A stretch of DNA of 39,759 bases from Deltaproteobacteria bacterium (GTDB lineage: Bacteria; Myxococcota; Myxococcia; Myxococcales; SZAS-1). Below the pieces are notes generated by a model. It was given only the letters and a program-made list of their open reading frames with translations, ran no database searches and had not been told where the DNA came from. Each line of letters opens with the position of its first letter. Position 1 is the first letter of the stretch. The stretch spans positions 1-39,759 of the forward strand of contig JAFEBB010000069.1 in NCBI GenBank assembly GCA_018266075.1. Direction: 5' to 3'. The translations under genes and the position numbers were made by a program. Below, in pieces: positions 1 to 39,759 of the stretch.

Positions 1-1642
1 CCATGACCACGGCGTTGTCGTTGCTGATGCCGATGTCGACGTCCTTCTTGCCGCCCAGGCCGCCCACGCCGTTGCCGTAGGCGCCCGTGCCGCCGCCGCG
101 ACCGTGCGTGCCGATGGCGCCGATGCCGACGGTGTTGCCCATGCCGCCGCCGCCCATGCCGGTGCCCTTGAGGCCCAGGCCGCCGAGGCCGCCCGAGTTA
201 CCGACCTGGTTGCCGAACATGTTGCCCACGGCGCTCTTGAGATCGCCGCCGAGGCCGCCGGAGCCGAAGATGGTCTGGATGCCGCCGTTCTTGGAGCCGA
301 AGAGCGAAGTGACCATCGCCTTGGCGCGGTCCTTGGCGTTCGGGTCGATGGCCTTCTGACCCGAGCGCATCTTCGTGTTGTCCTTCATCGTCTTCACGCC
401 CATCTTGCCTTCGTCGCCGGCGTGCTTGGCCGCGGCCTCGCCGTCGTTCTTCTTCTTCTCCGCCTGCAGCTTCTCGAGCAGCGGGTTCTTCTTCTTCTCC
501 TCTTCCTTGAGGAGGAACTTGGCCACCACGGCCGGCTTCTTGAGCAGGTCGTCGTTGAGTGCGTCGTCGTCGTTGCTGAAGTTCTTCGCCGAGATCACGA
601 ACGCGCCCGTGATGAACAGGATCAGCAGGAGCAGGTTCACGAAGCGGTAGTCCATCCGCTCCGCCCAGGGCACGAAGACCTTCTTCGGCAGGGGCGCGAA
701 GGCGAACTCCGCGCGCACGCCGCCCAGATCCGCCCAGAGGAAGTCGTTGGTGCCCAGGGAGATGGTCTTGGCGCCGTCGTCGCTGGAGAGCCGGCGGCTG
801 TCCTTCAATTGCACCGGGCCGGAGCCGTCGTCGATCTCGCCGATGGCGCGGCTGGGCACGCGGACCACGAAGTCGTGGCCGCCGCCCTTGAGGAGCTGGA
901 ACTCCGCGGCGCCGAGCTTGTCGGCCTCGAGCACGAAGCCCGCCTTGGGCGTGGTGCCGACCACGAAGTCGGCCGGCTTCTCGAACTGGTGCACCGCGAG
1001 GATCTGGTCGCCCCAGACGAAGCGGATCTGCAGGCCCACGTTGCCCGAGGTATCCGTGCGCGGACGCGTGGGCTTGATGGGCGTGGCGGCCACGGCGGCG
1101 CTCGGCGGACGCGCGACCTTGGCCGGCGTCATCACCACGTTCTCGGGCGGCGGCGGGGGCGCGGCGTGCCCGTTCATGGCCGGAGCCGGAGCGGGCGCGG
1201 CGACCTGCACGGGAGCCGGCGCCGGCGCGGGAATGTTGACGGGCGCAGTGACCGGCTGGGCGGCCATCGCGGCGGCAGCGGCCACCTGCTGGGTCTGCTC
1301 GGTTGGCTCCGTCTGGCGGACAGCGGGCAGGCCATTGGTGGCCCCGGCGCGCTGCTCCACCAGGATGCGCGTGTTTCCCACGCGGATCTCGTCGCCGAAC
1401 GAGAGCGGGCTCTTGTTGACCCGCCTGCCGTTGACGTACGTGCCTTCCATCGACCCCATGTCGGTGATGGAGAGCTTGCCCTCGGTGGCGTCGATCACCG
1501 AGTGGATGCGCGAGACCTTGTCGTCGTCGAGGCACAGGTGCGCGCTCGCGAGCCGGCCAATCTTGATGATGTCGCGCTCGTACTCTTTCGAGGTGGTGAG
1601 CGCGTCACCCTTGAAAACCTTGAGCGTCAGCGGGATGGCCAC
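1..1642 (-). CDS. gltG: FHA-domain, single-pass membrane protein of the GltG/PglI (AgmX-like) type, truncated by window edge
   Basis: The visible part is 547 codons and remains open at base 1. The GTG start at 1642 is chosen because a GGAGG lies 8-9 bases upstream and no in-frame ATG fits. Residues about 5-98 form an FHA domain: GR at 29-30, SRIH at 44-47 and NG at 71-72 are the usual phosphothreonine-binding positions. A Pro/Ala-rich linker and a second globular region follow. One membrane helix lies at about 334-352, then a Lys/Glu-rich stretch and a glycine-rich segment typical of AgmX/PglI proteins. The TonB-like C-terminal domain of that family would lie beyond the window. In Myxococcus GltG is an inner-membrane part of the gliding machine linking cytoplasm and periplasm. 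Here it is the last visible gene of an operon with GltD- and GltE-like genes. The spore-coat paralogue NfsG is the alternative. Confidence 0.75.
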   Translation of the reverse strand, partial: MAIPLTLKVFKGDALTTSKEYERDIIKIGRLASAHLCLDDDKVSRIHSVIDATEGKLSITDMGSMEGTYVNGRRVNKSPLSFGDEIRVGNTRILVEQRAGATNGLPAVRQTEPTEQTQQVAAAAAMAAQPVTAPVNIPAPAPAPVQVAAPAPAPAMNGHAAPPPPPENVVMTPAKVARPPSAAVAATPIKPTRPRTDTSGNVGLQIRFVWGDQILAVHQFEKPADFVVGTTPKAGFVLEADKLGAAEFQLLKGGGHDFVVRVPSRAIGEIDDGSGPVQLKDSRRLSSDDGAKTISLGTNDFLWADLGGVRAEFAFAPLPKKVFVPWAERMDYRFVNLLLLILFITGAFVISAKNFSNDDDALNDDLLKKPAVVAKFLLKEEEKKKNPLLEKLQAEKKKNDGEAAAKHAGDEGKMGVKTMKDNTKMRSGQKAIDPNAKDRAKAMVTSLFGSKNGGIQTIFGSGGLGGDLKSAVGNMFGNQVGNSGGLGGLGLKGTGMGGGGMGNTVGIGAIGTHGRGGGTGAYGNGVGGLGGKKDVDIGISNDNAVVM

Positions 1643-1712
1643 GGTGCGCCTCCGACGAATTTCGTTGGGCAGTACGACATCGCAACTGCCCCAAAAGTTT
1701 CTGCCGCGCCTC

Positions 1713-1961
1713 TCAGCGCAGCTCCTGGCTCGACGCCAGCACGCGATCTGCGAAGCTCTCGCGCACCTGGATGATCGAGCTGTGCTTCACCTGCGGATCC
1801 ACCAGCACGATGATGCCGCCGGGTACCTTGCGAGCGCCGTCGACGGTGTCGCCGTCGAGGTTGATCTTGGTGACCGGCGGCGGCGGCTTGGGCGCCGGCC
1901 TGGTCTGGCCAAAGGCCAGCGCGGGCACGGCCAGGACGGCGACCAACGCGAGCTTGTGCAT
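1713..1961 (-). CDS. Small secreted protein in the gltF slot (second paralogue)
   Basis: This 82-residue protein begins with a signal peptide (positively charged start, then a hydrophobic run ending ALAFGQ) followed by a Pro-rich stretch. The mature part resembles the preceding gene product throughout: T-x-IN-x-x-x-DT near its start, then V-x-HS-x-(L/I)-I-x-(I/V)-RE-x-F-x-D-x-VL near the end. The two are therefore tandem paralogues. Its ATG overlaps the upstream stop as ATGA at 1960-1963, so the pair is translationally coupled. The FHA gene starts 70 bases downstream. By position it corresponds to gltF of Myxococcus, but I cannot confirm homology from sequence alone. A periplasmic or outer-membrane accessory role in the motility-type complex is inferred from context only. 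Confidence 0.75.
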   Translation of the reverse strand: MHKLALVAVLAVPALAFGQTRPAPKPPPPVTKINLDGDTVDGARKVPGGIIVLVDPQVKHSSIIQVRESFADRVLASSQELR

Positions 1962-2218
1962 CAGAGCTCCCCCACGGATTGAAGGACCTTGTCCTTGAAC
2001 TCTTCGCGAATCTTGATGAGGTTGGAGTGGCGCACCTTCTTGCGCGACTCCACGTACTCGCCGTCGGGCTTGGTGAGATCGCCCTGGATGGTGTCGTCTT
2101 CGAAGTTGATGACCGTCTTCTTCTCGTAGGTCACCGTAGCGCCGGCCGGGGGCGGACGGCCGCCGGCAAACGCAACCGAGCTCGACAGCAGGCTCAAAGC
2201 AACGATCACGCGCTTCAT
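1961..2218 (-). CDS. Small secreted protein in the gltF slot (first paralogue)
   Basis: This is an 85-residue protein with signal peptide MKRVIVALSLLSSSVAFAGG. The start at 2218 is preferred over the upstream in-frame codon at 2257 because it places the signal peptide at the N-terminus. The mature part holds a TVINFEDDTIQGD segment and a C-terminal segment with VRHSNLIKIREEF, both echoed in the next gene. The mature chain is about 65 residues and has no cysteines. It lies 58 bases downstream of the TPR lipoprotein gene and overlaps the next gene by ATGA. No enzymatic motif is visible. A structural part of the trans-envelope complex is the likeliest role, inferred from the operon. Confidence 0.75.
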   Translation of the reverse strand: MKRVIVALSLLSSSVAFAGGRPPPAGATVTYEKKTVINFEDDTIQGDLTKPDGEYVESRKKVRHSNLIKIREEFKDKVLQSVGEL

Positions 2219-2275
2219 GGTGCCACTCCTGCTCAATACGAAAACCCAGCGTACCACAGGGAAAACCCGGCGCTC

Positions 2276-3808
2276 TTACTTGGCCGAGTCCGGCGGTTCA
2301 TCATTGTCCACGGGCGACGGCGGCTGTTTCTCCGAGGGCTTGGGCGCAGCGGCCTCTGCCGGGGCGGCAGCAGGCTTTTCCCCAGCTTTTTCAGCAGGCT
2401 TCACCGGTCCGCCGGCGGCGGGGGCGCTCGCGGGCGCGGCCACGGGCTTGGCGCCGCCGGTCGCAGCAGGGGCCGCAGCGGGAGCACCCGCAGGCGGAGC
2501 GCCATTCGGAGCCGGAGCGCCGGCCGCGGGCGGCTTGTCCTTCTCGGAGGCGGCCTTGTTCTTCTCTTCCTGCTCCTTGATCTTCTTGTCCATCTCCTCC
2601 TTGGCCTTCTGCTCCTTCTCCTGCTGCGCCGACTGCTGCTGGATCTGGATCAGCTGCTCGCAGGTCTTGATGGACTCGTAGACTGGGTGATCGCCGGGGA
2701 TGGAGCCGGCCTTCTGGATGAAGGTCTTGTAGTCCTCGAGCGCCTTGTCCGGCAGCGACTTGTTCTTCTCGAAGATCAAACCCTCGGCGTAGTAGACCTC
2801 GGCGTTGTTCTCATCCAGCTTCTTGACCTCCGCGTACTGCTGGAAGGCCTTGTCCACCTGGCCGATGCCCTTGTAGGCGATGCCCAGGTCGAGGTGCGCC
2901 GCGGCGCTCTTGGGCTGGTACTGCGCGAGCTTCTCGTACTGCACCGCGGCGCCGGCGTAGTCGTGGTGCCGCACGGAGATCGTGGCGAGCGCCTGGCGCG
3001 CGGGCAGGTAGTCGTCGCGCTCTTTCACCGCGTGGCGGAACTGCTCGATGGCCCGGACCTCGTCCTTCTGGGCCACGGCGATCTGCCCCATGGTGAAGTA
3101 GAGCTCCGGGTCCGACGCGTCGAGCTTGGTGGCGCGCAGGGCCACGAGCTCCGCGAGCGAGTAGTTCTTCTCGTCGAGGTACACCCGCATCATGACCTTG
3201 TAGGCCGTGAGGTTCTTCGGGTCGCGCATGAGCGACTCGCGCGCCAGCTTCAGCGCCTGCTCACCCTGCCCTTGCGCCTCGTAGAGCGCCGCGATGCGCG
3301 CGCGCGAGCCGCCGTCCTGCGGGTACTTGGTCACCATCTCCTGGTACGTCTGGATGGCGCGATCCTGGTGGCCGGCGTTCTCCTCCATCACCGCGAGGTT
3401 CTCGGCTGCCTGGCGCAGCGAGGGCTTCTTGGCCAGGGCCTTCTCGTACATCTCCTTGGCCTCATCCGGCTTGTGCTGCTTCTCGTAGATGACGCCCAGG
3501 TTCAGGTAGACCTCGGCGAAGTCCTCGTCCATCGCCGCGACCTGCTTGAACTTGCGCTCCGGCTCGGTCCAGTCGGGCTTCTCCGCGGCCTGCGTGGCCT
3601 GGAACGACTTCACCGCGTCGTCGAAGGCGCGCTGGGTGTGCGCGTCGGGGACGTCCTGCTGCGCGGCCTCGGGCTTGGGCCTGGCCGGCCTGGAAGCCGT
3701 GTTCGTGGCCACCGGCCTCTGCTCGGGCGCGGGCTGGCTGGTGGCGCAACCCGCCAGCGCGAAGACGACGCCCACGACGATCTGACGAATGTGAGTGCGC
3801 GTCTTCAT
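2276..3808 (-). CDS. gltE: TPR lipoprotein of the GltE/AglT type
   Basis: This 510-residue protein has a lipoprotein signal ending VVFALAGC (acylated Cys near residue 21), so it is expected at the outer membrane. Residues about 60-360 are consecutive tetratricopeptide repeats with the A-x-x-x-x-G-x-x-Y/L-x-x-x-G pattern, for example AEVYLNLGVIYEK and AAAHLDLGIAYKG. A charged predicted coiled coil rich in Gln, Lys and Glu follows (about 385-440), then a Pro/Ala-rich disordered tail. Its ATG overlaps the stop of the 1214-residue TPR gene (ATGA at 3807-3810). In Myxococcus AglT/GltE is an outer-membrane TPR lipoprotein needed for gliding, next to AgmU and PglI. The same domain order and position support the name; NfsE of the spore-coat machine is the close alternative. 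Confidence 0.7.
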   Translation of the reverse strand: MKTRTHIRQIVVGVVFALAGCATSQPAPEQRPVATNTASRPARPKPEAAQQDVPDAHTQRAFDDAVKSFQATQAAEKPDWTEPERKFKQVAAMDEDFAEVYLNLGVIYEKQHKPDEAKEMYEKALAKKPSLRQAAENLAVMEENAGHQDRAIQTYQEMVTKYPQDGGSRARIAALYEAQGQGEQALKLARESLMRDPKNLTAYKVMMRVYLDEKNYSLAELVALRATKLDASDPELYFTMGQIAVAQKDEVRAIEQFRHAVKERDDYLPARQALATISVRHHDYAGAAVQYEKLAQYQPKSAAAHLDLGIAYKGIGQVDKAFQQYAEVKKLDENNAEVYYAEGLIFEKNKSLPDKALEDYKTFIQKAGSIPGDHPVYESIKTCEQLIQIQQQSAQQEKEQKAKEEMDKKIKEQEEKNKAASEKDKPPAAGAPAPNGAPPAGAPAAAPAATGGAKPVAAPASAPAAGGPVKPAEKAGEKPAAAPAEAAAPKPSEKQPPSPVDNDEPPDSAK

Positions 3809-6800
3809 CAGTTCACCACGTCTGTCGGCTCATCCGAAGGGGCCGAGTTGGTTTTGGCCGGAGGCGTGTCGTTCGTAGGCGGGTTCGACGGGGGCGGCGT
3901 GTTGTTCGCGGGCTGCGTCGAGACCGGGCCCTTCTTCGGCGCGTCCTCTTCGTTCGCGGGCGGCTTGTCGTCCGGGTTCTCGGCCGAGGCGGCCTTCTGG
4001 CCCGGCGGGTTGTCGCCCTGCTGCTGAGCGGTCTTGGGTGCCTCCACCTTCTCCGCCGGCTCGGTCTCCTCCTTGTCCGGCGTGGGGATGGGCTGCACGG
4101 CGGTGAGGATGCCGGTGCCCTCCTTCGGCTCGGGGAGGTTCTTCAGCTCGGCGAAGGTCTCCGTGACCTTGGGGAACTTCTCGGGCGCGAAGTCCTCGCT
4201 GAGCAGCTTGAGCGAGCGCTCCGAGCATTCGTTGTACGCCGAGAGCTCGCGGCTCTTGGCGACGGCGAGCTCGTAGGCCTCGGCGGCCTTCTGGTGCTGG
4301 GTGTCGGCCGGCTCGGCGAGACCTTCGCGAATACCGTCCTGAACCTCCTGCGGCAGGCTCGAGGGGATCTTCTGCTCGCGGATCGACTTCTCGAGGTTGG
4401 CGTAGGCGTCCCCGATCTTCATCAGCGCGCAGATGCCGGGCCCGGCGACCTTGAAGTTCACGGTCTCGGTGTAGGCCTTCTGCACCACGCCCAGCTTCTT
4501 GCCCTTCTCCTCGAGCTGCTTCTTGAATTCTTTGATCTTCGCCGGCGACGACACGTTCAGCTTGAGCGGCGTGCGCACGTACTCGTTGTAGTTGGGCTCC
4601 TGCGCGGCGTAGTGCGCCCAGGCGACCTCTTCGAGCGCGAGGCCCTCGACCTTCTTCTTCTGGGCCGAGTTCATCTTTGCGTAGAACTTGGCGATCTCTT
4701 CGCGCTTCTTCTCAGCGCCCTTCTTGTTTCCGGACTTCTGCATCAGCTTGGCGATCTTCGCCTCGGCGGTGATCACCTTCTCCGGATCCTTGAAGTACTT
4801 CTTCTCGTAATCCATGTACTGGCCGACGGCCTTGCCCACCGCGTTCTGCTTTTCATAGAGGCCGGCGATCGACGTGAACACGGCCTCCGAGTCCTTCGCG
4901 TTGGGCCACATGTCCAGGTACATGTTGCGGTCGGCGAGCGCCTGCTTGAACTGACCGAGGCCCTCGCGGAACACGCCGGCGTTGAAGAGCGCGGCCTGGG
5001 CCTTCGATTCGTCGTAGTGCTGGGGCGCCGCCTCGGCCTTCGCGCCGCCCTTCGACATCATGGCCGCGGCCTTCTTGCCCTTGCTGGCCTTCTTGCCGCC
5101 GCCCTGGAAGTTCTTGAGGCCGCCCGCAAGGCCGCTCTGCTTCTGGAAGTTGTGCGCGTAGAGCTCGTAGGCCTCGGCCGCCGCCTCGAAGTCGCCCACG
5201 CTCTCGAAGGCCTCGCCGTTGGCGTAGAGCGCGTCGGGCACGAACTTGGAGGTCGGGTACTCCTTCACCAGGCGCGAGCGCACGGCGAGCGAGTCGTCGA
5301 AGTGGTGGGCCTTGAAGTAGTCGATGCTCGCGTTGGAGAGCGCGGCGTCGCTGAGCGCGCTCTTCGGGAACTCGTCCACGAAGCCGAGGTACTTCTTGGC
5401 GGCCGCAGCGAACTGGCCCTTCGCCTCGTAGGAGGCCACCAGCTTGAACGCGGTCTCCTCGACGACCTTCTTCAGATCGTCGTGGAGCTTGGGGTGGGCC
5501 TTCATGAGGGGCTCGATGGCCAGGTACCGCTTGGCCGTCTCGTACATGCCCGTCATGTCACCCTTGAGGTTCTTGGTGTCGACCACCAGGTTGCACGCGT
5601 ACTCGGACACCTCGTGCGTGGGGTGGTTCACGCAGAGATCGTCGAAGCGCTTCGACGATTCATCAAAGTAATTGTACTTATAATAAATCTGCGCGGCCTT
5701 ATATTGTATCTCGACGACCTTGTCGCCCTTGGGCACGTACTTCACGTAGTTCTCGCAGCTCTCGAGCAGCTTCTTCTGCGCGTCGGGCAGCGGGATCTGC
5801 GCGGTGGGGTTCTTCGGATCCGGCGTGGGCGGCGGAAGCTTCTTGGCCACCTCGTCCCAGGCAAGGACGGCGTCGTAGGTCGCGAGCGTGAGCCAGTGGC
5901 CGGGCTTCTGCTTCTCGGCGATGCGCTTGGCGTCGATCTCCACGACCTTGGAGTAGTTGATGGCGGCTTTGTCATACTTCTGGAGCGCGTCGTTCAACAG
6001 TTCCGCCCAGAAGAAGCTCAGGTCGTAGGTCTTCTTCGAGTTGGGGAAGATGGCCATGTAGTCGCTGTACACCTCGTTGGCGTACGCGAACGTCTGCTCG
6101 TCGCGCGTCTTCTTGGCCTCGTTGTGCCAGTTCACCGCGAGGTTCGACATCACGCGCTCGGACATCTCCTTCGCTTCCGCGAGCGACTTCTTGTCGGCGT
6201 CGGTCTTGATGTTCCCGCTCTTCTCCACGTCCTCGATGATCTTCACCAGCGTGCGCAGCTGCTGGAGCGTGACCTGCTTGCGGCCCACGCGGATGACGGT
6301 GTCCACGATGCGCGCCTGGTACATGGGCGCCTCGGGCGAGAGCGGCTGCAGCTCGATGAGGCGGTGGTAGGAGATCGCCGCCTCCATGTCCTTGCCGTCG
6401 TCGTAGTAGAGGCCGGCGAGGCCCTTGAACATGCCCATCCAGTTCTGATCGCCGCCGACCTTCTTGAAGTCGTCCTCGGCGCCGCGCGGGTCGCCGTAGT
6501 GGCTCCAGGTGAGCACGTAGTCCTTGCGCGCCTCCTTCACGAGGGCGGTCTTGTTCTCCTTGGTCGTGGACTGCGCGAGGTCACCGTAGAAGATGACGGT
6601 CTTGAAGAGATCGAGCGCGGTCTTGAAGTCGCCGAGGTTGTAGTAGCACCACGCCTCTTTGTAGACGGCGAAGCCGTACACGCTGGAGTCGGGAAACTCG
6701 GCGGCATGCTTGTAGCTGGCGAGCGCCTTGTTCAGCTCGTCCTTCTTGCCGTTCGAGCCGTTGAAGTAGAACTCGCCGAACGCCAGCCACGCGTCGGGGA

Positions 6801-7452
6801 TGTACTTCGACTTGGGGAAGCGGGTGATGAGCGCCTTGTAGATGCCGAGCGCGTCCTGCTCCTTGTTGGCCTCCCACAAGCTGTGGCCGAGGAAGTAGAG
6901 CACCTCGTCCATGCGATCGAACTTGGGGTACTTGGAGACGATCTCCTTGTACCGACCGATGGCCTCGGTCTGGAACTTCGCCGAGCGGGCCACGAGCGCG
7001 GTCTTCTCGTCGGTGGCCTTCTGCACCGCGGCTTCGTCCTTGCGGTCCTTCGCCGCGAAGATCTCGTCGTCCTTCCGGTTGCTCTCGAAGAAGTAGTACT
7101 TGCTCTCTTCGAAGTAGAGCTCGCCCAGGCGGAAGAGCAGCTTGGGCATCTCGTGATCGTCGCTGCCCAGCGCGATGATCTTCTGCAGCGTCTCGATCTG
7201 CTCGTGGCGCTTGCTGGCGACCTGCAGCTCCACCTGCTGCTGGAACTGATCGACCTTGAGGGTCGGGTGCTCTTCGATCTTCTGGGTCTTCTTGCGCGTG
7301 ATGTCGCCGGCGAGGCTCTTGTCGGGCGACGCGCTCTGCGACTTCTTGCCGAGGTCGTCCTTCGGCGGCGGAGGCTTCACCGGCGCGGCGCTCGACACGC
7401 TCGCGACCAGCAAGCACGCACCGCTCAAAAAGCCGACGAGCACTCGACGCAT
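3808..7452 (-). CDS. gltD: Giant periplasmic TPR protein of the GltD/AgmU type
   Basis: The protein has 1214 residues, close to the roughly 1,200 known for AgmU/GltD. An N-terminal signal peptide (MRRVLVGFLSGACLLVASVSSAA) sends it to the periplasm. TPR-like helical repeats run from about residue 90 to beyond 1000, many with the Y/F-x-x-A-x-x-x-Y-x-x-x-x-x-x-x-P pattern of outer-membrane-assembly and gliding TPR proteins. A Lys/Gly/Ala-rich insert lies near 780-810, and the last 110 residues are a Pro/Asn/Glu-rich disordered tail. It is the first gene of the operon and overlaps the lipoprotein gene by ATGA. An AAAGGG sits before the ATG. Around residues 581-600 the codons switch abruptly to A/T-ending forms (5659-5709), unlike the rest of the gene. 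The nfs spore-coat paralogue is the alternative identity. Confidence 0.7.
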   Translation of the reverse strand: MRRVLVGFLSGACLLVASVSSAAPVKPPPPKDDLGKKSQSASPDKSLAGDITRKKTQKIEEHPTLKVDQFQQQVELQVASKRHEQIETLQKIIALGSDDHEMPKLLFRLGELYFEESKYYFFESNRKDDEIFAAKDRKDEAAVQKATDEKTALVARSAKFQTEAIGRYKEIVSKYPKFDRMDEVLYFLGHSLWEANKEQDALGIYKALITRFPKSKYIPDAWLAFGEFYFNGSNGKKDELNKALASYKHAAEFPDSSVYGFAVYKEAWCYYNLGDFKTALDLFKTVIFYGDLAQSTTKENKTALVKEARKDYVLTWSHYGDPRGAEDDFKKVGGDQNWMGMFKGLAGLYYDDGKDMEAAISYHRLIELQPLSPEAPMYQARIVDTVIRVGRKQVTLQQLRTLVKIIEDVEKSGNIKTDADKKSLAEAKEMSERVMSNLAVNWHNEAKKTRDEQTFAYANEVYSDYMAIFPNSKKTYDLSFFWAELLNDALQKYDKAAINYSKVVEIDAKRIAEKQKPGHWLTLATYDAVLAWDEVAKKLPPPTPDPKNPTAQIPLPDAQKKLLESCENYVKYVPKGDKVVEIQYKAAQIYYKYNYFDESSKRFDDLCVNHPTHEVSEYACNLVVDTKNLKGDMTGMYETAKRYLAIEPLMKAHPKLHDDLKKVVEETAFKLVASYEAKGQFAAAAKKYLGFVDEFPKSALSDAALSNASIDYFKAHHFDDSLAVRSRLVKEYPTSKFVPDALYANGEAFESVGDFEAAAEAYELYAHNFQKQSGLAGGLKNFQGGGKKASKGKKAAAMMSKGGAKAEAAPQHYDESKAQAALFNAGVFREGLGQFKQALADRNMYLDMWPNAKDSEAVFTSIAGLYEKQNAVGKAVGQYMDYEKKYFKDPEKVITAEAKIAKLMQKSGNKKGAEKKREEIAKFYAKMNSAQKKKVEGLALEEVAWAHYAAQEPNYNEYVRTPLKLNVSSPAKIKEFKKQLEEKGKKLGVVQKAYTETVNFKVAGPGICALMKIGDAYANLEKSIREQKIPSSLPQEVQDGIREGLAEPADTQHQKAAEAYELAVAKSRELSAYNECSERSLKLLSEDFAPEKFPKVTETFAELKNLPEPKEGTGILTAVQPIPTPDKEETEPAEKVEAPKTAQQQGDNPPGQKAASAENPDDKPPANEEDAPKKGPVSTQPANNTPPPSNPPTNDTPPAKTNSAPSDEPTDVVN

Positions 7453-7654
7453 GAAGACCCTTTCTCGGCCAAACAGGGACGCATCATCCTCAAGCGACTG
7501 GGGTCAGGTCAATTGCCGAGATTCCGTCCGGAAATTAGACGGACGCACTGCATCAAGCGACCTCGAATCGGACACCGGAGCGCGCACGCTCCACCTGGCC
7601 GAAGTCGGCCCGGAGTGTGTGCACTTGGAGCGGCGCGCGGAAGTCCCCGCTTGG
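7453..7654. other. Intergenic region between aconitase and the gltD-type operon
   Basis: These 202 bases hold no convincing gene. They contain a candidate promoter for the operon (listed separately) and a perfect six-pair hairpin GGAGCG-CGCA-CGCTCC near 7577-7592, downstream of the aconitase stop on the minus strand. The hairpin lacks a T-tract, so it is at best a weak terminator candidate. Confidence 0.5.
7483..7512 (-). promoter_or_regulatory. Candidate sigma-70-type promoter for the gltD-type operon
   Basis: On the minus strand TTGACC (7507-7512) is followed after 18 bases by GATGAT (7483-7488). The first matches the -35 consensus at five of six positions, the second the -10 consensus at four of six. 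Transcription would start about 25 bases upstream of the ATG at 7452. Seen by eye only; 18-base spacing is slightly long. Confidence 0.3.
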
Positions 7655-10369
<2,715 letters not shown>

Positions 10370-10580
10370 GCGTGTCCTCGTGGGAGCGAAAGGGCGTCCG
10401 CTTTCTAGCCTGGAACGCCCGGCGGTTCAGCAGCGATCGTGCGCGAAGGTCGCCCAACCGGCGGTTGCCCGCGCACCTGGGCAGACTCTGCCGACCGGAG
10501 ACGAAACCCGCCAACGACTTCGAATCACAGCCTCATGAGCTCAGCTCATGGATCGCTGCGCCCTGCCCTGCGACGGCCAA
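10370..10580. promoter_or_regulatory. Region upstream of acnA with three short palindromes
   Basis: No gene is seen in these 211 bases. Three perfect inverted repeats are visible: CAACC-GGC-GGTTG (10454-10466, approximate), GGCAGA-C-TCTGCC (10480-10492) and CATGAGCT-C-AGCTCATG (10534-10550). Palindromes of this size are typical of dimeric repressor operators. They could serve acnA or be chance; no clear -35/-10 pair was found. Confidence 0.3.
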
Positions 10581-11087
10581 TCAGCCGTTGTGACCCTGGT
10601 TGGTGCGGCCCTGGGGGACGCTCTCGTCAGCGGGCTTGAGGTCGCCCACGCCGGAGATGCGATCGTTCCACCAGCTCACGCAGCCGGGGGAGTCCTTGGG
10701 GCGGATTTCGCAGAGGGTGCCGGTGGCGATGTCGGAGCCGATGCTCTTGATCTCGCAGAAGTCGCTCTGCTTGATGCCGATGGGCTTCGACGGGCAGTTG
10801 AAGGTGAACCACTCGCCCTTGCCGTTGATGTCCTCGTAGAAGGTGACCTGCCACCCCATGCGCACCTTGAAGCTCGAGGCCTGGTCGTTGAAGTTCACGG
10901 TGCGCAGGTCGAGCGTGGGCTGCGTGAGCGGCACGGCGCGGCCGCCGAAGTTGTCGTGCTCGTAGAGGATGACGATGTCGCGCGGCCCCGGGAGGTACGG
11001 CTTCTCGGGCGGCGTCGGCGGGCCGGCGTGGGCCACGAGGGCCAGCGCGGCGACGAGCGTGAAGGCGGCGAGTGCGGTCTTTTTCAC
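10581..11087 (-). CDS. Secreted beta/gamma-crystallin-like protein
   Basis: This is a 168-residue protein when read from the GTG at 11087, which gives a clean signal peptide (MKKTALAAFTLVAALALVAHAG). An alternative GTG at 11105 adds six residues. The mature part starts with IVILYEHDNFGGRAVPL, the Y-x-x-x-x-F-x-G signature of a beta/gamma-crystallin Greek key, followed by FNDQASSFKV and VTFYEDINGKGEWFTF, a second such motif. Cysteines at several positions could form disulfides. Crystallin-fold secreted proteins often bind calcium; Myxococcus spore Protein S is one example. The gene starts 33 bases after the MlaD-type stop, so it may share that operon, but no functional link is known. Confidence 0.65.
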   Translation of the reverse strand: MKKTALAAFTLVAALALVAHAGPPTPPEKPYLPGPRDIVILYEHDNFGGRAVPLTQPTLDLRTVNFNDQASSFKVRMGWQVTFYEDINGKGEWFTFNCPSKPIGIKQSDFCEIKSIGSDIATGTLCEIRPKDSPGCVSWWNDRISGVGDLKPADESVPQGRTNQGHNG

Positions 11088-11120
11088 GGCGCGGCAACCT
11101 AGCACAACCCGAAACGCGCG

Positions 11121-12647
11121 CTACGGCTTGGGCACGCCCGTGGTGCCGATGATGGCCTTGAGGTCGTCGTCGGTGAAGTAGATGCCGCCGCCCACGAAGA
11201 AGTCGCGGCCGCTGAGCACGCGGTTGGTGTCCTGCTCGCGCACCGGATCGTTGAGCGCGTCGTCCACGCCGCCGGTGAGGAAGAGGTGCCCGAGGAAGTT
11301 GTAGTTCACGTACGACTTGAGGCGCGGGTAGCTGCGGTCGAGCGCCGCGAAGTCGAAGGCCTCGGTCTTGAGCACCAGCGAGTCGTCGAGGAAGTGCAGG
11401 TCGATGCCGGCACCGCCCGTGTTCTCGATGATGCCGAAGCGCAGCGTCGCGAAGTAGTAGCGCTTGTTGAACTGCACGCTGAACTTGAGCGACTGCGTGG
11501 TCGTGGTCACCGTCTGCGCCACCGGCTGCAGCGAGCTCGGCGGGTTCGCCTGGGTGTACGTCTGCGTGGTGTAGCCCTGCGGATCGTCCACGATGGTGAT
11601 GGAGTAGTACTTGTCCGGTTTGGGGATGAGATCGAGCTCCAGGTAGTTCTTCGAGAGCTTCTCGTTGAAGAGGTACTCGCTGCGCAGCTGGATCTGCGTC
11701 TTCAGGCTGGTGAGCGTCTGGACGTAGTCCGTGGCGTCCTGGATGGTGTCGGCGATCTGCTGCTTGGTGCGCGTGTCGCTCACGAGCATGCCCAGCGTGC
11801 CCTCGCCCTTGTTCACCTTGTCGGTGATCTCGCGGACGTTCTGCAGGCTGGCGTCGAGCTTGTTCAGCGTCTCCTTCAGGCTGGCCACCGTCTCCTGCAT
11901 GTTGCCCTGGCCCGTGCCGACGATGTGCTTCACCTCGTCGAGGATCTCCTGAATGCTCTCGGTGATGTGCTGCACGTTGGCCACGATGGCCTGGTAGCGC
12001 TCCTGCTCCGAGCCGGTGATGCTGCGCACGTCCTCGGTGACGCCCTGGACGTTCGCCATGATCGCGTCGAGCCGCTCGCCGTTCACCTTCATGGTGGTGT
12101 TCAGCTGGTCGGAGATCTGGGCGAGGTTGTCGAAGATGTGCTGCATGCTCGCGGCGCCCTTCTCGCCGCCGAGCGTCTGGCGCAGCGCCGCGGTCACGGC
12201 CTGGATGTCCTCGGTGATCTTGGTGAGCGAGCCGAACACCTGCTCCATGCCCGAGGCGTCGATGACGTTCTTGATCTGCCCGCCCTGCGGCAACAGCTCC
12301 GGTGCCTGGCCCGGTGAGAGCTCGAGCTGGTAATCGCCGAGGAGGCTCTCGCTCTTCTTGGAGACGATGGCGTCGGTGCGGACGGGCACCTCTTTCTTGA
12401 TGAGCATGTTCACCCGGGCGAGGTTGCCCTCGAGGGAGATGCTCTCAATCTCGCCGACGGGGATGCCGGCGATGAGGATGCGCGACTTGGGCCCGAGGCC
12501 GGTGGCGTCGTGGAAGTAGGCCCAGCACTCGAGCGAGTCGCTCCTGGAGAGGCCGCCCTTGTGCACGAAGGTGAAGAAGACGACGAACGTGCCCAACGCA
12601 ACGAGGAGCAAAAGCCCGACGCGGAACGGTGTGAGCAGCTTGCCCAT
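11121..12647 (-). CDS. MCE-domain (MlaD-type) lipid-transport substrate-binding protein
   Basis: This 508-residue protein has an N-terminal membrane anchor (about residues 9-30) and one MCE domain (about 37-120) with the family pattern of Y/F-F-x-x-A-T-G-L followed by IAGIPVGEIESI. MlaD-type proteins form hexameric rings in the periplasm and pass phospholipids to or from an ABC permease. The region 135-330 is strongly helical with repeated NVQxxTxxI-type segments, suggesting a long tube- or needle-forming section. The last 150 residues are rich in beta strands and end near the outer membrane-like motif pattern. It follows the MlaF-type ATPase gene by 36 bases, so the two form an operon. It is much longer than E. 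coli MlaD (about 180 residues), as in many delta-proteobacterial versions. Confidence 0.85.
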   Translation of the reverse strand: MGKLLTPFRVGLLLLVALGTFVVFFTFVHKGGLSRSDSLECWAYFHDATGLGPKSRILIAGIPVGEIESISLEGNLARVNMLIKKEVPVRTDAIVSKKSESLLGDYQLELSPGQAPELLPQGGQIKNVIDASGMEQVFGSLTKITEDIQAVTAALRQTLGGEKGAASMQHIFDNLAQISDQLNTTMKVNGERLDAIMANVQGVTEDVRSITGSEQERYQAIVANVQHITESIQEILDEVKHIVGTGQGNMQETVASLKETLNKLDASLQNVREITDKVNKGEGTLGMLVSDTRTKQQIADTIQDATDYVQTLTSLKTQIQLRSEYLFNEKLSKNYLELDLIPKPDKYYSITIVDDPQGYTTQTYTQANPPSSLQPVAQTVTTTTQSLKFSVQFNKRYYFATLRFGIIENTGGAGIDLHFLDDSLVLKTEAFDFAALDRSYPRLKSYVNYNFLGHLFLTGGVDDALNDPVREQDTNRVLSGRDFFVGGGIYFTDDDLKAIIGTTGVPKP

Positions 12648-12683
12648 CGGCTCCCGTGACCCTCCGGCCCTGCCCGCGCCCGG

Positions 12684-13466
12684 CTACTCGTTCTTCCCGA
12701 ACCACGTGGAGAGGAACTCGTGCACCTTGGGGTGCGTCGCCTTGCGCATTTCTTTAGGTGTTCCTTGCGCGACGAGCTTCCCCTGATACAGGAAGGCAAT
12801 CTCGTCCGCCACCTTGAACGCGCTCGCGATGTCGTGGCTGATCACCACCGAGGTCACGCCCAGCTTGCTCTTGGCGTCGAGGATCATCTCGTCCACGTAG
12901 TCCGTGGTGATCGGATCCAGCCCCGTCGTGGGCTCATCGTAGAGGACGATCTTGGGCTCGAGGATGATCGCTCGGGCAAGGCCGACGCGCTTGCGCATGC
13001 CGCCGGAGAGCTGGTCGGGGAACTGGGTGTCGATGTCCTTCAAGCCCACGATGTCGAGCTTCTCGTGCACGCGCTTCTTGATCTCCGCCTCGGACATCTT
13101 CTTGTTGTGCTCGCGCAGCGGGAAGCTCACGTTGTCGTAGACGGTCATGGAGTCGAAGAGCGCGGCGCCCTGGAACACCATGCCGAACTTCTTGCGCACG
13201 CGCGCGAGCTCGGTCTCGGGCATGCGCGAGATGTCCTCGCCGTCGATGATGACCTTGCCGGAATCTGGGCGGAGCAAGCCGATCATGTGCTTCATGAGCA
13301 CGGACTTGCCGGAGCCCGAGCCGCCGAGGATCACCTGGGTGGTGCCCGCGCCGATGTCGAGGTTGATGCCCTGGAGGACGTGGTTCTCGCCGAAGCTCTT
13401 GTAGAGGTCCTGGATCTGGATGATGGGCGGAGCCAAGGCGAGCACCAGAATGCGAGCACCGGGCAC
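12684..13466 (-). CDS. mlaF: MlaF-type ABC transporter ATPase
   Basis: Read from the GTG at 13466 the protein has 260 residues. That start has GGAAGG six bases upstream; the longer frame from 13538 has an unlikely Pro/Arg-rich lead. Walker A GGSGSGKS, the signature LSGGMRKR, Walker B IVLYDEP and the H-loop SHD are all present. The close family is MlaF/Ttg2A, shown by LLRPDSGKVIIDGEDI and FGMVFQGAALFDSMTVYDNVSFPLRE. It would power phospholipid movement together with the MlaD-type protein encoded 36 bases downstream. No MlaE permease gene adjoins it; the upstream gene is on the other strand, so the permease must lie elsewhere. Confidence 0.9.
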   Translation of the reverse strand: MPGARILVLALAPPIIQIQDLYKSFGENHVLQGINLDIGAGTTQVILGGSGSGKSVLMKHMIGLLRPDSGKVIIDGEDISRMPETELARVRKKFGMVFQGAALFDSMTVYDNVSFPLREHNKKMSEAEIKKRVHEKLDIVGLKDIDTQFPDQLSGGMRKRVGLARAIILEPKIVLYDEPTTGLDPITTDYVDEMILDAKSKLGVTSVVISHDIASAFKVADEIAFLYQGKLVAQGTPKEMRKATHPKVHEFLSTWFGKNE

Positions 13467-13630
13467 TCTAGACCTTCCGGAGGCGGCCGGGGGAACCGCG
13501 TTCGGGGGCGTCAGGCTTCCCCGGAAACGCTCGGACACGCCGTACCTGGGGAACTCCGCGCCCCATCAAATGCGAGCGAACACCGCGCCCAACGGTGCGA
13601 CAATGCCCGCATCCTTTTGGGAGCGCAGCC
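13467..13630. other. Divergent intergenic region
   Basis: These 164 bases separate the mlaF-type gene (minus) from the hydrolase-type gene (plus). Promoters for both should lie here, but I could not pick a convincing pair of hexamers. A GGGAGCG Shine-Dalgarno precedes the plus-strand ATG at 13631. Confidence 0.35.
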
Positions 13631-13888
13631 ATGAGCAACCCCATCAGCGGCTTGGGCAAGTCGATTCAGGGCCTGGTCGACAAGACCGTCGATGACGTGA
13701 GCAAGGCCGTCGACAACACCGTCCAGAAGGCCTCCACCGACGCTCAGAAAATCCTCGGCTACACCGGCCAGAGCCGCTTCGACGGCGACGTGAAGTCGGC
13801 CGCCGATCTCATCCAGTCGGGCGTGAACCAGGTCCAGGCAGGCGTCGACGTGAGCATGGGTCCGCTCGGGCCGCCGCCCACGCTCTAA
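13631..13888 (+). CDS. Short N-terminal ORF of an apparently split alpha/beta hydrolase
   Basis: This is an 85-residue frame starting MSNPISGLGK, with GGGAGCG upstream. It is helical and polar, lacks a signal peptide, and ends GPLGPPPTL-stop at 13886-13888. The next frame opens at 13894 and starts exactly where an alpha/beta hydrolase core would begin (a PVVMITG strand). If reading shifted by one base near 13885, the two would join as PPTLLKPVVMITG. So this is probably the N-terminal helical part of one hydrolase broken by a one-base change, or a small protein translationally coupled to it. I cannot tell a real mutation from a sequencing error. Confidence 0.6.
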   Translation: MSNPISGLGKSIQGLVDKTVDDVSKAVDNTVQKASTDAQKILGYTGQSRFDGDVKSAADLIQSGVNQVQAGVDVSMGPLGPPPTL

Positions 13889-13893
13889 AGCCC

Positions 13894-14640
13894 GTGGTGA
13901 TGATCACCGGGCTCACCATGCAGGCCAGCTCGTACGACCCGATGGCCCAGCACCTCGCCAGCAACCCCAAGAACGGCCCCGTCGCCGTCTACGTGGTCGC
14001 CGACGGCAAGTTCCACCAGGGCAGCGTCACCGGCCCGGTGATGACCCCGCAGCAGGCGCACGACGCCAAGCTCTTCGAGGTCCAGTACATCGACGTGAAG
14101 GGCTCGCCCACCGAGAAGGCCCCGCAGATCGCCAAGGCCATGCAGGCGATCCAGGGCGCCACCGGCCAGAACAACGTCGACGTGGTCTGCCACAGCGCGG
14201 GCTGCACCGACTTCCGCCTGTATTTGCAATCGCGCCAGGACCAGAGCATGGGCATCGACCACGCGGTGTTCATCGGCCCGGCCTCGCACGGCACGGAGAT
14301 GGGCAACGTGGGCGACGCGGTGGGCGCGCCGCTCGGCCTCAAGCAGGCCGGCGCCGAGCTCGCCGTGGGCAGCTCGCTCGTCGACGACCTCAACAAGAGC
14401 TGGTCGAACCAGCTCGGCCAGGTGAAGGGCGGCGTGACCATCGTCGGCCTCAAGGGCGCGCCCACCGCGAGCCCCGAAGGCCTCGTCGACGGCGATGGCT
14501 ACATGCCCGCCGACTCCGTGGGCATGCCCGGTGCCAAGACCGTCATGCTCCAGGGCGTCAACCCCACGCCGCTGATGCACCTCTGGGAAGTCCACTACAG
14601 CGGCGTCATCAACACCGTCGATCAGGCGCTCGCGGGTTAG
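13894..14640 (+). CDS. Alpha/beta hydrolase (lipase-like), core part
   Basis: The frame encodes 248 residues from GTG 13894 (GTG 13897 is equally possible), with no Shine-Dalgarno in front. The first strand VVMITGLTMQASSYDPMAQHLA resembles the oxyanion-loop start of lipases. The nucleophile elbow is VVCHSAGC near residue 110, a variant of G-x-S-x-G with Cys in the first position. A candidate catalytic His lies in PLMHLWEVHYSG near the C-terminus, and Asp residues around 200-210 (DGDGYMPADS) may complete a triad. No signal peptide is seen. Its stop (14638-14640) overlaps the stop of the convergent glycosyltransferase gene. It likely forms one gene with the frame at 13631. Confidence 0.7.
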   Translation: MVMITGLTMQASSYDPMAQHLASNPKNGPVAVYVVADGKFHQGSVTGPVMTPQQAHDAKLFEVQYIDVKGSPTEKAPQIAKAMQAIQGATGQNNVDVVCHSAGCTDFRLYLQSRQDQSMGIDHAVFIGPASHGTEMGNVGDAVGAPLGLKQAGAELAVGSSLVDDLNKSWSNQLGQVKGGVTIVGLKGAPTASPEGLVDGDGYMPADSVGMPGAKTVMLQGVNPTPLMHLWEVHYSGVINTVDQALAG

Positions 14641-15818
14641 GTCCGCGCGCGCTCGGTGCGGTCCCAGGTCGCGGCCTGGCTCTGGGCCACGAAGCGCCCA
14701 AAGCCGACCGCGAGCGCCAGGTTCATGCTCGTGAAGTAGTACGCCACCGACGCCACGCGCCGGAGCGCGCCGCGCTTCACCCACTTCTGCCGGCCCGCGA
14801 CGGCCAGCGCGTAGAAGCCCAGCTGCATCGCCAGCGCGAGCTTTCCCCAGCGGTGCCCGAGCAGCGTCAGGTTCGTGAGCAGCGCCAGCGCGAGCCAGAG
14901 CGGCGCCGTCCAGCGCAAGAGCTTGTGGCTCCAGAACGCGAAGCTCGCGAAGCCCGCGCGCGGCATGAGGAGCCTGCCCAGAAGTCGCAGGCTCTGGAAG
15001 TTGCCCGCGGCGATGCGCGCGCGCCGCGAGGCCTCCTTCACGTAGTCCTCGGTGGTCTCCTCGTACGCCACGGCCTCGGGGTCGTAGAGCACGCGGAAGC
15101 CCGACTGCAGGATGCGCATGGGGATGACGAAGTCGTCGACGACGGTGTCGGGCGGCAGCGCCTGAAAGAGCGAGCGCCGGATCGCGTAGAGCCCGCCGTT
15201 CGCGCCCAGCACCGCGCCGTGCTTCCCCTCGTAGAACTTGATGAAGCTCTCGTACGTCCAGTACGCGCTCTCCTCGTACGCTTTCAGCGTGGGGTTGTAG
15301 AGCCGCAGCCGCCCGCAGACCGCGCCCACGTCCGGATCCCGAAAGTGTCGCGCGAGCTTCTCCAGCGCGGCCGGGTCGAGCATGGTGTTGGCGTCGGTGA
15401 GCACCACCACCTCGCCCTTCGCGAGCGGAATGCAGCGATTCAACACCGCGACCTTCCCGCCGCGCGGCGCCGCCGAGAGCCGAACGCGCGGATCGTGCAC
15501 GGCCTCCACCTTCGCGTCGGTTCCGTCCGTCGAGCCGTCGGAGCCGACCAGCACCTCGAGGTCCGCGGCGGGCCAGGCGAGCTGAAGGGAGTTGCGCAGC
15601 TTCTCGTCGATGCAGCTCTCCTCGTTGTACGCGGCCACCACGAGCGTGACCTTGAGCCCTGGCGGTGCGCGCGCTAGCCCGCGGCGATCCGCGCCGCCGC
15701 CGATGAAGCGCAGGTTCGCGCGCGCCTGCTCGAGCGCGTCGAGGAGCACCAGCGCGAGCGGGTACAGGACGTAGGTGTGCAGGAGCAGAAAGACGCTCAC
15801 CCAGAAGACGCCGGCCAT
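14637..15818 (-). CDS. Family 2 glycosyltransferase, membrane-bound
   Basis: The protein has 393 residues from ATG 15818, chosen because GGAGGGG precedes it; the longer frame to 15941 has a non-coding look. An N-terminal membrane helix (about 5-25) is followed by a GT-A catalytic domain: VTLVVAAYNEE (nucleotide-sugar site), GSDGSTDGT, the DxD-type VLTDANTM, and a VVDDFVIPMRI segment with the presumed catalytic acidic residue. An RRARIAAGNFQSLR block stands where the Q-x-x-R-W motif occurs in processive enzymes. Two or three C-terminal helices follow. It resembles icaA/HAS-like transferases that extend and export polysaccharide. It sits alone between convergent and co-directional genes, so the product is unknown. 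Confidence 0.85.
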   Translation of the reverse strand: MAGVFWVSVFLLLHTYVLYPLALVLLDALEQARANLRFIGGGADRRGLARAPPGLKVTLVVAAYNEESCIDEKLRNSLQLAWPAADLEVLVGSDGSTDGTDAKVEAVHDPRVRLSAAPRGGKVAVLNRCIPLAKGEVVVLTDANTMLDPAALEKLARHFRDPDVGAVCGRLRLYNPTLKAYEESAYWTYESFIKFYEGKHGAVLGANGGLYAIRRSLFQALPPDTVVDDFVIPMRILQSGFRVLYDPEAVAYEETTEDYVKEASRRARIAAGNFQSLRLLGRLLMPRAGFASFAFWSHKLLRWTAPLWLALALLTNLTLLGHRWGKLALAMQLGFYALAVAGRQKWVKRGALRRVASVAYYFTSMNLALAVGFGRFVAQSQAATWDRTERART

Positions 15819-15975
15819 CCCCTCCCCAAGAGCAAGGCCGCGGCCAGCCTGTTCCCGGCGATCGGTTGGCGCGCGTAGGAAGCAGCGTTCCCACCCAGGC
15901 CGGTAGGGCGGAGCGGATGGGCGGGCTGTGCTGCGCCGCACGCATGGCGCCCAGGCAAGCGGCCGAGCGCTGCGG

Positions 15976-18597
15976 CTACGGCACGGGCGCGGGTGCCGTC
16001 GGGGCCGGCCCGGGCGTGGGAGCCGGCGCCTTGGACGCGGCCTCGATGTTCTCTAGCAGCAACTTCACCCGCGGGTCGTCGGGCGAGAGCAGCGAGAGCT
16101 CGGTGGCGGTGGCCTTTGCCCCGGCGAGGTCATGGAGCTGGAGCTGCAGCTCGGCCTGCACCCGCTTGGCGCGCGTCAGCCGCGGGTTCTGCTTGATGGC
16201 GCTCTGCGCGGCCGCGAGCCCGTTCTTGAGCAGCTCTTCGGTCTGCCGCGGCTGGTCGGCGAGCGCGGCGGTGATGAGGTCCGCCCAGCCGTCGTTGGAA
16301 ACGGCGGCCTTGTACGTCTGCGCGAACTTCGCGGCCTGATCGCTGCCCTTGAAGGCGTAGTAGATGCCGAACGCGCGATCGAGCTCCGGCGAGGGCGCCT
16401 CCAGCTGGCTGCGCGCCGCGGCCAGCTTGCGGAAGAGCGTGTTCTGGTCCTCGTTGAGCTTGAGCTCCTTCTTCTGGACGGGCTCGATGCGCGCGCGCAC
16501 GTCTTTCATGCGATCGACGAGGGTGTTCACCACGGTGCGCCAGTCGGCGCGGCTGTGATCCGCGTCGGCGCGGTTGTGCTCCTTCTCCAGGGCGGAGAAC
16601 TCGGACTGGAGCGCGTACTCCTCGGCGCGCAGGTCCGCGAGCTGGAACGACATCACCACCAGGTCGTCGGCCGCGGGGGCGACGTACGTGGGGGGCGCCG
16701 CCGCCTCGAGCGCGCCGAGCACGGTGCGGGCGCTCTCGAGGGAGGCAACGGTGTCCGTCTCGACGTTGCCAAAGACCTCGGCCGTCTTCTTCACCACCTC
16801 CGCGGGCGGTCCGGCGGGCCGGGTCATGAACCAGACCGCGAACGCCGCCAGGCCGCCGAGCAGCACCACGGCCATCAGCCCGAAGGCGATGTTGCGGTTG
16901 CGGTTGGCGAGCTTTTGCGCGAGCGCGTCGTCCTCGGTGCTCGACTGGCCCACGCCCTCGAACGGCGCGGTGCTCGCACCCGTCACGGTGCGGCGCGGCT
17001 GCGGGGGCACGGGGCGCGACTGGGCCTGCGCGAGCGCGGGCGGCTGCGACTGCGGCGAGAAGTCGGCCTCCTGCGGCGGCGGCGCCTGCCACGACGGCGT
17101 GCTGCCGGGCGCGGGCGGCGTGCCGAACGTGGTGGTCGCGGAGCGCGGCGGATCGGTGTCCTCGAGCGGATCCGCCGGAGGCATCACCGGCGCGGGCCGG
17201 GCTCCAAACATCATCGTCTGGTTGGGCTTGGGTGCTTCGGGCTGCGGCGCGGGCTCGCTCGGGAGGTTGTAGTCGGGCTCGGTCGTCGGCCGCTGAATGG
17301 GCGCGGGGGCCTGCGCGCCCACGGCGCCGAACATCTGCGTCGACGAGGCCGACTTGGACGCGGGCGCAGCGGCAGGCGCCGGCGAATCCAGGATGGCGCC
17401 GAACATGGCCGTGGACGTGGCGGGGTTGGGGGCAGGTGCGGCGGGCTGGGGCGAACTGCCGATGGCGCCGAACATCTGCGTGCTGCTGGCGGACTTGGCC
17501 GGTGCAGCGGGTGCGGGTGTGGGAGCCGGAGTCCCGACGGCGCCGAACATCATCGTCGAGCTGCCCGCAGGCTTGGCTTGCTCGGCCACGGCCGGCTTGC
17601 CACCCGCGCCGAAGACGAGCGTCTGGCTTCCAGCGGGCGCCGCCGCCGGCTGGCTTCCGATGGCCCCGAACATCTGCGTGCTGCTCGCGGAGGGCCTCTG
17701 GGCGGATGGCTGGGTCGGCTCGCTGCCCAACGCGCCGAACATCGCGGTGGTGCTGCCCGCGGGCTTGGCCTGCTCCGCCACCGCGGGCTTGCCGCCGGCG
17801 CCGAAGACGAGCGTCTGATTTCCTGCGGGTTGGCTGCCCACGGCTCCGAACATCTGCGTGGTGCTGCCGGCAGGCTTGGCCGCGCCAGGTTGCGGCGCCG
17901 GCTCGCTGCCCACGGCCCCGAACATCATCGTCGTGCTGCCAGCGGGCTTCGCCGCTGCGGGCTGCGTGGCGGGCTGGCTGCCGACCGCGCCGAACATCAT
18001 CGTCGAGCTGCCGGCAGGCTTCGCTGCGCCCGGCTGCGGCGCCGGCTCGCTGCCCACCGCCCCGAACATCATCGTGGTGCTGCCCGCAGCGGGCTTCGCG
18101 GCTGCGGGCTGCGTCGCCGGCTGGCTGCCGACCGCGCCGAACATCATCGTCGAGCTGCCCGCAGGCTTGCCCGGATCGGCGACGGCGGGCTTTCCGCCGG
18201 CGCCAAAGACGAGCGTCGCGTTCGGGCTGGCCTGCCCGCCGCCCACCGCCCCGAACATTTGCGTGATCGAAGCGGGATTGGCTTGCGGCTGCGGCGCCGG
18301 ACTGCTGCCGATCGCGCCGAACATCGCCGTCGAGCTCGGCCCCGCCACGGGCGCCGGGCGCGTGCCGAACACGAGGGTCTGGTTGTTGTTGGGCTGGCCG
18401 AGCTGCGCGGCGGGACTCGCACCGAAGACCTGCGTGCTCGAGCGCTGAGGCGGCGCGTTGGCAGCGGCGCCGGGCGCCGGCGGCTTGGCCGTGAAGACCA
18501 GGCCACAGCGCGTGCACTGAACGGGTGCGCCCGCGGCGGGGATGAGCGCGTCGTCGAGCACGTACGAGGTGGAGCAACGCTCGCAGCTGATTTGCAC
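15976..18597 (-). CDS. MJ0042 zinc-ribbon membrane protein with about 20 MFGA repeats
   Basis: The protein has 873 residues from GTG 18597, with GGAGAGG upstream. Residues 1-38 form an MJ0042-type zinc ribbon (CERC and CTRC pairs), seen at the N-terminus of GltJ/AgmX and other myxobacterial regulators. Residues about 54-480 are a Pro/Ala-rich disordered region with about 20 copies of an (S/T)-T-x-(M/V)-FGA core, spaced about 15-25 residues apart. One membrane helix lies at about 569-590, so the repeats are cytoplasmic and the C-terminal 280 residues periplasmic. The C-terminal part is helical with TPR-like repeats near 790-850. A -10-like TATACT is visible at 18647-18652. The repeated Thr-Thr-x-Met-Phe sites could be phosphorylation or docking sites; that is inference. 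Confidence 0.8.
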   Translation of the reverse strand: MQISCERCSTSYVLDDALIPAAGAPVQCTRCGLVFTAKPPAPGAAANAPPQRSSTQVFGASPAAQLGQPNNNQTLVFGTRPAPVAGPSSTAMFGAIGSSPAPQPQANPASITQMFGAVGGGQASPNATLVFGAGGKPAVADPGKPAGSSTMMFGAVGSQPATQPAAAKPAAGSTTMMFGAVGSEPAPQPGAAKPAGSSTMMFGAVGSQPATQPAAAKPAGSTTMMFGAVGSEPAPQPGAAKPAGSTTQMFGAVGSQPAGNQTLVFGAGGKPAVAEQAKPAGSTTAMFGALGSEPTQPSAQRPSASSTQMFGAIGSQPAAAPAGSQTLVFGAGGKPAVAEQAKPAGSSTMMFGAVGTPAPTPAPAAPAKSASSTQMFGAIGSSPQPAAPAPNPATSTAMFGAILDSPAPAAAPASKSASSTQMFGAVGAQAPAPIQRPTTEPDYNLPSEPAPQPEAPKPNQTMMFGARPAPVMPPADPLEDTDPPRSATTTFGTPPAPGSTPSWQAPPPQEADFSPQSQPPALAQAQSRPVPPQPRRTVTGASTAPFEGVGQSSTEDDALAQKLANRNRNIAFGLMAVVLLGGLAAFAVWFMTRPAGPPAEVVKKTAEVFGNVETDTVASLESARTVLGALEAAAPPTYVAPAADDLVVMSFQLADLRAEEYALQSEFSALEKEHNRADADHSRADWRTVVNTLVDRMKDVRARIEPVQKKELKLNEDQNTLFRKLAAARSQLEAPSPELDRAFGIYYAFKGSDQAAKFAQTYKAAVSNDGWADLITAALADQPRQTEELLKNGLAAAQSAIKQNPRLTRAKRVQAELQLQLHDLAGAKATATELSLLSPDDPRVKLLLENIEAASKAPAPTPGPAPTAPAPVP
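17110..18450 (-). repeat. In-gene degenerate repeats encoding the MFGA units
   Basis: The DNA repeats a core that reads CGCCGAACATCATCGTC or close variants on the plus strand. About 20 copies are seen, spaced roughly 45-75 bases apart. The units near 17850-18160 are the most alike, alternating two types (ending SQPA and SEPA), which suggests recent duplication of pairs. Such tracts are prone to length change. Confidence 0.8.
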
Positions 18598-18663
18598 GGC
18601 GACCTCTCCGGGAACCCTTCGCGGCCGCTGGGCCCGCGACGCGCGAAGTATAGACCGCTTTGC

Positions 18664-19059
18664 CTACGGGTGCTCCGCCCGCGCGGTCGCCCGCCCAGCC
18701 AGCAACCTCAGCTTGCCCGGACCGATTCCCGGCACCCGCTCGAGCGCCTCGAGATTTGCGAATGGCCCGTGCGCTTTTCGCTCGGCGACGATCCGCTGGG
18801 CCAGCTGCGCACCGATCCCCGGCAACGCGTCGAGCTCGGCTTCCGTTGCCTGGTTGACGTCGAGGGGCAGCCCCAGCACGCGCCGCTCGCCACCCGTGAG
18901 CGCACCGGGCGCCGCGCACTGCGCGATGCCGTCCGACTTCCCCACCTCGGCCGGCGCGCACGGCAGCGGCCTCGCCTCCGCGCGCGCGGGAATCATTCGA
19001 ATAGCTGCGAGCCCCACCAGCGCCGCGGCCAGCGCCGCGAGCGTCCCCTCCCGCCCCAT
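18664..19059 (-). CDS. ComEA-like helix-hairpin-helix protein
   Basis: The protein has 131 residues from ATG 19059, preceded by a strong purine-rich GGGGAAGGGGGGCAGG. An N-terminal hydrophobic helix acts as a signal or anchor. The C-terminal 65 residues are a helix-hairpin-helix pair: LDVNQATEAELDALPGIGAQLAQRIV and then FANLEALERVPGIGPGKLRLL, the usual ComEA DNA-binding fold. ComEA binds incoming DNA at the cell surface during transformation, though many such small proteins have no proven uptake role. It starts 21 bases after the lysC stop and so is probably cotranscribed with it. Nothing links it functionally to lysine biosynthesis. Confidence 0.8.
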   Translation of the reverse strand: MGREGTLAALAAALVGLAAIRMIPARAEARPLPCAPAEVGKSDGIAQCAAPGALTGGERRVLGLPLDVNQATEAELDALPGIGAQLAQRIVAERKAHGPFANLEALERVPGIGPGKLRLLAGRATARAEHP

Positions 19060-19080
19060 CCTGCCCCCCTTCCCCAAACG

Positions 19081-20319
19081 CTACGCGCGCGCCGCCTTTT
19101 TCTCGGCGCTATCCAGCCCGAACGCGGTGTGCAGCGCGCGGACCGCGAGCTCCACGTACTTCTCCTCGATCACGCTCGAGACCTTGATCTCGGAGGTCGA
19201 GATCATCTGGACGTTGATGCCTTCCTTGGCGAGCACCTGGAACATCTTGGCGGCCACGCCGGAGTGGTTCCGCATGCCCACGCCCACGATGCTGACCTTG
19301 GCCACGGTGTCGTCGGTCTCCACGCCGTGGGCTTTGACGGCCTTGGCCACCTTCTTCACGATGTCGGTGGCCTTGGTGAGGTCGGTGCGGCCGACGGTAA
19401 AAGTCAGGTCCGTCTTGCCGTCCTTGCTCACGTTCTGGACGATGAGGTCGACGACGATGTTGGCGTCGGCGAGCGGGCCGAAGATCTTCGCGGCCACGCC
19501 GGGGATGTCGGGCACCGCGCGAACGGCGATCTTCGCCTCGTTCTTGTCGTAGGCGATCCCCGAGACAACCAAGTCCTCCATCGAAGCGTCCTCCGCGCAA
19601 ACCAACGTGCCTGGATCATCGGTGAAGCTGCTCTTCACCCAGAGTGGAACCCGGTACTTCATCGCGAACTCGACCGAGCGGATCTGCAACACCTTCGCGC
19701 CCAGCGAGGCGAGCTCGAGCATCTCTTCGTACGAGATGCGGTCGAGCTTGCGCGCCTTGGGGCAGACGTTCGGGTCCGTGGTGTAGACGCCGTCGACGTC
19801 CGTGTAGATCTCGCAGCTGTCGGCCTTGAGCGCCGCCGCGATCGCGACGGCCGTCGTGTCCGAGCCGCCGCGGCCGAGGGTGGTGACGTTGCCTTCCTCG
19901 TCCTGGCCCTGGAAGCCGGCCACCACGGCGATCTCGCCCTTCTTGAGCGCGTCGAAGACCTTCTCGGCGTCGATGCTCTTGATGCGCGCCTTGCTGAAGG
20001 CCGAGTCGGTGGTGATGCGGACCTGATGCCCGAGGAAGCTGCGGGCCTTGCCGCGCTGGTCCTGGATGGCGAGCGACACCAGGCCCACCGAGACCTGCTC
20101 ACCGGTGGCGACGACCACGTCGCTCTCACGCTCGCTGGGCTTCTTGGAGATCTCGTTGACGAGCTTGAGGAGCCGGTTGGTCTCGCCGGACATGGCCGAG
20201 ACGACCACGACCACGTCGTGGCCCTGCTTGCGCGTCGCGAGGGCGCGCTTGGCCACGTTGCGCATGCGGTCGATGCTGCCGACCGAAGTGCCGCCGTACT
20301 TCTGGACGATGAGCGCCAT
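19081..20319 (-). CDS. lysC: Aspartate kinase
   Basis: At 412 residues this is the usual monofunctional aspartokinase, which phosphorylates aspartate at the head of the lysine, threonine and methionine pathway. The N-terminal KYGGTSVGS and the [11 protein letters not shown] motif mark the amino-acid-kinase domain, and [10 protein letters not shown] belongs to the substrate pocket. The C-terminal third holds two ACT domains ([15 protein letters not shown] and [19 protein letters not shown]), the sites of feedback inhibition by lysine and threonine. GGGGAGGAC precedes the ATG. A promoter 34-61 bases upstream leaves a leader of only about 27 bases, so a lysine riboswitch or attenuator is absent. 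The ComEA-like gene follows closely. Confidence 0.97.
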
Positions 20320-20352
20320 GTCCTCCCCGAGCCCCGCGAATTTCGGCGGCGC

Positions 20353-20380
20353 AGTTTAGGGACCGGCGAGGGGATGTCAA
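20353..20380 (-). promoter_or_regulatory. Sigma-70-type promoter of lysC
   Basis: On the minus strand a perfect TTGACA (20375-20380) is followed after 16 bases by TAAACT (20353-20358, four of six matches). The start codon lies 34 bases from the -10 element. The heptamer repeat array begins 10 bases upstream of the -35. Confidence 0.6.
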
Positions 20381-20389
20381 ACCACCTCG

Positions 20390-20417
20390 GTTCCTGGTTC
20401 CTGGTTGCTTGTTCCTG
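20390..20417. repeat. Heptamer array (GTTCCTG)4
   Basis: Four in-phase seven-base units: GTTCCTG, GTTCCTG, GTTGCTT, GTTCCTG. The array lies between lysC and a lipoprotein gene and next to the lysC promoter. It resembles short tandemly repeated heptanucleotides known from other bacteria. Confidence 0.8.
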
Positions 20418-20436
20418 GCGGCAGGCCCACTTGACT

Positions 20437-20452
20437 CCCCTTCCAGAAGGGG
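20437..20452. other. Seven-pair hairpin in the lysC/lipoprotein divergent region
   Basis: CCCCTTC-CA-GAAGGGG is a perfect seven-pair stem with a two-base loop. TTGACT lies directly in front but no -10 stands at the right distance. It may be an operator or a structure in the lipoprotein leader; a terminator is unlikely between divergent genes. Confidence 0.35.
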
Positions 20453-20566
20453 TCGCGGGATGAGGTTTCACGAAACGGGAATGCCTTTACCCTGCCGTGT
20501 CACTCACCATACCGTTGCACCCGCGGCGCGACTCTCGCCCGCGCGAAGGGCCGGAGGAGCAGTCTC

Positions 20567-21466
20567 ATGCGGAAGATCATGGCTGGGGTGGTGTTGGCGG
20601 TCGGCGTCGTCGGGTTCCTTGCGGCTTCAGGCTGCGACGTCATCAAGCAGGCGCAGAGCAACCAGGTGATGCTCGCCCAATTGCTCTCCACGCCCGACGA
20701 GTCCGTGGCGGGCAAGAGCGTGCCCGGCAAGGTGATCTGCAACGTCTTCCTCGGCACGCGCGACCCGGCCAACCTCCAGGCCCCGCCCACTCCGACGACC
20801 GGCGCGCAGGTGCACATCGAGTTCAACGGCCAGTCGGTGAACCTCAACGAGACCGGCGGCGGCAACTACACCGCCACGAGCGGGGTCACGTACACCGAGG
20901 GCGCCTCGTACAAGTTCGTGGCCGTGATCGGCTCGACGACCTTCGCCGAGGACGTGACCGCGCCCGAGAAGGAGGAGATCGCCGAGTTCCACCAGGGCGC
21001 GCTCGCGCCCGACGCCGGCATCAGCTTCGACGGCGGCATCCCGTTCTTCGAGGACGGCGGCTCGCCCGTCTTCCCCGACGGCGGCCTCGACTACGCCAAC
21101 CTCCCGGTGCTCAACGTCCAGGCCGGCCAGAACCTCACCCTCACCCGCCCGCCCGCCGACGGGGAGCGCAACATCGCCCTCACGGTGGTCACGCCCGTGA
21201 CCGATCAGGGTCCGCAGCAGCCGACCTTCACCGATCCGCCGCTCGACGCGCAGGGCCTGATCACGGTGCTCGTCGACCCGAGCAAGTACCAGCAGAACAC
21301 CGTGACCGTGGACGGCACCAAGGCGTGGGCCACCTGCCCGCCCAGCGACTACCTGGTGACCGTGACCGCGATGAAGAAGGGCACCACCGAGGGCACCAAC
21401 CTCTTCCTCGGCTCGACGGCGCTCGCTGGCTCGGCCGACGCGGCGCCCGCGCACTGCACGCCGTAG
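20567..21466 (+). CDS. Lipoprotein of unknown function
   Basis: A 299-residue protein starting at ATG 20567 with GGAGGAG upstream. The lipoprotein signal ends FLAASGC (Cys near 24). The mature chain has strand-rich stretches, such as GAQVHIEFNGQSVNL and YKFVAVIGSTTFAEDV, that suggest an Ig-like or carboxypeptidase-regulatory-like fold. A Gly/Asp-rich segment with DGG repeats lies in the middle. No catalytic motif is recognised. Expected at the periplasmic face of the inner or outer membrane. It converges on a haem-motif lipoprotein gene with only six bases between the stops. Confidence 0.8.
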   Translation: MRKIMAGVVLAVGVVGFLAASGCDVIKQAQSNQVMLAQLLSTPDESVAGKSVPGKVICNVFLGTRDPANLQAPPTPTTGAQVHIEFNGQSVNLNETGGGNYTATSGVTYTEGASYKFVAVIGSTTFAEDVTAPEKEEIAEFHQGALAPDAGISFDGGIPFFEDGGSPVFPDGGLDYANLPVLNVQAGQNLTLTRPPADGERNIALTVVTPVTDQGPQQPTFTDPPLDAQGLITVLVDPSKYQQNTVTVDGTKAWATCPPSDYLVTVTAMKKGTTEGTNLFLGSTALAGSADAAPAHCTP

Positions 21467-21472
21467 CCAAGC

Positions 21473-22405
21473 TCAGGGCGCCCAAATCCGGCCGGGCGTC
21501 ACGTTCGCGCTGACGCACGCCGGGTCTGCGTTCGCTTGCACCTGGTGGCACGAGTTGCACGCCCCGCTCGGCGCCAGGTGCAGCATGGGGAGCGTGGTGC
21601 CGTTACGGGTGATGGTGACCGTGTAGGGTGGCGTGAGCGACGTGAGCGAGCTCCGGCGGCTGTCGAAGTTGCCGTTGTTGCCCACGCTGGCCGTGCGCGT
21701 CACGGTCGTGCCGTTTGCGTCGACCACGGTGACCGTGGCGTCGGCGCTGAGCGCCTTGCCAGTGGCGTCGTCGTAGGCCGTGCCGCCGAAGTTGAGCGCC
21801 GGGCCCTGGTCGCCGGTGTTGGCCGGGTTGTTGGTGTGGCACTGGTCGCAGTTGTCGCCGGGGTTCATGTTCGAGTCGCCGTCGAACACGCCCGGCGCCG
21901 AGCCCCAGTTCTGCGCCACGCACGCCGCCTGGGGTCCGAGCGCCCCGGGGCCGATGGTGCCCGTCGAGCCGGAGCCACCGGTGCCCGTGCCGCTGCCCGT
22001 GCTGCACACGCCCGACGGATTGCTGGCCCAGTCGAGGATGGTCTGCTTGTCGGCGGCAGTGATGGTCGCGTTCTGCGGCATCAGGCCCGCGCCAACGTAG
22101 GCGGCGATGGCGGACGCGTCGGCCGTCGACGCCGATTGGTTGGTGAGATCCACGTACCGCGAGGCCATGCCGGTCGGGCTGTGGCAGGTGGTGCAGTAGG
22201 TCACGAAGAGCGCGGACACGGTGTTCCAATCCACCGGGACGCAGCTGCCGGTGGTGCCGCCCGAGCCGCCCGTGACACCCGTGGAGCCGCTCGCTGCGGT
22301 GGTGCCGGTGTCGCCGCCGCTCGACGACGAGTCGCCGGGGTACTTCGCGCCACATCCGACGACGGCGACGAGGGCCAGGCTCAAGGCTGCGAGGGCCGTC
22401 CGCAT
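21473..22405 (-). CDS. Lipoprotein with three CxxCH haem-binding motifs
   Basis: A 310-residue protein from ATG 22405 (GGGAG upstream). The lipobox LVAVVGC places the acylated Cys at 18, followed by a Ser/Gly/Thr-rich linker. Three covalent haem-attachment motifs are visible: CTTCH (Cys71), CDQCH (Cys186) and CNSCH (Cys283). The first sits in a cytochrome c-like segment, TVSALFVTYCTTCHSP, with a Met-containing LMPQNATITAADKQTILDW helix typical of a c-type domain. The last lies in a strand-rich region after TVTITRNGTTLPMLHLAP. It could carry electrons in the periplasm, but spacing differs from known multihaem enzymes. The second and third motifs may be a separate haem-binding domain. Confidence 0.75.
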   Translation of the reverse strand: MRTALAALSLALVAVVGCGAKYPGDSSSSGGDTGTTAASGSTGVTGGSGGTTGSCVPVDWNTVSALFVTYCTTCHSPTGMASRYVDLTNQSASTADASAIAAYVGAGLMPQNATITAADKQTILDWASNPSGVCSTGSGTGTGGSGSTGTIGPGALGPQAACVAQNWGSAPGVFDGDSNMNPGDNCDQCHTNNPANTGDQGPALNFGGTAYDDATGKALSADATVTVVDANGTTVTRTASVGNNGNFDSRRSSLTSLTPPYTVTITRNGTTLPMLHLAPSGACNSCHQVQANADPACVSANVTPGRIWAP

Positions 22406-22451
22406 GATGCACACTCCCGAAGAGCAACGGCCCATCCTACTTCCGGATGTC

Positions 22452-22467
22452 CGCTCCTGCAGGAGCG
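22452..22467. promoter_or_regulatory. Perfect 16-bp palindrome between divergent genes
   Basis: CGCTCCTGCAGGAGCG is fully self-complementary and lies in the 131-base gap between the haem lipoprotein and MaoC-like genes. This is a plausible operator for a dimeric regulator acting on either promoter. Confidence 0.4.
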
Positions 22468-22536
22468 AGACCCGGGCTTCGGGCGATCGTTCACGGAGTG
22501 GGTGTCGCGCGCGGCGCCCGGCGTTAACGTGCGGGC

Positions 22537-22989
22537 ATGGCCGACAAGCTCTACTTCGAAGACTTCCCGGTGGGCCGCAGCTTCGACGTCGGCGGCGCCA
22601 CCGTGAGCGAGGCCGAGATCCTCGCGTTCGCGAGGCAGTTCGACCCGCAGCCCTTCCACATCGACGCCGAGGCCGCGAAGAAGTCCATGTTCGGTGGCAT
22701 CATCGCCAGCGGCTGGCACACCGCCTCCATCGCCATGCGGCTGCAGGTCGACGGCATCCTCAACAAGTCGCACAGCATGGGCTCGCCGGGCATCGACCAG
22801 CTCCGCTGGCTCAAGCCGGTGCGCCCCGGCGACACGCTGCGCTGCCGGATCGAGGTCATGGAGGCGCGCCCGTCGCAGAGCAAGCCCGACCGCGGCTCGG
22901 TGAAGTGCCGCTACGAGCTCTCCAACCAGCGCGGCGAGGTGGTGATGACCATGGAGGGCTGGGGCATGTTCGCGCGGCGGCCGGCCTGA
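22537..22989 (+). CDS. MaoC-like (hot-dog fold) hydratase/dehydratase
   Basis: A 150-residue single hot-dog protein. [38 protein letters not shown] carries the Asp and His of the MaoC/(R)-hydratase active site, with [18 protein letters not shown] as the hydratase-2 helix. Such enzymes hydrate enoyl-CoA or act on related thioesters in the cytoplasm. The C-terminal half keeps the family order ([19 protein letters not shown]). It stands alone and upstream of an outer-membrane protein gene, with no beta-oxidation partners, so the substrate is unknown. Confidence 0.9.
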
Positions 22990-23027
22990 AAAGTACGGTT
23001 TCGGCGCCTTTCCGCGATAATCGACGC

Positions 23028-24059
23028 ATGCGGATGCAGTGGCTCGTCGCGGGGGCGATCGCGCTGGGCGTGTCGGCTCCGTCTCGGAGCTTCGCGGCAC
23101 CGCTCCGGCCTCTGGCGCGGCTCACCCTCGCCGACGACGGCGATGACGACGAGCGTCCACACAAGATCCGCAGCGACGACGACGACGACGCGCCCAAGAA
23201 GAAGAAGCACGCCAGCGACGACGACGACGACGCGCCCAAGAAGAAAAGGCACGCGACCGACGACGACGACTCGGCGCCGCCCAAGAAGAAGAACGGCAGC
23301 GATGACGACGACTCGGCGCCGCCGAAGAAGAAGTCGGCCGACAGCGACGACGACGTGGCCCCCAAGAAGAAGCGCGCCGCGGACGACGACGACGACTCGG
23401 GCACGTCTAAGAAGTCCGCGGGCGATGAGGAGGCCGAAAAGCCCGAGACCGTCCGCGGCGGATGGGGTGCCATCGCCGGCAACGTGCCCAACGGTCAGGT
23501 GGTGCTGGGCGAGATCGGCATCCCCGGCGTGCGCGGCATGTACCTCAGCGGCAACGGCGACCGGCTCTCGTACGGCGGCGGCGGCGAGGTGGACTTCCCG
23601 CCCGTCGACGGCGCGAGCGGAACGCGCGGCTTCAACGCCATCCGCTTCGTGGGCCGGCTCGACTACACGCTGCCCACGGACCTGTTCGCGCTCTTCGTGC
23701 ACTTCGAGCCGCAGTGGATCTTCGTGTTCGGCAACGGCGCGCAGGGCGGCATCTTCTACTTCCCCGTCCAGCTCGGCGCCGGCTTCGACTTGAAGGTCGT
23801 GCACCTCGAAGCCGACCTGGGACTCGCGCTCTTCTTCTCGGGGACGAGCTTCTTCCTGCCCTTCGACAACGCGGTGCTCTCCTCGCCATTCGTGGGCGTC
23901 GGCGCCGAGTACCCGGTGAACGACGAGCTGGCCATCACCTTGCGGCTGCGGCTGCAGACGTTCGCGTGGGACAGCGCGCCGACCGGCACCGAGCTCGACC
24001 GCGCGCCGACCCTCTTCGGCTTCGGCTACCTGCTGGCGGGCGCCGCCTACCGCTTCTGA
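23028..24059 (+). CDS. Outer-membrane beta-barrel-like protein with Asp/Lys block repeats
   Basis: The protein has 343 residues with a signal peptide ending SRSFAAP. Residues about 49-131 are six units of 13-14 residues in which four or five Asp are followed by a Pro/Ala and three or four Lys (DDDDDAPKKKK and variants). This makes an alternately acidic and basic disordered arm. The C-terminal 200 residues alternate short strands with aromatic ends and finish in YLLAGAAYRF, a barrel-type final strand. The start is only six bases after GATAAT (23016-23021). No function is known; the arm could bind divalent ions or the cell wall. Confidence 0.75.
   Translation: MRMQWLVAGAIALGVSAPSRSFAAPLRPLARLTLADDGDDDERPHKIRSDDDDDAPKKKKHASDDDDDAPKKKRHATDDDDSAPPKKKNGSDDDDSAPPKKKSADSDDDVAPKKKRAADDDDDSGTSKKSAGDEEAEKPETVRGGWGAIAGNVPNGQVVLGEIGIPGVRGMYLSGNGDRLSYGGGGEVDFPPVDGASGTRGFNAIRFVGRLDYTLPTDLFALFVHFEPQWIFVFGNGAQGGIFYFPVQLGAGFDLKVVHLEADLGLALFFSGTSFFLPFDNAVLSSPFVGVGAEYPVNDELAITLRLRLQTFAWDSAPTGTELDRAPTLFGFGYLLAGAAYRF
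23175..23425 (+). repeat. Six Asp/Lys-block repeats
   Basis: Units of about 39-42 bases, each of GAC-rich followed by AAG-rich codons, repeated six times. They encode the disordered arm of the outer-membrane-type protein. The units differ slightly (KKKKH, KKKRH, PKKKN), so the array is old or diverging. Confidence 0.75.
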
Positions 24060-24121
24060 TCGCCGACACTTGCGACGACCGCGCGCGGGCGACAAAGTGT
24101 GGCCTCGCTTTGGAGGTCGTC

Positions 24122-25285
24122 ATGGCCGTGTCGCGGATGTCGTTCCCCTGCCCCATCGTCTTCGGACCCGGCTCGGTTCAGGAGCTGCCCAAGGAGCTCA
24201 ACCGCCTCGGCGCCAAGCGGCCGCTGCTCGTGGCCGATGCCGGCGTGACCGCGGCGGGGCTCACCCGCAAGGTCCTCGACGTGCTCGACAAGGCGCAGAT
24301 CCGCACCGCCGTGTGGGACGCATGCACGCCGAACCCCACCGACGTGGACGTCGACAAGGGCCTGGCCGCGTACAAGAAGGACGGCTGCGACTCGATCGTC
24401 GCGGTGGGCGGCGGCTCGCCGCTCGACTGCGCCAAGCTCATTCGGCTGATGGTCAATCATCCGCCGCCGCTCTCGCGCTACGACGACGCCACCGGCGGCG
24501 ACAAGTACGTGACCTCGAACGTCCCGCCGATGGTGGCCATCCCCACGACCGCTGGGACGGGGAGTGAAGTCGGCCGCTCGGGCGTGGCCACGCTCCCCGA
24601 CACCGGCCGCAAGACGGTCATCTTCTCGCCGTACCTCATCGCCGGCGCCGCGATCATCGACCCCGAGCTCACCCTGGGCCTGCCCCCGGGCCCGACGGCC
24701 GCGACCGGCATCGACGCGCTCACCCACTGCATCGAGGCGTATCTCTCCAAGGGCCAGCACCCGCTCGCGGACGCGATGGCGCTCGACGGCACCCGCCGCG
24801 TCGCGAAGAACCTCATTCGCGCGGTGAAGGACGGCAAGAACGACGTCGAGGCGCGGCAGGAGATGATGGCCGCGGCGATGATGGGCGCGATCGCGTTTCA
24901 GAAGGGCCTCGGCGCGTGTCACTCGCTCGCGCACGCGCTCACGCCGATCGCCGGTATCCACCACGGCCTCGCCAACGCGCTCTGCCTGCCCGCAGTGCTC
25001 GAGTACAACCGCGAGACCGTGCCCGAGCGGCTCGCGGCGGTGGCGATTGCCCTCGGTGAGGATCCCAAGCTGCCGACGGACGCGCTCGCCAAGATCTGCG
25101 TGCAGCGCGTGCGTGCGCTCATCGTCGAGTCGGGCATCCAGATGGGTCTGAAGAACCACGGCGTGACCGAAGCCATGCTGCCCCAGATCGCCGACAAGGC
25201 CTTCGAGGACGCCTGCCACACCTCGAGCCCGCGCGCCTGCACCCGCGACGACCTGCTCAACCTCGCCAAGGCCAGCTTCACCTAA
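24122..25285 (+). CDS. Iron-containing alcohol dehydrogenase (type III)
   Basis: The protein has 387 residues from ATG 24122, with GGAGG ten bases upstream. Family motifs are complete: the NAD site AVGGGSPLDCAK, PTTAGTGSEV, the metal-binding GIDALTHCIEAYLSK and GACHSLAHALTPIAGIHHGLANAL. The Asp and three His of the Fe site are thus present. Such enzymes oxidise primary alcohols or reduce aldehydes with NAD(P) in the cytoplasm. The gene stands alone; the substrate cannot be told from the sequence. Confidence 0.93.
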   Translation: MAVSRMSFPCPIVFGPGSVQELPKELNRLGAKRPLLVADAGVTAAGLTRKVLDVLDKAQIRTAVWDACTPNPTDVDVDKGLAAYKKDGCDSIVAVGGGSPLDCAKLIRLMVNHPPPLSRYDDATGGDKYVTSNVPPMVAIPTTAGTGSEVGRSGVATLPDTGRKTVIFSPYLIAGAAIIDPELTLGLPPGPTAATGIDALTHCIEAYLSKGQHPLADAMALDGTRRVAKNLIRAVKDGKNDVEARQEMMAAAMMGAIAFQKGLGACHSLAHALTPIAGIHHGLANALCLPAVLEYNRETVPERLAAVAIALGEDPKLPTDALAKICVQRVRALIVESGIQMGLKNHGVTEAMLPQIADKAFEDACHTSSPRACTRDDLLNLAKASFT

Positions 25286-25320
25286 CGTGTAGGGCGCACA
25301 CCGACCTCGGCGCCAAGATC

Positions 25321-25350
25321 TTGGGACGGTCGCGCAAAACGATCGATAAT
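25321..25350 (+). promoter_or_regulatory. Candidate promoter of the kinase gene
   Basis: TTGGGA (25321-25326) and GATAAT (25345-25350) stand 18 bases apart, giving four and five matches to consensus. The start would lie about 20 bases before the ATG at 25376. Confidence 0.45.
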
Positions 25351-25375
25351 CGAGATCCGAATTCCGGGTGAAGTC

Positions 25376-27778
25376 ATGGCGCAAGCGGCGCTGGCCGCTC
25401 CCATCCGCTACGGCAAGTACACGCTGTTCGAGCGACTCGGCTCGGGCGGCATGGCCGAGGTGTTCCTCGCGCGGCAAGAGGGCGCCGGCGGCTTCAACAA
25501 GAAGGTCGTGGTCAAGCGCATCCTCAGCGAGTTCGCGGATGACAAGACCTTCGTCGAGCTCTTCCTGAACGAGGCGCACGTCGCGGCGCACCTCTCGCAT
25601 CCCAACGTCGTGCAGATCTTCGACATGGGCCAGGAGGGCGACACCTACTTCATCGCGATGGAGTACGTGCCCGGGCCGAACCTCTTGCAGCTCCTGCGGC
25701 ACGCGTCGCTCAAGGGCGATCTGCGGCCCACGGCGTTCGCGAAGATCGCGGCCGGCGTCGCGGAGGGCCTGAACTACGCGCACAACGCGAACGGGCCCGA
25801 CGGCACGCCGCTGGAGATCGTCCACCGCGACGTGAACCCGCCGAACATCATCGTCAGCCTCGACGGCGTGCCCAAGGTCTGCGACTTCGGCGTGGCCAAG
25901 AGCTCCGCCCGCGAGACAACTTCAGGAAGCCACCTCAAGGGCAAGCAGACGTACATGGCCCCTGAGCAGATCAAGGGCGAGAAGCTCGACGCGCGCGCCG
26001 ACATCTTCTCGCTCGGCGTGGTGCTCTTCGAGACCACGACCGGCAAGCGGCTCTTCAAGCGCGACTCCGAGCTCGCGGTGCTGAACGCGGTGCTCTCGGA
26101 TCCCATCCCGCGGCCGATGAGCATCGTGCCCGGCTATCCGTCGCGGCTCGACGAGATCATCATGTGGTGCCTGGAGCGCGATCGCAACCGGCGCTGCCCC
26201 GACGCGCGCACGCTCAACGACGCGCTCGAGGAGTACCTGCGCAAAGATCCCGCGGGCTACATGACGCCGGGCGCGCTGGGCGAGTGGGTGAAGTCGATCG
26301 TCCCGCCCGAGGAACAGAAGTCGTACCTCGGCACCGGGACCGGCGGCACGGGCAGCTTCCCGCGGCCGTCGACCAGCAGCCGCCCCTCGGCGCGCAAAGC
26401 AGGCAGCTCGCCCGGCACCGGCCCCGGCGGAAGCAAGCCGAGCACCGCGCGGCCGAACACCGCGCCGCCGCCGCTGGGCGACATCTCGGTGCCGATCAGC
26501 ATCTCGAAGTCGAAGCCGCGCATCGAGTCGCAGACCGAGCCGTTCACGCTGCCCGGCGGCGGCATCAAGGTGCCCTGGAAGTGGATCGCGCTCGGCGCAG
26601 GCGTGCTCGCGGGCGCAGGCGGCATCGTGGTCCTCGGCAGCCGATCGACGCCGGTCGCACCGGCCCCCGCGCGCGTCGCCGCCGCTCCCGCTCCCGCAGC
26701 AGCGCCGGCAGAGCCCGCGCGCTCCGCCGAGGACGACGCCCGCTTCTACACCGACGAAGCCCGCCGCCTCCTGGGCCAGCAGAAGTTCGGGCCCGCGGCC
26801 GAGCTCGTCGCCAAGGCCAAGCAGCTCGACCCGAAGGATCCCAAGACGAACGTCGCCATCGCCGAGCTGTCGGAAGAGGCCGAGGTGGGCGCGCGCATGG
26901 CGGCGGCCCAGCAGGCGCTCGCGGCCGGCGACATGGATCGCGCGACGAGCCTCGCGAAGCTCGTGCTCGACAAGGAGCCCACCGAGCCGCGCGCGCTGGC
27001 CCTGCTCCAGCAGGCGCACGCCAAGCTCGAGCCGGTCAAGCCCGTGCGCATGGGCCGTGGAACGCGCGCCGGCGCGGTGAGCGTGGAGGCGCCTTCGGGC
27101 TCGCGGGTGTACGTCGACGACGCGCCCGTGGGAGAAGCGCCGCTCGCGCGCTACCAGCTCGCCGCGGGCACGCACCGCATCGAGGTTCGCCGCGACGGCT
27201 ACCATCCCGAGATCCGCCAGGTCGAGATCCAGCCAGGGCGGACCGAGGCCATCTCCGCGAAGATGGACGCGCACGAGGAAGTGCAGGTCGCGCTCGCGCA
27301 GGCCAAGCCGGCGGCTGCCGCGGCTCCGGCGCCCGTGAAGCTCGCGGCTGCGGCGCCCGCTGCTGCCCCGGCCCCGACCGCCGTGGCTGCCGCCGCCGCG
27401 CCCAAGCCTCCGCCCGCTGCGGCTGCGCCGACTCCGACGCCCTCGCCTGCTCCCGCTTCCACGCCCGCGCCGCCGCCCGTCGTGGGCGAGCTCTTCAACG
27501 ACAAGATGACCCGGCCGTCGAAGCTCTCCGGCGACGATGTGCAGTACCCGGCCGATGCCGCCGCCGCTGGAGCCGAGGGCACGCTCATCGCCCAGTGCGC
27601 GATCAGCGAGGCCGGCAACGTGCACGACTGCAAGGTCATCAAGCACGTGCCGTTCATGGACGGGCCTGTCGTCGCCGCGCTCCAGAGCTGGCACATGAAG
27701 CCGGCCACGATCGACGGGAAAGCCGTCGCGCTGCGCAGCTACACCTTCCCGCCGATTCACATTTCAAAGCCCAAGTAG
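25376..27778 (+). CDS. Ser/Thr protein kinase with PEGA and TonB-like C-terminal domains
   Basis: An 800-residue protein. Residues 15-290 are a Hanks-type kinase: GSGGMAEVFLA, Lys47 in VVVKRI, HRDVNPPNII with catalytic Asp152, and DFGVAKS with Asp170. HRDVNP instead of HRDLKP is common in myxobacterial kinases. A Ser/Pro-rich linker, a membrane helix (about 400-422) and two or three TPR-like helices follow. A PEGA domain (about 562-635) and an Ala/Pro-rich stretch lead to a TonB-C-like domain (about 720-800, DVQYPADAAAAGAEGTLIAQCAI). The kinase is therefore cytoplasmic and the PEGA/TonB part periplasmic, suggesting a sensor of the envelope or one coupled to it. It stands alone after a promoter of its own. 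Confidence 0.92.
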   Translation: MAQAALAAPIRYGKYTLFERLGSGGMAEVFLARQEGAGGFNKKVVVKRILSEFADDKTFVELFLNEAHVAAHLSHPNVVQIFDMGQEGDTYFIAMEYVPGPNLLQLLRHASLKGDLRPTAFAKIAAGVAEGLNYAHNANGPDGTPLEIVHRDVNPPNIIVSLDGVPKVCDFGVAKSSARETTSGSHLKGKQTYMAPEQIKGEKLDARADIFSLGVVLFETTTGKRLFKRDSELAVLNAVLSDPIPRPMSIVPGYPSRLDEIIMWCLERDRNRRCPDARTLNDALEEYLRKDPAGYMTPGALGEWVKSIVPPEEQKSYLGTGTGGTGSFPRPSTSSRPSARKAGSSPGTGPGGSKPSTARPNTAPPPLGDISVPISISKSKPRIESQTEPFTLPGGGIKVPWKWIALGAGVLAGAGGIVVLGSRSTPVAPAPARVAAAPAPAAAPAEPARSAEDDARFYTDEARRLLGQQKFGPAAELVAKAKQLDPKDPKTNVAIAELSEEAEVGARMAAAQQALAAGDMDRATSLAKLVLDKEPTEPRALALLQQAHAKLEPVKPVRMGRGTRAGAVSVEAPSGSRVYVDDAPVGEAPLARYQLAAGTHRIEVRRDGYHPEIRQVEIQPGRTEAISAKMDAHEEVQVALAQAKPAAAAAPAPVKLAAAAPAAAPAPTAVAAAAAPKPPPAAAAPTPTPSPAPASTPAPPPVVGELFNDKMTRPSKLSGDDVQYPADAAAAGAEGTLIAQCAISEAGNVHDCKVIKHVPFMDGPVVAALQSWHMKPATIDGKAVALRSYTFPPIHISKPK

Positions 27779-27846
27779 CCGAGGCGCGCGCCCGAACGGC
27801 CGCGCGCATGCGGGAGCCGAAGTCGCCCGAGAGGGATGCCAGACTT

Positions 27847-27999
27847 TCCCTCGCACGCTCCGACGCCCGAGTGCTTTGGGAACAGTGACGGTGACTGGTG
27901 AACCGTGAACGTCCGGGTTGCCCGGCTGTCCCTCGCACGCTCGGGTGCCTGAGTGCTTGGTGAACCGTGATCGTGATCGTGACCGTGACGGCTGCTCAC
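27847..27999. repeat. Imperfect 82-base direct repeat
   Basis: TCCCTCGCACGCTC begins both copies (27847 and 27929) and GAGTGCTT follows at the same distance, then GTGA-type words. The second copy is cut into an inverted repeat. No coding potential is seen. Confidence 0.7.
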
Positions 28000-28034
28000 G
28001 GTTCACCAGTCACGATCACGGTTCCCCAAGCACT
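27952..28034. repeat. 25-bp inverted repeat, 24 of 25 matched
   Basis: Arms at 27952-27976 and 28010-28034 differ at a single base and enclose 33 bases. It could fold as a strong hairpin after the kinase transcript or be a mobile-like repeat. No T-tract follows the second arm. Confidence 0.75.
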
Positions 28035-28156
28035 TGCATCTGCTGGGTTGAAGTGGGGGAAACCCGGGCAACCCGAGCCCGCCGGCGCCCTCTCGGGCGA
28101 CGGCCCGCGCTCTCCGCTCTTCGGCCCCGCCGTCAGGGACGGCGGAGCTTGTGCGT

Positions 28157-28164
28157 GCTATAGG
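28157..28164 (+). promoter_or_regulatory. Candidate -10 region of rnpB
   Basis: TATAGG (28159-28164) stands about 7 bases before the first P1 base at 28171. A GAC-containing hexamer, GGGACG at 28136-28141, is 17 bases upstream and matches the -35 at three positions only. Confidence 0.35.
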
Positions 28165-28167
28165 GGA

Positions 28168-28562
28168 ATGGCCGGAGTCGTCCGGGTGAACGCTGGCGAG
28201 TCGGGGAAACCCGATGAGCGAGAGGCAAAGTCCGGGCTCCGTAGGGCAAAGGTGCAGGCTAACGGCCTGTCGAGGCGACTCGAAGGAAAGTGCCACAGAA
28301 AACAAACCGCCGGTTTCGGCCGGTAAGGGTGAAACGGTGGGGTAAGAGCCCACCGCGCCCGGGGTGACTCGGGCGGCACGGCAAACCCCACCTGGTGCAA
28401 GAGCGAATAGGGAGACCACAGGCTCGAAAGGGCCAGGACTTGCCCGGTCCGGTTGGTCTCCGGGTACTGCTCGCTGGAGCCTGCGGGTAACCGCGGGCCT
28501 AGACGAATGTTCATCACCGCGAAAGCGGTCCAGAACCCGGCTTACAGGGCGACTCCGGCACT
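28168..28562 (+). ncRNA. rnpB: RNase P RNA (bacterial class A)
   Basis: The catalytic RNA subunit of RNase P, which trims the 5' ends of tRNAs. Several conserved blocks are seen in order: GCGAGAGGCAAAGTCCGGGCTCC (28218-28241 region), ACAGAAAACAAACCGCC, GGTAAGGGTGAAACGGTG with GGTAAGAGCCCACCGCG, GGCAAACCCCACC, the AGACGAATG...CAGAACCCGGCTTAC 3' block. The P1 helix closes cleanly: CCGGAGTCGTCC (28172-28183) pairs with GGGCGACTCCGG (28547-28558). Length is about 390 nucleotides, as expected. The exact ends are judged from the helix. Confidence 0.95.
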
Positions 28563-28581
28563 TCGCTCTCAGGTCTGATCG

Positions 28582-28926
28582 ATGCTCGACTTCGCAGAAG
28601 AGTTCGTGAAGGCGTACGCCGAGCAATTGAAGACGGACGACGTGCTCGCGTGGAACTTCTACGCAGCCATGTGCAACGTCGGATGGGACCACCCCTCGTT
28701 GCCCGGATTTCCGAACAGCGACTGGGACGCGGCGTCGGGCGCGACGTTTCGGGTTGCCGCCGAAATCGTGGCTTCGGCTCGCGGCAAGGGCGAGGCCTAC
28801 ACCGACTGGTACAGCAGGGGCGCGAGCAAGCCAGGCGAGAGCCCTATAGGAACCGTCAACGAGAAGGTCCGCGCGCTGGCGCTGGCACTCGGATGGACCC
28901 CGGTGTTTCCACCGTCTCGTCATTGA
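28582..28926 (+). CDS. Small hypothetical protein next to rnpB
   Basis: A 114-residue frame starting MLDFAEEFVKAYAEQ, about 20 bases after the RNase P RNA. It has no signal peptide or membrane helix. Codon use is GC3-rich but softer than its neighbours. It is rich in Trp (five) and Ala, with ALALALGWTPVFPP at the end. No Shine-Dalgarno is clear. I recognise no family. It may be cotranscribed with rnpB, which would be unusual. Confidence 0.55.
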   Translation: MLDFAEEFVKAYAEQLKTDDVLAWNFYAAMCNVGWDHPSLPGFPNSDWDAASGATFRVAAEIVASARGKGEAYTDWYSRGASKPGESPIGTVNEKVRALALALGWTPVFPPSRH

Positions 28927-28971
28927 CCGTCTTGCCCCACACGGGCACACACGCAACTTCTCCCCGCAGAC

Positions 28972-28980
28972 TGCTAAAAT
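28972..28980 (+). promoter_or_regulatory. Extended -10 promoter of the calpain-type gene
   Basis: TGCTAAAAT is a TGn-extended -10 with TAAAAT matching five of six bases. No good -35 is present. Transcription would start about 29 bases before the ATG at 29016. Confidence 0.45.
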
Positions 28981-29015
28981 CTTGCACTCAATTCGCTCCA
29001 TTGCGGGAGAGCGCC

Positions 29016-30092
29016 ATGCCCAAGAACGTGACCCGGACCGGCAGCCCGAACGCGGCCGGCGCCGACGCCGCCGCCAAGATCGACGCGGACTTCAAGAAGG
29101 CGTCCGCGAACGGCAAGATCAACACGGCCAGCGCCGACAAGCTCATCCGCCAGGCGCGCGACAACAAGCTCACCGAGTCCGAGGCCAACGCGTTCAAGGC
29201 CGACGCCCAGCGCTACGCCTCGAGCTTCGAGCCCGACGCCAAGCAGAAGATCGACACCTTCATCTCCGGCGAGATGCACAAGATCGAAGTCCTCGATCCC
29301 GGGCCGCACGCCGATCCGGGCGACATCAAGGATCCGGCCGTCCTCAAAGGCGACAAGGACAAGCTCGAGCAGCAGGACGTGAAGGGCGGCAAGCTCTTCA
29401 TCGGCGGCGTGAACGGCGCCGACCCGCAGCAGAACTACATCGGCGATTGCTACCTGATCGCGTCGATGAGCGCCGTCGCGCGCGAGAACCCCAAGGCCAT
29501 CTCCGACGCCTTCAAGCAGAACGCCGACGGCACGTACACCGTCCGCATCTTCAAGAAGGAAGGCTCCAAGTACGTCCCCCAGGAGTTCAAGATCGACGGC
29601 GATCTGCCCCGCAACGACTGGCAAGGCGCCGCCTACGCCAGCGACACCAACGGCAAGGAGCTCTGGCCCGCGCTCCTCGAGAAGGCCTTCGCCGCCCGCG
29701 CGGGCAGCTACGGCAAGATCGAAGCGGGGATCCCTGGCGACGCGATGGCGGCCATCACCGGCAAGCCCAGCACCGACATCGACATGCGCGGCAAGGGCGT
29801 GAACCCGGACGACGTCTTCAAGCAGATCGACGCCGCCGTGAAGGCCCACAAGCCCGCCACGGCCGTCACGCTCTCGGACGCGTCCGCCGCGAAGTACAAG
29901 GGCACCAACATCTACACGGACCACACGTACACCGTGTACGGCACGAGCGTCGAAAACGGCTTGAAGTACGTGCAGCTCCGCAACCCCTGGGGCGAGAGCG
30001 AGCCCGCGAACAACGGCCCCGACGACGGCATCTTCAAGCTACCGCTCGACCAGTTCATGAGCCTGTTCTGCGGCGTCTCCATCAACGGCTAG
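29016..30092 (+). CDS. Calpain-like cysteine peptidase (family C2)
   Basis: The protein has 358 residues from ATG 29016 (GGGAGA upstream). It lacks a signal peptide. The calpain catalytic triad is complete: Cys145 in NYIGDCYLIASMSA, His303 in TDHTYTVYG and Asn323 in LRNPWGESE. Residues 1-125 are a helical N-terminal domain rich in Lys, Asp and Ala, unlike animal calpains. Bacterial C2 peptidases are sporadic and their roles mostly unknown. The next gene starts 12 bases downstream and encodes a second peptidase-type protein, so the two probably act in one context. Confidence 0.88.
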   Translation: MPKNVTRTGSPNAAGADAAAKIDADFKKASANGKINTASADKLIRQARDNKLTESEANAFKADAQRYASSFEPDAKQKIDTFISGEMHKIEVLDPGPHADPGDIKDPAVLKGDKDKLEQQDVKGGKLFIGGVNGADPQQNYIGDCYLIASMSAVARENPKAISDAFKQNADGTYTVRIFKKEGSKYVPQEFKIDGDLPRNDWQGAAYASDTNGKELWPALLEKAFAARAGSYGKIEAGIPGDAMAAITGKPSTDIDMRGKGVNPDDVFKQIDAAVKAHKPATAVTLSDASAAKYKGTNIYTDHTYTVYGTSVENGLKYVQLRNPWGESEPANNGPDDGIFKLPLDQFMSLFCGVSING

Positions 30093-30104
30093 CCGAGGAC
30101 TTCC

Positions 30105-31343
30105 ATGACCGTCAGCCGTCTGCAGACGCAGGTGAAGACGCTCACCGCCCAGGGCCACAAGCTCTCGACGGATGACGTCCGCAAGCTCGTCGCCACCGCC
30201 AAGGACGACGGCAAGGTGGGCGTGAACGAGCTCAAGTTCCTCCAGGGCCTCTCGAAGGACCTCTTCGCGCCCGGCGCCCAGGACGACCTCACGACCATGC
30301 TCGGCGCCACCCAGGCGCAGGCCTACGTCGACGTCAGCACGCCGACGCAGACCGAGGTCAGCAAGGCCAGCAAGACCGGCGCTCCGGGCGTCACGCTGCA
30401 GGTCGAGGACGGCACGGGTCAGCTCACGGCGAACAGCTTCTGGCTCGCGGGAAAGGCGACGGCTTCGGGTCCGGTCGAGGTCGATGTCGACGGCAAGAAG
30501 ATCACCGTCCAGGCCAAGAAGGGCGACAACGCGGCGGCGATTGCGCAAAAGCTCTCGGCGGCGCTGCCCAAGCCGTACGAGGCCAACATCAACGCGGGCT
30601 TCTCGGACGGCCGCGCGTCGCTCCAGATCTTCCGGATGGTCCCGATTCCGCCCGCGCTCGTGAAGCCGGTGCAGGACGGCAAGTCGCCGCCGGTCAAAGT
30701 CCTCATCACCGGCTACGGCAAGTTCGCCAACTTCGCCACGGACAACGACAACCCCGCCTGGCAGCTCGCGCAGAAGGCCGCGCAGAAGGCGTATCCGGGC
30801 GCGCAGGTGCAGGCCGTGCTCTTGCCCGTCGAGTGGAACAAGGTCGACGACTTCGCTCGCACCGTGAAGGACACCTACAAGCCCGACGTGATCATCAACC
30901 TGGGCGCCGGGCCGCACGGGCTCGAGGTCTGGGCGCAGAACGCGACCGACGGCGAGGACGCTGCGGGCCAGAATCACACGGGCCCCGTCGACGCGAGCGG
31001 GCCGGACTTCGAGCAGAGCACCCTGCCCGTCCAAAAGATCGAGACCGCGCTGAACAAGGTCGAGGATCCGAAGAACGGCGGCACGCTCGGGCTGCACGCG
31101 CCGGCGCAGGGCACGTTCGATCAACGCCTGGCCGACGCCAAGCAGTTCCAGATCGACGCACAGAATACATATCTTTGTAATTATCTAAATTATCGAATGC
31201 TCGAGACCACGCGCGGCTCGGGCATCATGAGCGGCTTCATCCACGTGGACGACACCACGTCGCCGCAAGAGCTGGAGACGGTGATCAACACCGCCGTCCG
31301 CGCCAAGCTGGAAGAGCGCGCCGCGTCCAAGCCGACTGCGTAG
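30105..31343 (+). CDS. Pyroglutamyl-peptidase-like (C15 family) protein with N-terminal extension
   Basis: A 412-residue protein. The C-terminal half from about residue 200 (VKVLITGYGKF, NPAWQLAQKAAQ) follows the pyroglutamyl peptidase I order. The presumed catalytic residues are Glu274 (GLEVWAQN), Cys358 (TYLCNYLNY) and His380 (GFIHVDD). C15 enzymes cut N-terminal pyroglutamate from peptides and are usually about 215 residues. Here about 200 residues are added in front, with short helical KLSTDDVRKLVATAKDDGKVGVNELKFL resembling an EF-hand-like stretch and a strand-rich middle. The catalytic Cys lies in an abrupt island of A/T-ending codons (31164-31199). It follows the calpain gene by 12 bases. 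Whether it is active is unproven. Confidence 0.75.
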   Translation: MTVSRLQTQVKTLTAQGHKLSTDDVRKLVATAKDDGKVGVNELKFLQGLSKDLFAPGAQDDLTTMLGATQAQAYVDVSTPTQTEVSKASKTGAPGVTLQVEDGTGQLTANSFWLAGKATASGPVEVDVDGKKITVQAKKGDNAAAIAQKLSAALPKPYEANINAGFSDGRASLQIFRMVPIPPALVKPVQDGKSPPVKVLITGYGKFANFATDNDNPAWQLAQKAAQKAYPGAQVQAVLLPVEWNKVDDFARTVKDTYKPDVIINLGAGPHGLEVWAQNATDGEDAAGQNHTGPVDASGPDFEQSTLPVQKIETALNKVEDPKNGGTLGLHAPAQGTFDQRLADAKQFQIDAQNTYLCNYLNYRMLETTRGSGIMSGFIHVDDTTSPQELETVINTAVRAKLEERAASKPTA

Positions 31344-31345
31344 CT

Positions 31346-32032
31346 CTACTGGAAGCAGCTCGCGTCAAGGCCGGCGTCGACCGGCAAGGGATCGCCGCCG
31401 TCGATCCAAACGATCGTCGTGGTGACCACACCCGACACGTGCGTGCCGTCGACCGCATCCAGCTCCAGCGCGCCGCCGTTTCCGAAGCGGTACTGGAACT
31501 GGCCGTTCGACGCGCCCGAGGTCCAGGTCACCCAGGCTGCCCCGGCGTCGGCGGTCGTGCCTCCGTCGAGGAGCCCGGCGAGGCTGAGGAGCGGATAGGT
31601 CCCCGGGCCCACGCCTGCCGGATCGAGCCGCCGAACCACCAGCGCGGCGTACGGGTAGCCCGGGCTTCCGAGGCCGTTGCAGTTGGCGGCCTGGTTGCTG
31701 AGGACCACCTGAAGCTGCGTCGCATCCACGCCCGTACCCGTGCCGCCGTCGAAGTGCGAGGTCTGGACGACCGATGCCAGGCCGTCGAGCCCCGCGTCGA
31801 TCGGCGCGAACACCGGCGGGCCCGTGGTTCCGGAGCTGCCCGTGGTCGACGTCGCGCCCGTGGAGCCACCGCTGGTGCTGCCCGAGCCGCTGGTGCCGTG
31901 CGTGCCGCCGGTCGAGCCGAACGTGGAGACGCTGGTGCTGCCGCCGCTCGAGCTGCCGCTGTCGATGTTGAGCGAGGAGCTGTTGCAGCCCCAGAGCGCC
32001 ACCAGAACCAGCCCCGCGAGACGGCGTGCCAT
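31346..32032 (-). CDS. Lipoprotein of unknown function
   Basis: A 228-residue protein from ATG 32032; the frame extends to 32071 but the lipoprotein signal MARRLAGLVLVALWGC begins here. A Ser/Gly/Thr-rich linker of about 60 residues follows. The remaining domain is strand-rich with a conserved-looking GGALELDAVDGTHVSGVV. A Cys near the end (DASCFQ) and one at about residue 100 could form a disulfide. The stop lies two bases from the convergent peptidase gene. No family recognised; likely exposed at the cell surface. Confidence 0.75.
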   Translation of the reverse strand: MARRLAGLVLVALWGCNSSSLNIDSGSSSGGSTSVSTFGSTGGTHGTSGSGSTSGGSTGATSTTGSSGTTGPPVFAPIDAGLDGLASVVQTSHFDGGTGTGVDATQLQVVLSNQAANCNGLGSPGYPYAALVVRRLDPAGVGPGTYPLLSLAGLLDGGTTADAGAAWVTWTSGASNGQFQYRFGNGGALELDAVDGTHVSGVVTTTIVWIDGGDPLPVDAGLDASCFQ

Positions 32033-32219
32033 GCGCGCAGCATACGCGCCCGGGTGGCCAGGGTGAGCCAAAGAACTGTGGCCAGGGCGCTCATCTCGCC
32101 TGGTTCAACGGCCCAGGCGTCGGCGAGTTCGGCCGCGCGGGGTCGGTCAAGTGGCCGGGGCCGGTGGATGTCAGGGCGTTGCGGTACGTTGCAGCTCGGT
32201 TGGCCCCTGGGAGGGGAAT

Positions 32220-33938
32220 TTGCGCTGGCAGCTCCCGGCAGAGTCGGATCGCGCCGCTGTGGCCGAGCTTGCGCGCGAGCTGCGCTTGCCGGAGGCCGTC
32301 GCGGAGATCCTCGTGCGGCGCGGGCACGCCACGCCCGAGCTGGCCCACGGCTTCTTGAACGCGCCGCTCGCGGATCTGCCCGATCCGTTCACGATGAAGG
32401 GCATGGAGCTCGCGGCCGCGCGGCTGGCCAAGGCCGTGAAGGCGCGCGAGCGGATCATCCTCTTCGGCGACTACGACGTCGACGGCGTCACCTCCACCGC
32501 CCTCATGACCGGCGTGCTCCGCGAGCTCGGCGCGGCGAGCGAGTTCTACATCCCCAACCGGCTCGAGGAGGGCTACGGCCTGAACGTCGAGGCCGTGGGC
32601 AAGCTCGCCGACAAGGGGCCGGGGCTGCTCATCGCGCTCGACTGCGGCGTCACGGCCGTGGGCGAGGTGGAGCACGCAGTGAAGCGCGGGCTCGAGGTGC
32701 TGGTCGTCGATCACCACACCACGCCGGCCGTGCTGCCGCCCGCGCTGGCGATCCTCAATCCGCACCAGCCGGGCTGCGCGTATCCGACCAAGGTGCTGTG
32801 CGCGGCGGGCGTGGCCTTCAACCTGCTGCTCGCGCTGCGCAAGCGGCTCCGCGAGGACGGCTTCTTCGTGGGGCGCAACGAGCCCAACCTGCGCGCGTGG
32901 CTGGATCTCGTGGCCCTGGCGACGGTGGCCGATGTGGTGCCGCTCCAGGGTGCCAATCGCGTGCTGGTGCGGCACGGGCTCGTCGAGCTGGGCAAGGCGA
33001 ACCGGCCCGGTATTCGCGCGCTCAAGCAGGTGGCCGGCGTCGAGCCGACCGCGCCGGTGACGGCGGGCCAGGTGGGCTTCCGCCTCGGGCCGCGCATCAA
33101 CGCGGCTGGACGCCTCGGCGCGGCCGCACACGCCGTGGAGCTGCTGACGACGCCGGACGCCGCGATCGCCCAGCGGATCGCCACCTCGCTCGACGGCCAG
33201 AACCGCGAGCGTCAGGCCATCGAACGCAAGATGATCGGCGAGGCGATGGCGCTGGGCGAGGCGCAGGCCAAGGCCGGCGCCAAGGCGCTCGTCATCGCCT
33301 CGGAAGGCTGGCATGCGGGCGTGGTGGGCATCGTGGCCGCACGCGTGGTGGACCGGCTGCACCGCCCGACCGTCGTGGTGGCGCTCGATGGCGACACCGG
33401 CAAGGGCTCGGCGCGCAGCATCGAGGGGTTCCACCTCTACGACGCCATTGCTTCAGCGAGCGGGCACCTGGAGCGCTTCGGCGGGCACCGGCACGCGGCA
33501 GGCATCACCGTGAAGGCCGACAAGCTCGACGCCTTCCGCGAAGCGCTCCAGGCCCACGCCGCCACCGCGCTCAGCGAGCAGGACCTCGTGCCGCGCCTGC
33601 GCCTCGACGCGCCCCTGGAGCTGGACAGCGTGGATCTCGCGCTCGTCGAGGCGCTCGAACAGCTCGGGCCGTTCGGCGCGGGAAATCCGGAGCCGGTGTT
33701 CTTTGGCCCGGCGAAGGCGCGCGAGGTGCGCGTGCTCGCGAACAAGGGCGAGGGCGAGCCGCACCTGAAGCTCAAGCTCGAAGCGAGATCGAACGGGCTG
33801 GGCGCCATCGGGTTTGGGCTGGGCGGGCTCAAGGATCTCGCCGCGGGCCCGATGCTGGCCGCGTTCCAGCTCGGCATCGACGACTTCAACGGCGCGCGGC
33901 GACCGCAGCTCAAGCTGAAGCACCTCAAGTCGGCATGA
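32220..33938 (+). CDS. recJ: Single-stranded-DNA exonuclease RecJ
   Basis: Read from TTG 32220 (GGGAGGGG just upstream) the protein has 572 residues, the usual RecJ size. DHH/DHHA1 motifs are present: FGDYDVDGVTST, DCGVTA, VVDHHTTPA with the DHH box, the GWHAGVVGIVAARV motif, and GGHRHAAGI of the DHHA1 part. RecJ degrades single-stranded DNA 5' to 3' in recombination and mismatch repair. The longer frame to 32151 has a poor start. Its stop overlaps the ATG of a metallophosphoesterase gene by ATGA. Confidence 0.92.
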   Translation: MRWQLPAESDRAAVAELARELRLPEAVAEILVRRGHATPELAHGFLNAPLADLPDPFTMKGMELAAARLAKAVKARERIILFGDYDVDGVTSTALMTGVLRELGAASEFYIPNRLEEGYGLNVEAVGKLADKGPGLLIALDCGVTAVGEVEHAVKRGLEVLVVDHHTTPAVLPPALAILNPHQPGCAYPTKVLCAAGVAFNLLLALRKRLREDGFFVGRNEPNLRAWLDLVALATVADVVPLQGANRVLVRHGLVELGKANRPGIRALKQVAGVEPTAPVTAGQVGFRLGPRINAAGRLGAAAHAVELLTTPDAAIAQRIATSLDGQNRERQAIERKMIGEAMALGEAQAKAGAKALVIASEGWHAGVVGIVAARVVDRLHRPTVVVALDGDTGKGSARSIEGFHLYDAIASASGHLERFGGHRHAAGITVKADKLDAFREALQAHAATALSEQDLVPRLRLDAPLELDSVDLALVEALEQLGPFGAGNPEPVFFGPAKAREVRVLANKGEGEPHLKLKLEARSNGLGAIGFGLGGLKDLAAGPMLAAFQLGIDDFNGARRPQLKLKHLKSA

Positions 33939-34786
33939 GCTTCGTCGCGGCGATCGGGGACATCCACGGCCGGTTCGAGCGGGTCGAGGCCTGGCTGCGC
34001 GAGCTCGAGCAGGTGCACGGCAAGGCGCTGGAGCTGGCCATCGCCGTGGGCGATCTGGAGACGTTCGTCGAGGCCGAGGCGCCGCTGCGCAAGCGGCAGA
34101 AGCGCGCGGGGGCGGCCGAGTTCGGGCCGTATGCGAGCGGGGCGAAGAGGATGCCGTGTCCGCTCGTGTTCCTCGGCGGCAACAACGAGGACTTCGCGCC
34201 GCTGCACGAGATGCAGCAGGGCGGCGAGCTCGCGCCGGGTGTGCGCTACCTGGGGCGCGCGGGCGCCGTGGCGCTCGCGGGCGCGCGCGCGGCGTTCCTC
34301 TCGGGGATCTTCGCGCCGACCTCGTTCGAGCGGCCGCTGGAGCCGCCGCGGACGCTCGAGCTGGCGCGGCGCGCGGGGCACTTCCGCCGCTGGGAGGTCG
34401 ACGCCGTCGCACAGTCCGGGCCAGTGGAGCTCTTGCTGCTGCACGACTGGCCGCGCGGGCTGGTTCGCCGCGGGATTGCCGGGCCCGAGCCGCTGCCGCC
34501 GGCGTTCTGGGGGAACGTGCAGGCCAGCCAGCTCGTCGACGCGCTCCGGCCCGCGTGGGTGCTCTGCGGGCATCAGCACCGCGCGTGGGCGGGCACGCTC
34601 GGCCGCTCTTCGAAGGTCTCGCGGGTGGCGTGTCTCGATGAAGCCGAGCGACCTGCGGGTGCGGTGTTCTGGATGGAGCTCGAGCGCGGCGAGATTGTCC
34701 GCGCCGGCTGGGGGGTGTCGGCGAAGTCGGCTTGGGAGCGCGGTCAGCTCTGGACGGCCGAGCTGGCGCCGCCGCCGGGAAGCTGA
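33935..34786 (+). CDS. Calcineurin-like metallophosphoesterase with altered motif III
   Basis: A 283-residue protein. Metal-binding motifs appear in order: GDIHG near residue 9, VGDLE, GGNNE, LLLHDWP and GHQHRAW near 210. In most such enzymes motif III is GNH-D/E; here the second position after G-G-N is Asn, so the usual catalytic His is replaced. The order and the WP after LLLHD resemble the lariat-debranching (DBR1) branch. It overlaps recJ by ATGA (33935-33938), so it is coupled to a DNA-repair gene. Substrate unknown; activity may be lost or changed. Confidence 0.75.
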   Translation: MSFVAAIGDIHGRFERVEAWLRELEQVHGKALELAIAVGDLETFVEAEAPLRKRQKRAGAAEFGPYASGAKRMPCPLVFLGGNNEDFAPLHEMQQGGELAPGVRYLGRAGAVALAGARAAFLSGIFAPTSFERPLEPPRTLELARRAGHFRRWEVDAVAQSGPVELLLLHDWPRGLVRRGIAGPEPLPPAFWGNVQASQLVDALRPAWVLCGHQHRAWAGTLGRSSKVSRVACLDEAERPAGAVFWMELERGEIVRAGWGVSAKSAWERGQLWTAELAPPPGS

Positions 34787-34801
34787 TCGCGGTGACGCAA
34801 T

Positions 34802-34836
34802 CGTGGCCCGTGGCTCGTGATTCGTGGCCCGTTCGA
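34802..34836. repeat. Heptamer array (CGTGGCC)-type, five units
   Basis: CGTGGCC, CGTGGCT, CGTGATT, CGTGGCC, CGTTCGA follow one another in phase. The array lies between two convergent genes. A smaller inverted array, CAGCCAC twice at 34887-34900, follows; read in reverse it is GTGGCTG twice. Confidence 0.8.
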
Positions 34837-34905
34837 CGCGACGACGAGCTGGCACCCGATCGCAGAGATCGTTGGCGCCTGCGAACCAGCCACCAGCCAC
34901 GTCGG

Positions 34906-35112
34906 TTAGGCGAGCCCCCAGCGGACCTTTCCTTTGCTCAAGAGCGCACCGACGCGCGCGAGCTCGGAGAGGCGCATCTTCTCGGCCTCCTTCTCGAAGG
35001 CGTGCCGACAACCTTCCGAGCAGAAGTAGTAGCGCTTCTTCTTGTACTCGGCGGTCGGCGCGTGCGCAGCCGTGGTCTCCACCCGCTTGCCGCAGATCGG
35101 ATCGTACGTCAT
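34906..35112 (-). CDS. YHS-domain protein
   Basis: A 68-residue protein starting MTYDPICGKRV at 35112, with GGGTGGGG in front; the longer frame to 35160 is not supported. The YHS signature is seen: CGK at residues 7-9, YYFCSEGC and HAFEKE. Such small domains bind metal (often copper or mercury) and occur in metal-handling proteins and transporters. It stands between the metallophosphoesterase and methyltransferase genes with no obvious partner. Confidence 0.8.
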   Translation of the reverse strand: MTYDPICGKRVETTAAHAPTAEYKKKRYYFCSEGCRHAFEKEAEKMRLSELARVGALLSKGKVRWGLA

Positions 35113-35215
35113 CGGCCCACCCCACCCTTCCCGCCCACGTCCCGGGAGATGGAAGTGCAACCGCTCTGCCAGCGCGCGTGCGCGGCGTCACGCGCGGGGG
35201 TGGGAACTTTCGTTC

Positions 35216-36631
35216 TCAGCCGCGTCGACGGAAGGCCGCGGCGTAGAAGCCGTCGGTCCCGTGACGGTGCGGCCACAGCCGCAGATCGCGCTCCACGCCG
35301 AGCGAGGCAGCGAGCGGCCCAAGCAGCTCCTGCACGGGCACGCGATCGAAGCCCGGCAGCGCCGCGGCGGCCACCACGTCCTCGTTCTCCACCCGGGCCA
35401 GCGAGCAGGTGGCGTAGATGAGCAGCCCGCCGGGCTTGCAGAGTCGGGAGAAGCGCTCGAGCAGCGTCTTCTGCAGCGCGGCAAAGCGTGGCAGATCGTC
35501 GGGCGAGAGGCGCCATCGCGCGTCAGGATTGCGCCGGAGCGCGCCGAGGCCCGAGCACGGGGCGTCGACCAGCACACGGTCCGCGCGGCCCACGAGATCC
35601 GTGAGCGCCACGTCGGCGTGTTCGTCGGCGGGGATCTGCTTCGAGCGGATGATGGAGACACCGGCCCGGCGCGCGCGGGGCTTGAGCTCCTCCAGCCGCG
35701 GACCGTCGACGTCGAGGGCGAAGAGCTGCCCCTGGTTCCGCATCATGGCCGCGAGCGCGAGGCTCTTGCCGCCCGCCCCCGCGCACGCGTCGACCACCTG
35801 CTCGCCCGGGCGCGCGCCCGTGAGCAGCGCCAGGAGCTGGCTCCCCTCGTCCTGCAGCTCGAAGAGCCCGGACTGGAACGCGCGCAGCCCGAAGGCATTC
35901 ACCCGCGTCTCGAGGTGGAGGGCCCAGGGCGAGTACTTGCCCGGCTCGGCGTGGACGCCTTCCGTCTTCAGCGCCTGCAGCAGCGCCTCGCGACCTCCCT
36001 TGAGCAGGTTCGCGCGCCCGGTCAGCGGTCCGCGGGAATTCAGCGTCTGCAGGAGCGCGAGCGACTCGTCGCGGCCGAGCTCGCGCAGGAGCAGCTCCGC
36101 GAGGAACGGTGGCACCGAGCCCTGAACGGCGACGCGCTCGGCATCGGGCATGCCCTCGAGCGCGGCGGGCAGGCTGGCGACGACGTCGAGCACGCCCTTC
36201 TCCGCGTGCCGCAACCCGGCGCCTTGCTCCACCCGCTCTCGCGGCTCGCCCTCGAGGACGCGCGCACCCGCAAGCCGGATCGTGTCGCGCTCGACCGAGG
36301 TGAGCGACTTGGCGGCGCCGCCGAGGCCCTTCTGGATGGCGAAGTCGAGCGTCGCCTTCCGGCGCAGCACGGCGTACACCCGCTCCGCCACCGCGCGGCG
36401 CTCGTTCGAATACAGCCGCTGCTCGCGGCGGAGCACGCGCTCGAGCACCCGGTCGGCGAGGTGCCGCTCCTGGAGGATCGCGCCCAGGCACTCGAGCGCC
36501 GCGGCCCGGACGAGGTCCTCGCGGAGGGGCCGCTCGGCGAGCGTGTTGCCAGCCCGGCGGTTGGCGCGCTTCTTCTCGCGGCGACCATCCGGGCGCTTGG
36601 TCTTCTGGTTTCGCTTGGCGGGACGGGCCAT
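35216..36631 (-). CDS. RsmB/NOP-family rRNA (cytosine-5) methyltransferase
   Basis: The protein has 471 residues. The N-terminal NusB-like domain (AALECLGAILQERHLADRVLER, LYSNERRAVAERVYAVLRR) is followed by the SAM-binding DACAGAGGKSLALAA and the two catalytic cysteines: DAPCSGLGALRRNPDARWRL and LIYATCSLARVENEDVV. RsmB methylates C967 of 16S rRNA in E. coli; related enzymes act at other rRNA sites. The N-terminus is very basic (MARPAKRNQKTKRPDG...), suited to RNA binding. It is divergent from the DegP gene. Confidence 0.9.
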   Translation of the reverse strand: MARPAKRNQKTKRPDGRREKKRANRRAGNTLAERPLREDLVRAAALECLGAILQERHLADRVLERVLRREQRLYSNERRAVAERVYAVLRRKATLDFAIQKGLGGAAKSLTSVERDTIRLAGARVLEGEPRERVEQGAGLRHAEKGVLDVVASLPAALEGMPDAERVAVQGSVPPFLAELLLRELGRDESLALLQTLNSRGPLTGRANLLKGGREALLQALKTEGVHAEPGKYSPWALHLETRVNAFGLRAFQSGLFELQDEGSQLLALLTGARPGEQVVDACAGAGGKSLALAAMMRNQGQLFALDVDGPRLEELKPRARRAGVSIIRSKQIPADEHADVALTDLVGRADRVLVDAPCSGLGALRRNPDARWRLSPDDLPRFAALQKTLLERFSRLCKPGGLLIYATCSLARVENEDVVAAAALPGFDRVPVQELLGPLAASLGVERDLRLWPHRHGTDGFYAAAFRRRG

Positions 36632-36700
36632 GGGCGGCGCACTCTACCCGACGAAGCCGCCGGCCGCCCCTTCGACTGCACGGGCATCGGGGCCTGTTCT

Positions 36701-36724
36701 GCACGCAACGCGTGCGCAGCGTTG
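36701..36724 (+). promoter_or_regulatory. Two overlapping alternative hairpins before the DegP start
   Basis: GCACGC-AAC-GCGTGC (36701-36715) and CAACGC-GTGCGCA-GCGTTG (36706-36724) share bases, so only one can form. The second arm ends at the GGAG just before the ATG at 36729. They might regulate translation of the protease, but GGAG lies only one base from the ATG and so is a weak ribosome site. Confidence 0.35.
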
Positions 36725-36728
36725 GAGC

Positions 36729-38117
<1,389 letters not shown>

Positions 38118-38208
38118 GGCCGGGCGACGGGCAGGCGGGCGGCGTGGATTGCACCGGTGCCGAATCCGAATAGAGTGCCGCGCTCTCCGAAGGTGGCTCG
38201 CCCTGCCC

Positions 38209-38796
38209 ATGCGCTCCCGCACCGCCGAGGATCTGGGCGGCCGGTGTCCGCGCTGCTACCTGCTGCCGTGCCTCTGCCCGGAGGTGCCCACGCTTCAGCC
38301 GCGGCTGGAGGTGGTGGTGATTCGCCACTTCCTCGAGGCGCTCAAGGGCACCAACTCCGCGCGCTGGGCCATGCTCGCGCTGCCCAACAGCCAGGTGCAC
38401 GAGTACGGCCTGCTGGATGCGCCACTCAAAGTTAACGAACTGGTTACACCCGACACCTGGGTGCTCTTCCCCATGGCGGAGCCCACGCCGGCCCCCGCGG
38501 TTCCGCCCAGGCGCGTGCTGATGCTGGACGGCAGCTGGACGCAGGCGCGGCGCATGTTCCAGCGCATCCCGTCTCTGCGAGGCCTGCCCAAGCTCTCGCT
38601 GCCGCCGCCGCCCATGCGGCCCCGGCTGCGCTCCGAGCACCTCGAGAGCGGCATGTCGACGATGGAGGCCATCGCGGCGGCCTACGACTTCGCCGGCGAG
38701 CCCCAGGTCAGCACGGCGTTGATCGAGCTGTATCTGAAGGCCGTCGACCGCGCTCAGGCGATCCGCGGGCGCAGGACCGTTCCCGGACAAAGCTGA
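38209..38796 (+). CDS. DTW-domain tRNA-uridine aminocarboxypropyltransferase (TapT type)
   Basis: The protein has 195 residues from ATG 38209, with AAGGTGG upstream; the longer frame is not supported. A cysteine cluster CPRCYLLPCLC lies at the start. The DTW-type core LMLDGSWTQARRM is present. In E. coli this family (YfiP/TapT) adds a 3-amino-3-carboxypropyl group to uridine in tRNA using SAM. The cysteines probably bind zinc. It follows the DegP gene by 91 bases and converges on a hydroxylase gene. Confidence 0.85.
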   Translation: MRSRTAEDLGGRCPRCYLLPCLCPEVPTLQPRLEVVVIRHFLEALKGTNSARWAMLALPNSQVHEYGLLDAPLKVNELVTPDTWVLFPMAEPTPAPAVPPRRVLMLDGSWTQARRMFQRIPSLRGLPKLSLPPPPMRPRLRSEHLESGMSTMEAIAAAYDFAGEPQVSTALIELYLKAVDRAQAIRGRRTVPGQS

Positions 38797-38799
38797 CCC

Positions 38800-39309
38800 T
38801 CAGCGCCGCACCTGCGCGCGCTTGCGGGTCGCGCGTCGCCTGGCCAATGGCCGCGTGCGTTGCCTGACCTTGCGCGTGCCCATCCAGTGATCCATCCACG
38901 GGCGCGAGATGCCCCAGTTCGCTTCGATATCGCGACCCATGTGGTGATCCACGTGCCAGGGCAGGTTCGCCTCGGCCCACGCGGGATCCAGGTGGGCGCG
39001 GCGGTGCACGTTGAAGTAGCGGACGATGGAGTACAGCACCGTGCCCGTGAAGAACGGCGCGATGGGAAGCAGCGGCACGTGCACGGCGGCGAGCGCGGCC
39101 AACCCCAGAGCCTCCTTCGTCGGCGCGTTCCAGCCCACGCCGAGCCGCTCGTAGTCCGGATCGTACATGCGGAAGCGCCGCGCGTTCCGGTGGTGGGTGC
39201 GCGCGTGCGAGGCCTCGCCGTCGTCGGCGCTGAGGCCATGGAGGACGTAGCGGTGGATGAGCCACTCGCCTGCGCTCGCGTAGAGAAGGCCGATGGGGAT
39301 GCCGATCAT
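38800..39309 (-). CDS. Membrane His-box hydroxylase/desaturase-type protein
   Basis: The protein has 169 residues from ATG 39309, the start that puts a membrane helix at the N-terminus. His clusters typical of the fatty-acid hydroxylase/sterol desaturase superfamily are present: EWLIHRYVLHG, HARTHHRN, FNVHRRAHLD and WHVDHHMGRD. These coordinate a di-iron centre that oxidises lipid substrates at the membrane. A second pair of helices lies at about 68-100. The C-terminus is very basic (GTRKVRQRTRPLARRRATRKRAQVRR), likely cytoplasmic. Close homologues may act on fatty acids or carotenoids; the substrate is not known. Confidence 0.82.
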   Translation of the reverse strand: MIGIPIGLLYASAGEWLIHRYVLHGLSADDGEASHARTHHRNARRFRMYDPDYERLGVGWNAPTKEALGLAALAAVHVPLLPIAPFFTGTVLYSIVRYFNVHRRAHLDPAWAEANLPWHVDHHMGRDIEANWGISRPWMDHWMGTRKVRQRTRPLARRRATRKRAQVRR

Positions 39310-39493
39310 CGAGCGGCAAGGTAACGCACCGCGATCGGCCGATGCGGCGCGGGGCGCTCGACCTGTCGCCGATCCGGCACGCGCAGTTCCCGATCGCTGA
39401 CATGCGACTCCAACCGGGGACCGATTGCTCGGTTGCTCGGGCAGACGCACCTCATGCTCGCCGGCAATTCGCTGGGCATGGAGGACGACGACA
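39310..39493. other. Divergent region between hydroxylase and DUF1059 genes
   Basis: Holds no gene. TTGCTCGG occurs twice in tandem near 39424-39439. GGAGG at about 39480 serves the downstream ATG. No clear promoter hexamers were identified. Confidence 0.4.
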
Positions 39494-39703
39494 ATGAAGG
39501 ACTTTCACTGCAAGGACATGGGCGGCAGCAGCTGCGACTTCATCGCGCGCGGCAACAACGACGAGGACGTGATCAAGCAGGCCAAGACCCACGCCCAGAG
39601 CGCGCACAAGATGCAGCTCTCGGCCGATCAGGAGAAGAAGGCGCGCACGCTCATCCACGACGAGAGCAGCGACGCGCACAAGAAGTCGATGGCGAAGGCC
39701 TAG
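39494..39703 (+). CDS. DUF1059-family small protein
   Basis: A 69-residue protein from ATG 39494 with GGAGG ten bases upstream. MKDFHCKDMGGSSCDFIARGNNDEDVIKQAKTHAQSAHKM follows the DUF1059 pattern (C-x-D-x-G, C-D-F-x-A-R-G, and a helix ending H-x-M). The family is small, cytoplasmic and of unknown function. It has no operon partner inside the window. Confidence 0.85.
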   Translation: MKDFHCKDMGGSSCDFIARGNNDEDVIKQAKTHAQSAHKMQLSADQEKKARTLIHDESSDAHKKSMAKA

Positions 39704-39715
39704 CTCCAATGCTGT

Positions 39716-39759
39716 TCACTTAGGCTTCGGCCGAGTGACCCACTTCTTGTCGTAGTTGC
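39716..39759 (-). CDS. C-terminal end of a minus-strand gene
   Basis: From the right edge the minus strand reads NYDKKWVTRPKPK and stops at TGA (39716-39718). Only 13 residues are visible, so no identity can be given. The frame is supported by GC-ending codons and close convergence with the DUF1059 gene, but a chance frame is possible. Confidence 0.45.
   Translation of the reverse strand, partial: NYDKKWVTRPKPK

Follow-up and report, generated by a model that had tools for sequence, protein, structure and literature searches.

A set of proteins in Myxococcota carries a homologous helical module joined to one of several unrelated C-terminal domains, which are mostly enzymes with a catalytic cysteine. 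Two members of this set are encoded by neighbouring genes in the stretch of DNA analysed here (39,759 nucleotides in its entirety, referred to as the window): a calpain-like cysteine peptidase of family C2, and a protein with the fold of pyroglutamyl peptidases, family C15. The initial annotation of this DNA described the two peptidases as a unit and did not include the module which they have in common. The module is unnamed, and it is the more interesting content of the locus than the peptidase pair itself.

The two genes and their products

The two open reading frames are separated by 12 bases, as had been proposed, and each is preceded by a plausible ribosome-binding motif (Table 1). Both are conserved coding genes, as the alignments of their families show (20 calpains, 18 C15-like sequences), and, judging from the arrangement of the sequence, they are likely to be co-transcribed.

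Table 1. Positions of features of the calpain/C15-like locus (numbered within the window) and of a protein encoded downstream in relatives (numbered within the respective loci)
Feature	Position	Strand	Basis or remark
Calpain-like (C2) cysteine peptidase gene	29016..30092	+	ATG at 29016, TAG at 30092, 358 aa
Calpain N-terminal helical module, ~residues 20-85	29073..29270	+	calpain-N-terminus profile match, E 4e-21
Calpain catalytic domain, residues 126-329	29391..30002	+	Pfam match
Calpain Gln139 codon, oxyanion-hole position	29430..29432	+	invariant, 20 homologues
Calpain Cys145 codon, nucleophile	29448..29450	+	invariant, 20 homologues
Calpain His303 codon	29922..29924	+	invariant, 20 homologues
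Calpain Asn323 codon, RNPWG motif	29982..29984	+	invariant, 20 homologues
Intergenic gap, 12 bp, with GAGG ribosome-binding-like motif	30093..30104	+	read from sequence
C15-like (pyroglutamyl-peptidase fold) gene	30105..31343	+	ATG at 30105, stop at 31343, 412 aa
C15-like N-terminal helical module, residues 1-68	30105..30308	+	module profile matches, AlphaFold2 model
C15-like middle beta domain, ~residues 95-180	30387..30644	+	AlphaFold2 model; very weak Flagellin_IN resemblance
C15 catalytic domain, residues 197-407	30693..31325	+	VIA Z 22.2 to Pyrococcus Pcp 2df5
C15-like Glu274 codon	30924..30926	+	invariant, 18 homologues
C15-like Cys358 codon, nucleophile, within patch of A/T-ending codons	31176..31178	+	invariant, 18 homologues
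C15-like His380 codon	31242..31244	+	invariant, 18 homologues
~172-aa downstream protein	L047:10548-11075; L049:9378-9992; L054:10389-10904; L055:8462-8983		

The calpain matches Peptidase_C2 (PF00648) in Pfam with an E-value of 2e-27 and 96.4 bits, the curated cut-off being 23.8, and solved calpains are the Foldseek matches of its AlphaFold2 model (best E 2e-17; pLDDT of the two full-length models, 82 and 73). The calpain triad, which the initial annotation had called complete, is Cys145/His303/Asn323; all three residues, as well as Gln139, are invariant in the alignment of 20 homologues. Over most of its length the protein is 49-52% identical to its orthologues in genus g28. No phage record contains it, and phage carriage was rejected. 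With the bacterial calpains of family C2 (PMC4631099) it shares the Peptidase_C2 fold, the Cys/His/Asn triad and the lack of a signal peptide; it differs from them in having an N-terminal helical module that lies outside Pfam, and in belonging to a lineage-expanded group, with one to nine calpain matches per genome. Hydropathy revealed no signal-like segment in either protein of the pair, which agrees with the initial annotation. For the calpain, this is uninformative by itself, because 63 of 66 bacterial calpains have no signal peptide (PMC4631099). The window's genome also encodes a calpain of 610 amino acids (L138:1027-2859), whose N-terminus is module-like and divergent and whose catalytic domain is preceded by an insertion.

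The second protein scores above the curated Pfam cut-off for Peptidase_C15 (PF01470; E 2e-14), and solved pyroglutamyl peptidases are the Foldseek matches of its AlphaFold2 model (E 1e-12). Comparison of the model with Pyrococcus Pcp (2df5) gave a VIA Z of 22.2 and an rmsd of 2.1 Å over 183 residues, and Glu274, Cys358 and His380 are invariant in an alignment of 18 homologues; the C15 fold and the C15 residues attributed to this gene were therefore both borne out. The extension of 200 residues reported for it corresponds to residues 1-195, and consists of the helical module and a beta domain. Thus the protein has in common with pyroglutamyl peptidase I (C15, Pcp) the fold, the Glu/Cys/His residues, and the motifs TG[FY]xxF and NP, whereas the N-terminal extension of about 195 residues and inserts between the Glu and the Cys set it apart. 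Its score against TIGR00504, the pyroglutamyl-peptidase I equivalog, is 60.7 bits, far below the cut-off of 201.75, so the protein is classed as having the C15 fold only, not as a pyroglutamyl peptidase I, and a pyroglutamate substrate is not to be assumed for it. The middle beta domain, which resembles Flagellin_IN only very weakly (E 0.045, a match that falls short of the cut-off), recurs in other short open reading frames of relatives. Plasmid carriage of the gene was rejected: the plasmid matches are ordinary pcp genes that cover half the protein.

The active-site Cys motif of the C15-like protein is encoded by a patch of codons ending in A or T: all 11 codons from 354 to 364 (31164-31196) do so, in a gene with a GC3 of 0.915, and the 42-nucleotide stretch 31160-31201 has the lowest G+C in the window. 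The patch is absent from the six C15-like homologues checked, the 42-nucleotide stretch was searched for elsewhere and not found, and no unusual folding of it was seen. Possible explanations are a patch introduced in assembly, a very short conversion tract and clustered rare codons.

Upstream of the calpain, by 90 bp, is a possible gene for 114 amino acids (28582-28926), which has no Pfam match and no relatives in 145 genomes of the order. Positions 25376-27778 encode a fusion of a Ser/Thr kinase with PEGA and TonB_C domains, and 3′ of the kinase gene is a repeat element (27833-28075) comprising two direct copies of 62 nucleotides and nested inverted repeats of 25-46 nucleotides.

The N-terminal module and its distribution

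The N-termini of the two proteins are homologous (hhalign probability 98%, E 7e-14). A profile of calpain N-termini finds the N-terminus of the C15-like protein of the same genome with an E-value of 3e-6, and a profile of more diverse modules (A7, an alignment of 33 members) matches it with an E-value of 3.5e-16. In the AlphaFold2 models of both proteins the module comprises about 70 residues and four helices, at residues 13-29, 37-50, 54-66 and 73-90 of the calpain (pLDDT mostly 80-97) and at residues 3-13, 22-32, 40-47 and 58-69 of the C15-like protein. Its pattern is roughly I..x..AxxDgkITxxEVxxLIxxAKxdGxVtxxEkxxLxxLL..hxdkFxxxAxxxLxxFL, and it is often followed by a Pro-rich linker before the C-terminal domain. 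Searches of Pfam with 19 and 33 module sequences gave only marginal E-values for a family covering the module, with TerB, DUF533 and Dockerin as weak leads, and no description of the module was found in the open-licence literature.

The A7 profile detects the module in 48 of 195 Myxococcota genomes, classes other than that of the window included, at one to twelve copies in each. The window's genome has four copies: those of the calpain and the C15-like protein, one in a second calpain (C26) and one in a peptidoglycan-binding protein (C47). An ATP synthase alpha subunit of the same genome (C29) was rejected as a false positive of the profile.

In total, 126 distinct module proteins were collected. 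Four groups account for 90 of them, i.e., calpains (30), clan-CD-like proteins (23), transglutaminase-elicitor-like proteins (19) and C15-like proteins (18), where the counts for calpains and C15-like proteins are inflated by the collection having begun with searches for those two; the others form about 20 smaller groups, including PLD+CBM20, PG_binding_1 and fn3 proteins. The transglutaminase-elicitor-like proteins belong to PF16683 and have the motif WWGSCDK. The clan-CD-like proteins are assigned by motif only, from an invariant pattern, G-H-[SA]...C-x-G, that is typical of clan-CD peptidases, of which the His and the Cys are kept in 22/22 aligned sequences. The catalytic part of this family (L071, L111, L178, L182 and others) has no Pfam match and, on the basis of the motif, these proteins are possibly a new family of caspase-like peptidases.

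The Pfam domains found on module proteins include TGase_elicitor, PLDc_2, CBM_20, PG_binding_1, fn3, P_proprotein and TSP3_bac, most of which are typical of secreted proteins; the proprotein convertase P-domain and the TSP3 repeat were each found on one protein. The module itself can be repeated, up to four times in a single protein (L126). None of 97 module proteins examined has a hydrophobic N-terminal segment, and a cleavable Sec/Tat signal was accordingly rejected for these 97.

Adjacency and co-occurrence of the two genes

The C15-like family in its full-length form, which is essentially single-copy, was found in 21 Myxococcales genomes including that of the window (in some as fragments), the relatives being in family f3; the window's genome is the sole sampled member of its own family. 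Calpain matches are present in 21/21 of these genomes as against 49/145 overall, a co-occurrence at the level of the genome that tracks phylogeny. The window's genome is the only one in which the two genes were seen to be adjacent. For 16 relatives the neighbourhood of the C15-like gene was read, over some 1.5 to 10 kb to either side as far as the contigs reach, and it contains no calpain; the surroundings of the three closest calpains likewise contain no C15-like gene. Thus, when the co-occurrence of C2 and C15-like genes was checked, as the initial annotation had suggested, the two were found in the same genomes but not next to each other in the relatives read. The proposal of a functional two-peptidase unit is not supported, since in these 16 relatives the genes are not conserved together, and a conserved C2-C15 operon in several lineages was rejected for the same reason.

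The pair is probably two module genes that came to be neighbours locally rather than an ancestral two-enzyme machine. Tandem module genes elsewhere are pairs of the same family wherever both genes could be read, namely calpain-calpain (G065, G068) and transglutaminase-transglutaminase (G138); in one further tandem (G143) the second module gene is cut by the end of the contig. Among the tandems seen so far, the window's pair is the sole example of mixed families.

In several relatives, and not in the window, the C15-like gene is followed immediately by a gene for a conserved protein of about 172 amino acids with a C-terminal hydrophobic segment (Table 1). The analysis of neighbour conservation was confounded by antisense open reading frames in DNA of high G+C, and this small gene, resembling one for a membrane protein, was the only one to emerge from it, in some of the relatives.

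Possible roles of the module

A non-catalytic N-terminal domain that is common to many unrelated C-terminal domains is characteristic of a tag for sorting or recruitment, and the extracellular-type accessory domains and the lytic types of enzyme favour a destination outside the cell. The same accessory domains, being on related module proteins, make an intracellular location of the pair uncertain, although the clearest of them sit on proteins other than the window's calpain and C15-like protein. Our preferred reading, put forward tentatively, is that the module may be a non-catalytic sorting or docking domain through which degradative enzymes without a leader reach a common destination. This would most likely be the cell exterior, or else vesicles or prey, and the route would be neither Sec/Tat nor T6SS/eCIS; on arrival, the calpain would make internal cuts in proteins, and the N-terminal residues of peptides would be the target of the C15-like enzyme.

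The T6SS sheath gene (TssC/VipB) is absent from the window's genome and present in 2/29 module genomes of the order, and this anti-correlation led us to reject the module as a T6SS tag. Likewise, Pvc16_N, the marker for eCIS, is missing from the window's genome and occurs in 4/29 module genomes of the order, and the module proteins were rejected as eCIS cargo. The T6SS marker domains RIX (PMC10435454) and WHIX (PMC12135965) resemble the module in being non-catalytic domains common to leaderless proteins with diverse C-termini, but the sheath gene is missing here and from nearly all module genomes of the order. A bolder reading, which we consider rather unlikely, is that the module marks leaderless hydrolases for a delivery route not described so far, found throughout Myxococcota, independent of Sec, T6SS and eCIS, and with a cargo of mostly cysteine enzymes (calpain, caspase-like, C15-like, transglutaminase, PLD).

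Counting against export are the position of the clearest extracellular-type domains on other module proteins and the normally cytosolic location of C15 peptidases. Also against it, modules like the effector-associated domains (EADs) are known to occur with peptidases inside cells (Kaur et al. 2020, PMC7159879). EADs are both the closest known concept to the module and the main rival reading, according to which the module is an EAD-like domain for homotypic recruitment and the enzymes act within the cell, as effectors of a regulated system for conflict or cell death in multicellular bacteria. Like the EADs of Kaur et al., the module is a small all-helical domain, N-terminal on several peptidase-type proteins per genome, clan-CD-like ones included, in up to 12 copies and often in multicellular bacteria, which fits the published architecture rules; the absence of signal peptides from both proteins of the window also fits. 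We nevertheless consider this reading unlikely: a fusion to a STAND, vWA, MoxR or GTPase core was recognisable in 0/126 module proteins, and none to a VMAP, iSTAND, GAP1 or Ubl core was found among the same proteins or the Pfam matches, the sampling being incomplete; P-loop-like patterns occur in only 3/126, inside the calpain and PG-binding groups; no EAD family is among the best 25 Pfam families listed for the 19 and 33 module sequences; and partners such as CBM20, fn3, the P-domain and peptidoglycan-binding domains, which are of extracellular type, fit it poorly.

Perhaps, instead, the enzyme is controlled by its module, which would then be a prodomain of EF-hand- or TerB-like type with an autoinhibitory or regulatory function. 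Its place ahead of the catalytic-cysteine domain in most families found, the weak similarity to TerB, DUF533 and Dockerin, and a helix-loop-helix with a DG-x-[IV] loop in the calpain model are all in keeping with this; yet the module also stands ahead of unrelated folds and of fn3 or repeat proteins that are not enzymes, it is repeated up to four times in L126, and a complete set of EF-hand ligands was not seen by eye. We consider a prodomain unlikely. Least probable is that these are ordinary intracellular housekeeping peptidases, neighbours by chance, with the module as a passive stability domain. We hold this to be very unlikely, despite the lack of conservation of the pair and the single copy of the C15-like gene in its clade, as expected of a housekeeping gene, since the module occurs with a wide range of unrelated C-terminal domains, has multiplied and is unevenly distributed within the phylum, and is attached here to a C15-like protein so far under the pyroglutamyl-peptidase I equivalog cut-off.

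The pairing of the two genes is a local curiosity. The module, by comparison, unites calpain, C15-like, clan-CD-like, transglutaminase-elicitor-like and PLD enzymes into a single repertoire bearing one tag, in bacteria that are predatory and often multicellular; to our knowledge, these enzymes have never been grouped together before. Should export or recruitment be what the module directs, it would provide a sequence handle for lytic proteins that are missed by secretome predictions based on signal peptides, and a place to search for the machine that is still missing. The largely obscure role of bacterial calpains would also gain a biological context that can be tested.
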